In this document: positions 1 to 64,000 of the stretch, one piece after another
Numbering within the stretch: the first letter of the stretch is position 1
Layout: every line of letters begins with the position of its first letter
NCBI GenBank assembly: GCA_008501765.1
Contig: QQUE01000002.1
Span: forward strand, 1 to 64,000
DNA: 64,000 nucleotides
DNA from: Calditrichota bacterium
GTDB taxonomy: Bacteria > Zhuqueibacterota > Zhuqueibacteria > Zhuqueibacterales > Geothermadaptataceae
Direction of reading: 5' to 3'
Program-made: the position numbers and the translations under genes
Notes under the pieces: model-generated
The model's input: the letters and a program-made list of their open reading frames with translations, nothing else
Told to the model about the DNA's origin: nothing
Database searches by the model: none

Positions 1-192
1 ACTTTTTCGCTAAAAAAAGTCCGCATCAAGCTCATTTCTCACATGGCATTATGTACGCTATACTTTCAAAGAACAATAAAACTTCCCACTAAAACCCGCT
101 AAAATACGCAGACCAAAGCAAGACAATTAATATAACTATATAGAACGTAACTGTCAAAACATTTCTTTAAAACTATTTAAAAAAATAAAAAA

Positions 193-939
193 CTATTGAG
201 ATTGAACTGGTGAAGGTAGTTTTTCCAGAATATTTTGAGCGTGCTCGTTGCCAGGATCTTTGCGCAAAACACGCTTAATTACTTTTTCCGACTCATCGAA
301 CCAGCCGCTTTCCAAAAAATACTCGCCCGCAAGCAAATATTTTTCTTCAATATTTTCATCTCCGAGGATTGATCGAATGAGTTCCGGTCCGCGAATCCCA
401 ATACATTTTTTCATTTTTGTGCTGACGCTAATAAGAAAAGCCAATAATGTAATATTGCCAGAGTTAAACCTTAAAAAAGATAACAAAGCAGGTAAACTTT
501 TTTTCAAGAGCGTGAGAATATTGTGAATATTTACCAGCAAATCGTCTTTCGAGTCGGTAAAATTTTGGGCGACTGCATCGTAATGGTCATATAAATATTT
601 CAACTCACGGGTTACAACCATTTTATGATACAGAAGTCCAATCAGAATTAGAAAATCCACTTCGGCAGTATCGGGTTTAAAACGATGATCTATCGCTTTC
701 CGCATGCTGGATGATTTGACAAAAGGTTTGTAAATGAGCTTTGAATGCTCTTTCAAATCAAAGAGCATATCAGCGAGAGTGCTGAGCGTTTTGTGTGGCA
801 AATCTTCAGGCTTGTCTATTGATTGATATGCTTGTTTAAACTCTTCACAAACATTAATATATGTGGCTACCATGTTTCGAACAGTCCAGTCCCTGGTCCG
901 TTGAATATAGTCCGTGCTAAAGTGAAGTTTATTATGCAT
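193..939 (-). CDS. hypothetical protein, helical, TPR-like C-terminus
   Basis: Unrecognised 248-residue protein, mostly helical and without signal peptide or membrane segment, so probably cytoplasmic. The last 60 residues (about 195-240, with LLAGEYFLESGWFDESEKVI followed by RKDPGNEHA) read like one TPR-type helix pair. The N-terminal 190 residues are rich in hydrophobic and basic residues and match nothing I know. The ATG is preceded by an AAGGTGACT ribosome site at good spacing, which supports a real start. It stands alone, with about 260 bp before the M14 peptidase upstream on the same strand. Function unknown; a scaffold or regulatory role is only a guess from the TPR-like end. Confidence 0.6.
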   Translation of the reverse strand: MHNKLHFSTDYIQRTRDWTVRNMVATYINVCEEFKQAYQSIDKPEDLPHKTLSTLADMLFDLKEHSKLIYKPFVKSSSMRKAIDHRFKPDTAEVDFLILIGLLYHKMVVTRELKYLYDHYDAVAQNFTDSKDDLLVNIHNILTLLKKSLPALLSFLRFNSGNITLLAFLISVSTKMKKCIGIRGPELIRSILGDENIEEKYLLAGEYFLESGWFDESEKVIKRVLRKDPGNEHAQNILEKLPSPVQSQ

Positions 940-1197
940 TATGAGTCACCTTTTTATGAGCAAATTGAAAAACACCCTCAATAAGAGCTTTCTGTGCAAT
1001 TAATGCAATAGAAATCTCGGATATTACATGATTATTATCGGGGAACGAGGCTAAAGTATGATTGGAAATGAAATTTTAATCTTGTAAATCTGGAGTTTAA
1101 TTAAACGAAGGGTGATGTGCAAAACGCGATAAAATGTTTTCAATACTACGTTACGATCAGATGACAATTTTTCGTATTATGCAAAACCCGCAATCCG

Positions 1198-3765
1198 TCA
1201 CTCTTCGGTGGGTGGAGGATGGAGTGGATACCATTCAAATGTCGCATTAGATGAAAGAATGGCATTAAACACAAGCTTGAAAGTACTAAATGTTTGCCCC
1301 CGATGTTGGGGTCGAAATCCAAAAAGAACAACCTTTCCTTTTCCATAGTCGGAACAAACCATGGCCGCCCTTTCTTCCAGAATCTCGCCATTTTTAATGT
1401 AGCCACTTAAAAAGGAGTCGTTCGCCTCATATCTTCCGACAACATCACCATCCTGAACGATAAAGGCCGGATCGTTATTATAAAAAATAGCCGTTTTAGC
1501 CGGCATTCCATAACAAAGTGGATTTTCTTGCTTCAGCGAGATCTGCAGGAGAGAACCCGGTGCAGAAAATCCATTAAAAGGATGGATAATATTTTGCATA
1601 TTTAGCTCAAAAAGCGAGGCGATGCTTTTGGCCGCTTCACCAAAACTTATCAGTGTGCCACCAGCGCGGACAAATGACTGAAGTTTATCTAAGCCATCCA
1701 CACCCAGCCCAACCGGCCGGTTCGAACCAGGTTTGCTCTGTACAGGGCTGGATCTTTCTCCCCACATTAATGACCGTGCTGAAATTGACGGCAAAATTAT
1801 AGCATCATACTTCAGGACAATTTCTTCAGTTTTCAAATCACAGTTTTGCAGGTTGTCATAAGGAATCTCGTAAGTATCAAGCACAAATTGCGTCCATCCC
1901 TGATCAATATTTCCTGTGCACGCTTCAAGTAAAGCCAGCTTGATCTTTCGGCATGGCCTGGTTTCGATGGAGTCAATTGCATAAACGGAGGTGATGTTCA
2001 GGCTGTTTGTGTGTGATAAACGCTGCAACATATCCTGACTCCAGACATCAGCATCGACGAGAAACCAACCAGCACCAACCCCATTTGGCAGCCCGGTAGA
2101 GTCATCGTAAATTCGGCGAATCGGGATATCGGCCTCTAACAATTTTTGCACCACACGATAAGTGTCGTTGCTCCGCGGATCCAAGGCAAAATAATGCGCA
2201 TCATCCATAAGTTGCACTTCGACAGGCCATTGCACCTCATTTTCGACAATGCGCTCTGTTTCCTTGGGAAAGGTATCTATTTTTTCAACACTTACACCCA
2301 TTTGATAGGGCAGTGTCCAGGCTGTTATATCATAGGGGCGCAAGGATACTTTAGGATATTTTAATGGTTCAAAAAGACATAAAATATTCGAGCGATAGGG
2401 TTGCGCGGTTGGAATATAAAATCCCGGTTTGCCGGTATAAACATCTGCTTCATCCACAGGGCTCGCTTTATAAATCTCAATGCCCTGTGCCATCAATATT
2501 TCCAACAACTTTTTAGCGGAAGATGGATCATGTTGTTCAAATGGAATAACATATCCCTGGGAGCTGTCTTGCAAGCCTTGATCGATCGCCCTGCGCCCCA
2601 TTAAATAAAAATTATCGAGAACGGTTTTGCGACCCCGCGCCAATACTTCCAATAATGCACGGGCTGATATATTTTCGATATTGACAATATCTGCCAGGCG
2701 CCAAATCGTGCCGCTCCACGGTTTCAGCGTATTTTTTAAAATTCCGTCCTGTGCCCCGGGATTGGTACTCGTGAAATATCGCTGTGAGCGTTTAATCGTG
2801 TCGGGTGTTGCCAGGCGCGAACTGGCCACTTCGGAAAGGACACCAACCATATTATGAAAATACGGAGCCGTACGAAATCCGCCGTGCCACCACATATCAA
2901 ACACGGTATTTGTCGCAATTCCAGTCACGTTTTGGTCCGTGAGTTCTTTCAAAATAAAATCACTAATATTTCGAATTTCCTGGTGAATTATTGGATCGAT
3001 CAGGGGATTGCTGTTGTCAAACTGTGGTGGGATAACCAGCCGCGGCCCTTCACTTCCCATTTCGTGCATATCAAAAATAACCTGTGGAAACCATTCTTTA
3101 TACAGGACTTTTGTGACCACTTTGGTTTCCTGCAAATTCAACATAAACCAGTCACGATTATTATCGTGCCCGGCATATTTATGATACAGACCGGGAGGAT
3201 ACGATCCTTCAGCCGGTGTTCCCAATGTTTTCCGGTACCAGTCGACGACAAAATTATGGCCGTCCGGGTTCGAAGAAGGAATCAGCAGGCAAACTGTGCG
3301 AGAGAGAATTGCGCGTGTTGTTTTGCTGTTATCTTTGGCAAGATTATAGGCAAATTGCATCGAAAATTGCGATGCGCCTATCTCTGTCGAGTGCAGGCTG
3401 CAATTAATGAGAGTCACGGTTGGTGAAACTTGAATTAAACTATCTTTTTCACTCACAGTGATCAACCGAGGATCTGCGAGTAAATGCATGGCTTCTTTAA
3501 TTTCAGCAATTCGTTTGAGATTTCGGGCCGAGGAAATAATCGCCATCACGATTGGTTTCCCCTCTGTAGTGCGCCCGATTTCGACGGTATTCACACGTGG
3601 ACTCTGCTGCGATAAAAGGGTGAAATAATTGGTAATCTGAGTCCAGTCAGCCAATTTTTTATCGCTGCCCGGGGCAAAACCTAAAAATTTTTCTGGGGAT
3701 GTCGTTTGTGCGGTTATCGTGGTGGAAAAAGAAAGAAAAAATAAAATGCTTAAACGTTTGATCAT
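1198..3765 (-). CDS. secreted M14-family zinc carboxypeptidase with C-terminal amidotransferase-like region
   Basis: Predicted exported metallopeptidase of 855 residues. Residues 1-20 form a signal peptide ending TTITAQ. The M14 zinc site is complete: H125 and E128 in HSTE, H234 in DMHEMGSEGP. Substrate-site motifs SNPDG (165-169) and NNRDW (202-206) are present, and the catalytic Glu is probably E312 in GVLSEVASS. After about residue 350 the protein continues with a region resembling the class I glutamine-amidotransferase-like fold found in long bacterial M14 proteins (RKIKLALLEAC, then FVRAGGTLISFGEA). It should cleave C-terminal residues of peptides in the periplasm or outside the cell. 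A paralogue begins at 62393. No operon partner is obvious, as the neighbours lie 200 bp or more away. Confidence 0.88.
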   Translation of the reverse strand: MIKRLSILFFLSFSTTITAQTTSPEKFLGFAPGSDKKLADWTQITNYFTLLSQQSPRVNTVEIGRTTEGKPIVMAIISSARNLKRIAEIKEAMHLLADPRLITVSEKDSLIQVSPTVTLINCSLHSTEIGASQFSMQFAYNLAKDNSKTTRAILSRTVCLLIPSSNPDGHNFVVDWYRKTLGTPAEGSYPPGLYHKYAGHDNNRDWFMLNLQETKVVTKVLYKEWFPQVIFDMHEMGSEGPRLVIPPQFDNSNPLIDPIIHQEIRNISDFILKELTDQNVTGIATNTVFDMWWHGGFRTAPYFHNMVGVLSEVASSRLATPDTIKRSQRYFTSTNPGAQDGILKNTLKPWSGTIWRLADIVNIENISARALLEVLARGRKTVLDNFYLMGRRAIDQGLQDSSQGYVIPFEQHDPSSAKKLLEILMAQGIEIYKASPVDEADVYTGKPGFYIPTAQPYRSNILCLFEPLKYPKVSLRPYDITAWTLPYQMGVSVEKIDTFPKETERIVENEVQWPVEVQLMDDAHYFALDPRSNDTYRVVQKLLEADIPIRRIYDDSTGLPNGVGAGWFLVDADVWSQDMLQRLSHTNSLNITSVYAIDSIETRPCRKIKLALLEACTGNIDQGWTQFVLDTYEIPYDNLQNCDLKTEEIVLKYDAIILPSISARSLMWGERSSPVQSKPGSNRPVGLGVDGLDKLQSFVRAGGTLISFGEAAKSIASLFELNMQNIIHPFNGFSAPGSLLQISLKQENPLCYGMPAKTAIFYNNDPAFIVQDGDVVGRYEANDSFLSGYIKNGEILEERAAMVCSDYGKGKVVLFGFRPQHRGQTFSTFKLVFNAILSSNATFEWYPLHPPPTEE

Positions 3766-3970
3766 TATCTCACACTCAACACATTCACACTCAATTCATG
3801 TATCATTTTCAAAACAGGAAAATCACACGTTTATTGAGAATACCCTCAATGTATTGAAATGCGGGAATTTAATAAGCGGGATAATTCAGAAATCCAATTG
3901 CACATCTAAGAGCAGGCGTTACGTATTCAGCTTTTTAGCGGCAAGTTACATACACAGGCATGCCAAAACT

Positions 3971-4867
3971 TTACACAACCCGGTTTCGCAGGATACCCCA
4001 ATCGTCTATTTTTACCTCCACCGTATCCCCGGAAACGATGGGGCCAACACCTTCCGGAGTGCCTGTTGCGATGACATCGCCGGCAAAAAGAGTCATGCAT
4101 TTTGAAAGATATTCGACCAACTGTGGAATTTTGAACATCATATCTTTTGTACTTCCCTGCTGCTTAACCTCCCCGTTCACATTGACCAAAAGGTCCAAAT
4201 CATCGGGATTTTCGACGCAGCCGGCCGGAATCAGGTAGGGGCCCATTGGGCAAAATGTATCGTAGCCTTTGCTGCGAAACCATGGCAAACCCTTTTCTTT
4301 GTCTTCTTTTTGTACCGTGCGCGCCGTTACGTCATTCACCTGAGTGTACCCGGCTACATATTCCATCGCCTCCGCCGCGCTCACATCAGTGCAGTTTTTG
4401 CTGATTACAAATGCCAGTTCTCCTTCGTAATCAACGCGACCAACACCGGCAGGAATTCGAATTGGATCGCCCGAGGCGATAATTGATGACGATGGTTTGG
4501 AAAAAAACACCGGTACTTTCGGGATTTGATTTCCCAATTCTTTTGCATGCTTTGCATAATTTCGACCAATGCCAATTATTTTCGGTGGCCGCATGATTGG
4601 CGCCAAAAATTTACGGTGGCCGCGAATGCGTAAATCGTCTATTTTGCGGTATTCAAGCAATGTTTCGAAAAGCTCATCAAAGGTCTCTTTATAGAACAAA
4701 TCCATCTCAATGATAAGCTGGACGAGCGGGAATGATGGAGCTGTTCTATCCAATTTAATTTCTTTAAACATCTCCCAGGATTGCGTGAAATTATATTCTA
4801 CACCACGCCATTCAACACCGACCTTATTCAAGTTATCTTCGCCAAGATAGGAAAATACTTTTGTCAT
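3971..4867 (-). CDS. fumarylacetoacetate hydrolase (FAH) family protein
   Basis: Cytoplasmic C-C bond hydrolase or isomerase of the FAH superfamily, about 298 residues. The C-terminal 200 residues carry the fold's signatures: IGIGRNYAKHAKEL, then VDYEGELAFVI, whose two glutamates with the aspartate of NDVTAR form the metal site, then ATGTPEGVGP. Relatives include FAHD1-type acylpyruvate/oxaloacetate hydrolases and HpcE-type isomerases; the sequence does not decide the substrate. The N-terminal 85 residues are the usual variable lid. An in-frame TTG lies two codons upstream (4873); I prefer the ATG at 4867, though both are reachable from the same weak ribosome site. Not clearly in an operon. 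Confidence 0.85.
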   Translation of the reverse strand: MTKVFSYLGEDNLNKVGVEWRGVEYNFTQSWEMFKEIKLDRTAPSFPLVQLIIEMDLFYKETFDELFETLLEYRKIDDLRIRGHRKFLAPIMRPPKIIGIGRNYAKHAKELGNQIPKVPVFFSKPSSSIIASGDPIRIPAGVGRVDYEGELAFVISKNCTDVSAAEAMEYVAGYTQVNDVTARTVQKEDKEKGLPWFRSKGYDTFCPMGPYLIPAGCVENPDDLDLLVNVNGEVKQQGSTKDMMFKIPQLVEYLSKCMTLFAGDVIATGTPEGVGPIVSGDTVEVKIDDWGILRNRVV

Positions 4868-5125
4868 CGTCAATCCAGGTTCCCTTGGTTATTATTTCTA
4901 CAATTAAAATCGGAACTTATAATAAGATGATTCCCATGTAAAGGCAAGCAAAAATATGCAAATTTGGTTCAAGAAATTGAATTAATTTGATTTCGGGGAA
5001 GCGGTAAAAGCTGGAAAGAGCCTAATCAATTTTAATTGTAGCAGATTCTATTTTAGATCGAGAAATTTAGAAATCCGAAGCGAGTCAAGACAATAAATAA
5101 TTTCTAATCATCCGATTTTTCAAAC

Positions 5126-6412
5126 TCAGCGAAATCGAATTTCTGCTGTTTTCATTTGCCATTTCAACCGGTTAAGCTCTGGTTTTAAATCTTTCAAAAC
5201 ATCTTCTGATATATCGAGGCCATCGAAAAAGGAAGCTGGCTCTGCATCCAAACCTGGAGCTGTGGTTTCAGCCGAAGCGGTCTGATCAGGATTTTTTGGG
5301 GGTCGATTCTCAAGTTTGTTGCCAAACAATTGTATCAAAGCCTTTTCAACCTGTTCGACCGTAATATTGTCAGCCTTTTCCCGTTGCCCGCGAATGGCAA
5401 CGAACTGCTCTCCAGCCGGTTTAAATTCATTTGGATTGGTCGGGCCGAAAATCGCAACCAGTGGTGTTCCAGTCGCGGCGCTTAAATGCATGGCCCAGTT
5501 ATCATTCACCACGAGAGCATCGCATAAATGCATAAAACAGGCAATATTCAGTTTTTTTTGCGGTGCGATTTTGAAGAGGTCAAACTGCACATAATTTAAA
5601 AACTGCTCAGCCTTTTCTCCATCCTTTTCACCCCAGAAAAGTGCAATTTGCGCATTATATTTATTTTTCAACAACCGCGTAAGTTCCGCCAAGCGCCCGA
5701 TGGGCCAGGTGCCAAACAATTTTCCACCGCTAATATGAATGCCGATCAGCGGCCGTTTTGGCTGCAATCCTTTCTTTTCTAATTCTTCCCGTGCTTTAGT
5801 AATACGGTTCGGTGGGAGAACAAGCGGTTTTGCGACTACGGCATCTTCGATGCCGATATACCGCAAAATGTCGAGATTTTTCTCGGATTGGTGAATATGG
5901 TCGGGCCAAATTGGTGCGACCAGATTATACATAAAATTACGCTGCGTGCCCGGGAAAACGCGCCCGGCCGATCCGAGAATGTATTTGGCGCCACTATATT
6001 GGGCTAACAAATCGCTGGTGAGCGAATGATTTACCGTGTTCAAAACGATGGCAAAATCCCATTTTTTTCGCAACTCCCAACCTGCTTTCACAAATTTCCG
6101 GAAAGTCAATTCCTGCTCGGATGGGACAGCAATCACTTCATCAATATTGGAATTTAATTTTGCCAGGCTCTCTAAATGTGGATGAACCAATGCGCCGATT
6201 TTTGCGTTTGGGAAAGCCTGTTTTAATACTGAAAAAACGGGCGCTGCCAGTAAAAAATCACTGATCGAATCATGATTTTTCACAACGAGAATTTTGTTGA
6301 TTCCAGTCAAATCTACTAAATTCGGTTGCAGATTTTCGCGCCCGTAGTATTTTTCGAATAAGGCGATGTGATTGGTTTTGAGGTAGTTCAAAGATGCAGT
6401 AAAAGTCGACAC
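5126..6412 (-). CDS. glycosyltransferase family 9 (heptosyltransferase-like)
   Basis: Probable LPS-core type sugar transferase, 428 residues, GT-B fold. The N-terminal half has ILVVKNHDSISDFLLAAPVF, like the start of ADP-heptose:LPS heptosyltransferases. The C-terminal half has IGIHISGGKLFGTWP and VNDNWAMHLSAATGTPLVAIFGPTNP, the nucleotide-sugar binding region. The usual D-S/T-G-x-x-H is NDNWAMH here, so the donor or acceptor may differ. A tail of about 60 residues beyond the domain is Pro/Thr/Ala-rich, then helical. The start is GTG, set by an AAGGAG site 7 bases upstream. The next gene upstream is another glycosyltransferase on the same strand, about 310 bp away, which fits an envelope-polysaccharide role. 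Confidence 0.82.
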   Translation of the reverse strand: MSTFTASLNYLKTNHIALFEKYYGRENLQPNLVDLTGINKILVVKNHDSISDFLLAAPVFSVLKQAFPNAKIGALVHPHLESLAKLNSNIDEVIAVPSEQELTFRKFVKAGWELRKKWDFAIVLNTVNHSLTSDLLAQYSGAKYILGSAGRVFPGTQRNFMYNLVAPIWPDHIHQSEKNLDILRYIGIEDAVVAKPLVLPPNRITKAREELEKKGLQPKRPLIGIHISGGKLFGTWPIGRLAELTRLLKNKYNAQIALFWGEKDGEKAEQFLNYVQFDLFKIAPQKKLNIACFMHLCDALVVNDNWAMHLSAATGTPLVAIFGPTNPNEFKPAGEQFVAIRGQREKADNITVEQVEKALIQLFGNKLENRPPKNPDQTASAETTAPGLDAEPASFFDGLDISEDVLKDLKPELNRLKWQMKTAEIRFR

Positions 6413-6726
6413 AATTCACTCCTTAGCCATAAAAATGCCATTGCTTTAAAGAATGCAAAGTTCCTAAACCCAAAGAAAACAGGACAATGAAATTTAACGG
6501 CCGCGAATATGTAAATTTTTTTGTAATAAAATTCAATTAAAACAAATTCCAATAAAATTTCCGATTTGGATATTTAATAGTACAGGCATTTAATTATAAA
6601 TGCGCAAATATCAAGCCAATAAAACAATGATAAAAAACATCAAAACAGAGGGTTACAAATGTAAATTCCAGGAGAGCTATGCGGATCATATAGAGAAGGT
6701 GAAGGGGAGAATAATGTAATCTGCTT
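6413..6726. other. gene-free stretch between two glycosyltransferase genes
   Basis: AT-rich spacer of 314 bases with no credible reading frame. It must hold the ribosome site and possibly the promoter of the downstream GT9 gene. No palindrome or repeat was seen. Confidence 0.6.
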
Positions 6727-7827
6727 TTAAGTTTCCACGGCTACTGCGACACCACTTAATTGGTGAATTTTTTGAACGACGACCAGGCTGTCGTGGTATT
6801 TTTCAACCCACTTTCGTCCTGCTTCAGAAATTTGATTTCGCCGGTTCGGATTATCGATGAGCTGTACTAATTTTTCTTTGAGATTGGCTGCATTTATCTC
6901 GATAAACGGGTGTTCCGGAAAATGGCTGTGGAAGCCCGGTGCCAGGCAGGTACAAGTCGGAATCCCGAAAGCCAGTGCTTCCAATGAATTTATACCGTAA
7001 CCCAAATCCCCTATTTGGTCTATAAAAATGTCGCATGATTGTTTTTGTGCCAGCGCATCGAAATGCGACATATTTTCGATAAGCACAATCGTTATATTTT
7101 TCTCTTTTTGCAATTGATCGAGAATCGCTAGAATCTGCTCACTGCCCTTGGCTTCTCTGTTCGTCGGGGCATGGCCTATGCGTGTTTTGTCACCAGCTAG
7201 AGGAACTCGGAAATCAAATTTACCCGTATCGAAAGGCAGCGGTAAATGCACAAGCTGCGGATGCAACATCAGGTGATCGAGTTCAAAAGTCCCACGAAAA
7301 TTAGCTGCGTTCTCCACTTGTGGATAAATTCCGCGCGTGCGCAAATCACTGCCGGTATAGAGCACGGCGATCTTTTTCCCACGTTTTTTAAGCTCGATAA
7401 TTGTTCGCGCGTCTGAAAAAAAATCCATCCCGGTTTCAAAACAATAAAGATCAAAACTGAAAAAGTCTATTTTCTGCATCAATTTTTTCACGCGCGATTG
7501 CCACAGTTTTTCACGACCGGAGATGAGAATTTTTTCAATAATCCCGCCGGATTTCCACAACGGTGGTTTTTCCGGATTTTGCGGGATGATATTTTTAACC
7601 GACTGCCGTGAACTATGGCTAAAAATTGGCTTAAAATGAACGACCCACTTATTATTTGCGAACGGCAAATTTAACACGACATCTTCTTCATAGCCACGCG
7701 GATCCGCGAAAAATGTGACCAGCCGACTGTAATGACCGAGCCGCCTTTCAGCTTTAACGAGCGTCATGGGCACATTGGCGATATTTTGTGGTGCAATATG
7801 CAGAATCTTCAGTGGGGTCTTACGCAT
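6727..7827 (-). CDS. glycosyltransferase, GT-B type (group 1-like)
   Basis: About 366 residues, probably a cytoplasmic or membrane-associated glycosyltransferase. It opens with KILHIAPQNIANVPMTLVKA, a nucleotide-sugar transferase first strand, and in its C-terminal half has a GT-B donor-binding pattern (DIFIDQIGDLGYGINSLEALAFGIP, then EAGRKWVEKYHD). The Gly-Ile-Asn-Ser-Leu-Glu-Ala-Leu segment corresponds to the E-x7-E region of GT4-type enzymes. The acceptor cannot be told. An in-frame TTG at 7833 is possible, but the ATG at 7827 is the commoner choice; neither has a strong ribosome site. It lies upstream of the GT9 gene on the same strand and is probably part of surface glycan synthesis. Confidence 0.75.
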   Translation of the reverse strand: MRKTPLKILHIAPQNIANVPMTLVKAERRLGHYSRLVTFFADPRGYEEDVVLNLPFANNKWVVHFKPIFSHSSRQSVKNIIPQNPEKPPLWKSGGIIEKILISGREKLWQSRVKKLMQKIDFFSFDLYCFETGMDFFSDARTIIELKKRGKKIAVLYTGSDLRTRGIYPQVENAANFRGTFELDHLMLHPQLVHLPLPFDTGKFDFRVPLAGDKTRIGHAPTNREAKGSEQILAILDQLQKEKNITIVLIENMSHFDALAQKQSCDIFIDQIGDLGYGINSLEALAFGIPTCTCLAPGFHSHFPEHPFIEINAANLKEKLVQLIDNPNRRNQISEAGRKWVEKYHDSLVVVQKIHQLSGVAVAVET

Positions 7828-7914
7828 GGGCAATTATTGCAAAGTGAAACTGATTATTTGATTTAATCGAACGGTGCAAAAATAGTGAAACCAACTATTT
7901 AACACAAATCAATT

Positions 7915-8215
7915 CTGGCTATCCAATTAACTCAGCATTTTCAACTTCTTGTAAAAATATAATATTACCTATATTTATTGCAAAAATTAGCCTTTTCAAA
8001 AAGTCTACAAAACTATGCCACCCCTCCGGGGTTTAAATATTTGGATTTTCAGTGTTATAATCATGTCATCCCTCCGGGATTAAAAAAATTAATCTGTTTT
8101 GTTATGCTGCAAAACCCCGGAGGGGTGCAATGAATATAACTCGGTGAACTCAAAAAACCGGAGAACCCCGGAGGGGTGGCATGTTCACCGCTGGCTGAGT
8201 TAATTGGATAGCCAG
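7915..8215. repeat. nested inverted-repeat element (MITE-like), about 300 bp
   Basis: Two perfect 22-base arms at 7915-7936 and 8194-8215 (core TATCCAATTAACTCAGC) are inverted relative to each other. Inside them is a second perfect 19-base inverted pair at 8015-8033 and 8164-8182 (core CCACCCCTCCGGGGTT). Two further copies of the CCCTCCGGG core lie at about 8069-8080 and 8114-8126. A 61-codon minus-strand frame across it only reflects the repeats. There is no transposase, so if mobile it would need help from elsewhere. Confidence 0.75.
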
Positions 8216-8376
8216 ATAAAATCAATTTTAGTAAAAATTCGATCAATCAACGCATTGTGTCAATAAAAAATCAATTGCATTTGGAGCACATAACTTTAAA
8301 TTCTTAAAACATTCCCGAACGAAACAGGTCGATCTGGATTCTGATTGGCGGGAAAAATTGAACCAGCGGAGACTCC

Positions 8377-8684
8377 ATGCACATCATTAACTTGATAATT
8401 TATTTGACAGCTCTCATCAGCCATATAACTTTCGCACAGACGGAAAAATTTAAAAAGTTCTCCTATCTGATTGGTGAACGGTAAGGTATGAGAACGGATT
8501 TTGGCTATAAAACTCCCACCATTCATTTAAAATTTAATCGAGTGAAAACTTTGTTAAACGTGTTCGTGCTCAATGGACGATTAAACGAACCGCCGATAAT
8601 GAAATTGAGACGGTATTCGAGGTTACATTTCCCGGCAAAAACTTTATCTGTTTTGATGCTAAAAAGCTAACAAAAGAGGACTAA
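8377..8684 (+). pseudogene. broken gene for a small secreted protein
   Basis: An ATG with a GGAG ribosome site opens a clear signal peptide (MHIINLIIYLTALISHITFA, then QTEKFKKFSYLIGER), and the frame stops at 8482 after 35 codons. The shifted frame is open from about 8546 to a stop at 8682-8684 and encodes a sensible C-terminus (KRVRAQWTIKRTADNEIETV, then FEVTFPGKNFICFDAKKL). Together this suggests one exported protein of about 100 residues interrupted by a stop and a frameshift. The 'F.YLIGE' stretch after the signal peptide resembles the start of DUF6265/DUF1579-type proteins such as the one at 19301. It ends 4 bases before menA, whose ribosome site lies in its last codons. Confidence 0.55.
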
Positions 8685-8688
8685 TTTC

Positions 8689-9573
8689 TTGTCCAAATTC
8701 AAAATCTGGCTCGACGCCAGTCGCCCAAAAACGCTGTGGGCCGCCATAGCTCCGGTTATTTTGGGCTCGGCCCTGGCTGCGGCTGATAACAGCTTTTACT
8801 GGCCCGCTGCTTTCATTGCACTCATCGGCGCTGTGCTCATCCAAATTGGGACCAATTTTGCCAACGATTATTTCGATTTCCTCAAAGGCGCCGACGCTGG
8901 TCCACGACTGGGGCCAACACGGGCGACGCAAGCAAAGCAGGTTACTCCAGCTCAGATGCGTCTGGCGTTTATTTTGGTATTTGCATTGGCAATTTTGATC
9001 GGAATTTACCTGGTCTGGCGTGGTGGCTGGCCTGTGGTGGTGATTGGTTTGGCCTCTATATTTTTCGGAATTCTCTATACGGCAACCCCCTATGCCCTGG
9101 CCTATCTCGGAATTGCAGACTTGTTTGTGCTGATATTTTTTGGACCCATTGCCGTTGGCGGAACGTATTATGTGCAAACCCTGACCATCACACTGCAAGT
9201 ATTAATCGCTGGCCTTGCGCCAGGATTTATCTCGATGGCCATTCTGGTTGTCAACAATTTGCGAGATATTGAAAACGACCGCAAGGCGGGAAAAATGACT
9301 TTAGCCGTGCGTTTGGGTAAACGTTTTACCCAGATAGAGTATATTTTTTGTCTGTTACTCGCGTGTTTGATTCCCGCTGGCCTGATCATTTTTTATGAAG
9401 CTCCGCTGGCCATTCTCGCCGTTTTTCTCATTTTACCCGCCGGATTCAATTCCATAAAAATTGTTTTCCAACCCGGCGAAGGAAAAATTCTGAACAACGT
9501 TTTAGCAGGAACAGGCAAGCTACTGCTTTTTTATTGCCTGTTATTTTCATTGGCTCTCACTTTTAGTGGTTAG
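8689..9573 (+). CDS. menA: 1,4-dihydroxy-2-naphthoate polyprenyltransferase MenA
   Basis: Integral membrane UbiA-family prenyltransferase of 294 residues that attaches the isoprenoid tail to 1,4-dihydroxy-2-naphthoate, giving demethylmenaquinone. Both Asp-rich motifs are present: NDYFDFLKGAD (59-69) and DIENDRKAGKMTLAVRLG (193-210), the second typical of MenA. The rest is about eight hydrophobic helices. The N-terminus SKFKIWLDASRPKTL matches the family. The start is TTG at 8689, fixed by AAAAGAGGA 8 bases upstream. The next gene, menE, overlaps or abuts the stop, so the two are probably cotranscribed. Confidence 0.93.
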   Translation: MSKFKIWLDASRPKTLWAAIAPVILGSALAAADNSFYWPAAFIALIGAVLIQIGTNFANDYFDFLKGADAGPRLGPTRATQAKQVTPAQMRLAFILVFALAILIGIYLVWRGGWPVVVIGLASIFFGILYTATPYALAYLGIADLFVLIFFGPIAVGGTYYVQTLTITLQVLIAGLAPGFISMAILVVNNLRDIENDRKAGKMTLAVRLGKRFTQIEYIFCLLLACLIPAGLIIFYEAPLAILAVFLILPAGFNSIKIVFQPGEGKILNNVLAGTGKLLLFYCLLFSLALTFSG

Positions 9574-9583
9574 CCGGATTATT

Positions 9584-11026
9584 ATGGAAAAACCCTATTC
9601 GTTATTAACACGCGCCTGTCACTTTTTCCCGGACAAAACTGCGTTAATCAGCAGCGAAAAAACACTCTCCTTTGCAGAATTTTCGCGGGCATGCTCAGCG
9701 CTGCACAATAATTTTTCCCAACTTGGAATTAATCCAGGCGATCGTGTTGCTATCTTGAGTCCCAATTCATGGCAAATGTTGGTGATTATACACGCGCTCA
9801 TCGAGTACGGAGCCACAGTTTCGCCGCAGAATACACGCAACCCAGCGAACCAAATTCAGCAGGCGGTCATTACCATTTCACCGCATATCATTTTTTACGA
9901 AAATTCCATGAAACCACTGCTGCCTCGAGGTAGCCACGCCATTTGCATAGAAGAATTTATCGACAAATTATCACGCAACCACACCGTAATTCCACCAAAA
10001 TCTGAAGCCAATTTTAAAAAACCGGCATCGATAATTTTTACCTCCGGCAGTGCCAGCCAGCCGAAAGCAGCTGTGCATAGTTACGAAAATCATTTTTACA
10101 GCGCCCTCGGTAGCCAAACAAATATCCCCGTTACAGAAAATGACCGCTGGCTCCTATCTTTGCCATTGTACCACATCGGTGGACTGGCAATCAGTTTCCG
10201 GACATTTTTAGCCGGAGGCGCAATCGTCATCCCCGCTAACAGAGATTCAATTCTGCAAAATATAGCTAAATTTAAAATAACGCATATTTCCCTCGTCGCG
10301 GCCCAATTGCACCGATTGCTGCAGCAAGAAAATGCAGTGCCGGTTTTGAAAAAATGCAAAGCTATCTTGTTGGGCGGCAGTGCGATTTCACCAGCACTTC
10401 TGACCAAAGCCCAGCAGGCTGATTTGCCGATGCATTGCAGTTATGGCAGCACGGAAATGAGTTCGCAAATCACGGCCACCGCTGCCGCAGCCCGGGAAAA
10501 CGAACTAAAAACTTCAGGCCGGGTTTTGCCCGGCCGCGAGGTAAAAATTAGCCCGGAAAATGACATTTATGTGCGTGGAGAAACGCGGTTTCTCGGTTAT
10601 CTTGAAAATGGAAAACTGGCACTGCCGTTTGACCGGGAAGGCTATTTTCACACGGGAGATTTAGGTTATTTTGACGCCCAAAAAAATCTTGTCGTGACCG
10701 GCCGCAAAGACAACATGTTCATCTCCGGTGGTGAAAATATTCAGCCGGAAGAAATAGAAAAAGCTTTGGTGGAAATTGAGGGTGTTGCAGCTGCAATCGT
10801 GGTTGCTGTGCCGCATGCTGAGTTTGGCCAGCGCCCGGTTTCGTTTGTGAAATGGAACGGCGAACCACATTCGGCAGATAAATTATCGAATCTTTTGGAG
10901 AAAAAATTGGCGCGTTTTAAAATTCCCGATAGCTTTCTGCCCTGGCCCGATGAAATCCAAATGACAGAATTGAAAATCGACCGGCAGTTTTTCAAATCAA
11001 AAGCTGCTGATCCGGCCAGGTGTTGA
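9584..11026 (+). CDS. menE: o-succinylbenzoate-CoA ligase MenE
   Basis: Adenylate-forming acyl-CoA ligase of about 480 residues that converts o-succinylbenzoate to its CoA thioester in menaquinone synthesis. ANL-family motifs appear in order: IIFTSGSASQPKAAVHSY (phosphate loop), YGSTEMSS, HTGDLGYFD, GRKDNMFISGGENIQPEEIE, and a C-terminal KIDR lysine that performs adenylation. The assignment to MenE rather than another ligase rests on adjacency to menA and on overall length. The frame also allows a GTG at 9566 overlapping the menA stop; I prefer the ATG at 9584 because the family homology starts there. Other men genes are not in the window. Confidence 0.88.
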   Translation: MEKPYSLLTRACHFFPDKTALISSEKTLSFAEFSRACSALHNNFSQLGINPGDRVAILSPNSWQMLVIIHALIEYGATVSPQNTRNPANQIQQAVITISPHIIFYENSMKPLLPRGSHAICIEEFIDKLSRNHTVIPPKSEANFKKPASIIFTSGSASQPKAAVHSYENHFYSALGSQTNIPVTENDRWLLSLPLYHIGGLAISFRTFLAGGAIVIPANRDSILQNIAKFKITHISLVAAQLHRLLQQENAVPVLKKCKAILLGGSAISPALLTKAQQADLPMHCSYGSTEMSSQITATAAAARENELKTSGRVLPGREVKISPENDIYVRGETRFLGYLENGKLALPFDREGYFHTGDLGYFDAQKNLVVTGRKDNMFISGGENIQPEEIEKALVEIEGVAAAIVVAVPHAEFGQRPVSFVKWNGEPHSADKLSNLLEKKLARFKIPDSFLPWPDEIQMTELKIDRQFFKSKAADPARC

Positions 11027-11196
11027 TGTTAAAACATCCGGCAAAATAAATCTCATTTTAGATCCGTTTTTTCGTCATTTACTCTTAATCTATTTCCGAA
11101 AATATTTCTCCATAAAAATTTAAATATTTTGTTATATTATTGCCGCTGGCGGCCAATTCACGCCCGGAGTTCAAAATTTAAAATTGATGAAAGAAA

Positions 11197-11697
11197 ATGA
11201 GCTGGAGTAAAATAAAAAAGTCCATCGAAATTACCTTTGCCGCGTCGATGCGAAACCGGGTCGAATTGCATGCCACCTGTTATGACAGAGCACAAAAGAA
11301 TCCGCAGAACTATGATGCCCGCGCCTGGATTACAATCGACGGCACAGAATTCATCCGATTTTCTGCCACAGATTCGTGGCACCACTTCGGCGCCCATTTT
11401 CACGAAACCACAATTACCGAATGCGAGACCCACCGGGCCGTCGAAAAAACCGGGAGAACGCCGGGTAATCTCATGGAACGCGGTGAATTTTCCAAACAGG
11501 ATTTTCTCGCTTGTTGCCAGATATACCCTAACTTAGATTTTCAAAGTGCAGTAACAAATCCCAGCCCGATAATCCAGATGATTGCTTTTCTCGACAGCCG
11601 CCTTGGCAAGGGAAAACTTAAAAAAATGAGCGAGGAAAAAATGCATCCGTTACCGCGGGCCATTTTTCAAATCCGAAAAGAAGCAGAATTGAGATAA
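11197..11697 (+). CDS. conserved hypothetical protein, SF0329-like
   Basis: Soluble protein of 166 residues. The opening MSWSKIKKSIEITFA, then RVELHATCYD, RAWITIDG and a segment near DSWHHFGAHFH, resembles small proteins annotated as the SF0329 family, for which no activity is established as far as I know. There is no signal peptide or membrane segment. It lies 170 bp after menE and 80 bp before the lipid kinase gene on the same strand, so cotranscription is possible but unproven. The family call is from memory of the N-terminal pattern and is only moderately sure. Confidence 0.6.
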   Translation: MSWSKIKKSIEITFAASMRNRVELHATCYDRAQKNPQNYDARAWITIDGTEFIRFSATDSWHHFGAHFHETTITECETHRAVEKTGRTPGNLMERGEFSKQDFLACCQIYPNLDFQSAVTNPSPIIQMIAFLDSRLGKGKLKKMSEEKMHPLPRAIFQIRKEAELR

Positions 11698-11778
11698 TTA
11701 TTTCGCCGCCGCATGATTTTTTTGCCAGTACTCCAAAATTATGAGTCCAAATAAAAAAACAAAACAGGTACGGAATCT

Positions 11779-12672
11779 ATGAAATTACTCGTCATTTTTA
11801 ATCCCAATGCCGGCCATGGCCGGGCAGCCAAACTCCTCACTGAAGTCAAAGCCGAATTCGCACAACAAAATCTCGAAGCCGAATTTAAATTCACAGAATA
11901 TCCGGGGCACGGGAAGAAAATACTGCGTGAAACCGATCTTGCGGCTTACGCCGGCATCATCGCTGCTGGCGGTGACGGCACCGTGTTCGAGGTAGTAAAC
12001 GGATTGTATTTAAACGGAGCACAGCCAAAAAACAAAATGGGCGTTTTGCCGGTTGGCACTGGAAACGCATTCGCACGCGAGCTCCATTTGAAATCCACCG
12101 ATTGGAAAAAAGCAGTTGAAATAATTGCACAAAATAAAACTAAAAACATCGATGTTGGCCATTTTAAAACCAAGGAAGAAGAACTCTATTATCTCAATAT
12201 TCTCGGTCTGGGATTTGTCGCGGATGTTGGGAAGACAGCCTCAAAATTAAAAATATTTGGCAATTCTGCTTACATTCTTGGGGTCTTGTATCAACTGGCG
12301 TTCCTGAAAAATTACCAGCTCTCAATCGAACTCGATGGCAAAAAGATTGAGCAGGACAATGTATTTGTGGAGGTTTCAAATACGCGTTACACAGGAACCA
12401 CATTTCTGATGGCGCCGAATGCCAAAATTGACGATGGGCTACTGGATGTCACACTTTTGCAGAAATTGACCCGGCGGCGGATTTTGAAATTATTGCCGAC
12501 CATTTTCACAGGTGAACACATAAATTATCCGGAAGTGACTACATTGCAAGCCAGGCACATTAAAATTTCCACAAGCGTGCCCAAACTACTGACACCCGAT
12601 GGTGAGCTATTTGGCTTTTCGCCTGTCGAAATCACTTGTTTGCAGGAAGATGTTGAAGTATTTTGGAAGTAA
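11779..12672 (+). CDS. diacylglycerol kinase family lipid kinase
   Basis: Predicted membrane-associated lipid kinase of 297 residues in the DagK/YegS family, which phosphorylates diacylglycerol or similar lipids with ATP. Motifs: IFNPNAGHGRAAKLL at the N-terminus, AAGGDGTVFEVVNGL (nucleotide-binding GGDGT), and LPVGTGNAFARELH. The C-terminal half is the family's beta-sandwich domain, with MAPNAKIDDGLLDVTLL. Length is normal. A weak ribosome site, GGTACGGAATCT, precedes the ATG. Probably phospholipid recycling; the substrate is not decided by the sequence. Confidence 0.9.
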   Translation: MKLLVIFNPNAGHGRAAKLLTEVKAEFAQQNLEAEFKFTEYPGHGKKILRETDLAAYAGIIAAGGDGTVFEVVNGLYLNGAQPKNKMGVLPVGTGNAFARELHLKSTDWKKAVEIIAQNKTKNIDVGHFKTKEEELYYLNILGLGFVADVGKTASKLKIFGNSAYILGVLYQLAFLKNYQLSIELDGKKIEQDNVFVEVSNTRYTGTTFLMAPNAKIDDGLLDVTLLQKLTRRRILKLLPTIFTGEHINYPEVTTLQARHIKISTSVPKLLTPDGELFGFSPVEITCLQEDVEVFWK

Positions 12673-12999
12673 TTTGTTCGCGTCCTTTAGCGAGGAAAAA
12701 ATAGAATCCACCCACGGACACGAAGAAAAATCATGGGTGATCCAGATTAAATAACAATTTCGATTATTTTAACCTGAATAATTCGCACACAAGGGCACTA
12801 AGTCCACAAAAAATATTTAAATACTTATAAAACATAACTTTGTGTACCCCGTGGCTTTGTGAGAACTAATTTTAATAGATAACTTAGTTTTTCTTCTCGT
12901 CTTATCTCAAATATCTAATTATCAACAGGTTAAGAAAATTTTAAAAAATATTTGTGAATAAAGCAGGTTAAGAAAATAAGACCTTAAATTTTTGAAAAA
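12673..12999. other. gene-free stretch with degenerate repeats
   Basis: Intergenic, 327 bases. It contains an imperfect inverted repeat, listed separately at 12788-12861, and a short CACCCA/TGGGTG pairing near 12708-12740. The rest is AT-rich, with no promoter I can support. Confidence 0.5.
12788..12861. repeat. imperfect inverted repeat, CACAAAGCCACG family
   Basis: Arms 12788-12811 and 12838-12861 pair at 17 of 24 positions. The right arm read in reverse begins CTCACAAAGCCACG, and the same string opens the repeat at 15574, so the two look like degenerate copies of one palindromic family. Confidence 0.45.
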
Positions 13000-13887
13000 A
13001 TGAAAATTGACGTTCTCTGCATCGGTGCAACCTCGCACGACCTGTATTTTACAATTCCGCACGATCCCAAATCCGATGAAAAAATGGTAGCCGACCAATT
13101 CATTTCCTGTGGTGGAGGCCCGGCATCCAATGCAGCGATGACGGTCAGCCAGCTCGGCCACAAATCGGCCTTTGCGGGTTATCTCGGCAATGATTTTTAT
13201 GGGGAAACGCATCATCATGAACTGGCTGACGCCGGAGTAATAACAGATTTTATTGTGCATGGGGACAAAGCGACACCACTTTCGGTGATTTTGGTTAAAC
13301 CGAATGGAGAACGTCTGCTGGTCAACTATACTGAATCGCAGGATAAAATACCGTCCGGCTCTATCGATTTTGACAATGTCGAAGCGAAAGTCATCCTTTG
13401 CGATGGCCACGAACCAGATATCTCATTGCCACTCCTGAAATCCGCGCGAAAACGAAGAACAAAATCCATTCTCGATGCGGGATCGGTTCATCGGGGAACC
13501 CGGATGCTGTTGAATCAAGTTGATTACCTGATTTGCTCGGAAAAATTCGCCATCGATTATACACCTGATAAAAGCTCCGCCAGCGCACTGAAAAAATTAG
13601 CGCAAAACCATGCCCGTGTAATCATAACAATGGGTAAGGCCGGACTCATCTGGAAAGCGAACTCTGAAACAGGAATTATCCCGGCCTTCGAAATTGAAGC
13701 CATCGACAGCACCGGAGCCGGCGATGTATTCCACGGAGCTTTTGCAAGTTGTCTGGTGGAGGAGCGATCGTGGGATTTCAGTCTGAAATTTGCCAGTGCT
13801 GCGGCCGCGTTGAGCTGTAGATACTTTGGCGGACGGCCAAAACTGCCTCCAAAATGTGAAATACTGAAATTTATGCGGCAAGCCTAA
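13000..13887 (+). CDS. PfkB-family carbohydrate/nucleoside kinase
   Basis: Cytoplasmic kinase of 295 residues in the ribokinase/PfkB family. The N-terminal signature is CGGGPASNAAMTVSQLG followed by FAGYLGNDFYGE. The C-terminal signature IDSTGAGDVFHGAFASCL holds the anion hole and the catalytic Asp of GAGD. MGKAGLIW corresponds to the nucleotide-site strand. Several sugars or nucleosides are possible substrates; neighbours give no hint because the flanking genes are unrelated. The start has no visible ribosome site, but it gives the usual family length. Confidence 0.88.
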   Translation: MKIDVLCIGATSHDLYFTIPHDPKSDEKMVADQFISCGGGPASNAAMTVSQLGHKSAFAGYLGNDFYGETHHHELADAGVITDFIVHGDKATPLSVILVKPNGERLLVNYTESQDKIPSGSIDFDNVEAKVILCDGHEPDISLPLLKSARKRRTKSILDAGSVHRGTRMLLNQVDYLICSEKFAIDYTPDKSSASALKKLAQNHARVIITMGKAGLIWKANSETGIIPAFEIEAIDSTGAGDVFHGAFASCLVEERSWDFSLKFASAAAALSCRYFGGRPKLPPKCEILKFMRQA

Positions 13888-14260
13888 ATTTGATTAATTC
13901 ACTTATCCTGAATTATTGGTAAATTTCACACGATATGCTGCACACTTATTTGATATAAATAAAATTGAGAAGCTAATTATAAGCTTACTCTTGATAATAA
14001 TGCATTAGTACGCGGCACATATTTACCAGTTTAACTTATAAAATATATTTATATAAATTATTTTATATATTTATAGTGTTTGCTATTTTAATGGCAATTT
14101 TGTATCGTTTTAAAGATCACAGACAATTACACTGCATTTCTCAAAGACAATTCTCATATCACTCTGACTTTTTTACGCGGACAATGGTTAATTATCCAAT
14201 GTGATCAGTACGAATCCGACGTATTAATTCAATATTCCTATTTAACCACAGGAGGTATCC
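13888..14260. other. gene-free leader of the beta-propeller gene
   Basis: Very AT-rich 373-base spacer, including a run of alternating A/T near 14035-14080. It ends in an AGGAGGTATCC ribosome site directly before the downstream ATG. No reading frame is credible. It may contain the promoter of the secreted protein gene, but I cannot place a -35/-10 pair with confidence. Confidence 0.5.
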
Positions 14261-15424
14261 ATGTTTGAGTGTAAACGACTCATTCCATTACTCGTATTTG
14301 CAGCTTCAATTTCGGTTTTACAGGCGCAAACTTTTGATATTTACGGGACAAAAGTGCGAACCGGTGCTACAGAACGATTGACCTTGACAAACGATGCCGA
14401 TGAATTCAATCCGAGCTGGTCTCCAAATCGACATCACATTGTGCACGATGCGCTGGGCGGGACAATTCCATCCGGCCATTCCATTTACATCACCAATGTG
14501 CATACCGGTGCTAACGCTCTCTTCGCAGAAGGCGGCAACGATGCCGATTGGTCGCCTGTCAGTGCGGATATCGTTTATGACAAAGTCCCTGTTGGTGATC
14601 CCAGCATTTATACAGGGGTTTCTGGATCAACAGCACCACACCGATTGGTAAAAGCCAATGCTGTTTCCCCAGATTTTAATTCTTCAGGTAAGTGGATTGT
14701 TTATCAATCAATGACCGATGGATTCCTGCATATTACCGATTTGTATGGTTCGGTCGATAGAAATCTCGGAGTACCGGGAGCCAATCCATCGTGGTCGCCA
14801 AACAATCAGTGGATCGCCTATGATTATATGGGTGACATCTGGAAAATCCGCCTTGGCCCGGCCTATTTTGCAGTCGGTGCACCGGTGGCTGTTACAGCAA
14901 ATCCTTACAATGAAGGCCAGCCTACCTGGAAAAATAACAGCCGCTATCTTGCATTTCATACAGATCAGTTTGGCGGTTTCGATATCGGGTATGTTTTTGC
15001 AGGCGGTGGCAGTCCATCGTATCTCGCGGGTGACAGCGAAAATCAGTTTGATCCGGCATTCAGCCGCAACGGAAAATTCGTTGCTTACGCTGGTTTTACC
15101 CCGGCTGCCATTCCCCCAATTGCAGCAAAAGAAGAACTGCCGGCAAAGAGTTTAATTGTGAATCAAAATCATCCCAATCCATTTAATCCGGAGACCACGA
15201 TATCCTTTGCTCTTGCTGAAGAGGCAGCAGTAAAAATAACAGTTTTTAACAGCCAAGGACAGCATGTGCAAACACTGACCGATCACCAATTTTCAGCTGG
15301 TGAGCATGCAGTGCGTTGGAATGGACGCAACTTTACTGGTGCAATGGTCGCCAGCGGGACGTATTTTTACCGTGTGCGAGTCGGATCATTAATTGAAGTA
15401 CGACGAATGAATTTGCTCAAATAA
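14261..15424 (+). CDS. secreted WD40-like (PD40) beta-propeller protein with C-terminal sorting domain
   Basis: Exported protein of 387 residues. Signal peptide 1-22 ends SVLQAQ. Residues about 30-290 are repeated TolB-type propeller blades: NPSWSPNNQWIAYD, DEFNPSWSPNRHHIVHD, DPAFSRNGKFVAYAG. From about 300 the protein has NQNHPNPFNPETTISF and an FlgD-like Ig fold ending GTYFYRVRVGS, then EVRRMNLLK, the C-terminal surface-anchoring or secretion domain common in Calditrichota, Ignavibacteria and KSB1. An ideal AGGAGG site precedes the ATG. Probably extracellular binding or surface display; there is no catalytic domain. Confidence 0.85.
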   Translation: MFECKRLIPLLVFAASISVLQAQTFDIYGTKVRTGATERLTLTNDADEFNPSWSPNRHHIVHDALGGTIPSGHSIYITNVHTGANALFAEGGNDADWSPVSADIVYDKVPVGDPSIYTGVSGSTAPHRLVKANAVSPDFNSSGKWIVYQSMTDGFLHITDLYGSVDRNLGVPGANPSWSPNNQWIAYDYMGDIWKIRLGPAYFAVGAPVAVTANPYNEGQPTWKNNSRYLAFHTDQFGGFDIGYVFAGGGSPSYLAGDSENQFDPAFSRNGKFVAYAGFTPAAIPPIAAKEELPAKSLIVNQNHPNPFNPETTISFALAEEAAVKITVFNSQGQHVQTLTDHQFSAGEHAVRWNGRNFTGAMVASGTYFYRVRVGSLIEVRRMNLLK

Positions 15425-15432
15425 AATTTATA

Positions 15433-15462
15433 GAAATCCGGGGCACAGGCGCTCCGGATTTC
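15433..15462 (+). terminator. possible terminator hairpin after the propeller gene
   Basis: A 9-bp perfect stem (GAAATCCGG / CCGGATTTC at 15433-15441 and 15454-15462) starts 8 bases after the stop codon. A strong T-tract is missing, so it may act as an mRNA-stabilising hairpin instead. Confidence 0.4.
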
Positions 15463-15573
15463 AATACACGCTGTTATTGCTAATGGTATATCCAATTTAA
15501 AAAACGATCGCGGTGTTTAAGAAACGGTAAGAATTATCCAACGGCTTGGAATGAAATATTATTCAGGCAACAA

Positions 15574-15647
15574 CTCTCACAAAGCCACGAAGCTCACTGA
15601 GTTTTATTATTAATATCTTTAAGTCATTCTCTGCGGCTCTGGGAGAG
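15574..15647. repeat. imperfect inverted repeat, CACAAAGCCACG family
   Basis: Arms 15574-15592 (CTCTCACAAAGCCACGAAG) and 15629-15647 pair at 14 of 19 positions around an AT-rich loop. It shares CTCACAAAGCCACG with the element ending at 12861. Non-coding. Confidence 0.5.
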
Positions 15648-15710
15648 ATTTATATCAGGCTATAAATCAACCTATTATTTAAACAGAGTCAAAACGATTT
15701 AAAATCATCA

Positions 15711-16379
15711 ATGCCACAAATTATAAAAAAACCGCATAAATTAATCAAATGGGCATCAAAAAGCCGGTGGGGACTCGGTGCGCTTGCACTCATTTTATTG
15801 GGATCAATTATCGGGACACTCTTCACGGGTGACGATATCAGTGAGATCGCAAAAATTATTGCTTTGCTGGTCATCGCAGCGGTGGCACTGCTTATTTTGC
15901 GGGATCCCGATAAAAAACAGGGCCAACGTGATGCAATCGCAGAGCTTGAGCCCAAGAACACACTCCAGGCTGCCGCAGTGTGTTTTCGCATCGAAAATGG
16001 CACACCGCTTTATCTGCTCATCAAGACGCGTGGACAGCGGCGTATTTTCCCGAAAGGGAAAGTAAAAAAAGAAGAATTAGCCTGGCTTGCTGCCGAGAGA
16101 GAAGCAAAGGAGGAAGCCGGAGTAAGCGGAAAAATAAACAAAGTATGCTTAACGAAATACTGGCATCGAAGCCCCGGAAATGTTAAACAATATTCTGTGG
16201 CTGTCTACTTGCTGGCAGTTGAAAAATTAAATAAACCCAAAGAAAAGAATCGCTCGCCAAAGTGGTTCTCATTTAAAAGTGCAAAAGAGGCGCTGATAAA
16301 AAACCGTACAAAAGCGCAATCCAAAAATTTAATCCGTGTGCTGCAAGTTGCACACTCCAAAATTATGGGAAATAATTAA
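15711..16379 (+). CDS. membrane-anchored Nudix hydrolase
   Basis: Protein of 222 residues with two hydrophobic segments (about 21-39 and 47-63) followed by a soluble Nudix domain (from about 84). The Nudix box is intact at 116-138: G116, E122, R130-E131 and E134-E135 in the G-x5-E-x7-R-E-U-x-E-E-x-G-U pattern. Nudix enzymes hydrolyse nucleoside diphosphates linked to another group. The form RIFPKGKVKKEE resembles the diadenosine- or inositol-polyphosphate-type branch (KGxxE, with YLLIKTRGQ before it). Tethering the catalytic domain to the membrane is unusual. No operon partner; it stands between two secreted-protein genes. Confidence 0.82.
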   Translation: MPQIIKKPHKLIKWASKSRWGLGALALILLGSIIGTLFTGDDISEIAKIIALLVIAAVALLILRDPDKKQGQRDAIAELEPKNTLQAAAVCFRIENGTPLYLLIKTRGQRRIFPKGKVKKEELAWLAAEREAKEEAGVSGKINKVCLTKYWHRSPGNVKQYSVAVYLLAVEKLNKPKEKNRSPKWFSFKSAKEALIKNRTKAQSKNLIRVLQVAHSKIMGNN

Positions 16380-16424
16380 AGTCGTATCTGTTTTCATTAT
16401 CTCAAAATAGCAAAAGGAGATGAA

Positions 16425-17345
16425 ATGAAATCAATCCGAATTATCACACTTGTACTTATTGGGGGGTTGGTAAAAATTTGTTTTGGTCAAAACATCGTGC
16501 CAAACGGGGATTTTGAAAACGGTTTTGACAGCTGGATTACGGTAGAAAACGTGAGCCTTTCGAACACAGTTGTGCAGTCCGGAAACCAATCTTTTAAAGC
16601 GGATGATACTTCGAAATTGCAGTACAGCTATGTTTATCAGGAGCTCGCACTCAAATATGCAAAACACGAAATAACATTTTGGGTTTATCCGGCGAGTGCC
16701 ACTTATCTAAATGCCTTTGAACTCATCGCCGACTGGAATGTGGGCGCAAAATTCATCACCCGCGTCCTGATGCGTGATAGTACATTGGAATTTACGGCTT
16801 TCGATGCGCAGCAAACTATCCCAAATGTGCTTGCCGCAAATGCCTGGAATCAGTTCAAAATTCAAGTGGATTCATCAACATTCCAACAAGATTTTTATAT
16901 TAATGGAAGTCTGGTGAGTTCGTTGACAGCCTCGGCCTTTCCAGCAATCGAGCATTTACTCGTCGGCGATTTGAGCGCAGCAAATATGTACGGCACTATT
17001 TATTACGATGCCATTTCCATTAGCGATACTTTTACCACCGCAATTGCACAAACAGCGGTGCCAACGGCCAAATTCACTTTACAACAAAATTATCCGAATC
17101 CGTTTAATCCGGAAACAACGATCCAATACTCCATCCCGAAACAATCACATATGACATTGGAAGTATTCAATATATCGGGACAGCATGTCGCCACATTGGT
17201 GAACGAAGTTGTTGCAGAGGGAGTGCATTCGACTCGCTGGCAGGGTAAAGACGATGCCGGCATAATTGTGCCGAGCGGTGTTTACGTGTACAAATTGCAA
17301 AATCTGGGATACGTCAAAGCAAAGAAATTTTTACTGGTGAAATAA
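16425..17345 (+). CDS. secreted carbohydrate-binding-like protein with C-terminal sorting domain
   Basis: Exported protein of 306 residues; the signal peptide ends near FGQNIVPNGDFENGFDSW. 'NGDFENG..SW' is the typical opening of CBM/jelly-roll modules, which fill residues about 22-205. From about 218 comes LQQNYPNPFNPETTIQYS and an FlgD-like fold with EVFNISGQHVATLVNE, ending SGVYVYKL and KAKKFLLVK, the sorting domain also seen at 14261. There is no catalytic motif, so binding or surface display is likely. The ribosome site AAAGGAGATGAA is strong. Confidence 0.82.
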   Translation: MKSIRIITLVLIGGLVKICFGQNIVPNGDFENGFDSWITVENVSLSNTVVQSGNQSFKADDTSKLQYSYVYQELALKYAKHEITFWVYPASATYLNAFELIADWNVGAKFITRVLMRDSTLEFTAFDAQQTIPNVLAANAWNQFKIQVDSSTFQQDFYINGSLVSSLTASAFPAIEHLLVGDLSAANMYGTIYYDAISISDTFTTAIAQTAVPTAKFTLQQNYPNPFNPETTIQYSIPKQSHMTLEVFNISGQHVATLVNEVVAEGVHSTRWQGKDDAGIIVPSGVYVYKLQNLGYVKAKKFLLVK

Positions 17346-17444
17346 GGAAAACTGCAATTTTACTCTAATAGTAAATTACTGGATTATTGGTACTTTAACC
17401 GCACATTTGAATTCCGGGTTTAAATTTTTCCCCAGGTATTCAGA

Positions 17445-17966
17445 TCAACCCATAAGAAATTCCCGAAAAACGGTGTAAGATTGGTGGTCCCATAAACAGA
17501 AGCGCACTTCTTCTAATCGCATGTCATTCTGCAGAAATTCTTTCGCTTCCGAGACCAATATTTGTGCACAGCGCTCGATAGGAAAACCAAAAATCCCGGT
17601 GCTGATAGCCGGAAATGTGATGGACTTGAGCTCACTTTCAACAGCAAGCCGCAGCGCCGATCGCGTTGCTGAAGCCAGTTTCGCATCTTCATCCCCCTCC
17701 CCCATCATCGGCCCAACAGCATGGATGACAAATCGGGCGGGCAATGTGCCTGCAGTTGTTATAACAGCCGTGCCAACGGGTGTACCGCCGAGGGCATCGC
17801 ATTCTTTTTGAATTGCCGGGCCGCCTTTACTACGAATCGCCTCGGCCACACCGGCTCCCAAAATCAGCCGATTGTTTGCAGCATTGACAATGGCATCCGT
17901 TTGCTGCTCGGTGATATCACCCTGCACAAGCGAAATATGTGATTTATTCACGGCTATATTTTCCAT
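17445..17966 (-). CDS. macrodomain protein (ADP-ribose / O-acetyl-ADP-ribose hydrolase type)
   Basis: Single macrodomain of 173 residues, cytoplasmic. Residues near 24-50 (TDAIVNAANNRLILGAGVAEAIRSKGG) form the ADP-ribose binding loop, with the Asn-Asn and Gly-Gly/Ala-Gly-Val features of the MacroD/YmdB branch. VIHAVGPMMGEG and PAISTGIFGFP (diphosphate loop) follow. Relatives remove ADP-ribose from proteins or deacetylate O-acetyl-ADP-ribose. It is the last gene of a run: the methyltransferase gene ends 18 bases before its start. The ATG is preceded by GAGGAC. Confidence 0.9.
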   Translation of the reverse strand: MENIAVNKSHISLVQGDITEQQTDAIVNAANNRLILGAGVAEAIRSKGGPAIQKECDALGGTPVGTAVITTAGTLPARFVIHAVGPMMGEGDEDAKLASATRSALRLAVESELKSITFPAISTGIFGFPIERCAQILVSEAKEFLQNDMRLEEVRFCLWDHQSYTVFREFLMG

Positions 17967-17984
17967 GCAATTGTCCTCAAATTC

Positions 17985-18734
17985 TTAAAAATTATGTTCA
18001 CCCACAATTAAAGTTAATGGCCAGGAAACATCTTTCACCAAAGTTAGGTCGCCCCATTCCGCTTGTAATTTGGCTCTGCATCCCGCGACCGGATCGATGC
18101 CGTTGGTTTTTATATATTTTTGAACGGCAGACCACGTTCCCATATAACCAATCAAATGATCAAAAGACCACTGCGCCCTCATTTGAAATTCCGGCACCGT
18201 GATCTGCCGGAATGGAAATGAAATGCCCTGATAATTGTTCTCAACAAGCTGTCTTTCTTCCGGCCAGAAACCGTGCAGCGTCGTGCTGTAAAAATCAGCG
18301 ATTACCGTATCCAGATTTGGAGATATCGAAATTAAATTATAGGACCAGATGGCGATAATTCCCCGGTTTTTCAACACGCGTTTTGCTTCGGCATAAAATT
18401 TCGCGCTATTAAACCAGTGAAAGGCCTGCGCCACGGTTATGAGGTCGACTGAACCATCCTGTAAAATCGTTTTCTCCGCATTGGCCACAACATATTTTAT
18501 ATTTTCGAGTTTGACTGCATTATTAATCTGATTCGAACTCGCATCTGTGGCGATTATCGAAGTGAAATAAGGGGCGAGTCCCAAGGCAGATTGCCCATTC
18601 CCGGTGGCACAATCCCAGGCCAAATTCCGGGACGGCGCTTGTTCTGCCAAAAATGTGAAAAGTGCGGCCGGGTAATCCGGCCGGTAGTTTTTATAACTCG
18701 CTGACTGACGAGAAAAATGATCGCTGAATTTCAT
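17985..18734 (-). CDS. class I SAM-dependent methyltransferase
   Basis: Soluble methyltransferase of 249 residues with a Rossmann SAM site: LAWDCATGNGQSALGLAPYF (motif I), then IATDASSNQI, YVVANAEKTILQDGSVDLIT and AQAFHWFN. The opening FSDHFSRQSASYKNYRPDYP is typical of the group that includes yeast trans-aconitate methyltransferase-like proteins; the acceptor is unknown. It lies between the LOG-like gene (19-base gap) and the macrodomain gene (18-base gap), so almost certainly in the same transcript. Confidence 0.85.
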   Translation of the reverse strand: MKFSDHFSRQSASYKNYRPDYPAALFTFLAEQAPSRNLAWDCATGNGQSALGLAPYFTSIIATDASSNQINNAVKLENIKYVVANAEKTILQDGSVDLITVAQAFHWFNSAKFYAEAKRVLKNRGIIAIWSYNLISISPNLDTVIADFYSTTLHGFWPEERQLVENNYQGISFPFRQITVPEFQMRAQWSFDHLIGYMGTWSAVQKYIKTNGIDPVAGCRAKLQAEWGDLTLVKDVSWPLTLIVGEHNF

Positions 18735-18753
18735 TATTACCCGTTGTTAAAAT

Positions 18754-19299
18754 TTACATGCGATAAATCCGGATGCTTTGCAGGACAAATTTTTTAATAT
18801 CGCTCAATGAATGTGCCCGCACCACAGATTCCGGCAAAATTGTGCTTTTTGTGTTGGCATCTGAATAGACGATTATCGGTTTCTGATAATTCACGGCCAA
18901 TGCAATTTCACTCGCGGTGCCGGCTCCTCCCGGCAAGGCAACAATCACATCAGAGGTGAGAATATTTATATGGTTGCGCGACTGATTTTCTGTGCCTTCG
19001 GCTCCGCTCAATGGTAAATGGGTGTACACTGGAATTTCCACCCACGGATTTGGGTAACCATGTTTTTGCACAACTTTCCCGTGCTCGATTATCCCGGGAA
19101 TTACGCCGATGACCCGGCCTTTTCTGTTTGCGACTCCGGCAAACGACCGACTCACCGATGCCATCACACCAGGGCCGCCACCCGTCAACAAATGCACTTC
19201 AATTTCAGCCAGCCAGCGCCCCAACGGTGCAGCGATCTCTTCATATTCAAGAGATCCCGAACCCATGACGCCGACCACCGGCAGTCTGCTTACACCCAT
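18754..19299 (-). CDS. SLOG/LOG-like (TIGR00725-type) Rossmann-fold protein
   Basis: Protein of 181 residues resembling the TIGR00725 / 'LOG family' group (historically mislabelled lysine decarboxylase). VGVMGSGS opens a Rossmann fold, VHLLTGGGPGVMASVSRSF supplies the GGGxxGxM loop, and VALPGGAGTASEIALAV carries the PGGxGTxxE signature. The best characterised relatives hydrolyse nucleoside monophosphates to release the base, or bind nucleotide signals; the activity here is not proven. Its ATG sits one base after the stop of the upstream DUF6265-like gene, so translation is probably coupled. Confidence 0.82.
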   Translation of the reverse strand: MGVSRLPVVGVMGSGSLEYEEIAAPLGRWLAEIEVHLLTGGGPGVMASVSRSFAGVANRKGRVIGVIPGIIEHGKVVQKHGYPNPWVEIPVYTHLPLSGAEGTENQSRNHINILTSDVIVALPGGAGTASEIALAVNYQKPIIVYSDANTKSTILPESVVRAHSLSDIKKFVLQSIRIYRM

Positions 19300-19300
19300 T

Positions 19301-19771
19301 TTACTCTTGCTTTTTAAATTCGAGCGAGAATTCCCGCATATTATTTCCGACCGTCACTTTCATGCGAGTGTCTCCAAACCGTTGATAAGTTATTTTTGTC
19401 GGAAAATCGTGTGTTTCGTTTTCGAAAACAGACAAGCTATCCGAACAGGAAGTTAGCCTGAAACTGACCGGCAGTGGGTTGTGGGCAACTTTGGCAATAT
19501 AATAAATTGCGCCAGACATTTCGACGATTCTTAAGGTCTCAAAGCTTTGCGGCTTATCTTGTGATTTCGAACGGGTTTTCCCGGTTCCCTCAATCGTTTT
19601 TTCGCTGACCTTTTTCCAGGTTTCGCTGGTGACATTTCTCTCGTTTGAACAAATCCACTCCCCTAACAACCACTCAAAATGCTGCAAGGACGCACACGGT
19701 TCTGCGAGCAATAATGGCATGAGTAAAAACACAAAACCTGCAATGGACACCTGTAATCTCACTTTTGTCAT
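19301..19771 (-). CDS. secreted DUF6265-like protein
   Basis: Exported protein of 156 residues. Signal peptide 1-23 ends LLLAEP. The mature part begins LQHFEWLLGEWICSNE, as in DUF6265/lipocalin-like proteins, and ends with alternating strands (PTKITYQRFGDTRMKVTV). Function unknown; these resemble periplasmic small beta-barrel binders. A GGAGGAAGT site precedes the ATG. It is the first gene of the LOG-methyltransferase-macrodomain run and is only 76 bases from the ggt stop upstream, so it may be read through from ggt. Confidence 0.72.
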   Translation of the reverse strand: MTKVRLQVSIAGFVFLLMPLLLAEPCASLQHFEWLLGEWICSNERNVTSETWKKVSEKTIEGTGKTRSKSQDKPQSFETLRIVEMSGAIYYIAKVAHNPLPVSFRLTSCSDSLSVFENETHDFPTKITYQRFGDTRMKVTVGNNMREFSLEFKKQE

Positions 19772-19847
19772 TACTTCCTCCGATTTGTCTGAGTCAATTT
19801 CTCAAATGTGGTCCTTATAATTAAACAATGCTTTGGCCACACGAAAA

Positions 19848-21560
19848 TCAGTACCCGATAGCAGCACCATCCGGGCTGCGTGAATCGGCAGCACCGTAAA
19901 TTATACCTGATTCTACATCTTTAAAAATGCCCATCACCCTTCCCTGCTCACCCCGGAATTTAATCGTGTGGCCAAATGATGTATAAATTTTTTGCGTATC
20001 TTTCGAAATTCCCCAGTCTTCCATCGATGTGCGATCGGGCAGCCATTGATGGTGAATTCGTGGCGATTCGATGGCTTTTGCAATATCCATTTCGAACTCG
20101 AGAACGTTGAGTATGACCTGTAGCACCGTATTAATTATCGTTCTGCCGCCGGGGCTGCCGATTGCCAGAATCGGTTTTCCATTTTTCGCAACAATCGTCG
20201 GAGTCATGCTGGAAAGCATGCGTTTTTGTGGCTGAATGAGATTCGGTGGTGTTCCGATATAACCCTGCGAATTGGTATATCCGGGTATTGGATTGAAGTC
20301 ACCCATTTCGTTGTTCAGCAAAAACCCCGCTCCCTCAACCACGATTTTACTGCCATAGCTGTGCTCAAGCGTGTAAGTCAAAGATACCATATTTCCAGCC
20401 TTGTCGATGACCGAAAAATGAGTCGTTTCCTCACTTTCATAAAAATTGTTAAATTTTGCACTGTCGCTTACGGATGCTGCTGATTGTGAGATACCAGTGC
20501 GAACCTGGTCAGCATATTCTTGTGAAATAAGTTTATCGACAGGCATTTCCGGATTAAAGTCCGGGTCTCCGATAAATTGCGCCCGATCGGCAAACGCCCG
20601 CCGCATGGCTTCAGTGATTAAATGCAAATAGTGCGCAGAATTGTGACCCATTTCCTCTAATTCATACCCGGACAGGATATTGAGCATCTCAATAATTGCA
20701 ACCCCACCGGAGCTGGGCGGGCCCATAGCAATAATATCGTATCCCCGAAACCTGCCGCGAACCGGTTTCCGCTCAACCGCTTTATACTTTAGCAAATCTT
20801 CGTATGTTATTAATCCTCCATTTTTCTCCATAAATTCGACAAAAATATCCGCTGTTTTACCCTGGTAAAAACCTGCTTTCCCTTTTTTCATAATGCGCTT
20901 TAATGTTGAGGCCAAATCGCGCTGTTTCCACTTTTCTCCGGGATGGTAAATACCGCCATTGGGTTTAAGAAAAACCTTGGCTGATGACGGGTACCTATCC
21001 CACTCCTTTTTATTATATTTAAATCCATCGTGCAAACCCCAGGTGAGTGGAATTCCTTTTTTTGCCAATTTATACGCTGGTTCAACAAGCTGTTTCCACG
21101 ATAAATGGCCATATTTTTCATGGGCCAATGCCAGGCCGGCAACCGTTCCGGGAACACCGACTGCGAGAATTCCCTGGTGATTGCTATTATTTTGAATTGA
21201 ATTATTTTCATCAAGATACATCCGTTCTTTGGCTGCCAACGGTGCTTTTTCACGAAAATCGAATGTGGTCATTTCTCCATCGGCGCTGTGATAAACGAGA
21301 AAACCACCTCCTCCCAAATTCCCTGCAGAGGGCCAGGTGACAGCGAGGGCAAAAGCAGTCGCAACTGCAGCATCGATTGCATTGCCCCCATTTTCGAGAA
21401 TATCGACCCCAACCTCTGTAGCAAATTTTGAGGCTGAGACAACCATGCCTTTTTTGGCGCGCACAGGGCGGCGCCCACCCGGTGAAGCAAAAACCTGAAA
21501 TTGAACGAACAATAAAACGATTGCAACGGATAATAAAAGACTAGATTTCGAGCGTTTCAT
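19848..21560 (-). CDS. ggt: gamma-glutamyltranspeptidase
   Basis: Periplasmic or secreted N-terminal-nucleophile hydrolase of 570 residues that transfers or hydrolyses the gamma-glutamyl group of glutathione. The signal peptide (1-25) ends QFQVFA. The self-cleavage site and nucleophile is T379 in EETTHFSVIDKAGNMVS, giving a large subunit of about 350 and a small one of about 190 residues after export. Also present are NGGNAIDAAVATAFAL, the substrate loop GPPSSGGVAI, LEHSYGSKIVVEGAGFLLNNEM and GSPGGRTIINTVLQ. Length is normal. Confidence 0.93.
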   Translation of the reverse strand: MKRSKSSLLLSVAIVLLFVQFQVFASPGGRRPVRAKKGMVVSASKFATEVGVDILENGGNAIDAAVATAFALAVTWPSAGNLGGGGFLVYHSADGEMTTFDFREKAPLAAKERMYLDENNSIQNNSNHQGILAVGVPGTVAGLALAHEKYGHLSWKQLVEPAYKLAKKGIPLTWGLHDGFKYNKKEWDRYPSSAKVFLKPNGGIYHPGEKWKQRDLASTLKRIMKKGKAGFYQGKTADIFVEFMEKNGGLITYEDLLKYKAVERKPVRGRFRGYDIIAMGPPSSGGVAIIEMLNILSGYELEEMGHNSAHYLHLITEAMRRAFADRAQFIGDPDFNPEMPVDKLISQEYADQVRTGISQSAASVSDSAKFNNFYESEETTHFSVIDKAGNMVSLTYTLEHSYGSKIVVEGAGFLLNNEMGDFNPIPGYTNSQGYIGTPPNLIQPQKRMLSSMTPTIVAKNGKPILAIGSPGGRTIINTVLQVILNVLEFEMDIAKAIESPRIHHQWLPDRTSMEDWGISKDTQKIYTSFGHTIKFRGEQGRVMGIFKDVESGIIYGAADSRSPDGAAIGY

Positions 21561-21833
21561 CCATTCACCTCATTTTGGTAATTCCACACGATTTCGGACA
21601 AATTGCATAATTCGGAGAGCACCTGTGTCCGGCCGATTTCTGGCACGAAGCCACCGAGATACTACCGTTTCTTCCTATTTGAGAAAAAAATAGACTTTAT
21701 TACTTTTATCGATTATTACAAAATAAATCTCTTTACAGGCGTAATCAAGCTAAAATCGTTTGACTTTCAGATTTATTGTTATTATTGTTTTTTTTCACTG
21801 ATATATTAACTGAAATAATATTGCTGAGTTCAA

Positions 21834-22214
21834 ATGGAATTAAATTTCGAACACATACACTACCGCTGCGCAGATATGCATGCCACAACACAATGGTACA
21901 TCGATGTATTGGGCGCGACATTTTTGGAAGAAAAAATGCTTGCCGGGAATCGTGCCATCCGGCTTGAGCTCGGGGGAACGATTCTCAACTTTTTTCCGGC
22001 TGATAAAAGTTTAAAAAATATACCAGCAATGGAAAAACTGGGTGCTTACCACATTGCTTTTTTTGTTGAAAACCATGACGCTGCTGTCGCCCATTTCAAA
22101 AAACGCGGCGCCCTGTTTTTTAAAGAGGGCATCATGGCCGCCCCCGATCTAAAAGTCGCATTTATCGAAGCCCCGGATGGAATGCAAGTTGAACTAATGG
22201 AAAAAATCCAATAA
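21834..22214 (+). CDS. VOC-superfamily (glyoxalase-like) protein
   Basis: Small cytoplasmic metal-enzyme fold of 126 residues built from two beta-alpha-beta-beta-beta units: FEHIHYRCADMHATTQWYID, then IAFFVENHDAAVAHFKKRG, and DGMQVELM. His and Glu residues at the usual metal positions (H8-type in EHIHY, E in QVELM) are visible, but the substrate is unknown; relatives include glyoxalase I, dioxygenases and epimerases. It is divergent from ggt across a 270-base spacer and precedes the TPR protein gene by 36 bases. Confidence 0.8.
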   Translation: MELNFEHIHYRCADMHATTQWYIDVLGATFLEEKMLAGNRAIRLELGGTILNFFPADKSLKNIPAMEKLGAYHIAFFVENHDAAVAHFKKRGALFFKEGIMAAPDLKVAFIEAPDGMQVELMEKIQ

Positions 22215-22250
22215 ATAGACTCATTTAATTCAGGAGCAGGAGGAAGATTC

Positions 22251-23012
22251 ATGAAAAAATCACTTGTTTTTTTACTCGTTTTGCTGGTTCCAATGCTCGC
22301 GTTTGCTCAAGAAAACGTCCAGGACTTGTTAGCCCAGGGGAATGAAGCTTACATGGCATTTGATAATCAAACCGCTCTTGCCAGTTTCCAAAAAGTTGTT
22401 GAGTTAGACGAACAGAATTTTGAAGCCCTGTGGAAAACAGCCCGCGCGCTTACGGATGTGGGTAAAGCACTTGGTGGCGACGCTGAAAAAGAGCATTACA
22501 TCAAAGCAGACCAGGTGGCGCGCAAGTGCATCGAGTTATTCCCAGACAACGCCGAATCGCACTACGTTCTCGCATTGTCAATCGGCCGGCTGGCGCTTTT
22601 TGAAGGCGGAAAAAAGAAGATTGAACTCTCAAAAGAAGTTGAAGCGGAAGCGAAGAAAACTTTGGAGCTCGATCCGCAACACGACGGCGCAGCCCATATT
22701 CTTGGCCGCTGGAATTATAATATTTCGACACTTGGCTGGTTCCTGCGCGCGGCCGCTAAAGTCGTTTATGGTGGTGTTCCCAAAGGCGCAAGTTTGGAAA
22801 ATGCAGCCAAGTTTTTCGCGATGGCCATTGAGATCAACGCTGAAAAACCCGTCCACCGTCTGGAATATGCCCGCACACTTGTGGAACTGGAAAACTATGC
22901 TGAGGCCAAAGTGCAGCTACAGGCCTGCCTCGATTTGGCAAAAGTACAGTGGGAAGACGGCAATCACAAAAAAGAAGCAGCTGAGATGCTGAAAAAAATT
23001 AAGAATAAATAA
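22251..23012 (+). CDS. secreted tetratricopeptide-repeat protein
   Basis: Exported or periplasmic protein of 253 residues; signal peptide 1-19 ends LAFAQ. Three to four TPR units follow: GNEAYMAFDNQTALASFQKV, RKCIELFPDNAESHYVLALS, KKTLELDPQHDGAAHILGRW and LEYARTLVELENYAEAKVQL. There is no enzymatic motif; probably a scaffold at the envelope. The ribosome site CAGGAGGAAG is strong. It is preceded closely by the VOC gene and followed by a hairpin terminator shared with the convergent signal peptidase gene. Confidence 0.82.
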   Translation: MKKSLVFLLVLLVPMLAFAQENVQDLLAQGNEAYMAFDNQTALASFQKVVELDEQNFEALWKTARALTDVGKALGGDAEKEHYIKADQVARKCIELFPDNAESHYVLALSIGRLALFEGGKKKIELSKEVEAEAKKTLELDPQHDGAAHILGRWNYNISTLGWFLRAAAKVVYGGVPKGASLENAAKFFAMAIEINAEKPVHRLEYARTLVELENYAEAKVQLQACLDLAKVQWEDGNHKKEAAEMLKKIKNK

Positions 23013-23037
23013 GCGGCAAATTGACTTCTTTTTAACA

Positions 23038-23092
23038 AAAAAAACCGGTTTCGGGCATGAATTATTTTTTTGCCTGAAGCCGGTTTTTTATT
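23038..23092. terminator. bidirectional hairpin terminator
   Basis: Inverted arms AAACCGGTTTCGGGCA and TGCCTGAAGCCGGTTT, with A-runs before and T-runs after, lie between the convergent TPR and signal peptidase genes, so it can end transcripts from both sides. Confidence 0.85.
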
Positions 23093-23117
23093 TAATCAAA
23101 CTTTGAAGTGAAAATTT

Positions 23118-23888
23118 TTATTGCAGTATTTTGCCAATACGTTCCCAGCGAATTTTGTCGGCGAACTTGGTGAGCGGCAAATATTTTTTCCACGAAAAAT
23201 AGACGATCATGGCTTTACCGTGGATATTCTCGCGCGGCACGTAGCCCCAGTAGCGACTGTCAGCGCTATTGTCACGATTATCGCCCATCACAAAATACTG
23301 GTCAGCGGGAATCGTGACCGGGCCCCAATTCTGCGGCTGGCGGCCCTGCGTGGCAAAATAACGAATTGTATGCACAATTCCATCGGGACGGGTGATTTCA
23401 TAAATATTCACGTGGCGCTGTTCTTCCGGATCGTATTCACGGCGCAGAAATTTTCGCTCACCCTCCTCCTTGCCGTCAATTAATACGATGTCATTGCGGA
23501 CTTCAACGGTTTGCAGCGGCCCTGCCAGACAACGTTTCACGTATTCAGTGGAAGGATCAGGTGGATATTTAAAAACGATGATCTCCCCGGTTTTCGGATC
23601 CCGCCCCAGTGGAAAAACATAATATGGTAATTGAATATTTACCACTGGAACCATGTCCGGAGTGCGCGGTCCATAAATAAAGCGGTTTACAATAAGATTG
23701 TCACCCACTTCAATTGTTGAGCGCATCGAACCTGTCGGCACATGATACGCTTTCACCATGGAAGCCTGCAATACCATGACTGCGGCCAGCGGCACGAGCA
23801 ACGCCATTGTATATTCTTTAATCTTGGCTATCACACCTGTTGGTTTTTCTTTCTGTTTTTTAGCAGATTTTCGCTTTAACCACTGCAT
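23118..23888 (-). CDS. lepB: signal peptidase I (first copy)
   Basis: Inner-membrane serine protease of 256 residues that cleaves signal peptides of exported proteins. A single N-terminal membrane segment (about 28-46) is followed by the catalytic serine S54 in PTGSMRST and the lysine base K118 in YVKRCLAG. GDNRDNSADSRYWGYVP is the conserved box E. The usual GG after box D ('GGQTIE' in the second copy) reads GPLQTVE here, a small oddity. It is the last gene of the run lepA-lepB-hemW-lepB, 120 bases after hemW. Confidence 0.93.
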   Translation of the reverse strand: MQWLKRKSAKKQKEKPTGVIAKIKEYTMALLVPLAAVMVLQASMVKAYHVPTGSMRSTIEVGDNLIVNRFIYGPRTPDMVPVVNIQLPYYVFPLGRDPKTGEIIVFKYPPDPSTEYVKRCLAGPLQTVEVRNDIVLIDGKEEGERKFLRREYDPEEQRHVNIYEITRPDGIVHTIRYFATQGRQPQNWGPVTIPADQYFVMGDNRDNSADSRYWGYVPRENIHGKAMIVYFSWKKYLPLTKFADKIRWERIGKILQ

Positions 23889-24012
23889 TTCATGCCTTTC
23901 TATTTCGGGATTTTGATGTACTCAAGTTAAATATAGCTGTCGTTCTTTTATAAGGACGAAATGGCCATCAATTTGTTTTAATATTATTTATACACCACTT
24001 GTGGTAATCATT

Positions 24013-25188
24013 TCAGGCAAATTCCGCACAAACAGCATCACATAACAGCCAGCCTTCGCGCGTGAGGGTTAGACTGCCGTTTGTCAATTTAGCCAAAGGC
24101 GGCTTCTGGGACAATAACTTTTTCAATTGTGGTTGAAATTTTTCCCGAAAATCGATAGCAAACCTGTTTTCGAAATCATCAATAGACACACCCCGGCTTT
24201 GCCGCAACCCAAGGAGAATCATTTCGAATTGTTTTTCAGTTGGGCTCAGATTTTCTTCCCCGATAATCGGCAAATCACCATCCTGCAGATTTTTGATATA
24301 CTGCGAAAACGACTTTACATTCCAAAACCGGCGATCACCATCGAATGAATGTGCCGATGCTCCCAGCCCAAGATAGAGACTGCCATCCCAGTATTTGCTA
24401 TTGTGACGGCTCTCAAAATTGGGCAACGCGTAATTTGATACTTCGTAATGTTTGTAGCCGTGCCTTTCCAAATATTCTATCGTGTGGCTATAAAAAATTC
24501 GCTGCCGCAGCTCGCTAACCGGCTTAACTATTCCTGCTTTCACAGCCTGATGCAGCGGGGTACCATTTTCAATGGTTAAATTATAAGCTGAAATATGCTC
24601 CGGTTTCATTGCGATGGCTCGTTCCAGAGAATAACGCCAATTCGACGGTTTTTGCCCGGACAAAGCAAACATTAAATCAATCGATAAATTCTGAATTCCG
24701 GCTTTTCGCGCACGTGCAACCGTATTTTCAGCTTCTTCCACCGAATGCAGCCTGTCTAATTTTTTCAATTCATCAGCCCGGAATGACTGCACACCAATGC
24801 TCAGCCGGTTAATTCCTGTATCGGCATAATCCTGTAATTTTTTTTCCGCCGTTGTTCCGGGATTGACTTCAAAGGTAATTTCAGGATTTTGTGTGAAATG
24901 AAAATTATTTCTCAATGTGGATAATATTCTTTCAACCTGATCCGGTGCAAGAAGCGATGGCGTGCCTCCTCCGAAATAAATCGTTGAAAAAGACTGCTCC
25001 ACCCACAGCTCACTTTTTCCATATATTTCGATTTCCTGCACCAGCGCATCGAGATAAGCCGGGATATGTTTTTCTTGCTCGGCAACGGTGTAGAAATCGC
25101 AATAGTTGCAGCGTTTGGCACAAAATGGGATGTGGAGATAGAGCGCCGCCGTTTTTGATGGGCGCTCCCTTTGTTTTGCAGGTAACAT
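24013..25188 (-). CDS. hemW: radical SAM protein HemW (heme chaperone, HemN-like)
   Basis: Cytoplasmic radical-SAM protein of about 391 residues. LYLHIPFCAKRCNYCDFY carries the C23-x3-C27-x2-C30 cluster ligands and the HemN/HemW-family pattern; FGGGTPSLL and INRLSIGVQSF are further SAM-site motifs. HemW proteins bind heme and act as heme chaperones, unlike true coproporphyrinogen III oxidase HemN. The frame extends to 25281 inside the upstream lepB gene; the ATG at 25188 is preferred because homology begins there and the lepB stop is 11 bases before it. Classic lepA/lepB neighbour. Confidence 0.88.
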   Translation of the reverse strand: MLPAKQRERPSKTAALYLHIPFCAKRCNYCDFYTVAEQEKHIPAYLDALVQEIEIYGKSELWVEQSFSTIYFGGGTPSLLAPDQVERILSTLRNNFHFTQNPEITFEVNPGTTAEKKLQDYADTGINRLSIGVQSFRADELKKLDRLHSVEEAENTVARARKAGIQNLSIDLMFALSGQKPSNWRYSLERAIAMKPEHISAYNLTIENGTPLHQAVKAGIVKPVSELRQRIFYSHTIEYLERHGYKHYEVSNYALPNFESRHNSKYWDGSLYLGLGASAHSFDGDRRFWNVKSFSQYIKNLQDGDLPIIGEENLSPTEKQFEMILLGLRQSRGVSIDDFENRFAIDFREKFQPQLKKLLSQKPPLAKLTNGSLTLTREGWLLCDAVCAEFA

Positions 25189-25199
25189 TTCAGTAAAAG

Positions 25200-25955
25200 T
25201 TATTCCAGGATTGAGCCGATGCGCGTCCAACGGACTTTTTGCAGCAGTTTGTAGAGTGGTAAATACTTGTTCCACGACCAATAAATTATCATCGCCTCAC
25301 CAACAACATTTTTACGCGGTACAAAACCCCAGTAACGGCTATCAGAGCTGTTATCACGGTTGTCGCCCATCATAAAATAATGACCTGGTTCTATTTTTTT
25401 GGGGCCATAATTTTCAGCGGATTTGTGATGATCTTCGTAATGCCGTATCACATATCTCGGGCCGTTTTCACGCTTTATCTGGTAAAACAGAACATGCCGT
25501 TGCTCCTCTGGATCGTATTCTTTGCGCAAAAATATCTTTTCACCTTCCGGCTTTCCATCGACAAATACATCCCCGTCCCGCAGTTCAATCGTTTGGCCGC
25601 CAACTGCGATGCAGCGCTTGACATAATCGATTGTGGGCTCCGGCGGATATTTGAAAACTACAATTTCTCCCGGTTCCGGATCTTTGAAAGCCGGAAAAAC
25701 CAGATGGGGCAACTGATAATTTAAAAACGGGATAGAATCCGGTGTGCGTGCACCGTAGATAAATTTATTTACCAATAAAAAATCGCCGATAAGAACCGTG
25801 CTTTTCATTGATCCGGTCGGCACATGGTAAGCCTGTACAACAGTGGAGCGCAAAATCATGACTGCCAGCAAAGCCACAAATAGTGATTCAATGGCTTCGC
25901 GTAATTTACTTTTTCTTCTTTTCTGATTTTTTTCTTTCGAAAGAAAACGCATCAA
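25200..25955 (-). CDS. lepB: signal peptidase I (second copy)
   Basis: Paralogue of the signal peptidase at 23118, 251 residues, same membrane topology. Catalytic S49 in HVPTGSMKST and K113 in YVKRCIAVGGQT; GDNRDNSSDSRYWGFVP follows. The extra charged N-terminus (KEKNQKRRKSK) lies before the membrane helix. It lies 84 bases downstream of lepA and 11 bases upstream of hemW. Both copies keep all catalytic residues, so both should be active, perhaps on different substrate sets. Confidence 0.93.
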   Translation of the reverse strand: MMRFLSKEKNQKRRKSKLREAIESLFVALLAVMILRSTVVQAYHVPTGSMKSTVLIGDFLLVNKFIYGARTPDSIPFLNYQLPHLVFPAFKDPEPGEIVVFKYPPEPTIDYVKRCIAVGGQTIELRDGDVFVDGKPEGEKIFLRKEYDPEEQRHVLFYQIKRENGPRYVIRHYEDHHKSAENYGPKKIEPGHYFMMGDNRDNSSDSRYWGFVPRKNVVGEAMIIYWSWNKYLPLYKLLQKVRWTRIGSILE

Positions 25956-26039
25956 GTTTACCTGAGTATATTCAATGTTCTATTGTTATGAGCATAATAC
26001 TGCTCAAAAATTCAATTATTTCTTCGGAACAATCAAAAT

Positions 26040-27836
26040 TTAATCAACTTTTAAAATGGCCAAAAATGCGTCCTGCGGGATTTCAACTTTCCCCAATTGT
26101 TTCATGCGTTTTTTGCCTTCTTTTTGCTTTTCCAGCAATTTGCGTTTCCGGGATATATCGCCGCCATAGCATTTTGAAGTCACATCTTTACGCATGGCGC
26201 GCACCGTTTCACGCGAAATTATCTTGCTGCCAATGGCCGCCTGGATCGCCACTTCAAACATCTGTCGCGGGATAATCTCTTTCATTTTTTTGCATATTTT
26301 CCGACCCCATTCAAATGCTTTGTCTTTGTGAACGATATGCGAAAGGGCGTCAACCGGATCCCCGTTGATCAATATATCAAGCTTCACAAGATCACCTTTT
26401 CGAAATCCGATAAAATCATAATCAAAAGAGGCATATCCCTTTGTCATACTTTTGAGTTTATCAAAAAAATCAAAAATTATTTCCGAGAGTGGAAATTCAT
26501 AAGTGATATCTGCGCGTGTTGGGTCGATGTACGAAGTATTTTTATAGATGCCGCGCCGGTCCATGGATAATTTCATCACATTGCCGATAAAATCTTTCGG
26601 AACGATTATCTGCGCCCGAATAAATGGCTCTTCGATAAAATCGTAATCACCGCGGGAAGGCAGTTCAGCGGGATTATCAACTTCGATCATTTGACCGTCT
26701 GCCCGACTTACGCGGTATTCAACGTTTGGCATCGTCGTCAGCATATCGAGACCGTATTCCCGTTCCAGGCGTTCCTGCACGATCTCCATATGCAATAATC
26801 CAAGAAAACCAACCCGAAAGCCAAAACCGAGAGCAACCGATGTTTCCGGCTCAAAAACCAGAGATGCGTCGTTTAACCGCAACTTGTCCAAAGCAGTGCG
26901 TAAATCTTCATAATCTTCACTGACCGTCGGAAACATTCCCGCATAAACCATCGGCAAAACTTCCCGGTATCCCGGCAAGGGCTCTTTTGCCGGATTGCGC
27001 GAATCCATGATCGTATCGCCTACTTTCGTATCCTGCACATCCTTAATTCCAGCGATACAATAGCCAACTTCGCCCACTGAAATTGATTTTTGGGGATCTT
27101 TTTTCAGGCTCAGCGTTCCAACTTCCGCGACTTCAAAAACTTTGCCGGTGGTAAAAAACTTGATATTCATACCCGTGCGGATTTCCCCGTGCACAACGCG
27201 GATGTAAGCTATCGCCCCGCGATAGGAATCGTAAACCGAATCAAAGACAAGGGCACGCAATGGGACGTCCAATTCCCCTTCCGGTGCAGGGATTCGCTCG
27301 ATTACCGCCTCAAGAATTTCAGTTACACCCGTTCCGGCTTTGGCGCTGGCAAGGAGAATTTCCTCGCCCTCACAGCCAATTAAATCGATTATCTGTTGCT
27401 TCACAACATCAATTTGGGCGCTGGGTAAATCAACTTTATTGATAACCGGAATTATTGTGAGATCGCCCTCAATTGCCTGATAAAGCGTACTGATCGTTTG
27501 GGCCTCAACTCCCTGCGCTGCATCGACAACCAGGATAGCGCCCTCACAAGCAGCCAAACTGCGGGAAACTTCGTAAGAAAAATCAACGTGGCCAGGTGTA
27601 TCGATCAGGTTTAGCGTATATTTTTTCTTCTCAGCAGATTCGTATTTCATGGTTATCGCATGCGCTTTTATGGTGATGCCGCGCTCGCGTTCCAGGTCCA
27701 TATCGTCGAGGACTTGATCCTGCATTTCACCCGCACGCACGGTCCCCGTCACTTCCAGAAAGCGGTCTGCCAAGGTGGATTTACCGTGATCGATGTGGGC
27801 GATTATACAAAAATTTCGAATATGATTGATATTCAT
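26040..27836 (-). CDS. lepA: elongation factor 4 (LepA), translational GTPase
   Basis: Ribosome-associated GTPase of 598 residues, full family length, involved in ribosome back-translocation or biogenesis. G-domain motifs: AHIDHGKS (13-20), [18 protein letters not shown] and NKVDLP. The C-terminal LepA-specific domain ([20 protein letters not shown], then [16 protein letters not shown]) separates it from EF-G. It is the first gene of the lepA-lepB-hemW-lepB run and has a candidate promoter 48 bases upstream. Confidence 0.96.
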
Positions 27837-27883
27837 TTTTTTATCTTCAAAAGTATGTGTTTCGGTGTGTGGAAAGAATCGTG

Positions 27884-27912
27884 AATATAGCCATTTAATG
27901 CTGATTAAGCAA
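27884..27912 (-). promoter_or_regulatory. candidate sigma-70-type promoter of lepA
   Basis: On the minus strand TTGCTT (27912-27907), a 17-base spacer and TATATT (27889-27884) precede the lepA start by 48 bases. Predicted by pattern only. Confidence 0.4.
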
Positions 27913-28153
27913 AGAAAAAAACCGCAACTTAATGTAAATCAGCTATCCAGCTTTGCAGTAAATAGCCGCATCAATTTATCCAGGTCGCTTTTCTCTTTAA
28001 ATAAATAAAGAAATAGAAAGTAAAATTTCTTATCTTAACTTAGCGAGAACTACTTTCTTTTAAATTTAAATTTTTTTTTAACACTGTTTTCAAATTTTAT
28101 TCAGACGATCACTTTTTAATTCAAATCTGGGAATTCTTTGAGCCAAAGATCGC

Positions 28154-28182
28154 TTGACAAAGCCCGCATTTTTATTTATACT
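28154..28182 (+). promoter_or_regulatory. strong sigma-70-type promoter of the symporter gene
   Basis: Perfect -35 TTGACA (28154-28159), exactly 17 bases, then TATACT (28177-28182), about 105 bases before the symporter ATG. It is the best promoter match in the window. Confidence 0.65.
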
Positions 28183-28288
28183 TTTCAACATTTTCAATAA
28201 ACTAAAAGAGTTACCAACCCAAATTCAAGCTGTGATTTAATGAAGTGGGAATGGGAAAGTCGTAGAATTAAGGAATGGAGCATGCATT

Positions 28289-29734
28289 ATGAATTTTTTT
28301 GACTGGCTGCTTGATCGGACCACGTATCTGAATGACGTCATGTGGGGCACACCCATGATTGTTTTGCTGGTTGGAACCGGCATTTTTCTCACTATTGCGA
28401 CTCGCGGCCTGCAATTTACCCACTTGTGGCACTCCATTAAACTTATTTTCAGCAAAGAATCCCGTTCGGAAACAGGCAAAGGGGACATTTCACCGTTTGC
28501 AGCATTAATGACGGCATTAGCCGCAACTGTTGGCAACGGAAATATTGCCGGTGTTGCAACCGCGATCGCCATCGGTGGCCCCGGCGCTCCTGTTTGGATG
28601 TGGATAGCCGGCATTATGGGAATGGCAACGAAATATGCGGAGGGATTTCTCGGTGTGCAGTTTCGTGAAATCGCCCCTAATGGCACGATGGCGGGCGGCC
28701 CAATGTATTACGTAAAAAATGGTCTGAAAAATAAAAAATTTGGCCGCATTCTCGGCGCTGCTTTTGCGGTTTGCGGCGTTGTCGCCTGCCTGATCGGTAC
28801 GGGCAATATGGCGCAATCCAACTCGATGACCGCTTCCCTCGCGAACACCCTAAATCAGGCCCTGAATAATGCAACCACGGCCGAGCAGGCTCCTGCATAC
28901 TTTTATTATTTAATCGGCGCTGGTATTGCGGTTTTGGTCGGCATGGTCATCATCGGAGGGATTAAAAAAATCGGACATGTGTCTGAAAAGCTGGTTCCTG
29001 CAATGATCATCTTTTACATCTTTTTCGCGCTTATCGTCATCGGCGCCAATCTCACACAAATCCCTGCAGCTTTCGTTCTAATTTTTAAATCAGCATTTGG
29101 ATTTCAACCGCTCGTCGGGGCTTCATTTGGGCTTGCCATTCAGAATGGCGTCAGTCGTGGGCTGCTCTCCAATGAGGCAGGATTGGGTTCCGCAGCCATC
29201 GCGCAGGGAGCGTCCAGCAGTGAAGAACCGACAAAAAATGGCCTAATCGCCATGACGGGTGTTTTTATCGACACGATTCTGGTCAACACTATGACCACTT
29301 TAACTATCGTGCTCACGCTCGCTCACGAGCAGACCCAAGCCTGGCAGGGCATCGATGCGACAAACAATATCACCAGTATTCTCGTCACCCAAAAAGCATT
29401 TGATTCTGTCATTCCATTTGGGGGGGCAATTATCGCTATGGCCTCATTTCTATTTGGATATACAACTCTTATCGGTTGGTCCTATTACGGTGAGAAATGT
29501 ATCGAATACCTCGGTGGAAACAGGGTAATTATGCCGTTCCGCTACACTTTCATCCTATTCTTGTTTTTCGGCGCGATTCTCACACCTTTGGCAGGAACAA
29601 ATTTTAATTACTTGAATATTGTGTGGAATCTTGGCAACATCGGCAATGCATTTATGGCTGCCCCCAACCTGATAGGTCTGATATTTTTGACCGGATTTGT
29701 CGCCCGCGTTACGCGTGAAAAATTGAAGAATTAA
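28289..29734 (+). CDS. alanine/glycine:cation symporter (AGCS) family transporter
   Basis: Inner-membrane Na+- or H+-coupled amino-acid importer of 481 residues with about 11 hydrophobic helices. Family signatures include TALAATVGNGNIAGVATAI near residue 70-90, a conserved unwound-helix region (GGPGAPVWMWIAG), MATKYAEGFLGVQFRE, and SNEAGLGSAAIAQGAS in the C-terminal half. Substrates are probably alanine or glycine. Monocistronic: strong promoter upstream, hairpin terminator downstream. Confidence 0.93.
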   Translation: MNFFDWLLDRTTYLNDVMWGTPMIVLLVGTGIFLTIATRGLQFTHLWHSIKLIFSKESRSETGKGDISPFAALMTALAATVGNGNIAGVATAIAIGGPGAPVWMWIAGIMGMATKYAEGFLGVQFREIAPNGTMAGGPMYYVKNGLKNKKFGRILGAAFAVCGVVACLIGTGNMAQSNSMTASLANTLNQALNNATTAEQAPAYFYYLIGAGIAVLVGMVIIGGIKKIGHVSEKLVPAMIIFYIFFALIVIGANLTQIPAAFVLIFKSAFGFQPLVGASFGLAIQNGVSRGLLSNEAGLGSAAIAQGASSSEEPTKNGLIAMTGVFIDTILVNTMTTLTIVLTLAHEQTQAWQGIDATNNITSILVTQKAFDSVIPFGGAIIAMASFLFGYTTLIGWSYYGEKCIEYLGGNRVIMPFRYTFILFLFFGAILTPLAGTNFNYLNIVWNLGNIGNAFMAAPNLIGLIFLTGFVARVTREKLKN

Positions 29735-30163
29735 ATTTATTTAGCGCAACGAGGCTATTCGTTTTGTGTAGCCTCGTTATTTCTTCAAACTAACGATGGA
29801 CCAGTCCCCCGGTTGCATTATTAACAATTCCGATTTCGAGCACTCAGGGCATTTCCACATTTATAAATAAAGCCTAAGTTTATTCTCTGGATAACACCTT
29901 TTACGTCTGGCCCCAAAAAGGCAAATTCAGGCTAAATCCGGTGTGCTTGATAATTCAAATAGGGACATGCTGCTGCCTTTTATCCCGAGCTGAAAATCGG
30001 CTGCTGTCATATACGCCCGATAAAGCTATAAATGCAAAAGTGTGGCCTCAGACTTTATAAATTGGCTGAGAATCGAAAGAAAAATATAAATTAATCAAGA
30101 ATATTTAAAATGAGGTGTGAACGCGCTAATGCAATTGACTTATAAAAATGAATTAATTAATAC
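29735..30163. other. gene-free stretch after the symporter gene
   Basis: 429 bases holding the symporter terminator at its start and otherwise unremarkable sequence. No frame, repeat or tRNA-like fold was seen. Confidence 0.5.
29748..29783 (+). terminator. rho-independent terminator of the symporter gene
   Basis: A 10-bp perfect stem (AACGAGGCTA at 29748-29757, TAGCCTCGTT at 29769-29778) is followed by ATTTCTT, 14 bases after the stop codon. Confidence 0.8.
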
Positions 30164-30475
30164 TTAAAACCGTTTCCCACGTGAATTTTTACGATTTGAT
30201 ACCGCTCCATTAGGAGTCGCTCGTTTTTTACCGCTCCCCGCTTTTGTTCCCTTGTTGCGCCCATTTCCTTTTCCACTTTTATTAGCCGCTGCCTGGCGCA
30301 AAGTCGTATAATATACCCGGTCATCATCCGCTCGTGTCAGTTGGCGTTTGCCGCCACCACGTGTAATTTGGCCATCACCACTTGGTACTGCCGTAACAGA
30401 TAATGCATCGGTCGCTCGCTGCTGATTCAACCCTCGCTGGCCCTGGCTTTTTCCTTTTGTTTTTTGATCTCGCAC
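30164..30475 (-). CDS. small very basic hypothetical protein downstream of RNase R
   Basis: Unrecognised 103-residue protein, strongly basic and low-complexity, rich in Lys, Arg, Gly, Asn and Ser (NKSGKGNGRNKGTKAGSGKK), with one more structured stretch, TRADDDRVYYTTLRQAAA. No membrane segment. It starts 7 bases after the rnr stop, so it is probably translated from the rnr message. Basic tails of this kind often bind RNA or DNA, but that is inference. The frame could be fortuitous, although no other frame covers this stretch. Confidence 0.5.
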   Translation of the reverse strand: MRDQKTKGKSQGQRGLNQQRATDALSVTAVPSGDGQITRGGGKRQLTRADDDRVYYTTLRQAAANKSGKGNGRNKGTKAGSGKKRATPNGAVSNRKNSRGKRF

Positions 30476-30482
30476 GGTTAAT

Positions 30483-32708
30483 TTAACCTTTCTTTTTCAA
30501 GTGATTTTTGCTGCGATTTTTATTATTTTTTTTGCGTTTTTTATTTGTTTTATCTTTATTTACGCGCTTTTTTTTATAACCGTCAATTAACAATAAATCT
30601 ATTACAGACTCATGTGGGTCAGCGCGGACAACTTTTACACGAATATTATCGCCCAGCCGAAATTTTACCCCGGTTGTCGTTCCGTGAAGCGTGTAGGATT
30701 TGTCATCGTATTCATAAATATCATCATGTAAATCAGAAATATGAACCAATCCTTCGACAAGAAAATCTGTCAGTTCGACAAACAATCCAAAATGTACAAC
30801 CCCCGAAATTATTCCATCAAATTCATCGCCAAGATGGGCTTGCATGTATTCAACTTTTTTCATCTTTATCGAAGCGCGTTCGGCGGAAAGCGCCACAAGT
30901 TCACGTTCATTGGACTGATCGCAACTGTCTTCGATTCGCTTTGTCAATGCTTCACGTTTTTCTTCAGTCCAGCCGTGACGCATATAATTCTTTAAAGTCC
31001 GATGCACTTCCAAATCGGGATATCGACGAATCGGCGAAGTAAAATGTGTGTATCGTTTGAAAGCCAGGCCAAAATGACCGATATTCATGGTTTCATAACG
31101 GGCTTTCATCAATGAGCGAAGCAGGATACTTTGAATGATGTTTTCTTTATCCGATCCTGCTATCGAGTTCATAAAGCGACTGAGTTTTGAACTCGTCATG
31201 CGTCCACCAAGCTTGTGCTCAACGCCGATAGCTCCGAGAAACTCGATAAATTCACCCATCTTTTTGCTATCGGGCTTGTCATGATTTCGATAGACAAAAG
31301 GAGGTGTACCGTACTCTGTTTTCAAAGATTCGATATATTCCGTAACTGTCTGATTTGCCAGCAGCATAAATTCTTCGATCATTTGCATGCTCGCGAGCGA
31401 CTCGCGCCGCTTGATTTCAACCGGCACGCCTTTTTTATCGAGAATAACTTGCGCTTCCGGAGTTTCAAATCGTAAACTTCCGTGTCGAAACCGGTTGTGC
31501 CGCAGCGTTCGCGATAGCGTGGCCATCGCGTTTAGCGGCTCGATAAATTCAGGCTCAATATCTTTTTTATTATCCCAGAATTTTTGCACTTCCTGATAAG
31601 TAAAACGCCGCTTACTACGAATGACGGTTTCCATAATTTTATATGAAATAACATCCCCTGCGGGTGTCACTTCCATTATACAGCTATAGGCCAGTCTGTC
31701 TTTCAGCGGTTGCAAACTGCATAAAGTATTGCTTAAATGTTCCGGCAACATCGGAATCACCCGGTCAACGAGATAAACCGAAGTCCCACGTTCCCGGGCT
31801 TCAGTATCAACAGTATCGCCTTGTTTCACGTAGTAAGAAACATCAGCAATGTGGACGCCAAGCTGCCAATTACCAGAATCAAGATGTTCAAGTGAAACGG
31901 CGTCATCAAAATCTTTGGCATCCGGTGGATCGATGGTAAAACACATCTGATCGCGTAAATCCAACCTGGAATTGATGACTTCCTGCGGAATATCCGCTGT
32001 CCGTTTTGCGGCTTCGTGTTCAACTTTTTTCGGAAAAGTCAGGGGTAAATTAAATGCCGTCACAACGGACAGGACATCGACACCGACATCTCCCGGATAC
32101 CCAAGGACAGTGGAAACATGCCCTTCCGGGTTCATCCATTCATCTTCCCAATAATCGATTTCAACGGCGACTTTCTGCCCTTCTTTTGCTCCGTTTAAAT
32201 CACTTTCGTGAACAAAAATATCACGTTTTATTTTGGGATCATCAGGCACAAGATAATAGTAATGCTTTCCCTGTTTGAGAAGCCCGACAATATATCGGCG
32301 CTGCCGCTCGACAACCTTGACGACGCGGCCTTCTTTCCGGCGACCTTTGGCAGAGGCGAAGAGCTGAACTTTCACCAAATCACCGTCCAGGGCCAAGCCT
32401 ATATTTCCGGGACCGATAAAAATATCTTCCTCACCTTCAGGCATTAATAAAAAGGCAAAACCCTGCGCTTTGACTTCAATTTTCCCTTCGAGAACAGAAC
32501 TTGGTTTTAAAGCACGGAACCGGTTTGATTTATATTTTGAAATTAAATTTTCATCGGCTAAACGGCGAGTCGCTGTTCGTAATTCAGAGTATTCTGCCGG
32601 TGCAATTTTCAGAAGCTGCGCAAGCTCTTTGGTTTTAAATAACCGGTGCGGCTGTGCTTCCAAGGTTTTGATTATATTTTTTTTATAAAATGTAAATTTT
32701 CGTTTCAT
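30483..32708 (-). CDS. rnr: ribonuclease R (RNase II/RNB family)
   Basis: 3'-to-5' exoribonuclease of 741 residues that degrades structured RNA. The order is an N-terminal winged-helix segment, two cold-shock OB folds (LEGKIEVKAQGFAFLLMPEG near 73-92), the RNB catalytic domain with DPPDAKDFDD (260-269) holding the Mg2+ aspartates, TSPIRRYPDL late in the domain, then an S1 domain (GIISGVVHFGLFVELTDFLV). The tail is almost pure Lys/Arg/Asn, typical of RNase R. No clear ribosome site precedes the ATG. The small basic protein gene follows at once. Confidence 0.95.
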   Translation of the reverse strand: MKRKFTFYKKNIIKTLEAQPHRLFKTKELAQLLKIAPAEYSELRTATRRLADENLISKYKSNRFRALKPSSVLEGKIEVKAQGFAFLLMPEGEEDIFIGPGNIGLALDGDLVKVQLFASAKGRRKEGRVVKVVERQRRYIVGLLKQGKHYYYLVPDDPKIKRDIFVHESDLNGAKEGQKVAVEIDYWEDEWMNPEGHVSTVLGYPGDVGVDVLSVVTAFNLPLTFPKKVEHEAAKRTADIPQEVINSRLDLRDQMCFTIDPPDAKDFDDAVSLEHLDSGNWQLGVHIADVSYYVKQGDTVDTEARERGTSVYLVDRVIPMLPEHLSNTLCSLQPLKDRLAYSCIMEVTPAGDVISYKIMETVIRSKRRFTYQEVQKFWDNKKDIEPEFIEPLNAMATLSRTLRHNRFRHGSLRFETPEAQVILDKKGVPVEIKRRESLASMQMIEEFMLLANQTVTEYIESLKTEYGTPPFVYRNHDKPDSKKMGEFIEFLGAIGVEHKLGGRMTSSKLSRFMNSIAGSDKENIIQSILLRSLMKARYETMNIGHFGLAFKRYTHFTSPIRRYPDLEVHRTLKNYMRHGWTEEKREALTKRIEDSCDQSNERELVALSAERASIKMKKVEYMQAHLGDEFDGIISGVVHFGLFVELTDFLVEGLVHISDLHDDIYEYDDKSYTLHGTTTGVKFRLGDNIRVKVVRADPHESVIDLLLIDGYKKKRVNKDKTNKKRKKNNKNRSKNHLKKKG

Positions 32709-33006
32709 ATATTTTTTTTAACCAGCAACTTGTGCGGTAAACAAACATAACTCGAACGACCGATAATTCGTATTTTTCAACTTTCCCACGGTTAAACCGC
32801 CTGTTTGGAAATCGAAGATGATAAATATGCGATTGTAAAAATATGATGTAAACCTGAGATGATAGCTCAGTAAAAAGAGAAGATTCAAATTCACCCGTTG
32901 CAAGAACGTACCATTTCGGGCAAGAATTGCTTGCACTGAAGAGATGTTTTAAAGATAAGTACTTCTGCAAAAGCCGACGCCCAAATTGACCGCCGACCCT
33001 TTCAAT

Positions 33007-35241
33007 TTAATATTCTATTTCACTGCTGCGAGGTGCGTTAATCAATTCCCGCACTTCATCAACCATGGCGCGTGCGCTGGCACGTAATTCCTTTTTCTTG
33101 TCTATTAAATTACCTTCATTGGCAAAACTGTGCAGTTGCACGTGAAATCGAAGTGAGTTCGTCGTGCCCGAAGGTCTGATTGTTAGATGATTCATTTTTG
33201 CATCATCAAAATAAAAACGAATTCCCTCGTCCGGAAACTTGAAATCTTCTGTTGGAGGATAAACGTGATCGTATTTGCCTGTTCGATAAATAACCGAAGA
33301 TTTCACCGCACGACCCTGAAAACTCAATTCCTTCCGATTGGCTCGAACATTCAGGTCAATTGCTTTTTTAAGAATTGCAATTTTGAGTCTATCGCCCTCA
33401 ATTCCAGGGTATTCGCCATCGAGTGGATCCGGTTCATAATAGTTGACAAAGTAACCAACTTCGGGATCGAGATAAATTTCGTTGTCGATTAGTTCGTAAA
33501 TCGTCGTATTATTTTCTTTGGCATATTTTGCCACCTCTGCTATAAGAATGGAGGCAAACGTTCCATCTTTATCGCGCACATGGCCTTTTTCCCCAAGTGA
33601 AAAATCGTCAGCCGGCGGCAATCCCAAAATTGAAAAGCCATTGCTCTGTTCCATAGCTGCAAGATTATACACCCTTTTACCAGCCATTTTTTCCGTTTGA
33701 TAAAGATAGGGGTGGCATAAATCATCTTTCTCCGATTGCTTGCCCTCCACCAGATCCTGTGTGAGACACCCATCCCAGGCGTCACGCACACCGGCAGAAA
33801 GGGCGGCAAAACCGACCCATGTTTTAATGACTCCGAGGCCAAACCGGGTGGCTACCTTCGCCATACTATCCGAGGTCGTATGGGATAAAACGATAAAAGA
33901 TTCTTCAGGTTTGATGGATTTATCAAATTTAAGCCGGAACCAGACCAGGAGCGCCCACATATCGTCTGCCGGCATGAGCATGTAATCGCGATTATTATAG
34001 AGAAAACGTTGATTTTCCGGCACTTTTACGACTGTGCCACAGCGGTCGGCGTCGGGATCAGTACCCAACAGGATATCAAGTTTTTGCCATTCATCCGGGA
34101 ATTCTTGCTGAAAAGTCTCCACAGCAATTTTTGCGGCCCGCGGATCACCTGGATCGGGTTGCTGCTCTTCACCGGGATTGCTGTTAAATGACGGGAAAAG
34201 ACCATTAAGTTCGCCAAGTCCATTTTGGGTAATCATGTTAACATGATCAAAACCCGTCTCATTTAACAGGCGTGGCACGGCTTTTCTTCCCGCGCCATGA
34301 AATGCACAAAATCCAATATTTAATGAGTCCCCGGCCTGCTGTCTATTATCACGCAAAAGGAATGACTTGATATGATCGCAATGTTCTTTGTGAATGTCAA
34401 TGATTTTACAACCAAAATAGTCCACATCAGCAATTTTTTCTGCCCCACCGAGAAAAACGAGCTTGCCGGCAGGTGCATCTTCCAGTTTGCATAACTGAAC
34501 ATCCTCGGTTGTGGCGTGTAAAATGTAATCGTTGTACATTTCAGTGCGTTCTTTCGGGTCGAACTGCGACCCATTGCCGCAGGAAAGTTTATACCCATTG
34601 TAACGATAATCGTTGTGACTTGCGGAAAGCAGAATCCCCATATCAGCCTTGAGAAAAGGAATCGCATACGTGACTTCAGGATAGGGACAGGGCTCATCAA
34701 AAAGATAAACTGTGTAGCCAAAATGCAGAAAAAGTTCACTTATTCGACGAGCAAAATCAACCCCGCGGGTGCGGCTATCATAGCCGATAACTATTTTATT
34801 AAATCCCTTGTTCAGCCCGAATTTCGCTACCCCGGCAGATGTAACTAACAGAACAACGTCGTTAAGTGTATTGGGTCCTTTGATTATCGGGACATCCAGG
34901 CCTTCTTCTTTGAGGCGAACGATGGATTCCCGGTCATCTGCCATGAGCCCGCGAATCCCTCCCGTGCCAAATGACATTTTCTTGCGAAAGGCATTAACGA
35001 GTTCTTCCCATTTTCCAGCATTAATCGCCGAAGCAAGGCCGTTTTTCAAGCTTGGTGACAGGTGATCAATATTGGCATCGTTCAACCACGCCGCAAGATG
35101 TTTAATCGAATTTTTCTGTGCATCTTTATATTGTGCTTCGGTTATTTTACTACTGTTCAGCGCTTCATTCAAATAGGAATTGATGCCTTTTTCAGCAGCA
35201 TCCATCAAGCCGATAATATCCAGGCCCGCGTTCGAACTCAT
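33007..35241 (-). CDS. phospho-sugar mutase (alpha-D-phosphohexomutase family)
   Basis: Cytoplasmic enzyme of 744 residues that interconverts sugar 1- and 6-phosphates (phosphoglucomutase or phosphomannomutase). Active-site phosphoserine S208 lies in LLSASHND, the metal loop is DPDADR (395-400), and RPSGTTNSLRFHV near the C-terminus binds phosphate. GIRGLMADDR near 96-104 is the usual N-terminal Gly-rich motif. It is longer than typical (550-600), with an 80-residue N-terminal helical extension and insertions. It lies 30 bases after prmC and is probably the last gene of the rho-prfA-prmC run. Confidence 0.9.
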   Translation of the reverse strand: MSSNAGLDIIGLMDAAEKGINSYLNEALNSSKITEAQYKDAQKNSIKHLAAWLNDANIDHLSPSLKNGLASAINAGKWEELVNAFRKKMSFGTGGIRGLMADDRESIVRLKEEGLDVPIIKGPNTLNDVVLLVTSAGVAKFGLNKGFNKIVIGYDSRTRGVDFARRISELFLHFGYTVYLFDEPCPYPEVTYAIPFLKADMGILLSASHNDYRYNGYKLSCGNGSQFDPKERTEMYNDYILHATTEDVQLCKLEDAPAGKLVFLGGAEKIADVDYFGCKIIDIHKEHCDHIKSFLLRDNRQQAGDSLNIGFCAFHGAGRKAVPRLLNETGFDHVNMITQNGLGELNGLFPSFNSNPGEEQQPDPGDPRAAKIAVETFQQEFPDEWQKLDILLGTDPDADRCGTVVKVPENQRFLYNNRDYMLMPADDMWALLVWFRLKFDKSIKPEESFIVLSHTTSDSMAKVATRFGLGVIKTWVGFAALSAGVRDAWDGCLTQDLVEGKQSEKDDLCHPYLYQTEKMAGKRVYNLAAMEQSNGFSILGLPPADDFSLGEKGHVRDKDGTFASILIAEVAKYAKENNTTIYELIDNEIYLDPEVGYFVNYYEPDPLDGEYPGIEGDRLKIAILKKAIDLNVRANRKELSFQGRAVKSSVIYRTGKYDHVYPPTEDFKFPDEGIRFYFDDAKMNHLTIRPSGTTNSLRFHVQLHSFANEGNLIDKKKELRASARAMVDEVRELINAPRSSEIEY

Positions 35242-35271
35242 AGGGAAGTCTCCTGTTTTTTGATTTTCAAA

Positions 35272-36147
35272 TTACTTTTTCGCATATACAAATCGATTTC
35301 GGCCGGTCAAATCGGGAACAACGGTCACATCTTGGAAAGTTTGAATCGTAAATATCCCGGTAACTTGTTCTCCTTGCTCACTGCCAATTTCACAGATTAA
35401 GTGCCCACTCTTTTTTAAAACACGCTCAGTTAATTGGGCTATGATTTTATAAAATTTTAGAGAATCCTCACAAAACAGAGCGATCTCAGGTTCGAAGTTG
35501 ACAACTTCCGGTTCAAGATCAGGTTTCTCAGAATTGGCGATATACGGTGGATTGGAGACGATAATATCAAATGGCTGAATCAATTGGCCAACAAAGGAAT
35601 TATCGCCAATATCACCTTGTATAAACTCTATTTTGTCAAGAACTTCATGATAGGCTGCATTTTCGCGCGCAACTGCAATGGCCTCCGGAGATATATCTAC
35701 AGCAGTCACTCGAATCTGCGGGTTATTTTTTGCCAAAGCAATAGAAATATTGCCGCTGCCGGCCCCGATATCCAGAACTCGAATTTCTCCATCAATATCA
35801 CTGCACAAAGCCAAAGTTTTTTCGACCAGCAATTCCGTTTCCGGTCGTGGGATGAGGACGCCCTTTTTTACGAAAAATTTCAAAGAATAAAACTCAGTGA
35901 AGCCGAGAATGTATTGTAAAGGTTCCCGGTCTGCGCGGCGCAAAAGAAGTTTTTTAAACGATGCGAGTTCATCTAAAACGAGAGGTCGGTCAAAGTGGAG
36001 ATAAAGTTGAACGCGGTCAAATTTTAAAACTTCACACAAAAGCCATTCCACGCACAATCGTGGATTTTCAACACCTTTGTTTTTGAGAAATTCAGTTGAC
36101 CATGAAAGCAGCTTAATAACAGTCCAGCTTTTCTGTTCTTCCGGCAT
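35272..36147 (-). CDS. prmC: release factor glutamine N5-methyltransferase PrmC
   Basis: SAM methyltransferase of 291 residues that methylates the glutamine of the GGQ motif in release factors. The N-terminal helical domain is followed by VLDIGAGSGNISIALAK (SAM site) and the catalytic NPPY (199-202) in IIVSNPPYIANSE. FTEFYSLKFFVKKGVLIPRPETE is the PrmC family signature. It starts 2 bases after the prfA stop, so it is co-translated with its own substrate. Confidence 0.95.
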   Translation of the reverse strand: MPEEQKSWTVIKLLSWSTEFLKNKGVENPRLCVEWLLCEVLKFDRVQLYLHFDRPLVLDELASFKKLLLRRADREPLQYILGFTEFYSLKFFVKKGVLIPRPETELLVEKTLALCSDIDGEIRVLDIGAGSGNISIALAKNNPQIRVTAVDISPEAIAVARENAAYHEVLDKIEFIQGDIGDNSFVGQLIQPFDIIVSNPPYIANSEKPDLEPEVVNFEPEIALFCEDSLKFYKIIAQLTERVLKKSGHLICEIGSEQGEQVTGIFTIQTFQDVTVVPDLTGRNRFVYAKK

Positions 36148-36149
36148 GT

Positions 36150-37220
36150 TTAGGACTCGGATTCCTTTAACAGAATATTCTTTTCTTCTGTGGACAATTT
36201 CTCAATTAATTCGCGCAAGTCCCCATCCATAATTTCATGCAGCCGGTAAAGCGTCAGATTGATGCGATGGTCCGTCATCCTGCCTTGCGGGAAATTGTAG
36301 GTTCGAATTTTGGCGCTGCGGTCGCCGGTGCTGACCATTTTGCGCCTGTTTGCAGCCAATTTTTTATTTTCTTCTTCCATTTTTGCATCCAGCAGGCGGG
36401 AACGCAAAACGCGCAGGGCTTTGGCTTTATTTTTATGCTGGCTTTTTTCATCCTGACAGGTAACGATCACACCTGTCGGAATATGGGTAATTCGTACGGC
36501 GGAATCTGTCGTATTTACACTTTGTCCACCCGGGCCGCTACTGCGGTAAACATCTATTTTTAAGTCCTTTGCATCAATAGCAAAATCGACTTCATCGGCT
36601 TCGGGCAAAACGGCCACGGTGACGGCGCTCGTATGGACGCGGCCACTCTGTTCTGTTTGGGGTACGCGCTGAACGCGATGAACCCCTCCCTCAAATTTCA
36701 TACGGCCGTAGACATCTTTTCCCTGAATCATTGATATGATTTCTTTAAATCCACCAATGCCTTGCGGGTTCGAACTGAGAATATCAATTTTCCAGCCATT
36801 CCTCTCGGCGAAACGTGTGTACATTCGAAAAATTTCACCTGCAAAAAGGCCAGCCTCGTCGCCGCCGGTTCCAGCACGAATTTCAACCATAGCATTTTTG
36901 CTATCATTGGGATCTTTGGGCACAAGGAAAAGCTTTAACCGCTCTTCCAAAGCTGGTAACTTATTTTGCTGTTCAGTTATTTCCAGCTGCGCCATTTCAA
37001 CTAATTCCGCATCTTCATTTTCATCAACAATCGATTTTGCTTCTAAAATGGCTTCCAACGTCCCCTGATAACCATGATAAACTTTGATTATCGCTTCTAC
37101 GGTGTTGTGTTCCTTTGCCACGTCCTTTAACTTTACCGGATTGGATAGAACATCCGGATCTGAGAGTAAACTGGTTAATTCTTCAAGACGCTCTTCATAT
37201 TTTTTAAACTTGTCTAGCAT
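36150..37220 (-). CDS. prfA: peptide chain release factor 1
   Basis: RF1 of 356 residues reads UAA and UAG stops and triggers peptide release. The GGQ motif is at 231-233 in [10 protein letters not shown]; the stop-codon recognition tripeptide reads PQT (187-189) in [14 protein letters not shown], where RF1 usually has PAT/PET-like residues. The N-terminal coiled coil and the C-terminal LHEIMDGDL are normal. It lies between rpmE2 and prmC. Confidence 0.96.
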
Positions 37221-37506
37221 TTTTAAATACTTTTTTTCACCTCAATATTTGCATAAACAGCCGCATAAACGAAACTGAAAGGGCTATACGCCAGCATGCG
37301 ACTTATGAAATATTTTTAGAGTTTGAGAATTCAGTTGTGCAAAGGAAAGATGACGTGCCAATCAATTTTTAGCACGCTAATTGCGCTGCAACAACACCCC
37401 TGTGAGTCCGAGCGGGCATCATTGCGGTCAAGTTCACGGGATTGATGAGAGATTACTAAAAATAAAAACGGAATATATCGCGTACATTCCGTTTTACAAA
37501 AATCGC
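37221..37506. other. intergenic region upstream of prfA
   Basis: 286 bases containing the rpmE2 terminator at one end and the prfA leader at the other. A GC-richer island at about 37380-37440 stands out but matches no RNA family I recognise. Confidence 0.4.
37465..37495 (-). terminator. rho-independent terminator of rpmE2
   Basis: Perfect 10-bp stem AAAACGGAAT / ATTCCGTTTT (37465-37474, 37486-37495) followed on the minus strand by TTATTTTT, just after the L31 stop codon. Confidence 0.8.
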
Positions 37507-37770
37507 TTACTCTGTTTCTTCCGACGGTTTTTTGCCATACTTTTTCAAGTATTTTTCAACACGACCGGCGGTATCTACAAGGCGCTGTTTTCCGGTAAAA
37601 AACGGATGCGATGCACTTGAGATATCAACCTCTATCAATGGGTATTCGTTGCCATCTTCCCACTTGATGGTTTTATCGCTCTGCTGAGTTGACCGTGTTA
37701 AAAAGGCAAAATCTGCAGCCACATCTTTATAAACGATGTAATTATAATCTGGGTGAATTCCCTTTTTCAA
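37507..37770 (-). CDS. rpmE2: ribosomal protein L31, type B
   Basis: Large-subunit protein of 87 residues. [20 protein letters not shown] and [20 protein letters not shown] are the L31 signatures. The cysteines that bind zinc in type A L31 are absent, which makes this the zinc-independent type B. It lies 110 bases after rho, a common arrangement, and is followed by its own terminator. Confidence 0.95.
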
Positions 37771-37880
37771 TTTCTTTGCCTCCCTTGAGACGCTAATCTA
37801 TTAAATATAACATTGTATTTTTTTCGAAAAAAACTTATGAATATATAGCTTTTATGAGTGAAAAAGCAAGTAAAACTTTT

Positions 37881-39128
37881 TTATCCATTCATAGATTCAA
37901 GAAAATCCTTGTTATTTTTCGTGCCCCGAATTCTCGATTGAATAAACTCCATCGATTCAACAGGTGAAAGACTTGCGAGTAATTTACGCAAGACCCAAAT
38001 GCGATTAATTTCGAACTCATCTAACAGCAATTCTTCTTTCCTGGTGCTGGAGCGATTGAGATCAATAGCGGGAAACATACGGCGGTCAGCGAGCCTGCGA
38101 TCAAGCACGAGTTCCATATTTCCGGTGCCTTTAAATTCCTCGAAAATAACATCGTCCATGCGGCTTCCCGTATCAATAAGCGCTGTTGCGATAACTGTCA
38201 GGCTGCCACCTTCTTCCACATTTCTCGCGGCACCAAAAAACCGTTTTGGACGCTCCAACGCTGTGGCATCGAGACCACCGGTTAAAATTTTCCCGCTGTG
38301 AGCAACGACAGTATTATGTGCCCGCGCCAAACGGGTAATACTATCCAGTAAAATGATAACATCATGTCCAAATTCCACCAATCTTTTTGATTTTTCCAAA
38401 ACCATATCGGCGACCTGCACGTGACGCTCTGGTGGCTCGTCGAATGTCGAGCTGACGACTTCCGCATTCACAGAACGCTGCATATCCGTAACCTCTTCCG
38501 GGCGCTCATCGATCAAAAGCACAATAAGTTTGACATCGGGATGATTTTTAGTGATGGCATTGGCAATATTTTGCAGCAGGGTTGTTTTCCCGGTTTTCGG
38601 CTGCGCCACGATTAGCCCCCGCTGGCCCATTCCAAGAGGCGTGAGCATATCCATTATTCGGGTTGAATAATCAGATGGTTCGGTTTCGAGTTTAATTCGC
38701 TTGTCCGGATACAAAGGTGTCAGGTTATCAAAAAGTATTTTACTTTTGGCCGCATCCGGATTTTCAAAATTAACTGCCTCAACTTTTAATAGGGCGAAAA
38801 AACGCTCATTTTCTTTAGGTGGCCGAATTTGACCAGACACGGTGTCCCCGGTTCGCAATCCAAAACGTTTAATCTGGCTTGGAGAGACATAAATATCATC
38901 CGGCCCGGGTAGATAATTATAATCCGGGCTGCGCAGGAAGCCATACCCATCGGGCAAAACTTCGAGAACGCCATCCGCAAAAATAAGGCCCTCTTTTTTC
39001 GTTTGCTCTTCCAGAATTTTAAAAATCAAGTCCTGCTTTTTCAATCCGGTAGCACCCGGGACACGCAGTTCCTGTGCTAACTTGGAAAGTTCAGCAATTT
39101 TAAGAGACTTGAGTTCAGCGATTTCCAT
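37881..39128 (-). CDS. rho: transcription termination factor Rho
   Basis: Hexameric RNA-dependent ATPase, about 415 residues. The N-terminal Rho_N segment ([20 protein letters not shown]) is followed by the RNA-binding cold-shock fold ([20 protein letters not shown]), Walker [11 protein letters not shown], the P-loop partner [14 protein letters not shown] and the C-terminal RRMFPAIDL. The frame begins with a GTG at 39143; I choose the ATG at 39128 because AAAGGAA lies 6 bases before it. It is the first gene of the translation-termination cluster rho-rpmE2-prfA-prmC. Confidence 0.95.
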
Positions 39129-39143
39129 AAAAATTCCTTTCAC

Positions 39144-39672
39144 CAGTGTAAATCAGTTAATTCTATAAAATGATATCCGATCGATATTCAGATTTGCCTG
39201 TCGATGCATTCAGAGTTTTGATATTTTTTTCAGGAAGTTATCTCGGAGAGTTTTGCCTTAATAATCAAATACAAGCCTGTCAATGGTTTCAATTTGCTTG
39301 CATCAAAATAATTTATCGCAATGCAGCTATGTGTTGCATAGCAGATTCCAAACGAACTATTTACATACAATCCTTGAGAAATTTCTCAAGAATCAGATTC
39401 TATTTTAAGAATTAATAAAGTTTAGACCAACCCTGACTGCAGGATTCAGTTCCACTCATTCTAAACAAATAGGTAGCACTCATAATTAAAATTTATTCCC
39501 GAAATAGCAATTCTTCATTTTTATTTTTAAGAGTAATATTGATTGATTGAAGAATTTGAGGAATCAAGGATTGTTTAGACGTGGGACTTGATTCTGCGGT
39601 AATAATTGACCGTCGAAGATATATATATTCTTTGGCATTGTCAAGTCATTTAAGCACGTATGCAACGCGAAA
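39144..39672. other. long rho leader/upstream region
   Basis: 529 bases without a credible gene between the lamin-tail protein gene and rho. It contains an 18-base perfect palindrome (39373-39390), listed separately. Long rho leaders often carry autoregulatory termination sites, but no specific structure is assigned here. Confidence 0.5.
39373..39390. promoter_or_regulatory. perfect palindrome, possible operator
   Basis: CTTGAGAAATTTCTCAAG is perfectly self-complementary over 18 bases, the length and symmetry of a dimeric repressor site, about 240 bases upstream of rho. No T-run follows, so it is not an obvious terminator. Confidence 0.35.
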
Positions 39673-42153
39673 TTATAGCTTTTTTGCAAGAATTACTGTT
39701 TTCTTTAATCGCAGCAACTCGCCTTGAGATGCGTTAAGTGCTTGTACATAAACAATATATATTCCAATGTTAAGCGAGCGGCCTTCATTGTCTCTGCCAT
39801 CCCAAATTACCGATCTCCGGCAAGCCGAACTCGCGTTGTTAAGTAAATGCCGAACCATTCTTCCGCGTAAATCAAAAATTATTAAATTCACTCTACTCGT
39901 TAGAAGGGGTAAATCATAGCTAATAATCACATTATCATCGAATCCATCCCTGTCGGGTGAGAATGGATTTGGTGAGATATCCAACCGGCCCTTTGGGGGA
40001 AGTTTTTCCACATACAAGCTATTGGTTTTTCCTGGTGTTGATCCCTGTGGCGAGACACAAAAAGACCAGTTATTTGTACCTGAATCATCGAGAAATGGAT
40101 TGATATTTTCGAGTGATACTCCTTTATCGCTGATATTTTTATTTGAATAGGAAAGGCTGTCGATTACCGTTCCGTTTGGATCTTGAATATATATCGTATC
40201 GCCATCATTATTCAAGGACGGCCATTTATCCGGGACAACAAAAACTGGTATATCCAAATTCGACCAATTGTCATATTCACTTATAACAATAAAATCAAAG
40301 GGTGACAATATTAATTGAGCATCGTCGAATGGTAATGTTCCGGTCGTGAGTCCATCCGAGATTAACCAGCCGCCGAGATCAACATCCTGCTCATTTGTGT
40401 TAATTATCTCAATCCATTCCGGTTGCTCCTGCTCCGGGTTTGCCATGATCTCGTTTATAACGACATCTCTGTGTTGGTAGGAAATGAAAATAGAAAAAAG
40501 GAAGATATTATTTGCATTCCGCAGATCATTTTGTGCTGTGATTTTAAATTGAAACGGGCTCAAACCTGAAGAGTGCGGAATGGACTCAATAGTTACCATC
40601 GATGTATCCCCGGGTTGCAAATTAATCGACGTGAGACTCGTTGCTATGAGATTGTCATTCTTCGGATTAATTAATTCCCATTTTTCCAATTCGCATGGTA
40701 AATTGCCAATGTTAATTACCGGAATTGCAATCCTATATTGTTGATCTCTATCTGGATGGGTGGGCTCCCATTTGATTCGTAAAGTATCAATCGTTAAATC
40801 AAAATCAACCGGTGAAACCGAGTTTACTGCACCAGGCGTTGCGCCCGCGGTGTCCCTGCAATAATTCCAGTTGGAAACGAGTAAACTCAATTCATCGGCT
40901 CGGATACGCTCTAATGAAACTCCCGCTTCCGCCGGATGGCTAATTTCTATCGAATCAATTTGCACCCCGGTTCTTCCTAAAAGTACCAGGGTTTCATTCG
41001 TATTATTCAAAGAAGGGAAGCCCTTCAGTTGAAAAATTCGTGTATCCCGATCAAGAGAATAGAGCGTTCGTACGAGTGTGTCACCTGTAATAACTGCATA
41101 TTGCTGCGAAGGTAATAATTCTGTCGCCTCAAAATCCGCAATCCCCTGTCTCCCGGATGCGTCCCGGATTTTTAAGCCATCCAAAACAATTGGAAACAGG
41201 CTCCTATTGTAAATTTCAATCCACTCAGGCTCACCCTGCGATGGTGAAAACATTACTTCATTTATGACCAGGCTCATTTCTTCCAATTCAATCCACTTTT
41301 CCACCACTTTTTCGATGTCGACAGAAAAATTTTTAACCGTTAGAGCAATGGAAATAAGTCCGGTCACCTGTGGCGTCCATTCAAAAAAGAGCGTGACAGA
41401 CTCCCCAGAATTCAGTCTATTTACCATCTGGTTCCGCAGCGATATTGTGTCATTAATCACTACCCTGAAATCTAATTGTTGCAAGTTTTCAATTCCAATA
41501 TTCACGGCATGAACTCGAATCAGGCATGCTTCGTTAATCCGAGGAAACTCCCCCACCTGAGATTGGATGTCAATTGTCAAATCCACCTGAAATTGTTTGT
41601 CAAGCACACTATTTTCGCTACCCGGCGTTCCATTAAATTCCAGTGAATTACCCCAATTATTAGCATCATTTCCCAAATCAAAACTGATGCGCTCATCCGA
41701 ATACCCGGGATCGTTATCCAGCGAATATGTATATAAATCGAGCGTATCCCCATCGACATTCAATAGTAAAATCGTTTCCGCGGTGCTGTTTGAAAGGCCA
41801 GCCGAGCCAATGGTATTGTCAGCCACAAAAAGCACCCGTGCTTCGCCGGGAATACGGGATGAATAACTGCCATATTCAATTTCATAGTCGCTATCGAAAA
41901 TTACAGCGTATTGATTGGGTGCAAGAATCGTATCTTGCCCATTCAAGTTTAGATTTTCTTGAGTCTTTTGGTCACCGATGAGAATTTGAGTGAGGTCAAA
42001 ACCTTGGACCGGGTTTGCATTGAAAATTTCGATGAATTCATCCGAAGATTCAGAATCAGCTGGATTGAACATCACTTCGCTCAGTTTAATTTGCGCGTGA
42101 CATCGAATTCCTGTCCAGATCAGAACAAATGCCAGGAAGTATCGCATATCCAC
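39673..42153 (-). CDS. secreted lamin-tail-domain surface protein with C-terminal sorting domain
   Basis: Large exported protein of 826 residues; signal peptide 1-20 ends GIRCHAQ. Three lamin-tail-type domains are visible: IKLSEVMFNPADSESSDEFI near 22, LVINEVMFSPSQGEPEWIEI near 293 and VVINEIMANPEQEQPEWIEI near 560. CARDB/Ig-like beta regions lie between them. The end (RLDISPNPFSPDRDGFDDNV onward, about 722-826) is the FlgD-like sorting fold. It probably sits on the cell surface as a structural or adhesion protein; no catalytic residues are seen. It is separated from the M23 gene upstream by a terminator. Confidence 0.82.
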   Translation of the reverse strand: MDMRYFLAFVLIWTGIRCHAQIKLSEVMFNPADSESSDEFIEIFNANPVQGFDLTQILIGDQKTQENLNLNGQDTILAPNQYAVIFDSDYEIEYGSYSSRIPGEARVLFVADNTIGSAGLSNSTAETILLLNVDGDTLDLYTYSLDNDPGYSDERISFDLGNDANNWGNSLEFNGTPGSENSVLDKQFQVDLTIDIQSQVGEFPRINEACLIRVHAVNIGIENLQQLDFRVVINDTISLRNQMVNRLNSGESVTLFFEWTPQVTGLISIALTVKNFSVDIEKVVEKWIELEEMSLVINEVMFSPSQGEPEWIEIYNRSLFPIVLDGLKIRDASGRQGIADFEATELLPSQQYAVITGDTLVRTLYSLDRDTRIFQLKGFPSLNNTNETLVLLGRTGVQIDSIEISHPAEAGVSLERIRADELSLLVSNWNYCRDTAGATPGAVNSVSPVDFDLTIDTLRIKWEPTHPDRDQQYRIAIPVINIGNLPCELEKWELINPKNDNLIATSLTSINLQPGDTSMVTIESIPHSSGLSPFQFKITAQNDLRNANNIFLFSIFISYQHRDVVINEIMANPEQEQPEWIEIINTNEQDVDLGGWLISDGLTTGTLPFDDAQLILSPFDFIVISEYDNWSNLDIPVFVVPDKWPSLNNDGDTIYIQDPNGTVIDSLSYSNKNISDKGVSLENINPFLDDSGTNNWSFCVSPQGSTPGKTNSLYVEKLPPKGRLDISPNPFSPDRDGFDDNVIISYDLPLLTSRVNLIIFDLRGRMVRHLLNNASSACRRSVIWDGRDNEGRSLNIGIYIVYVQALNASQGELLRLKKTVILAKKL

Positions 42154-42213
42154 CCCATATTTTAATTAGATTGCGATTTGAAAAATAACCCTATGGTTTT
42201 TGGAAGGGGGTAA

Positions 42214-42243
42214 TAAAAAAAAGCGGTTAGAAGAACCGCCTTT
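42214..42243 (-). terminator. rho-independent terminator of the M23 peptidase gene
   Basis: On the minus strand GGCGGTT-TTCTA-AACCGC is followed by a run of nine T residues, 17 bases after the M23 stop and before the lamin-tail gene. Confidence 0.85.
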
Positions 42244-42256
42244 GTGGTAAAATTAT

Positions 42257-43177
42257 TTATTCTGCAATAATGAAATCATTGGGATTAAGATTCACCCCTC
42301 TTTTCTTAACTTCGTAGTGCAAATGCGGTCCGGTGGAGCGCCCTGTACTTCCAACCGTACCAATCGCCTGGTGCCGTTCAACTTTTTGACCTTTTTTGAC
42401 ATAAATTTCATCAAGATGTCCAAAAATTGTAATAAAGCCATTCCCATGATCAATTTTCACTACGCGCCCAAATCCGCTATTCTGTTTGTACTTGCTCTTA
42501 GCGTAGACAACAGTACCAGCCGCCGTGGCTTTAACAGGCGTTCCACGTTTCTGAGCAATATCAAGCCCTTTGTGGTGTTTTTTACTCTTTGTGAAAGGAT
42601 CGATTCTGTAACCAAAATCATCGGTAATTCTACCGGTTACTGGAAAAATGGATGGCTGGTGATCCAGACTGATTTGGCGGTCTTCAATGGCAGTCAATAA
42701 AGCGCTCTTTTCAGATTCGACCAAATTAAGTTTTCGCGAGGTTGTTTCCAACATCGATCGGTACTCATTGGTAACCCGCTGCAAATCATGGGGGAGAAGT
42801 GAATCTTTAATTTCCGCTGAAGCGCTACCACCAACACCCACTTGCCGGGTATCGGAGTCCATTGGCGGATGGTCTGCAAAAATACCAAGTTCATCATTTT
42901 CTCTTTCGAAATGAGCCACACGTACTTGAAGTTCGTTTGCAACTTTCCCCAGCTCATGGAGTTGGGTGCGCAATCCCGCATTTGTTTCGGCAAGAGTTTC
43001 AATTCGAAAATTGTGATAGTAGTCCGTAAAAACAGAAATTGAAGAACCAACCAGCAACAGCACAAGTCCAAAGAGTAAAAAGAAGGATCCAATCAAAACC
43101 TTCCATGAGAGGATAAACTCCCTGCTCTCCGATCCTTGCAGCGAAAAATAGATCAGCTTGATCCGTTTATCGCGCAT
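42257..43177 (-). CDS. M23-family metallopeptidase, membrane-anchored, coiled-coil
   Basis: Envelope peptidoglycan endopeptidase of 306 residues. One membrane segment (about 26-48) follows a short charged N-terminus, then a coiled coil (about 55-95) and a linker, and the M23/LytM domain in the last 120 residues. Zinc ligands are visible as HKGLDIA (His and Asp) and HLHYE; FGRVVKIDHGNGFITIFGHL is typical. The layout matches NlpD/MepM-like or EnvC-like factors for cell separation or growth. An ATG six codons upstream (43195) is in frame, but GGAGGCGGGAG directly before 43177 fixes the start. Confidence 0.9.
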   Translation of the reverse strand: MRDKRIKLIYFSLQGSESREFILSWKVLIGSFFLLFGLVLLLVGSSISVFTDYYHNFRIETLAETNAGLRTQLHELGKVANELQVRVAHFERENDELGIFADHPPMDSDTRQVGVGGSASAEIKDSLLPHDLQRVTNEYRSMLETTSRKLNLVESEKSALLTAIEDRQISLDHQPSIFPVTGRITDDFGYRIDPFTKSKKHHKGLDIAQKRGTPVKATAAGTVVYAKSKYKQNSGFGRVVKIDHGNGFITIFGHLDEIYVKKGQKVERHQAIGTVGSTGRSTGPHLHYEVKKRGVNLNPNDFIIAE

Positions 43178-43964
43178 TCTCCCGCCTCCTTCCATACATA
43201 AATAAAAATTTCACAACACCAGATTCCATACAGCCCTTAAAAAGTACCGGTACAGGCTTTACCCCAATTCGAAAGCCTGCTCTAAATAATACAGTCAAAC
43301 GGTGCGCATATAAGTAAAATTTATTCTCACAAAAATCGTGCTACAAATAAATAATACAATCTAATTCTAATAAAGTCAACAAAATAGATAAAAAATTCAA
43401 TTAAGCAGGGAAAAACAATGTCGTTTTCCACATAGGAACACTTACAAAATTGTAGTTAATTACTGCAATAAACCTGTATAGAGTACGTCTTGCCTGGCTA
43501 AATTCTTTAGGTAAGAAATAATCATGGAATTATTGTTATCAACTTATAAAAAGACCACCAAGGTGAATAAATTAACCTGTTGGCCACAATAAATCCAATC
43601 GTTACACATGTTCCAAAATAACACGTCACATGGAGTGTTATTGCATGGCTAAGCTTAATTCGTTTGTAATTAGCGATCGAAATAACTTTACTGGAGGGAA
43701 TCCTGGATATTCAATTCAGGAAATCAACAAATCAATTCAAACCACAACATCAATTTTCCAGCTACGACACATTCCCAAATTTGAGGAATGAAGATGAGTT
43801 TCTTGATTTGCTGATCATTTTACACTACGAAAGTAGGCTGCGCATGGCTCAAATACCTGTTTGCAACCCTTCGATTTCATCTCAAATAAAACCACAAATT
43901 TAATAAATGATATTAGGTAGGTATGTTTTATTTAAAGTGTGGCTTCTCAGGTTCCTCCCTCCGC

Positions 43965-43985
43965 GCAAGATTATCTTGCATTTTT
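43965..43985 (+). terminator. weak terminator-like hairpin
   Basis: Stem GCAAGAT / ATCTTGC (43965-43979) followed by ATTTTT. It would end a short plus-strand transcript from the gap region. Confidence 0.4.
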
Positions 43986-44080
43986 AAAGAACCTTTAAAA
44001 TAGTATACTCATTTTCGCATTATTTGTCAATCTATTTTCATTAAAGTATTTTATCAATCCCCTGCTTCATGACTTTCATC

Positions 44081-44108
44081 TTGCATTTTTAAGCGCGAAT
44101 GCTATATT
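44081..44108 (+). promoter_or_regulatory. candidate promoter of upp
   Basis: TTGCAT (44081-44086), 16 bases, TATATT (44103-44108), 28 bases before the upp ATG. A second pair, TTGTCA (44024-44029), 17 bases, TATTTT (44047-44052), lies upstream. Pattern evidence only. Confidence 0.45.
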
Positions 44109-44136
44109 CTCACTAAATTTTTAGGAACCTATTTAT

Positions 44137-44766
44137 ATGAAAAATGTAAACATAGTCGACCATCCGTTCCTGCTGGACAGGCTGCGAATCCTGCGCGATA
44201 AAAACACGACCACAACGCAGTTTCGCAACACTGTTATCGAATGTGGTGAAATTCTTTCCTTCGCAATTTCCCAAGATTTTCCCACGAAAAGTGTCACCGT
44301 CGAAACACCTCTCGAATTCACCAAAGTATTCACAATGAATTATCCCGTCACCATCGTCGCGATTCTACGCGCAGCCCTGGGAATGACTGAAGGCCTGACC
44401 CGCTATTTTCCTGATGCCAGAATTGGGCATATCGGAATATATAGAAATGAAGAAACATTAAAACCGGTCAATTATTATTGTAAAATGCCGTCTGATTTAT
44501 CTGCAGGATATATTGTAGTTGCGGACCCGATGATTGCAACGGGTGGCAGCCTCATCGCTGCACTGGATGTTATAGCCACGATGACCACTCTTGATTCACT
44601 GCGCATTGCAACACTGATTGCAGCGCCGGAGGGAATAAACGCCGTCAGCGAGAAATATCCAAATATTCCGATATACACCGCTGCCGTCGACAGGGAGCTC
44701 AATGAACTGGGCTATATTGTGCCTGGGCTTGGTGATGCCGGAGACCGACAATACGGTACTTTTTAA
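44137..44766 (+). CDS. upp: uracil phosphoribosyltransferase
   Basis: Pyrimidine salvage enzyme of 209 residues that makes UMP from uracil and PRPP. The PRPP loop VVADPMIATGGSLIAA lies at 127-142; VAILRAALGMTEG and the C-terminal uracil-binding YIVPGLGDAGDRQYGTF are diagnostic. Length equals that of the family. A GGAACC site and a promoter-like pair lie just upstream. Monocistronic, or followed by the TPR gene 90 bases later. Confidence 0.95.
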   Translation: MKNVNIVDHPFLLDRLRILRDKNTTTTQFRNTVIECGEILSFAISQDFPTKSVTVETPLEFTKVFTMNYPVTIVAILRAALGMTEGLTRYFPDARIGHIGIYRNEETLKPVNYYCKMPSDLSAGYIVVADPMIATGGSLIAALDVIATMTTLDSLRIATLIAAPEGINAVSEKYPNIPIYTAAVDRELNELGYIVPGLGDAGDRQYGTF

Positions 44767-44857
44767 TAGCTAATCCATCCAGGCCCTGACTTTGAAATTA
44801 TTGTCTTTCATTTTTTTGCAGGAATAACTGAAATAAAACCGGATATTATTTAACAAT

Positions 44858-45877
44858 ATGAAAAAATACATCGCGATCATCATCATTTTCCTCCCGGTTT
44901 TTTTAAATGCCAGTGACTATTTAACCCCCAAAAACATCGCTACCATCAGTAATATTATTTCCGACACGGTTTTTCAGCGGTACGAATCGGCGCTTGCCAG
45001 ATGCGATTCCCTTCAAATGGAAAAGCCTGAAAATCCCATGGGTTATTTTTTTCATGCAGCTACTTTGCAATCACAAATGATGGATTACGAAAAATACGAT
45101 GCCATAGGTGAATTTTTCAAATATACGCAGAAAGCCATCAAACTCAGCAAAGCCGATATTAAAAAATATCCTGACAATTCATGGCCCCATTTTTTTCTGG
45201 GTGGGGCGATCGGCTATGAGGCGATGGTACGAGGGAGAAATAACGAGCTTTTCCACGCGTTCAAAGACGGCTGGAAAAGCATCAATGCGCTGCAAACGGC
45301 ACTCAAAATTGATTCGACAAATTATGACATTTATCTCGGCATTGGCACTTATAAATACTACCGCAGCCAGCTCAGCAAATATTTAAAATGGCTCCCGTTC
45401 ATCGCAGACGAACGATCCGCTGGCAAGGAAATGATTCGCCAGGCTATAGAAAAAGGCCAGTTTACCCGCCCAGCTGCTATAAACGGGCTATTCTGGATTT
45501 TGGTAAAAGAAGATAAATTTGACGAAGCCGAACAACTGATAAATGTGGCCGTGACTGAGCATCCGGGAAGCCGGTTTTTTTTGTGGGGAAAAGCAAAAAT
45601 AAATCTGAAACAGGAAAAGTGGCAGGAAGCGATTCGTTCCTATCAACAGATTTTAGCAACATATCGGACGGAGAATATTCAATCAAATTTTAATGAAATG
45701 CAGATTTACACATCCCTCGCTGAAATATATTTCAATCTGACTGATTTTACCAGCGCCATAAAATTTGCCCGCATGGCCATGGAAATGGAAATAGACCCAT
45801 ACCTCGAAAGACGTGCAAAGCCGATTAAAAAACGCGCAAAAGAATTTCTGAAGAAATCTGAAAAACAATCGTCCTGA
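44858..45877 (+). CDS. secreted tetratricopeptide-repeat protein
   Basis: Exported protein of 339 residues; signal peptide 1-18 ends FLNA. The remainder is helical with TPR-like pairs: QRYESALARCDSLQMEKPEN, INALQTALKIDSTNYDIYLG, KINLKQEKWQEAIRSYQQIL and LAEIYFNLTDFTSAIKFARM. A GLFWILVKEDKFDEAEQLI stretch continues the solenoid. Likely a periplasmic or outer-membrane-associated scaffold; the precise role is unknown. It ends 2 bases before the convergent rlmN stop. Confidence 0.8.
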   Translation: MKKYIAIIIIFLPVFLNASDYLTPKNIATISNIISDTVFQRYESALARCDSLQMEKPENPMGYFFHAATLQSQMMDYEKYDAIGEFFKYTQKAIKLSKADIKKYPDNSWPHFFLGGAIGYEAMVRGRNNELFHAFKDGWKSINALQTALKIDSTNYDIYLGIGTYKYYRSQLSKYLKWLPFIADERSAGKEMIRQAIEKGQFTRPAAINGLFWILVKEDKFDEAEQLINVAVTEHPGSRFFLWGKAKINLKQEKWQEAIRSYQQILATYRTENIQSNFNEMQIYTSLAEIYFNLTDFTSAIKFARMAMEMEIDPYLERRAKPIKKRAKEFLKKSEKQSS

Positions 45878-45879
45878 AA

Positions 45880-46971
45880 TTAATCTGCAACTTGGGAAAT
45901 CTTGGCGATCATTTCCGACCTTTTCTTTTCATTACGCAGCGGCTGTGCTCCTTCGCGCGTCACCAATTGGCCGCACGCCGCGTCAATATCCGTTCCCTTA
46001 CTCCATCGAACCGTCACAGGAATTCGCATCCCCTCGAATACTCTATAAAAAGCTAAAATCGTTTCTTTTTCAGGTCGCTTATAAATGCTGAACGTTGCAT
46101 TGAATGGAATGAGATTTAGAATACAGTGAAAATTCTTTACCAGATTACGCAAATTTTGCGCATCTTCGAGACTGTCATTTATCCCTTGCAGCAACACATA
46201 TTCAAAAGTAATGCGGTTACCGCTGCGCTCCGTATAATTTTTCACGACTTTAAGGAGATGTTTTAGCGGCCATTTTTTATTCAGGGGCATGATTTGATCG
46301 CGCTGTGCATCGGTTGCTGCATTGAGTGAAATAGCCAGCTTGAATTTTCTATTTTCCGCAGTAAATCGTTCGATTTTCGGCACGATGCCGCTGGTCGAGA
46401 CAACGATGTGCCGGCGTGCCATATTTTTTCCCGCATCATCGACGAGAATGTCCAGCGCTTGCATCAAATTGTCATAATTTAAAAAGGGCTCACCCATGCC
46501 CATCACCACGATATTTGTAATGGTTTCGCCAGTCAGTTTTTCTGTCAGGAGTACTTGATCGAGAATCTCGCCGGGAGAAAGATTTCGCCCAAATCCCATC
46601 ATGCCGGTGGCACAAAATTGGCAATCCAGTGGGCATCCGACCTGGGTTGAAACGCAAAGCGTTCGGCCATAATCAGAATACATCAGCACCGTCTCAATGT
46701 GATTCCCACCCTCCAAACGAAACAATATTTTTTTCGTTTTTCCATCCGGCGCTGATTTCATGGTTTCGTGTTCGAGACATTGGACAACCATTTTTTCTGC
46801 CAACTTTTCCTGAAGTGGTTTTGGAATATTTTTCATTTCAGCAAAGCTCGCAACATTATGGACGTACAACCATTGATAAATCTGCTGTGCCCGGAATCTC
46901 TTCTCCCCCAGGGAAACAACATGTTCTTCCAATTCTGAAAAAGATAAATCTTTTATTTTTTGTTTATTCAA
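45880..46971 (-). CDS. rlmN: 23S rRNA (adenine2503-C2)/tRNA methyltransferase RlmN
   Basis: Radical-SAM methyltransferase of 363 residues acting on 23S rRNA A2503 and often on tRNA A37. Cluster ligands C113, C117 and C120 lie in VGCPLDCQFCATG; the catalytic cysteine pair is completed by C333 in DIDAACGQL. VVMGMGEPFLNYDNL and ISLNAATDAQRDQIMP are family motifs. The N-terminal helical region FRAQQIYQWLY is typical. Length is normal. Confidence 0.95.
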   Translation of the reverse strand: MNKQKIKDLSFSELEEHVVSLGEKRFRAQQIYQWLYVHNVASFAEMKNIPKPLQEKLAEKMVVQCLEHETMKSAPDGKTKKILFRLEGGNHIETVLMYSDYGRTLCVSTQVGCPLDCQFCATGMMGFGRNLSPGEILDQVLLTEKLTGETITNIVVMGMGEPFLNYDNLMQALDILVDDAGKNMARRHIVVSTSGIVPKIERFTAENRKFKLAISLNAATDAQRDQIMPLNKKWPLKHLLKVVKNYTERSGNRITFEYVLLQGINDSLEDAQNLRNLVKNFHCILNLIPFNATFSIYKRPEKETILAFYRVFEGMRIPVTVRWSKGTDIDAACGQLVTREGAQPLRNEKKRSEMIAKISQVAD

Positions 46972-47412
46972 GTTTAGTTATTCCCATTTTAATCTTGTAC
47001 GAGCTGACCTCATCATGCGGCTTGTGGCGCTAAAATCACGATGTATCACCCATTGTGCAAAGTTGAATTTTCTTACTTAAAAATTACAATACAGACTATG
47101 CGTCATCCCGGATTTCACAGCGTGAAATACCGGGATCACCGGACATTGTCTTCAGACTCAGGTAGACCCTGGTAGTGCTAAAAAACGCCAACCGGGGCGA
47201 CAAAGGAGGCTAAATAGAAAAGTACGCAGTGAATATCTTTTATTTTGCACAACGGGTTATGCATCCGATTAATTTGATTACAAATCTACTTCTTATTTTG
47301 CATAAAACAAAAATATATTTTAACCCGGATAAAATGCAAGAATTGCCTGGATCAAAGAGAGATATCATTGGTCGGAAATAAAAAATAGCTAGGTGGCGAG
47401 AGTATTTCATTT
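46972..47412. other. gene-free stretch holding a MITE-like element
   Basis: 441 bases between rlmN and the HDOD-GAF gene; half is the inverted-repeat element at 47041-47264. The rest shows no frame or signal I can support. Confidence 0.55.
47041..47264. repeat. MITE-like element, copy 1 (TTGTGCAAA termini)
   Basis: Terminal inverted arms 47041-47062 and 47243-47264 match at 18 of 22 positions (core CCCGTTGTGCAAA). Inside, 47102-47118 and 47122-47139 form a tight palindrome around CCCGGTATTTCAC. Copy 2 at 59272-59485 has the same end core and internal palindrome. No coding frame. Confidence 0.65.
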
Positions 47413-48882
47413 TTAAATAAGCTTTTTAAGAGCCAGGCTCGCTTGATTGCAAAATGTAACAACCGCGCTCAAACGCTGATCCGAAACCGGGGCCTCGGCA
47501 ACGTGGTTATCAACGACGATGACGCCAAGCACTTTGTCTTTGGCCGTCAGAGGCACACAAGCAAAACTGGAACATCGCAGCAAATTGAGCTCATGCTGCG
47601 AAACCACATCGGAAAATAAATGAGAAGCAGCGTTGAGTACATTTATCACTGTGCCGTCAGAAAAACACTTGGCAATAACCCCGCCTTCACTTATTTTGAT
47701 GCTGGATTTACCGACACATTTTTCGATATCAGCACCAAATCCGGCCGTCGCGTCCAATCTGTTATTTTTAACCGGCACAAATAGAAGAATACGACTAAAC
47801 GCAATGCCCCGATAAATATTTTCCAGCAATAACGTTTGCACCTGCTTGAAATTTTCAACATCGAGCAGAGCGGCTGAAAAATCATTAAGCACGCTCAACT
47901 CCTGCACTTTTTCACTTAATTCGTGATTCATCTCTTTGTAAAGCTTTTCGGATTGGAGCTTTTCGCAATCATCTTCTTCCAATGTTGTAAGCAAGCTGTC
48001 AATATCCGAATCTTTCAGATTGTATTCTTCGATATTCGATCTCACATTTGTGGCCAAATTTCGAATAATATGCGACCAGCGTTCCCGTGAAATGCTGAGC
48101 AGCGATTGCGCATTGGATTGGCAAAACATGGCATCTTTCATTTTGTTTTTTGCACCACTCGAAAAAATAAGATGCACCATTTCATTGGCCACGGCGATAA
48201 TATCAACGATTCGGCTGCGGCTTTTCTGCCGTTCTTCAAGTTCGCAGCGGTGGTGTTGCGAAACAGCACGCACCAGAACTTCCGGGAAATGCCAGCGCTC
48301 CGCCACCCAGGCTCCGATCACCTGATGGTCGACGTGCAATATTTCATTTTCTGCCTCCAGATTGTCCATGCCGCCTCTAATACGCAGCAGCACAGAATCG
48401 TATTCTTTCGGCATGAGCTGACTGATGACAAGTTTGCCGACGTCGTGGAGCAGGCCGGCAACGAAGGCTTCTTCACTATTTCTGTATTGCACAGACTCGG
48501 CTAACATGCGTGCGGCCACACCGGTGGCCAGTGAATGCACCCAGAATTCCTTAAAATTAAAGTGGTTGTTTTTCTTCAATTTCGCCAGCATTTCATAGAC
48601 CGCATAACCAACTACGACATTCCTCACTTCGTTAAATCCCAGCAAAACGATGGCATTGGTGACTGTCGTCACCCGTTGGTTGTACCCGGCGTAAGTTGCA
48701 GAATTTGCGACTTTTAAAATCCGCGTCGTCATTCCCTGGTCTTTCAAAATTTCCTTGGCGATTCCCGGGGCAGAAATATTCAAATGCTGGGTCATATCCC
48801 GAATTTTCATCCAGATTTGCGGCATGGCCGGGATGTCATCGGTGGTTTCAACCATTGTTTTTATTTTTACTTTAAGATCCAT
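47413..48882 (-). CDS. HDOD domain protein with C-terminal GAF domain
   Basis: Cytoplasmic signalling protein of 489 residues. Residues about 15-215 form an HDOD domain (MPQIWMKIRDMTQHLNISAP, then VAGLLHDVGKLVIS with the His-Asp pair at 146-147, then VRAVSQHHRCELEE). A helical linker (300-340) leads to a GAF domain (about 335-485: SVLNDFSAALLDVENFKQVQ, then FACVPLTAKDKVLGVIVVDN). HDOD proteins act in bacterial signalling without proven phosphodiesterase activity; the GAF domain may sense a small ligand. It lies 53 bases after another HDOD gene, so the pair is probably cotranscribed. Confidence 0.88.
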   Translation of the reverse strand: MDLKVKIKTMVETTDDIPAMPQIWMKIRDMTQHLNISAPGIAKEILKDQGMTTRILKVANSATYAGYNQRVTTVTNAIVLLGFNEVRNVVVGYAVYEMLAKLKKNNHFNFKEFWVHSLATGVAARMLAESVQYRNSEEAFVAGLLHDVGKLVISQLMPKEYDSVLLRIRGGMDNLEAENEILHVDHQVIGAWVAERWHFPEVLVRAVSQHHRCELEERQKSRSRIVDIIAVANEMVHLIFSSGAKNKMKDAMFCQSNAQSLLSISRERWSHIIRNLATNVRSNIEEYNLKDSDIDSLLTTLEEDDCEKLQSEKLYKEMNHELSEKVQELSVLNDFSAALLDVENFKQVQTLLLENIYRGIAFSRILLFVPVKNNRLDATAGFGADIEKCVGKSSIKISEGGVIAKCFSDGTVINVLNAASHLFSDVVSQHELNLLRCSSFACVPLTAKDKVLGVIVVDNHVAEAPVSDQRLSAVVTFCNQASLALKKLI

Positions 48883-48935
48883 TCGTAGCCCAGTCCTTTA
48901 TATTTTCGAGCTGGCTTTGTGCGTTCCACCGAAGC

Positions 48936-49781
48936 TCATTCAAATAAACGGCTTTGTTCACTGAACTCATCCTCGAATTGAGCAACCAGTTCATCCAATT
49001 CCAAGTCCTCGATTGATTTTTTTTGCGCTGCATCGGGTTCGAGAATATTGTGGCCGTTCATGGAAACGACTGCATCAGCAATCGCCGTTAAACCGGAAAG
49101 TTGATGTAAATCGTTGGATTCGTGATGCTGTCCGATGGCCCCAACAAGAACATCCGGTAAAAGCCAACCATCTACCAGCGCCGCGCCAACATCTTGATGC
49201 GTAAACTGAAAAAGCTGCTTTTCCAAGTCCAGCGCTGCGGCCGTTGTGATATCGTTCTGCGTTAAAATTTCACTGTATTTATCCGGGAAACGTTCGAGCA
49301 AAACCAACTTGCCGACATCGTGCAACAAGCCGGCAAGAAACGCTTCCTCCGGGGGGAAAGTGCGCTGCTGCCGCGCCATCATTTTACAGAATATAGCCGC
49401 TGCCAAACTATGCTCCCACATGCTGCGTTTCAAATCGCGCAGCATCGTTGAACTGCTGTACAAACTGTGGGTACTCGATGCAACAACCAGGCTACGAACG
49501 GTATGAATTCCCAAGAGGACAATGGCCTCCCGGATACTGGAAATATTTCGTGACCGGCCGTAGAACGCTGAGTTGGAGAGTTTGAGTATTTTTGCAGCGG
49601 TTGCAACATCACTGGAGAGAACATCGGCAATTTTTTCGATGGGAACGTTGGGTTCGCTGGTCAATTCCAATATACGGGTCAGAATTAACGGCGGCGCTGT
49701 AAAATCACGCGTCACCTCGATAATCTCGTTTAATAAATCTCCTTTGAGCTCGGGGATATAATTTGCTGCCCTATTGCGCAT
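48936..49781 (-). CDS. HDOD domain protein
   Basis: Stand-alone HDOD signalling domain, 281 residues, related to the N-terminal half of the neighbouring HDOD-GAF protein. PPLILTRILELTSEPNVPIE opens the domain; AKILKLSNSAFYGRSRNISS and FLAGLLHDVGKLVLLERFPD follow, the last keeping the His-Asp pair; AIGQHHESND lies further on. There is no second domain; the C-terminal 25 residues are acidic. It is the first gene of the two-gene run, divergent from moxR. Confidence 0.87.
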   Translation of the reverse strand: MRNRAANYIPELKGDLLNEIIEVTRDFTAPPLILTRILELTSEPNVPIEKIADVLSSDVATAAKILKLSNSAFYGRSRNISSIREAIVLLGIHTVRSLVVASSTHSLYSSSTMLRDLKRSMWEHSLAAAIFCKMMARQQRTFPPEEAFLAGLLHDVGKLVLLERFPDKYSEILTQNDITTAAALDLEKQLFQFTHQDVGAALVDGWLLPDVLVGAIGQHHESNDLHQLSGLTAIADAVVSMNGHNILEPDAAQKKSIEDLELDELVAQFEDEFSEQSRLFE

Positions 49782-50095
49782 TTAGCTACCTGCGAAAAAT
49801 GGTGAATTCTGCCTGCATGTATTCTTTTGTATCTTCAATGCCAATTCCATCCAAGGGATTTCGGTTCGGCACAGGTACTCATTTAACTAATCGGAAAATT
49901 TCCCTCAAAATAAACCAAAAACATGTATTTCACGCAACATAGAAAACATCTGCTTTTCTGAGCAGATCAATTGCTAATTCAGATGATAAGTTAAAAAAAA
50001 TAAATTCTTTGCCTCTCATCGGAAGTTTAATTATCTTTGTCAATTCTTGAATTAAAAGCACTTACAAATATAGATATCACACATCAGGAGGATCG
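49782..50095. other. divergent promoter region between HDOD and moxR genes
   Basis: 314 AT-rich bases. Near 50046-50073 TTGAAT, 16 bases, TATAGA is a weak promoter-like pair for moxR, and CAGGAGGATCG just before 50096 is an excellent ribosome site. No repeat or frame. Confidence 0.45.
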
Positions 50096-51079
50096 ATGGC
50101 AGAGAAACACCGTGACATCGTTGCCGTGGAAGAATTGGGCATTGCGTACAAAAATATTTTACAGGAAACCGGCAAGGTTATCATCGGGCAGGAAAAAATT
50201 ATTAATGAGCTGGTGATTTCACTGCTTGCACGCGGCCACTGCCTGCTCGTAGGCGTTCCCGGCCTGGCCAAAACGCTGCTCATCAGCACATTGGCGCAGG
50301 TTCTCGATTTAAAATTCAACCGTATTCAATTTACCCCGGACCTGATGCCATCCGACATCACCGGAACAGAAATAATCGAGGAAGACCGCTCCGATGGCAG
50401 TAAAAATTTCAAATTTGTTCGTGGCCCGGTTTTCGCCAACATCGTTTTGGCGGATGAAATTAACCGCACGCCACCCAAAACACAGGCTGCCCTGCTACAG
50501 GCGATGCAGGAACACGAAGTGACGGCTGCCGGCGAAACCTACACTTTGACTGAGCCATTTTTCGTGCTCGCGACGCAAAATCCGATCGAGCAGGAAGGCA
50601 CTTACCCCCTGCCCGAAGCGCAGCTCGACCGATTCATGTTCAACCTCTGGGTCGATTACCCATCTTTCGAAGAAGAAAAAGCCATCGTCAAATCGACGAC
50701 AAGTGATTATAAAGCGGATTTGCAAAAAATCCTGACAGCAGAAAAAATCACCCAATTGCAGGACCTCGTTCGCCGCGTGCCTGTCGCGGATAATGTCGTG
50801 GAATTTGCGGTAAAACTCGTTCGGCACACCCGGCCGTTAGAAGATTCCCCCGATTTTATTCGCCAATTCACCCGTTGGGGTGCCGGCCCGCGCGCTTCAC
50901 AATTTCTGATTCTCGGCGCAAAGACACGCGCGTTACTTGAAGGCCGAACGACCCCCAACATCGACGATGTAAAGGCAATTGCCATTCCGGTTTTGCGTCA
51001 CCGCATCGTCACCAATTTTGCCGCCGAAGCGGAAAATATCAGTTCGGTTGAATTGATTGACAGATTGCTTGAAAAATAA
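50096..51079 (+). CDS. MoxR-family AAA+ ATPase
   Basis: AAA+ ATPase chaperone of 327 residues. Walker A GVPGLAKT (53-60), Walker B VLADEINR with D120 and E121, sensor 1 VLATQNPIEQEGTYPLPEA, and arginine-finger/sensor 2 segments follow in normal order. MoxR proteins usually work with a VWA/DUF58 partner in metal-centre or complex assembly. The partner gene lies 267 bases downstream across a hairpin repeat, wider than the usual few bases. Confidence 0.92.
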   Translation: MAEKHRDIVAVEELGIAYKNILQETGKVIIGQEKIINELVISLLARGHCLLVGVPGLAKTLLISTLAQVLDLKFNRIQFTPDLMPSDITGTEIIEEDRSDGSKNFKFVRGPVFANIVLADEINRTPPKTQAALLQAMQEHEVTAAGETYTLTEPFFVLATQNPIEQEGTYPLPEAQLDRFMFNLWVDYPSFEEEKAIVKSTTSDYKADLQKILTAEKITQLQDLVRRVPVADNVVEFAVKLVRHTRPLEDSPDFIRQFTRWGAGPRASQFLILGAKTRALLEGRTTPNIDDVKAIAIPVLRHRIVTNFAAEAENISSVELIDRLLEK

Positions 51080-51084
51080 AATTT

Positions 51085-51306
51085 CACCCTGTGGTGGTTG
51101 CATAAAATTATCTAACCAATCCACAAGGGATTGGACTACATTTCAAGCGTACATTGTCTAAATTGTAGCATGCACCCTTGTGGTGCATTTTCATCAAACC
51201 AATCCACAAGGGATTGGGCGACAATTCAAGGGTACATTATCAAAATTGTACATGCACCCTTGTGGTGCATTTTTATCTATCCAATCCACAAGGGATTGGA
51301 CTACGA
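51085..51306. repeat. 82-bp tandem hairpin repeat between moxR and the DUF58 gene
   Basis: About two and a half units with a period of 82-83 bases. CCAATCCACAAGGGATTGG occurs at 51116-51134, 51199-51217 and 51281-51299. TGCACCCTTGTGGTGCA occurs at 51171-51187 and 51253-51269, with a degenerate copy at about 51085. Each is a small perfect hairpin. The period is not a multiple of three, so it does not encode protein. Confidence 0.85.
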
Positions 51307-51346
51307 AGAAATATTTCTAATTTCCACAACAACGAATTATTGAACA

Positions 51347-52267
51347 ATGATAAAACCTGACAATACAAACCCTTACAACCAATACCTCGATCCGCAATAC
51401 ATCTCCCGAATTTCCGGGCTTGATTTGCGGGCAAAACTTGTTGTTGAAGGATTTATGGCCGGCCTGCACAAAAGCCCCTACCACGGTTTCAGCGTCGAAT
51501 TTGCTGAACACCGGCAATACATGCCCGGCGATGAAATCAAACACGTGGACTGGAAAGTTTACGGCAAAACCAACCGATTTTACGTCAAGCAATTTGAAGA
51601 AGAAACCAACCTGAAATGTTACCTGCTGATGGATTGCTCAGCCTCAATGGGCTATACCAGCAGCGGCATCACAAAATTTGATTATGCCACAAATCTTGCC
51701 GCGGCACTTTCCTATCTCATGATTCGACGCCAGCGTGATGCTGTAGGGCTGGTCACCTTCGACGAAAAAATCCGCAGTCTGATGCTGGCACGCAGTGTTT
51801 CCAGCTTTCTCACGGAAATTTTACTCGAACTCGAAAAAACACAACCCGGCTCCGGAACCCATATCGCGGACACGCTCAACAATATTGCCGAACGAATCAA
51901 ACGGCGTGCGCTGGTGCTCATTTTCTCTGACTTTTTCGATGAGAATCTCGATGCTGTCATTCAGGGATTAAAACATTTTCGCCACCGCAAACATGAGGTT
52001 GTGCTATTTCACATGCTCGATCCGCAGGAAATCAACTTCGCGTTCACCGATGATTCCATATTTCTTGACCTCGAATCAGGCGAAAAATTGCGCACCCAGC
52101 CGGTGCACATCAAGCGCAATTACCAGAAACTCTTCGGGGAATTTCTCTCCACGCTGAAACAAACCTGCCGTGACCAAAATATCGATTACGTCCAAATGGC
52201 TACCGACAAACCCTTCGATTTCGCTTTGATGAATTATTTGCAAAAGCGTGGTAAAATTGGCGGATGA
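51347..52267 (+). CDS. DUF58 domain (VWA-like) protein
   Basis: Soluble protein of 306 residues; usual partner of MoxR ATPases. EFAEHRQYMPGDEIKHVDWKVYG is the DUF58 signature near residues 50-72, followed by a VWA-like fold with KCYLLMDCSASMGYTSSG (MIDAS-like DxSxS) and ALVLIFSDFFDENLDAVIQG. Probably helps assemble or load a protein complex with MoxR; the target is not visible here. The usual following genes (membrane VWA, TPR) are missing; a DUF3891 gene comes next. Confidence 0.9.
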   Translation: MIKPDNTNPYNQYLDPQYISRISGLDLRAKLVVEGFMAGLHKSPYHGFSVEFAEHRQYMPGDEIKHVDWKVYGKTNRFYVKQFEEETNLKCYLLMDCSASMGYTSSGITKFDYATNLAAALSYLMIRRQRDAVGLVTFDEKIRSLMLARSVSSFLTEILLELEKTQPGSGTHIADTLNNIAERIKRRALVLIFSDFFDENLDAVIQGLKHFRHRKHEVVLFHMLDPQEINFAFTDDSIFLDLESGEKLRTQPVHIKRNYQKLFGEFLSTLKQTCRDQNIDYVQMATDKPFDFALMNYLQKRGKIGG

Positions 52268-52303
52268 TAAGGCTCGACAAGCTGAATTATCTATAAAAAA
52301 AAT

Positions 52304-52963
52304 ATGTTTAAATCCAAAACAAGAGAGATAATCATCCCCCAATCCGAGCACGCGCACTTGGCGGGAATCGTCGCGCTTCTGTGGGGTAATGATGCATTTG
52401 ATCGGCCGGAGTTCGATTTTCACAGTTTCGTTGCCGGTGTCGCCTTCCACGATTTTGGCCATGGAAATTTTGATACCAACGAAATCGGCGCCATGGATGA
52501 CGATCGTGCCAACAATGTCGATGCCGCGCTCGTAAATTGCAAATTACCAAATCCAATTGCCGACGCAGTTGCCCACTTTCACATACTTCGCCTTCTCAAA
52601 AATGGCAGCAATTCTGAGCTCATTAAAAAGTGCGAAGAACGTATTTTACATGACCTAAAATCAAGTGGCATCGCACAAGAAAAATTAATCTGGGCAGACA
52701 AGATTACCGCGTTCTGCGATTATTTATCTTTTGATTTTTGCTTCGATAAACCGGCTACGCGCATTTGTGAAGTTTCCCCAAAACGTGGGAATGAAAACAC
52801 GGTTTCTGTGCACATTAACTATGATGGCGATGAAACGATAACCCTCGATCCATGGCCGTTAAACGTTAATAATTATAAAGGTTACATTCTTGGTTACGCA
52901 AGCTATAGCTATCCAAATATTTTGCAACCGGTCGTAAAAAAGTATATATTACAACCCGAATAA
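52304..52963 (+). CDS. DUF3891 family protein
   Basis: Soluble protein of 219 residues. IIPQSEHAHLAGIVALLWGN near 11-30 and FVAGVAFHDFGHGNFD near 43-58, with a His-Asp-like pair (FHDFGHG), match DUF3891, a family I believe related to HD-type folds, with unknown activity. It is placed 36 bases after the DUF58 gene, so it may be transcribed with it, though it is not a usual MoxR partner. Confidence 0.78.
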   Translation: MFKSKTREIIIPQSEHAHLAGIVALLWGNDAFDRPEFDFHSFVAGVAFHDFGHGNFDTNEIGAMDDDRANNVDAALVNCKLPNPIADAVAHFHILRLLKNGSNSELIKKCEERILHDLKSSGIAQEKLIWADKITAFCDYLSFDFCFDKPATRICEVSPKRGNENTVSVHINYDGDETITLDPWPLNVNNYKGYILGYASYSYPNILQPVVKKYILQPE

Positions 52964-53026
52964 AACAATCCGTAGTTAAAAAAAATTCTTAGGTTTCACT
53001 TAATATTTTCGAGTTCAAACATCCTT

Positions 53027-53130
53027 TTTTGTCATTCCCAAATGCTTTTATTGGGAATCCATACTTTCAAAATTATGGATTCCTGCTAAAAGATTACTGG
53101 GCCAAAGTCCAGCGTAGCAAAATGACAGGG
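53027..53130. repeat. GTCATTCCC-type stem-loop element
   Basis: Stems ATTCCCAA/TTGGGAAT (53034-53041, 53051-53058) and GGAATCCAT/ATGGATTCC (53054-53062, 53075-53083) are enclosed by TGTCATT (53030-53036) and AATGACA (53121-53127). The pattern is that of the widespread 'GTCATTCCC...GGGAATGAC' genomic repeats. Confidence 0.6.
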
Positions 53131-53164
53131 CAAAAGTCGATTGCTATGAAATCGATTAAATTAT

Positions 53165-53341
53165 TAATTTAACGTGAGTTCGATATACGAAGAATTGGGA
53201 CAAAACGAATTAATTATAGGATATAGTCCGAAGGCGTCCCGCCGAGGATAACACACGAAACGCTCGGCGAGACGCCTTCGCTCTATTTTAATTATGCTTG
53301 GTAAAGAATGTTACAGCATACATCGAACTCACGTTAATTTA
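53165..53341. repeat. nested inverted-repeat element (MITE-like)
   Basis: Outer arms 53165-53184 and 53322-53341 match at 19 of 20 positions (core AACGTGAGTTCGAT). Inner arms 53229-53246 and 53263-53280 match at 17 of 18 (CGAAGGCGTC...GCCGAG). The inner hairpin is GC-rich inside AT-rich flanks, as if one element sits inside another. Confidence 0.65.
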
Positions 53342-53378
53342 TTATCAATGTTCGTAAACAGATACACGCGAGGAAAAA

Positions 53379-53630
53379 ATGGCAGAAGACAAATATAGCA
53401 ATCTGAAAAGACCACGCTATCCCATGCCGGAATTTATCCGGGAGGCGCTTGAAAAACGCAATTTGATGCCCGCCTATCAGGCCAGACCGGCATACCAGCA
53501 GAACGACTATATTGGCTGGATAACCCGGGCAAAACGACCGGAAACAATTGAAAAACGCTTGACACAAATGCTCGATGAGCTGGAGCGCGGCGATAAATAC
53601 ATGAAAATGGCGTACCGCCCGAAGAGATAG
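53379..53630 (+). CDS. YdeI/OmpD-associated family protein, C-terminal domain only
   Basis: Small basic protein of 83 residues. YPMPEFIREALEKRNLMPAY and YIGWITRAKRPETIEKRLTQ with MLDELERGDK match the helical C-terminal domain of YdeI (OmdA) proteins, which is often found alone. In some species the family is tied to envelope stress or bacteriocin protection; the biochemical role is unknown. No signal peptide. Its ribosome site is poor. Confidence 0.72.
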   Translation: MAEDKYSNLKRPRYPMPEFIREALEKRNLMPAYQARPAYQQNDYIGWITRAKRPETIEKRLTQMLDELERGDKYMKMAYRPKR

Positions 53631-53780
53631 AAATTGTGATTTGCTGCTAAGATTGAGTTCCCTATTCGCAAGCCAAAACTTTTTTTGCCAAATGCAGCCC
53701 AATGCGGCAACAGGCGTCGTCTTAGTTTGGACAATGCAATTTACACTGAACTATTATATATAAATTACGAGTAAATAAAA

Positions 53781-54269
53781 ATGAAACAATTGGATAATAT
53801 CTACCGAAAAGCCGACGAGAAAATCACCCTTTTTATGGGGCAGTACGGAATACTTTTCCTGAGAATGAGCCTAGGCATCATATTCTTCTGGTTTGGTTTT
53901 CTGAAATTTTTCCCCGGCGTCAGTCCTGCGGATGCGATTGCAACAAAAACAATTTCAAACTTGACCTTCGGCATCATTCAACCAAATGTATCAATTAAAA
54001 TTCTGGCGATTTGGGAGACACTCATCGGTCTCGGGTTGCTAACAGGTAAATTTTTACGCATCACCTTGCTTCTCCTCTTTACACAAATGATGGGTACAAT
54101 GACGCCGCTGGCCTTATTTCCTGCCGAAACATTTACACAATTCCCCTATGCCCCGACACTGGAAGGGCAGTACATTATCAAAAATCTGGTGTTGATAAGC
54201 GCGGGATTGGTGGTTGGAGCAACAGTACGTGGCGGGCGTATAACAGAAGACAAAAACAAAAAACTCTAA
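53781..54269 (+). CDS. DoxX-like integral membrane protein
   Basis: Four-helix inner-membrane protein of 162 residues. LFLRMSLGIIFFWFGFLKFF near 24-43, KILAIWETLIGLGLLTGKFL, ITLLLLFTQMMGTMTPLALF and IIKNLVLISAGLVVGATV form the helices. It resembles DoxX/DUF417-type proteins, some of which are subunits of quinone-linked oxidoreductases; no cofactor residues are certain. There is little context: YdeI-like gene upstream, DUF2141 gene downstream. Confidence 0.7.
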   Translation: MKQLDNIYRKADEKITLFMGQYGILFLRMSLGIIFFWFGFLKFFPGVSPADAIATKTISNLTFGIIQPNVSIKILAIWETLIGLGLLTGKFLRITLLLLFTQMMGTMTPLALFPAETFTQFPYAPTLEGQYIIKNLVLISAGLVVGATVRGGRITEDKNKKL

Positions 54270-54414
54270 TAAAAATATCCCCGGAGAAAAATGACGAGAT
54301 ATTTGCAGGCCAACGAGAGCTGTTATAAATTATCTACGGTGAAAATCAAACTCGGTGCATATTAGCTCTGTGGAAACTTTTTACACAGGTTAGCTAGCAA
54401 AGGAAGAAACATAT

Positions 54415-54843
54415 TTGAACTTACTCGCACTGCTCTTTTTCGTTTCACTCAACCTACAAATCCAGCCAACGGGGAAGTTGATTGTTAAAATTACAAATAT
54501 CGATAGCACTGCCGATGGGCAGCTGGTCTGCAATTTATACGACAAAAAATCCGACTGGCTGGACACGGACAAAGTTTACCACAAAATTACAATACCTATT
54601 ACGGCCGATTCCGCCATTGTGCATTTTGACAGCTTGCGCTATTCCGATAGTTACGCCTTGCAAATCTTCCATGATGCCGACGAAAACGGCACGCTCAATT
54701 TTAGTTTTTTCCCCATCCCTGGTCCCAAAGAGGGAGTCGGTGTTTCCAACAATAAATTCCGCATGGGTCCCCCGGCTTACAAAGATACGAAATTTACCAT
54801 AAATCAACCGACAACCCACCTGAAAATCAGACTCAAGTATTGA
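54415..54843 (+). CDS. secreted DUF2141 protein
   Basis: Exported protein of 142 residues; the short signal peptide (MNLLALLFFVSLNLQIQ) is followed by a single beta-sandwich DUF2141 domain with LIVKITNIDSTADGQLVCNL, YALQIFHDADENGTLNFSFF and PIPGPKEGVGVSNN. Function unknown; such proteins sit in the periplasm. The start is TTG at 54415, set by AAAGGAAG about 8 bases upstream. Confidence 0.8.
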   Translation: MNLLALLFFVSLNLQIQPTGKLIVKITNIDSTADGQLVCNLYDKKSDWLDTDKVYHKITIPITADSAIVHFDSLRYSDSYALQIFHDADENGTLNFSFFPIPGPKEGVGVSNNKFRMGPPAYKDTKFTINQPTTHLKIRLKY

Positions 54844-55086
54844 GATTTAACAATTTCTCGAACAAAGAGAAACTAACTTTTGTTTTAGATTGAGCAAGAT
54901 AGTGCTTGATTATTTGCGCTCTCCCGCTTATTCTAATCCAACTTGGGGAAGGGACCGCTGTACCGGCTTCAAAAAAACGAATCGATTTGTTCTTATTGCA
55001 ACGAAATACTTTTTGTTATTAGGGTAATTAGTTTTAATATGTATCAATGTTAGGCGTATAAAGGATGAAGAAAGGATGAAAAACTG

Positions 55087-55968
55087 ATGCGTCGAGGGTT
55101 GGTGGATTATGCACTGATTGTGTTTGCTGGCATGCTTTACGCAGTTGCATTGAAATACTTTGTATTGCCTTCAAAGGTTATTTTAACAGGAACGGAAGGT
55201 ATAGCCTCAGCTCTGTCCTACTATTACGATAGTTATTGGTTGTTCATCGCACTCTATCTGACATTCCAATCCGTATTATTAATTTTTGCTCTTGCACGTG
55301 TAGGCAAAGTCTTTGCGATGCGTTCAATGATCGTTGTTGCAACCGTTGTTGTTTTCCTGGCTCTCTTACCTAATTTAAAATTTGCGCAACCGGAGCCGCA
55401 GAATGAACGAATTATTTTGGTAATATTTGGCGGACTCCTGGCTGGCGCAGGCAAAGCTTTAGCGTTCAAGTATCGTGGATCAACGGGCGATGAAGACATA
55501 CTCGGTGCTTACTTTGCCATGAAATATCTCAAACCTGTCGGCTCAATTGCTGTATTTTCCGCCATAGGCTCAACCGCATTCGGTCTATTAATGGATTATA
55601 TCAAGACCGGCGACTTCGAATCGGTTGTCAATACTCTCATGTATACATGTATCTATATCTTCGCCTCTGCCGAGACGCTCAATAATCTCTATCGTAAATT
55701 CAAAATCACCATGGTCGCGATCATCACCCGCAAACATGAAATGGTAGGAGGTGCTATTGCAAGTACATTTGATCATCGAACCTACACAGTGCATAAGAAA
55801 ATCGGAGGCCATAGTGGCGAGTCATTTTGGATGGTCAGAACGATTATTACCCAGGAAGAATTACCCCGGATGCTTGAAGCCATCGAATATGCCGATCCGG
55901 ATTGTTTTTACTATCACCACGATATCGAAGGAGTTTCCCGGCGCTACTACATCACACCCATAGGTTGA
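55087..55968 (+). CDS. YitT family membrane protein (DUF161 + DUF2179)
   Basis: Integral membrane protein of 293 residues. Five hydrophobic helices lie in the first 200 residues (YALIVFAGMLYAVALKYFVL, WLFIALYLTFQSVLLIFALA and others) with LAFKYRGSTGDEDILGAYFA, a conserved YitT loop. Residues about 210-290 form the soluble DUF2179 domain (VGGAIASTFDHRTYTVHKKI and DPDCFYYHHDIEGVS). The transport substrate is unknown. The ribosome site AAAGGATG lies before the ATG. Confidence 0.85.
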   Translation: MRRGLVDYALIVFAGMLYAVALKYFVLPSKVILTGTEGIASALSYYYDSYWLFIALYLTFQSVLLIFALARVGKVFAMRSMIVVATVVVFLALLPNLKFAQPEPQNERIILVIFGGLLAGAGKALAFKYRGSTGDEDILGAYFAMKYLKPVGSIAVFSAIGSTAFGLLMDYIKTGDFESVVNTLMYTCIYIFASAETLNNLYRKFKITMVAIITRKHEMVGGAIASTFDHRTYTVHKKIGGHSGESFWMVRTIITQEELPRMLEAIEYADPDCFYYHHDIEGVSRRYYITPIG

Positions 55969-56017
55969 CCTGTGGTGGAAATACCACATTCGGACATTGT
56001 ATAAATTTGGAGAATTT

Positions 56018-56527
56018 ATGAAACAACTAATATCAGCATGCATATTAATTCTATCCTCAATTTCTTGTAATGAGCATAAGGAAGTTAGCTCAGTTGACCT
56101 CGTGAATTGGGAGAAACGAACCGTTGGTTTTACCTTGAATGACTCGCTCGAATTTGGCACAACCTATTTATCCGTTTATTCTCAAATATACAGTATCACG
56201 GAACACAAAACACACGATCTTACTGCAACAATTAGTATGAGAAATACAAATAAAGCCGACACCATTTTCATCGAAAAAGCAGAATACTTTGACACTAAAG
56301 GAAAGTCAATAAGAACTTACTTTAACAAGCCAATCTATCTTGCACCAATGGAAACGGTTGAAATTGTGATTGCTGAACTAGACAAAGAAGGCGGAACCGG
56401 AGCCAATTTCATATTTGATTGGAAAATCAGGCCATCCTCGAATGAACCACTTTTTGAAGGGGTCATGATATCAACTTCCGGCCAGCAAGGATTGTCGTTC
56501 ACAACACAAGGAAAGAGAATTAATTAA
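56018..56527 (+). CDS. DUF3124-like lipoprotein
   Basis: Putative lipoprotein of 169 residues; the signal sequence ends with the lipobox LSSISC. The mature part is mostly beta (TTYLSVYSQIYSITEHKTHD, then ATISMRNTNKADTIFIEKA, YFDTKGKSIRTYF and LAPMETVEIVIAE), as in DUF3124. The frame opens at 55997, but the internal ATG at 56018 gives the true lipoprotein signal and is preceded by TTGGAGAATT. Function unknown. Confidence 0.75.
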   Translation: MKQLISACILILSSISCNEHKEVSSVDLVNWEKRTVGFTLNDSLEFGTTYLSVYSQIYSITEHKTHDLTATISMRNTNKADTIFIEKAEYFDTKGKSIRTYFNKPIYLAPMETVEIVIAELDKEGGTGANFIFDWKIRPSSNEPLFEGVMISTSGQQGLSFTTQGKRIN

Positions 56528-56972
56528 GAAAGAGTGACTGAAATAATGGCTTCGATTTATTTTTGAAAGCTCGAGGAATGCCTTTGATAAATGAGAGAAA
56601 TAGTGTGGCACGTGGCATAATCCCGTGCCTAACTATTCATTCACCCGATAAAAAAACGGTGGATTTTTAAGTGTGTTCAGTGCACCTAATCTTTTTTTTC
56701 GGGTAATGATTGCATTCCCCAACCTATCCGCTTCGCTGGTCTGTGGAACACCCCGTTCAATAAACCCTCTCCATATCCGTATTCTGATAATAAAATCCCA
56801 ATATCTCTGCCATCGTTTTGCCTGCCTGTGCCAAACGCGCAGCGCCGGCCTGGCACATGCCAACGCCGTGGCCCCAGCCAAAGGCTCCGAAATTTAAATT
56901 TATTCATTCCAGGCAAATTGCCAATGACTATCCAAATAATGATCCCTGAAAACAGATCATGCAATAAGAAAT
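56528..56972. other. region with truncated gene end and short hairpin
   Basis: 445 bases with no complete gene. It holds a GGCACG/CGTGCC hairpin (56607-56629) and the spoIID 3' remnant at 56757-56904. Confidence 0.5.
56757..56904 (-). pseudogene. 3' fragment of a spoIID/lytB-like gene
   Basis: On the minus strand about 48 codons read [20 protein letters not shown] and continue to TDMERVY and a TGA stop at 56757. They match the C-terminus of the intact SpoIID-like protein at 57591-59228 at 39 of 48 positions, and the DNA is nearly identical over about 130 bases. A stop lies in frame just upstream, and the rest of the domain is missing. The intact gene's own end lies 834 bases away on the same strand, with a toxin-antitoxin pair between. 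Confidence 0.75.
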
Positions 56973-57266
56973 TTGTTGCCATTAAGCACACAAAATGATA
57001 GAATTACCAATGAAATTGAATGGTTAAAAGAAAACCGGGAAATTTGTTTCGAGGATATTCTGTTTTATATTGAGCATGATTTGATAGTCGATGATATTAG
57101 CCATCCGAACAAGCAAAAATATAAAAATCAGCGGATGATGGTTTTCGACATTAATGGCTACATTTATTTGGTTCCCTATCTCGAATCTAATTCGGAATTA
57201 TTTCTAAAAACTATCATCCCAAGCAGGAAAGCTACCAAGATTTATTTGGAGAGAAAAAATGAATAA
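56973..57266 (+). CDS. BrnT-like toxin (toxin-antitoxin), start doubtful
   Basis: Protein of up to 97 residues. IEWLKENREICFEDILFYIE, DDISHPNKQKYKNQRMMVF and FLKTIIPSRKATKIYLE match the BrnT-like / COG2929 group, ribonuclease-type toxins that halt translation. No in-frame ATG precedes the conserved part. The frame starts with TTG at 56973 or 56976 with a weak ribosome site, while an ATG at 56995 is in another frame, so the N-terminus may be frameshifted. Its stop overlaps the antitoxin start by 8 bases, the usual arrangement of this pair. Confidence 0.65.
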   Translation: MLPLSTQNDRITNEIEWLKENREICFEDILFYIEHDLIVDDISHPNKQKYKNQRMMVFDINGYIYLVPYLESNSELFLKTIIPSRKATKIYLERKNE

Positions 57267-57534
57267 CAAAATAAATAAGGAAGAAAAAGATATTTTAGAA
57301 TCTTTTGAAAAGGGTGAATGGATTTCGTCACCAAACTTCGATGAACGAAAAAAACAATTAAAAAATTTGGCCGGTGAAACCATTCGAAAACATAAAAGAA
57401 TAAATATCTGAATTTCTCAGCGCGATCTTAATGAATTAAAACGTATTGCCATGCAGGAAGGTTTACCGTATCAGACGCTTATCTCAAGCATATTACATAA
57501 ATACGTCAATGGTGGCCCATTAATTTCAAAATAA
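57259..57534 (+). pseudogene. CopG-type antitoxin interrupted by an in-frame TGA
   Basis: The frame MNNKINKEEKDILESFEKGE... to ...TIRKHKRINI stops at a TGA (57409-57411, codon 51) and then continues in the same frame as ISQRDLNELKRIAMQEGLPY, then QTLISSILHKYVNGG, to a TAA at 57532. Both halves match one COG5304/CopG-type antitoxin, in which the position of the stop normally codes Arg (RINIRI), so a single CGA or AGA to TGA change explains it. The stop removes the whole ribbon-helix-helix. The upstream toxin gene overlaps the start. Confidence 0.75.
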
Positions 57535-57590
57535 AAATGCTTTAATAAATTTTTGTACCTGCAAGACCGTGGTATCAAACAAATTTCTTA

Positions 57591-59228
57591 TCAATAAACC
57601 CTCTCCACATCCGTATTCTGATAATAAAATCCCAAAATCTCTACCATCGTTTTTCCTGTTTGCGCCAAACGCGCAGCGCCGGCCTGACACATGCCAACGC
57701 CGTGGCCCCAGCCCGCACCACGGAAATTAAAGCGCACGGGTGTGCCGGCTTCGTCGAGCTCGGGCGTCACAACAAAACAGGAGCTGTAGAGCGTCGAATC
57801 GCTCATGGCCCGACGGATTGTTAAATCTTTTTCAATTGTAAATGACCCGGCGCTGCCGATAATTTGCAGGCGTTTGATGCGGCCGGAGACACCGCGCTCC
57901 AGGGGAAGAATCGTGCGCAAAACGCCCATTTTTTTGCCGGTGGCCTTGGTAATACTGCGCTCCAGCTCATAGCGTGTAAAACTCGCCTGCCAGCGGAAAT
58001 ATTTTTGTGTGTAGAGCAGCGGTTGCGGCGTATCGGCGCCCAGCGTATTGCAAAAAACCGGCGCTTTGTTGTCGATCCATTTTTTGACGGTCGCATGCTC
58101 CTGCAGGCGGCCACGCAAAAGATCGGCAGCACCACGGCCATCAAAGCGGCCGCGCAGGTAGGGCTGTGGCGTGCCCAACCAGACATTTTCGTTGTTTTCC
58201 GTGTGGCCGCCACAGACGGCAGAATACACAGCATCGATAACGCGGCCGCCTGTTTTCAGCACCCGGCCATAAGTCTTTTTCACCGCCTGATCTGTCGATG
58301 GCTGCTCTTTGCTGACGCCGCCATAAACCTGACAGTGCACTGTCGCACAAATATCAAATCCCTCTTTCTGGTGTGCGCCGCGCTCAACTTTCACCAGCAC
58401 TTCGCTGCGCGCTGCAATCGCCTGGGCTTCCAGCGCTGCGGCAGGAAAACCGAAGGGCATTTCTGCCGGCACGACGCCGCGTAGATAGTCTTCGGTGTCA
58501 ACGATATTGACGGCTGAAAGTTGGTTCTTTTCATCAATGCGTAATTCCAGCAAACCACGGAAAACATTGTCCGCTTTGCCCTCGAAATGAAAGCCATTGC
58601 CCACGTCCATATTTAACAGGGCAAATTTTTCAGCGTGGATGCGCGTGCCATTGGGAACCTGGTATTTTTTCGGCGACTCCTTGCTGAAAATTTCGATTTG
58701 CCCGCCCGCAGAAACACTTTCATCTTCAATGATTTCCAAAGGAAAGCTTTTGCCCAGTTCGGCGCGGTATGTGGCGGCTTCGACAGCATTGGGAAAAGTA
58801 CTCCACAGCAGGACATCGTAGCGTTTTTCGTTGCTGCTAAAATTGGGTTTCTTATTTTTTGTGGGTAATATTTCGCTGCGCAGGTTGAGCTTTTTCAGGC
58901 TGCGGCTGTTTTTTTCGGCTTCGGAGCGGGAGACATTTTCAGCGTAGCGCAGGCGGTAAACGATCGTTGCCGGGGTAAAATTAAGCGCCCGTGCCTGCCA
59001 GCGGATGCCCCGCATGCCGCGGCCAATAAAACGGTTATCGGGGCCGTAAATGGCGAAGCGGCCACTGACCATAAACTGGATTATTTTCTGCTTCTGCAAC
59101 AAGCCAACACGAATCTGCGCCTGCCGTCCCATATTTTGCAAGCTTAGACTCGGGGCGCTGCACCCAAAAATAAGGACCAAACAAAGAAGGAGGACGAGTA
59201 CATAGCGCATTTTATTTTTAAAAATCAT
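57591..59228 (-). CDS. SpoIID/LytB-domain lipoprotein
   Basis: Envelope protein of 545 residues. The N-terminus MRYVLVLLLCLVLIFGCSAP carries a lipobox (FGC). Residues about 95-180 (RSEAEKNSRSLKKLNL, then YDVLLWSTFPNAVEAATYRA) resemble a SPOR-like repeat. The SpoIID domain fills about 230-545, with EAQAIAARSEVLVKVERGAH, CQVYGGVSKEQPSTDQAV, AVYSAVCGGHTENNENVW and [19 protein letters not shown]. In spore formers SpoIID cleaves peptidoglycan glycan strands; Gram-negative relatives probably do a similar job in cell division or envelope remodelling. ATG 59228 has AGGAATTTAAG upstream. A 3' fragment of a second copy lies at 56757. Confidence 0.88.
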   Translation of the reverse strand: MIFKNKMRYVLVLLLCLVLIFGCSAPSLSLQNMGRQAQIRVGLLQKQKIIQFMVSGRFAIYGPDNRFIGRGMRGIRWQARALNFTPATIVYRLRYAENVSRSEAEKNSRSLKKLNLRSEILPTKNKKPNFSSNEKRYDVLLWSTFPNAVEAATYRAELGKSFPLEIIEDESVSAGGQIEIFSKESPKKYQVPNGTRIHAEKFALLNMDVGNGFHFEGKADNVFRGLLELRIDEKNQLSAVNIVDTEDYLRGVVPAEMPFGFPAAALEAQAIAARSEVLVKVERGAHQKEGFDICATVHCQVYGGVSKEQPSTDQAVKKTYGRVLKTGGRVIDAVYSAVCGGHTENNENVWLGTPQPYLRGRFDGRGAADLLRGRLQEHATVKKWIDNKAPVFCNTLGADTPQPLLYTQKYFRWQASFTRYELERSITKATGKKMGVLRTILPLERGVSGRIKRLQIIGSAGSFTIEKDLTIRRAMSDSTLYSSCFVVTPELDEAGTPVRFNFRGAGWGHGVGMCQAGAARLAQTGKTMVEILGFYYQNTDVERVY

Positions 59229-59271
59229 ATCTTAAATTCCTAACATCCAAATTTAGTATTCCATATAACAG

Positions 59272-59485
59272 GTTACCCCTTGTGCAAAGTTAACTGAATT
59301 CACAAATTCGTGTCTTTTCAGCTTCAATTGTCACACCGGTTTGCGTCTTTTTGCAATACCGGTGTCCCCCTGGTCGAGCTTCATGTCAGGAGTTCCCGGT
59401 ATTTCACGTTGTGAAAACCGGGATGACTCGTACTCGAACTTAATTATTATTCAGTGCGAGCACTCTATTTTGCACAACAGGTTAA
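59272..59485. repeat. MITE-like element, copy 2 (TTGTGCAAA termini)
   Basis: Ends 59272-59288 and 59468-59485 are inverted (cores TTACCCCTTGTGCAAA and TAACCTGTTGTGCAAA). An internal palindrome around CCCGGTATTTCAC / GTGAAAACCGGG (about 59394-59421) matches that of copy 1 at 47041. An extra ACACCGGT/ACCGGTGT stem lies at about 59332-59365. Non-coding, between recQ and the SpoIID gene. Confidence 0.65.
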
Positions 59486-59519
59486 AGTACATTTTTTTAA
59501 AGCAATAAGAATACAATTT

Positions 59520-61703
59520 TTACCGTGCCTGTTCCTGGGCATCAACCTTCTGCTGCAATAAAAACAATTTAAGCAATTCCCACGAAACCTTCCCGTGCAA
59601 ATCCTTAAAAATCGGGCTCAAACGTGCATCGCCGTGGCGCGCAAAAGCAGCGGCAATATCTTTTTTATGATTATCCAGTTCAGGAAAATCTTTGCTAAAA
59701 TTGTGGTGCCGTAAAATGTGGCCATCATCGACAAATGCCAGCAAATGCTGGATGACTGTTTGAATCTGAACACGATTCTCAGTGGCCAATTGCTCAAGCG
59801 TCAGCTCTTGATTAAATGCTTCGCCAATTTGCATGTGTTTGCGCGGTTTCGTTTTGCGTTTTAGCTTTTTGAGCTGCCGGTGGGCCAATGATTTTTGCTC
59901 GATACCGCGGGCTAAACAATGGCGTTTGATCACATCGCGAAATATTTTGCCGTATTTTTTATTTTTTTCCGCGCCAACGCCGTGAATCATTAAAAAAGCG
60001 TCTTCGGTCTGCGGAAAAGTAGCAGCCATATCCACCAGGGATTTATCGGAAAAAACAACGTATGGTGGCAGGTTGGCCTGTTCAGCCAAATTTTTACGAA
60101 ATTTGCGCAGCTCGTCGAAAAGATCGCGGTCATAATCACCAAAATCGATGGCGCGTTTCGATGAACGGGGGCGTTCGTCATCAGCGATAATTTGTGCGAC
60201 AAATGGCTCTGCACCGCTCAAAATTCCTTGCGCCTGCGCTAAAACTCGCAGGCTTCCCTGCTCCTCATCACGTCGCAAATAGCCACGTCGCACCAGTTGT
60301 TTCGACAGGTGAATCCACTGTTTTTTTGTCAGCTCAGCCCCGATATCGTAAGTTGAAAGCCGGTCATGGCCAAAACGGCGAATTTTTTGGTTCTTCGAAC
60401 CGCGCAGCACGTCCGCAATATGCAGCGCTCCGAAAATCTCGCCAGTTCTTTTCACACAAGAAATAAATTTTTGTGCCTGTACTGTGACATCCTGCACCGC
60501 TTCTTCGCCACCGCCGCGGCAATTGTCGCACATATTGCAATTTTCTTCGCGATATTCCTGGCCAAAATACTGCAAAAGGGGCTGCCGTCTGCACCCGGTG
60601 AATTCGGCATATTTAACAAGCGCCTGCAGTTGTGCCTCAGCAATCTGCTGCTCTTTCTCCGGTTTTTCATTGAAGAAATACCGAATTTTCTGGATATCGC
60701 CATAGCCGAGAAAAAGCAAACATTCCGCTGGCAGACCATCCCGCCCGGCGCGGCCAATTTCCTGATAATAAGACTCGATATTTTTCGGCAGGTCGTAATG
60801 AATGACAAATCGCACATTGGATTTGTTGATTCCCATGCCAAACGCCACCGTTGCCACAATTATTTGCACATCGTCGCGGATAAATTTTTCCTGCGACCGG
60901 GCACGTTCCTCACCGTCCAACCCTGCATGATAGGGCAACGCCGAGTACCCATATTCCTGTAAAACTGCTGCGAGTTCGTCAACTTGATTGCGAGAAAAAC
61001 AATAAATTATGCCCGATTCATCACGGTGATTTTTGAGAAAATCGAGTGTTTGATTCAGGGTGCTACTCTTGTCAATCACTTGCAGCAGCAAATTCTCCCG
61101 ATCAAAACTGGCGACAAATTCCTGACCCTGTGGAAAACCAAGTGATTCTTTAATATCACGCTGCACCCGTGGTGTGGCTGTAGCCGTCAGTGCGATGCAA
61201 GCCGCCTGTGGAAAGCGCTGGCGCACCTCAGCAATCTGGCGGTATTCCGGGCGAAAATCATGGCCCCATTCAGAAATACAATGAGCTTCGTCCACTGTTA
61301 TGCAATCAATCTGAATGCGCTGGAGAAGATTTTGAATTTTAGGCTGCAGCAATGTTTCCGGCGCGACATACAATAATTTGGCTTCACCGCGTTCGATACG
61401 CTGCACATTGAGAGAATATTCCTGCTTCGAAATGCTGCTGTTGAGAACCACGGCTGCAACACCAAGTTCATTGAGTTGGCTCACCTGATCTTTCATCAGT
61501 GAAATAAGCGGCGAAACGACAACAGTCAGCCCTTCAAAAATCAAGGCCGGGATTTGGTAGCAGATCGACTTTCCACCCCCCGTCGGCATGATAACCAGCG
61601 TGTCTTTTTTCTGCAAAACCGACTCGATGATCTCCTGCTGGTATTGGCGAAACGATTGATATCCGAAGACTTCCTTTAAAATTTTTAATGACGTGACGGG
61701 CAT
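59520..61703 (-). CDS. recQ: ATP-dependent DNA helicase RecQ
   Basis: 3'-to-5' DNA helicase of about 727 residues for recombination and fork repair. Motif I is MPTGGGKSICYQ, motif II DEAHCISEWGHDFRPEY, motif VI QEIGRAGRDGLP. The zinc site CRRQPLLQYFGQEYREENCN followed by MCDNC and the RQC region come next, then an HRDC domain (LRKFRKNLAEQANLPPYVVF) and a C-terminal helical tail with HMQIGEAFNQELTLEQLA. A longer start at 61733 is possible; I chose ATG 61703 because CAGGGGAAACT precedes it. Confidence 0.94.
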   Translation of the reverse strand: MPVTSLKILKEVFGYQSFRQYQQEIIESVLQKKDTLVIMPTGGGKSICYQIPALIFEGLTVVVSPLISLMKDQVSQLNELGVAAVVLNSSISKQEYSLNVQRIERGEAKLLYVAPETLLQPKIQNLLQRIQIDCITVDEAHCISEWGHDFRPEYRQIAEVRQRFPQAACIALTATATPRVQRDIKESLGFPQGQEFVASFDRENLLLQVIDKSSTLNQTLDFLKNHRDESGIIYCFSRNQVDELAAVLQEYGYSALPYHAGLDGEERARSQEKFIRDDVQIIVATVAFGMGINKSNVRFVIHYDLPKNIESYYQEIGRAGRDGLPAECLLFLGYGDIQKIRYFFNEKPEKEQQIAEAQLQALVKYAEFTGCRRQPLLQYFGQEYREENCNMCDNCRGGGEEAVQDVTVQAQKFISCVKRTGEIFGALHIADVLRGSKNQKIRRFGHDRLSTYDIGAELTKKQWIHLSKQLVRRGYLRRDEEQGSLRVLAQAQGILSGAEPFVAQIIADDERPRSSKRAIDFGDYDRDLFDELRKFRKNLAEQANLPPYVVFSDKSLVDMAATFPQTEDAFLMIHGVGAEKNKKYGKIFRDVIKRHCLARGIEQKSLAHRQLKKLKRKTKPRKHMQIGEAFNQELTLEQLATENRVQIQTVIQHLLAFVDDGHILRHHNFSKDFPELDNHKKDIAAAFARHGDARLSPIFKDLHGKVSWELLKLFLLQQKVDAQEQAR

Positions 61704-62392
61704 AGTTTCCCCTGTTTTCTGATCTGATTTCATTCTTAAATAATAGAGAAATTGGCTCTATGAAGCAAAGAAAAAGATAGCCCTGTGAAAAAAATCGAGA
61801 GCTTCATTTTTCAAAACAAAGCCTGATTCAAATGGAATTTCAGGTAATTTAGAATCTAACTGAAAACTTGATTTGCCATGCCCGATTGTATTAATCGCAT
61901 GTGCGTCAACTTAAGGATTTTGAATATGTGTAAATCTTTATTTTGAGACTAATCGCAGACATCCCCCTGTATCCCCCTTCGAAGGGGGAATTTATATTCT
62001 CCCTTTGAAGGGAGAAAGATTTATGCTCGTCTAGAGCATAAATCAGAGGGATGTTTGACACAATCTTTGGTTTTTCCACAATTCTAAATCCTTAGATTGA
62101 TGCCCATGCAAATGTTTTACTCGGGGATCCATTACTGCATCGAGGTTTTCGGATAAGCTCCAAATATTTTTTCTCAGGCAGGATTATAGCAGCCAATTAT
62201 CACTTTTAAATTGCAATTAAACAGGAGTTCCTTGATTTCAAAAATTATCGTTCTATTTTATAGAGTCAAAAATTTAGTCGGTTTTATTCTAAAAGTTATA
62301 ATTGATGTGCCTGGCACATTTTTAAAAACTTCAATTAATTCTTGCACATCATTTCAAATTGAGCAGTTTCATTCTCAGATGAGGGAGCTCCC
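61704..62392. other. gene-free stretch between recQ and the M14 peptidase
   Basis: 689 bases. It contains the hairpin cluster 61959-62054; the rest is AT-rich. It must hold the divergent promoters of recQ and the peptidase. A 63-codon frame at 62211-62402 runs into the peptidase start and is not credible. Confidence 0.5.
61959..62054. repeat. clustered palindromes within outer inverted arms
   Basis: Outer arms ACATCCCCCTG (61959-61969) and CAGAGGGATGT (62044-62054) match at 10 of 11. Between them lie an 18-base perfect palindrome TCCCCCTTCGAAGGGGGA (61972-61989), TTCTCCCTT/AAGGGAGAA (61997-62016) and GATTTATGCTC/GAGCATAAATC (62018-62044). Non-coding. Confidence 0.7.
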
Positions 62393-64000
62393 ATGTCCAT
62401 AAGAACTGGTTTATTTTACTGCACGATTCTTTTATTCACAATTTTGACCCTGCCATGCCTGCAAAACGAAACCGTGCTGGCGACCGAAAAACCATTTTAT
62501 ATCACCGAAAGTTTTGATAAATCCATTCCAACACCGAAAGATGTTCTCGGTTTTGAGCTGGGCAGCCAGGCGTCGCGCTACCACGAAGCGATTCGCTATT
62601 TTAAAATTTTAGCTAAAAAATCACCGTTGGTGCAATTGCACGAAAATGGAGAAACCCACGAAGGACGTAAACTTTACTACCTGCTCATCAGCTCATCCGA
62701 AAACATGGAGCGCCTCGAATCTATAAAAGGGGACGTAGGCAAATTGGCCGATCCGCGGGTAACCAACGCAGGGCAAGCAGCCGAAATCATCAAAAATAGC
62801 CCCGCTATTGCGTGGATGTTTTACAGTATTCATGGGGACGAACTTTCCGGCACCGATGCATCCATTGCACTGGCCTACCGGCTCGCCGCGGGCACCGACA
62901 CGCTGGCAACGATGCTGCGCAACGAGCTTGTCACCGGGATTTACCCGATGGAAAATCCGGATGGCCGTGAGCGCTATCTGGCACAAATGGAACAATGGGG
63001 CGGCAAAGTTCCCAGCTTCGACCGCCAGAGCATGCAGCACACCGGCATCTGGCCGTGGGGGCGCACGAATCACTATTTCTTCGATTTAAATCGTGATTGG
63101 TTTATTCTGTCGCAGCCGGAAAGCCGTTCACGCGTGCAGCTCGTCGTCGACTGGAATCCGCAACTGGTGGTTGATGCCCACGAAATGGGCTCCAACAGCA
63201 CTTATTTATTCAATCCACCGCGGGAACCGGTGAATCACCATGTGGATGAAAAAATTCGCCAATGGTGGAAAAAATTCTCGCAGGATCAAGCCGCCGCGTT
63301 TGATGAGCACGGGTGGAGCTATTACACCGGCGAATGGTACGAAGACTGGTATCCCGGCTATGGCAGTTCGTACCCCTGTTACCGCGGCACGGTCGCGATT
63401 TTGTACGAACAGGCATCCACCGACGGCTCCGCAGTGAAAAAAACCAACGGTGTTCTCTCCACTTTTCACGATGCTGTTTTTCACCAGTTTGCCAGCTCGT
63501 TCGCCAACCTGAACACGGCTGCCAATAACCGGCAAAAACTGTTGCAAGATTTTTATGACCTGCGTAAAAAAGCAGTTTACAGGAAAAACAAGGACGGTGT
63601 CAAAGCCTATATTCTCTCTGCGGCTGAGAATCCGAGTCGGACAAACCGGTTGGTGGAAAAACTTTTAGAACAGAAAATTGAGATCAAACAAGCTGAAGCA
63701 TCTTTTACTTTGAGCACAGTAAAGTCATACACAGAAAACAAGAATGCGAGCCATTCATTTGCCAAGGGCACCTTTGTCATTCCGGTGAATCAGCCATTAC
63801 GCCCGTTGATTAATGCCATTCTCGAAGCAGATCCACGCATGACGACGGCTGTTCTAAAAATGGAGCGTGAGTCGCTTGAAAAAGGCCGCGGTACAAAAAT
63901 GTATGAAGTTGGTGCCTGGTCCATGCCGTTGGCCTACGATGTCGAAGCATGTGCGGTAAAATCAATGCCGTCCGTCAAATTAAAAAATGTCGAAAGTCTA
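62393..64000 (+). CDS. secreted M14-family zinc carboxypeptidase, partial (continues past the window)
   Basis: 536 codons are open to the last base, so the C-terminus is missing. The signal peptide (MSIRTGLFYCTILLFTILTL, followed by PC) could also be read as a lipoprotein signal, with C22 as the lipid site. The M14 site is complete: H147 and E150 in YSIHGDELSG, H263 in VVDAHEMGSNS, and catalytic E339 in VAILYEQASTDG. YPMENPDGRER and FDLNRDWFILSQPE are family motifs. It is a paralogue of the peptidase at 1198-3765, with the same NRDW, HEMGS and NPDG motifs but a longer N-terminal pro-region. GATGAGGGAGCTCCC precedes the ATG. Confidence 0.9.
   Translation, partial: MSIRTGLFYCTILLFTILTLPCLQNETVLATEKPFYITESFDKSIPTPKDVLGFELGSQASRYHEAIRYFKILAKKSPLVQLHENGETHEGRKLYYLLISSSENMERLESIKGDVGKLADPRVTNAGQAAEIIKNSPAIAWMFYSIHGDELSGTDASIALAYRLAAGTDTLATMLRNELVTGIYPMENPDGRERYLAQMEQWGGKVPSFDRQSMQHTGIWPWGRTNHYFFDLNRDWFILSQPESRSRVQLVVDWNPQLVVDAHEMGSNSTYLFNPPREPVNHHVDEKIRQWWKKFSQDQAAAFDEHGWSYYTGEWYEDWYPGYGSSYPCYRGTVAILYEQASTDGSAVKKTNGVLSTFHDAVFHQFASSFANLNTAANNRQKLLQDFYDLRKKAVYRKNKDGVKAYILSAAENPSRTNRLVEKLLEQKIEIKQAEASFTLSTVKSYTENKNASHSFAKGTFVIPVNQPLRPLINAILEADPRMTTAVLKMERESLEKGRGTKMYEVGAWSMPLAYDVEACAVKSMPSVKLKNVESL

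Follow-up and report, generated by a model that had tools for sequence, protein, structure and literature searches.

The window analysed here, a 64,000-nt stretch of contig QQUE01000002.1 from a Calditrichota bacterium, carries at positions 7914–8216 a copy of a MITE. The assignment follows from its terminal inverted repeats (TIRs), its 9-bp target duplications, some 20 dispersed gene-less copies in the same genome, and shells of like ends that enclose unrelated interiors. The fuller reading, which we hold to be probable, is that of a non-autonomous DDE transposon (MITE) with an IS1595-like mobiliser, into which a REP module was captured as cargo.

Geometry and copies of the element

Both pairs of arms are 100% complementary, over 23 nt (outer) and 19 nt (inner) (Table 1). 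The nested perfect inverted repeats described in an earlier, sequence-only reading are therefore real, the outer pair of 22 nt being extended by a T/A pair to 23. The 'alternating' orientation given there to the cores is wrong: CCCTCCGGG occurs exactly four times in the 64-kb window, at 8022 and 8070 on the plus strand and then at 8116 and 8167 on the minus strand (shuffled window: mean 0.21, at most 3). The outer arm has no further match in the window at ≤3 mismatches (shuffles 0), and no ORF of ≥70 aa lies inside 7914–8216. Folded as single-stranded DNA, the element reaches −77.3 kcal/mol versus −30.6 ± 3.8 for 100 dinucleotide shuffles (z −12.3), in agreement with the earlier view that it is able to form one long palindrome, which may fold.

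Table 1. Parts of the element and its flanks, in window coordinates.
Feature	Position	Strand	Remarks
Left target-site duplication CAAATCAAT	7905–7913		8/9 versus right copy
Left terminal inverted repeat TCTGGCTATCCAATTAACTCAGC	7914–7936	+	
Inner 19-nt perfect inverted pair, left arm	8015–8033	+	
REP unit b, leftward	8020–8032	−	Hairpin ACCCC-TCC-GGGGT, without GATTATA tail
REP unit a, leftward	8068–8080	−	Hairpin ATCCC-TCC-GGGAT, tail ATGATTATAAC on minus strand
REP unit a, rightward	8114–8126	+	Hairpin ACCCC-GGA-GGGGT
Tail of rightward unit a			ATGAATATAAC in window copy, ATGATTATAAC in consensus of copies
Inner 19-nt pair, right arm	8164–8182	+	Contains REP unit b, rightward (hairpin 8165–8177)
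Right terminal inverted repeat	8194–8216	−	
Right target-site duplication AAAATCAAT	8218–8226		Preceded by one extra base (T, 8217)

In the 5.92-Mb genome of the window's organism (G000) the outer arm has 71 matches at ≤3 mismatches, with 0 in a reversed control, and the core ACCCCTCCGGGGTT has 59 exact matches, 52 in 20 two-ended elements, 6 in two one-ended elements and 1 outside shells. A genome search with arms and core separately had been proposed, on the grounds that the nesting would be chance if the two repeats were always independent. They are linked in the own genome, where 58 of the 59 exact cores lie inside TIR-bearing elements, and separate outside the genus. Family A, to which the window copy belongs, comprises 20 dispersed two-ended copies without coding capacity; L069 is a further two-ended copy of 247 bp with a single 9-mer core, and shorter families with like arms have other interiors (B, ~215 bp; C, ~199 bp; D, 2 copies). 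Identical 22-nt ends are confined, in the 20 two-ended family A copies, to the window copy and L085; the left end CTGGTTATCCAGTTAACTCAGC is present in 10 and the right end CTGGCTATCCAATTAACTCAGC in 11 of 19 aligned copies.

Flanks were compared in register for 43 copies in this genome (A 23, B 10, C 8, D 2), retaining the poor rows L078, L104 and L079 (A) and L077, L075 and L074 (C), several of which have one damaged end. At a duplication length of 9 bp the identity was 0.83 and 19 of the 43 were perfect; assumed lengths of 5–8 and 10–13 bp gave 0.25–0.31 and none perfect, and 1000 mismatched flank pairings a mean of 0.284 and a maximum of 0.38. The window copy, with its duplication of 8/9 and the extra base, is thus probably no very recent insertion.

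Some copies are composite. An internal duplication of one 52-bp unit gives the family A copy L087:2213-2563 (G000:C6:99212-99562) five hairpins. Another family A copy is directly adjoined, at L078:6014-6570 (G000:C8:356813-357369), by a shell element of ~246 bp that resembles family C. At L072:6072-6604 (G000:C6:248471-249003) a second type of MITE is nested in a family C copy; its ends (approximately ATTGATTRTGMCYTTAGCTCCGC) look by eye like the ends of another IS1595 element, L283 of the same-genus G002. Among plasmid records, 13 gave short and weak matches, with a best E of 0.08 and less than 80% of the query covered in every case, and the one viral contig with the pattern was rejected, the pattern lying inside an open frame.

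Downstream of the element, 8377–8686 holds the remains of a small gene whose start resembles a signal peptide and whose reading is interrupted by a stop and by changes of frame. The suggestion that the element arrived with this disruption is unsupported: it ends at 8216, ~160 bp before the ATG at 8377, its duplication lies outside both of its ends, and it does not interrupt the gene. No DNA likeness to the window was found upstream of menA in G001, G002, G003, G005 or G006, and G004 has only ~110 bp of DNA upstream of menA.

The shell in relatives and its candidate mobiliser

Like arms with 9-bp duplications surround other sequences in G001 (same genus), G004, G006 and G038. All fetched loci together hold 140 distinct shell elements, where distinct refers to the exact sequence with flanks, so that elements truncated at the edge of a locus may have been counted twice. 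A perfect 9-bp duplication is present in 52 of the 139 shells with full flanks, against 0, 1, 1 and 0 at 7, 8, 10 and 11 bp. Clustering by similarity sorts the interiors into 14 groups, 6 of them with one member; since some singletons resemble offshoots of others, the count of 14 is an upper limit. Of the 14 representatives, 8 fold at z < −3 versus simple shuffles; the others do not, family C (z +2.3) among them. Hairpin cargo is common in the shells without being the rule. G001 itself has a family A copy (L105) and two family A-like copies with one or two arms (L298, L307), which places the capture of the cargo probably before the split of the window's species and G001. The same-genus draft G002 (67% complete) gave no TIR match.

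A transposase that could move such shells was sought with PF12762 over eight genomes, which returned two copies in G001 and one in G002. A complete G001 element of IS1595 type (L284:3-1006, 1004 bp) surrounds a PF12762 transposase, and its ends, CCGGTTATTTAGTTAGCTCAGC and CCGGTTATTTAGTTAGCTCCGC, agree with the MITE end CTGGTTATCCAGTTAACTCAGC at 18/22 and 17/22 positions; the TCAGC/TCCGC asymmetry of these ends reappears in family C of the window's genome. The G001 copies lie at contig ends, where their own target duplication is unreadable, and the G002 IS1595 element has ends that differ from the TIR. In Candidatus Electryonea clarkiae one TIR adjoins an IS1595 transposase (PF12762 and PF12760), the far end of that element being a poor match to the TIR (8/21 mismatches). 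PF12762 had no match in the window's own assembly (draft, 21 contigs), nor in G003, G004, G005, G006 and G038, though G004, G006 and G038 hold shells. IS1595 elements usually, not absolutely, duplicate 8 bp according to the part of PMC8101967 drawn on here, and a range of 7–9 bp is given for the IS1016 group in the corresponding part of PMC12561309; the 9-bp duplication of the element departs from the usual 8 bp of the family. Given this length and the lack of PF12762 in the own genome, we use the term 'IS1595-like' for a mobiliser that we infer, and an IS1595-like transposase is likely to be the mobiliser, judging from the ends of the same-genus G001 element. The shell would be moved in trans by such a transposase, recognising TCTGGNTATCCANTTAACTCAGC and cutting with a 9-bp stagger.

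Other candidates were tried and rejected. An ISAs1-type mobiliser, the first guess from the TIR, had no PF13808 match in the window's genome. PF01609 (IS4/IS5-type) had one match there and eight in G001, G003 and G005, all without a matching TIR (≤6 mismatches) in their loci; the sole TIR among them belongs to a separate MITE copy beside the match in the window's genome. Unpaired TIRs at two contig ends of this genome held no autonomous copy, a transposase fragment being inserted in a family C MITE. The ends of contigs C14 (L076:11503-11740) and C11 (L074:1-306) share the same terminal transposase-like fragment, which we take to be of IS3 type, in family C MITE DNA, so these contigs may be neighbours. 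A TIR scan of a genome contig collection found at least 113 stretches, mostly, among those listed, from HyVt-473, S139_20, Zod_Metabat.1197 and DRR093004_bin.59, with single matches elsewhere. Unpaired or long-spaced TIRs made up 64 rows; 29 of them were inspected by eye via the three longest frames of ≥110 aa, with a recognisable transposase only in L246, and the other 35 mostly have little contig DNA.

The REP cargo and the readings of its origin

The four hairpins are two inverted copies of a two-hairpin module, in the order b a | a b on the plus strand. Unit a has the tail ATGATTATAAC, which differs by one base in the right half of the window copy; unit b lies ~50 bp further out and is tail-less. 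The tags of the window units are TGCC, TGTC, TTGC and TGCC, and two units of subfamily A2 have TGTC. Other families of the phylum have similar modules with no shell around them, and such modules also adjoin Y1 (IS200/RAYT-like) transposase genes. Of 82 phylum genomes, 16 contain the REP pattern ACCCCGRAGGGGTNNNAT, and 14 of these gave no TIR match within 2 mismatches; conversely, the REP pattern is absent from 3 of the 5 genomes with the TIR. The pattern is loose, its matches in, for example, G013, G014 and G057 being other hairpin families without the tail. The ATGATTATA tail is present in shell-free units of G032, G042 and G078, and G032 has a shell-free array of four units in the order a b | b a, unlike that of the window.

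The single core outside shells in the window's genome belongs to tandem units just 5' of a Y1 gene (L062:158-622; 154 aa; PF01797, 2e-21; NCBIfam transpos_IS200, 59.7 bits with a cut-off of 55). L358 of G042 has units at positions 184 and 233, ahead of a Y1 match at 351–707 with 74% identity over 119 aa. By eye, the flanks of the remaining three Y1 genes in the window's genome (L121, L122 and L123) contain hairpins of other kinds, GTGCCAGGCAC, CCAGGCCACAAGGGCCTGG and CCCTTGCGAAGG. Seven shell-free modules of our choosing were aligned to each half of the element, giving 14 comparisons with 300 shuffles each. Whole modules outscored every shuffle in all 14 of them; with the hairpin cores masked, 5 of 14 did so, all with G032 modules, and the flank of the own Y1 gene reached 16 and 20 versus shuffle maxima of 24. 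Descent from the particular locus L062, whose masked scores stay below the shuffle maxima, is therefore unsupported, and the interior is likely, by its sequence likeness to the shell-free modules, to be a REP module carried as MITE cargo. Capture into an IS1595-type shell would have taken place in an ancestor of the window's species and G001, after which the hairpins would have multiplied in the window's genome as MITE cargo, not by Y1 transposition.

The masked comparisons also bear on a different origin, in which the hairpins are home-grown palindromes of the MITE and resemble Y1-flanking repeats only because short GC hairpins converge. Consistent with it, only those five comparisons survive masking, the own Y1 flank fails, and other cargo clusters have unrelated hairpins. 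At odds with convergence, which we regard as unlikely, the ATGATTATA-tailed unit recurs with its ~50-bp period and a/b alternation both next to Y1 genes and in arrays that other families have outside shells.

Retention for a host function, such as a bidirectional terminator, an mRNA-stabilising hairpin or a protein-binding palindrome, is in our view more doubtful still. When 19 of the 20 two-ended family A copies (all but L087) were aligned with L105 of G001, the hairpins proved far better conserved between subfamilies than the spacers, as such a function would have it: A1 (16 copies) and A2 (3 copies) differ by 2.0% in the hairpins, 9.1% in the TIRs and 23.9% in the spacers. Versus L105, whose right end is badly aligned, the three differ alike (22–27%). 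Within the family no stem pair had changed on both sides and there was no excess of covariation over shuffles, so the evidence of hairpin constraint is sequence conservation, not covariation; for the conserved TIRs, transposition suffices as an explanation. The element also contains the best promoter-like match (8032–8061, 10/12) and the sole terminator-like match (8171–8158) of 7700–8700, but their numbers are no better than those of shuffles (terminator-like 1 versus 0.8, sd 1.0; promoter-like 4 versus 2.7, sd 1.6), and Rfam gave one match, far below the gathering score, and none above it. The location of the copies, intergenic or close to the end of a gene, would suit a regulatory role; by simple ORF prediction with the flanks joined, however, 11 of the 20 family A copies are between tandem genes and only 2 between convergent ones (counts without a background), the others being between divergent genes (3), inside a predicted ORF (3; one at the last codon and two at 3 and 35 codons from the start) or unclear at a contig end (1).

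Inverted REP pairs are typical of REPINs, and the element has four REP-like hairpins in a genome with a Y1 gene beside like hairpins, yet movement of the whole 300-bp unit as a REPIN/BIME by a Y1 (RAYT-like) transposase, the outer arms being merely a further palindrome, is very improbable: the 9-bp target duplications oppose it strongly, Y1 transposition to our knowledge making none, and the outer TIR recurs around unrelated interiors and at the ends of an IS1595 element.

Shells as possible REP carriers and comparison with known systems

It is usual to keep REPs and MITEs apart as two classes, the former moved by Y1 single-strand transposition and the latter by DDE cut-and-paste. With capture of a REP module into the MITE shell, one repeat class would be packaged in another and would have multiplied as its cargo in the window's genome. 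A bolder extension is that IS1595-type MITE shells are general carriers of REPs, lineages of the KSB1 group each having different REP families in one shell. In the window's genome this would be the doubled module of TGTC/TGCC type. In G004 and G006 (genus g3) the cargo is a dimer of TGTC/CGTC-ATTCCGG hairpins, for which GTCATTCCGG has 294 and 435 matches, respectively (reversed control 2 and 3). The first 30 listed GTCATTCCGG loci were examined rather than a random sample: arms (≤6 mismatches, within 220 bp) flank both sides in 20 of them and one side in 4, three of these sites being at contig ends, and 6 have none; shuffled loci gave 5 arm matches in 70 kb. Counted by hand as 20 independent sites, 13 have both arms, 3 one and 4 none, so that 16 of the 20 have the shell on at least one side. 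The shell-less sites include a clear dimer (L326) and one in apparent coding DNA (L342). In G038, two elements have CGTC/TGTC-ATYCTGA-like ends.

With a single phylum and short tags behind it, we put forward the general-carrier extension only tentatively. In the part of PMC3733652 drawn on here, CGTC-tagged REPs are described as having no associated transposase, and some REP dimers as lying inside palindromes. The shell, if the extension is true, would account both for the spread of CGTC-REPs without a transposase, by riding DDE transposons, and for the dimers in palindromes. Shells with readable 9-bp duplications make the spread of CGTC-REPs testable genome by genome. They also carry a warning, as REP counts can mirror MITE transposition instead of RAYT activity.

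Among the matches listed from the open-licence literature, no title or abstract opening describes REPs as the interior of an IS1595 MITE. RUP, NEMIS, ERIC and Nezha are bacterial MITEs of IS families, as stated in the portion of PMC3733652 used here, and the element resembles them in being short, gene-less, TIR-bounded, intergenic and folded as a long palindrome; unlike them it has a doubled REP module, a TIR that points to IS1595 and a 9-bp duplication. With the IS1595 family it shares the ends of the same-genus element; it differs in having no transposase gene and in duplicating 9 bp, versus the usual 8 bp given in the portion of PMC8101967 consulted. REPs, REPINs and BIMEs with their RAYTs are matched in the 5-bp-stem hairpins, the tandem and inverted pairs and the like units beside Y1 genes. 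Unlike in those systems, 58 of the 59 exact cores of the window's genome sit in a DDE-type shell with target duplications, and the tags mix TGTC, TGCC and TTGC in place of GTAG. For GTAG-15 of A. variabilis and CGTC-1 of H. neapolitanus, the portion of PMC3733652 seen reports REP dimers regularly enclosed by a palindrome, which it terms the target, and mentions no target duplication, whereas the enclosing arms of our element are transposon ends with 9-bp duplications. BrickBuilt of Porphyromonas gingivalis, an intergenic MITE of 19 copies with a minisatellite interior in the portion of PMC4596501 available, likewise carries another repeat class inside; the cargo in that case consists of 23-nt tandem repeats and not of REP hairpins associated with a Y1 transposase. 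The MITE as a kind is thus already known, and the REP-module cargo is what differs.

Follow-up and report, generated by a model that had tools for sequence, protein, structure and literature searches.

What has become of an antitoxin gene that carries a stop codon in its middle? In the stretch of Calditrichota bacterium DNA analysed here (64,000 nt, hereafter the window), a predicted antitoxin frame is interrupted by a single in-frame TGA. The original prediction offered three explanations: that the module is decaying, that a shortened N-terminal peptide still neutralises the toxin, or that the stop is read through. Choosing between them depends on the antitoxin, on the toxin gene upstream of it and on their relatives in other genomes, which we take up in turn (Table 1).

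Table 1. Features of the module and its flanks in the window
Feature	Position	Strand	Remarks
Duplicate (122 nt) of the 3' end of the SpoIID-family gene	56758..56879	-	93% identical, same stop codon
Promoter-like element TTGCCA-17-TAGAAT with conserved GCACACA motif	56976..57004	+	motif conserved in relatives
Original toxin start (ATGAAATTG), now MKLNG-stop	57010..57027	+	upstream motif, comparison with relatives
Junction of 25-nt deletion, frameshift	57018..57019	+	compared with the intact toxins L054/L086
Toxin body as it remains (WLKENREICFED...KNE-stop), in a different frame from the start	57021..57266	+	other conserved residues kept
RBS-like GGAGAG upstream of antitoxin start	57248..57253	+	read from sequence
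Antitoxin, N-terminal half	57259..57411	+	50 codons, closed by premature TGA
Premature TGA	57409..57411	+	at invariant Arg of RHH strand
Antitoxin, C-terminal half	57412..57534	+	remainder of RHH domain, same frame, beyond TGA
SpoIID-family gene, intact, adjoining the module	57591..59228	-	sequence match

The antitoxin frame and its in-frame TGA

The 91-residue antitoxin frame (57259-57534, plus strand) consists of 50 residues, the TGA, a further 40 residues and a TAA; it reads MNNKINKEEKDILESFEKGEWISSPNFDERKKQLKNLAGETIRKHKRINI up to the TGA and ISQRDLNELKRIAMQEGLPYQTLISSILHKYVNGGPLISK from there to the TAA. When it is read across the TGA, it shows 30-62% identity over its whole length to antitoxins of related genomes, a similarity that, judged from the alignments, is far in excess of chance. 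Among 43 aligned intact relatives (alignment A5), the column at the TGA site is an invariant Arg, encoded by CGN or AGR codons. Alignment to related antitoxins thus bears out the claim that the two halves share one frame and that the TGA sits at a conserved Arg. Relatives whose protein ends at the same place would speak against a premature stop, and none of the 98 related loci combines an antitoxin ending at this site with a full-length toxin. At two loci of other genomes (L015 and L016), the antitoxin is cut near the TGA position and the N-terminal half alone is kept; their toxin is absent or a mere fragment. We considered these as natural variants with a short antitoxin and rejected them as remnants without an intact toxin.

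The assignment of the antitoxin to the COG5304/CopG type also held. Read across the TGA, the window antitoxin matches the Pfam family CopG_antitoxin (PF12441) over residues 7-81 with 26.2 bits, slightly short of the gathering cut-off (28 bits), which a related antitoxin (L008) passes with 29.4 bits; it differs from that family in that its translated product stops before the ribbon-helix-helix (RHH) is complete. In a PDB sequence search with the antitoxin profile, CopG was the sole credible match. The collection was scanned with a tighter set of antitoxins (A3), the alignment of the first 16 (A2) being too heterogeneous for this.

In the predicted structure of an intact relative's antitoxin, two N-terminal helices (residues 6-16 and 26-43) stand apart from the RHH, to which helices 53-66 and 70-83 belong, and residues 44-52 form the stretch where RHH proteins carry their strand. 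Residues 43-84 of this model align with RHH domains including those of CopG, CopASO and Arc, at Z-scores of 3-4 that are low, as expected at 40 residues. By this model, the TGA falls within the predicted RHH strand, and the stop therefore cuts the first strand of the C-terminal RHH. The window antitoxin has no complete C-terminal RHH, the remainder being encoded only beyond the TGA, in keeping with the original view that the stop removes the DNA-binding domain.

The upstream toxin gene and its start codon

The toxin gene had been described as largely intact, and on this point the original prediction failed. The toxin frame that opens at ATG 57010 breaks after five codons. Between this ATG and the toxin body, 25 nt are missing that are present in all eight closely compared relatives; the deletion is visible against L054, L086, L005, L047, L048, L008 and L103, and taking 25 nt out of L054 at the deletion site gives the window letters exactly. 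The lost stretch includes Trp6 and Lys10, each invariant in 46 toxin relatives, and, in the numbering of the modelled relative, strand 1 (residues 3-6) and half of helix 1 (8-18). With the deletion and its frameshift, the conserved N-terminal W...K stretch is lost and the toxin is neither intact nor in frame. No other toxin of the COG2929-COG5304 family was found in the genome. The toxin gene of the window, to judge by its sequence, is dead. The arrangement of the pair is still recognisable: the toxin frame ends at 57266, shortly behind the antitoxin ATG at 57259, and the toxin-first order is the same in relatives.

The position of the original start is fixed by an upstream motif. Upstream of the toxins in relatives L046-L125, a GCACAC/GCAGAC motif (TTGCCAaaaTGCACACAatGTGaTA) precedes the toxin start in 59 of 60 cases, spread over many phyla, and in 58 of the 60 it lies 24-34 nt from the start. 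We take ATG 57010 to be the old toxin start because its distance from the motif, 24 nt, fits this range. A motif that is nearly universal among relatives could also aid start-codon annotation elsewhere in this toxin family. In 40 of the motif-bearing relatives there is a CACA-TGTG palindrome, which is likely the operator of the RHH antitoxin.

Recent decay and the alternatives to it

Taken together, the locus is very probably what recent decay has left of a COG2929-COG5304 (BrnT/BrnA-like) module obtained by horizontal transfer, with its two genes broken by independent changes. The deletion in the toxin and the stop at an invariant Arg of the antitoxin both support the decay option of the original prediction. 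Apart from these two lesions, both bodies retain nearly all conserved residues, dN is low and dS high in the toxin and antitoxin bodies either side of the lesions, and the antitoxin part beyond the TGA shows no excess of amino-acid changes. Low dN with high dS and conserved bodies therefore point to long purifying selection and a recent break. Such conservation fits a very recent break, but would also be seen if the TGA were a sequencing error or were read through on rare occasions. Decay is not peculiar to the window: both genes are full length at 73 of the 98 related loci, and at others the toxin is lost or truncated; decay is therefore common in the family.

In intact relatives, the upstream promoter would give a two-gene transcript, with a toxin of BrnT fold and ribonuclease type encoded first and the antitoxin second, overlapping the toxin gene by a few bases. 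By analogy with BrnTA, the N-terminal helices of the antitoxin probably bind the toxin, and its C-terminal RHH would dimerise and repress the promoter. In the window, the 25-nt deletion behind the toxin start broke the toxin frame, and the antitoxin, by then presumably unneeded, would have gained its stop in the RHH strand afterwards. The outcome would be at most a non-functional 50-residue peptide.

A first alternative, and one we regard as unlikely, is that the TGA arose through a miscalled base or in the assembly, and that the antitoxin is intact and serves as a solitary antitoxin or repressor beside the dead toxin. Apart from the stop, the antitoxin frame is unbroken and is conserved both before and after it, and solitary antitoxins exist among relatives, 8 of the 98 loci having a full antitoxin and no toxin. 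However, the genome's sole other antitoxin of the family (L002; G000 C8:435892-436143, minus strand), which has no adjoining toxin, likewise carries stops, a TGA and a TAA, and the separate 25-nt deletion in the toxin is no base-calling error. A miscalled TGA would leave a solitary antitoxin, and the module would still not be revived.

It is very unlikely that the toxin is instead made with a new N-terminus and that the module remains active in an altered form. The sole upstream starts in the frame of the toxin body are the TTG codons at 56970/56973, from which the frame is open to 57266. Yet these codons precede the -35 of the promoter-like element that belongs to the module, the N-terminal part of the open frame is unrelated sequence, and a protein started there would have neither strand 1 nor the invariant Trp and Lys. 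The lost stretch also corresponds to the N-terminal stretch of Brucella abortus BrnT that contains Asp6, Glu7 and Lys9, residues reported in a review as necessary for ribonuclease activity (PMC5086665).

The chance that the 50-residue N-terminal peptide has been kept to neutralise a toxin, either that of its own module or one brought in by mobile DNA, is slighter again. Both its RBS-like site and its start codon are preserved, and it comprises the two helices that stand apart from the RHH in the modelled relative, but it could not dimerise through the RHH, and so short an antitoxin is not seen in any relative with a full toxin, L015 and L016 having lost their toxin too. As originally proposed, this option rests on an intact toxin, and with the toxin broken the genome has no working member of the toxin family. 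We give equally little credence to the stub as a stand-alone inhibitor of related toxins on mobile DNA, acting without promoter repression.

As for read-through, the genome encodes a selenocysteine tRNA with anticodon TCA (L129; G000 C11:11248-11341), and the organism therefore probably makes selenoproteins. Genome-wide recoding of TGA was ruled out, as TGA ends 11 of the 44 long ORFs in the window, with normal short extensions behind. Decoding of the antitoxin UGA into a full-length product, by selenocysteine or a near-cognate tRNA for example, has a next to negligible probability: the frame beyond the stop is conserved, but the homologues have Arg and never Cys at this site, the RNA after the UGA forms no SECIS-like hairpin and is less stably folded than shuffled versions of it (z +1.21), the genome uses TGA as a normal stop, and no toxin remains to require a full antitoxin. 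Selenocysteine at this position was rejected for the missing Cys in homologues and the missing hairpin. A retained short antitoxin and a needed read-through are both unlikely because there is no working toxin to neutralise.

Thus, the stop codon in the antitoxin is a mark of ordinary gene decay. With the toxin dead as well, the more exciting readings are left without a foundation. The locus matters little in itself; it is a clean case of the death of a toxin-antitoxin pair, in which the toxin was lost and the antitoxin was then free to decay. Its lesson is that stops in antitoxins should be judged only once the true start codon of the toxin has been checked.

Origin of the module and known systems

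The dead module lies between the SpoIID-family gene and a partial copy of it, positions 56758-56879 duplicating 57592-57713. Because the module is flanked in this way, the data suggest that an insertion or duplication at the end of the gene brought it there. The 122-nt copy ends at the stop codon, resembling an insertion at the 3' end of a gene. Neither copy of the 3' end is clearly closer to the genes of genus mates, and nothing similar to the module is found beside the spoIID genes of these genus mates. The G+C content of the module is 32%, against 43% in the window, and from this low value and a patchy distribution we infer horizontal acquisition.

The prediction that COG2929-COG5304 is a toxin-antitoxin family goes back to Makarova et al. 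(2009, PMC2701414). The window pair shares with it the overlapping arrangement with the toxin gene first, and relatives spread over many phyla, as that paper reports; it differs in being a remnant with both genes broken rather than a working member. Neither PADLOC nor a search of PDB sequences with the toxin profile gave a match, and the likeness to BrnT emerged from fold comparison. The modelled toxin of the intact relative L086 (mean pLDDT 92.6) has the BrnT/RelE-type fold, with B. abortus BrnT (3u97) as best match (Z 9.2, rmsd 2.7 A, 75 of 77 residues) and 7vd7 tied (Z 9.1). The Pfam family BrnT_toxin (PF04365) does not match the window toxin body, and the relatives reach 20-24 bits, below the 34.5-bit cut-off; the relatives are therefore BrnT-like by fold and gene order, not formal members. 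BrnT is a ribonuclease that BrnA neutralises in a 2:2 complex, which also represses the promoter (PMC5086665, PMC10714953). While the relatives' toxin is only 13% identical in sequence to 3u97, and the window copy is missing strand 1 together with half of helix 1, the toxin fold of the intact relatives, the gene order and the RHH antitoxin are all shared with BrnTA.
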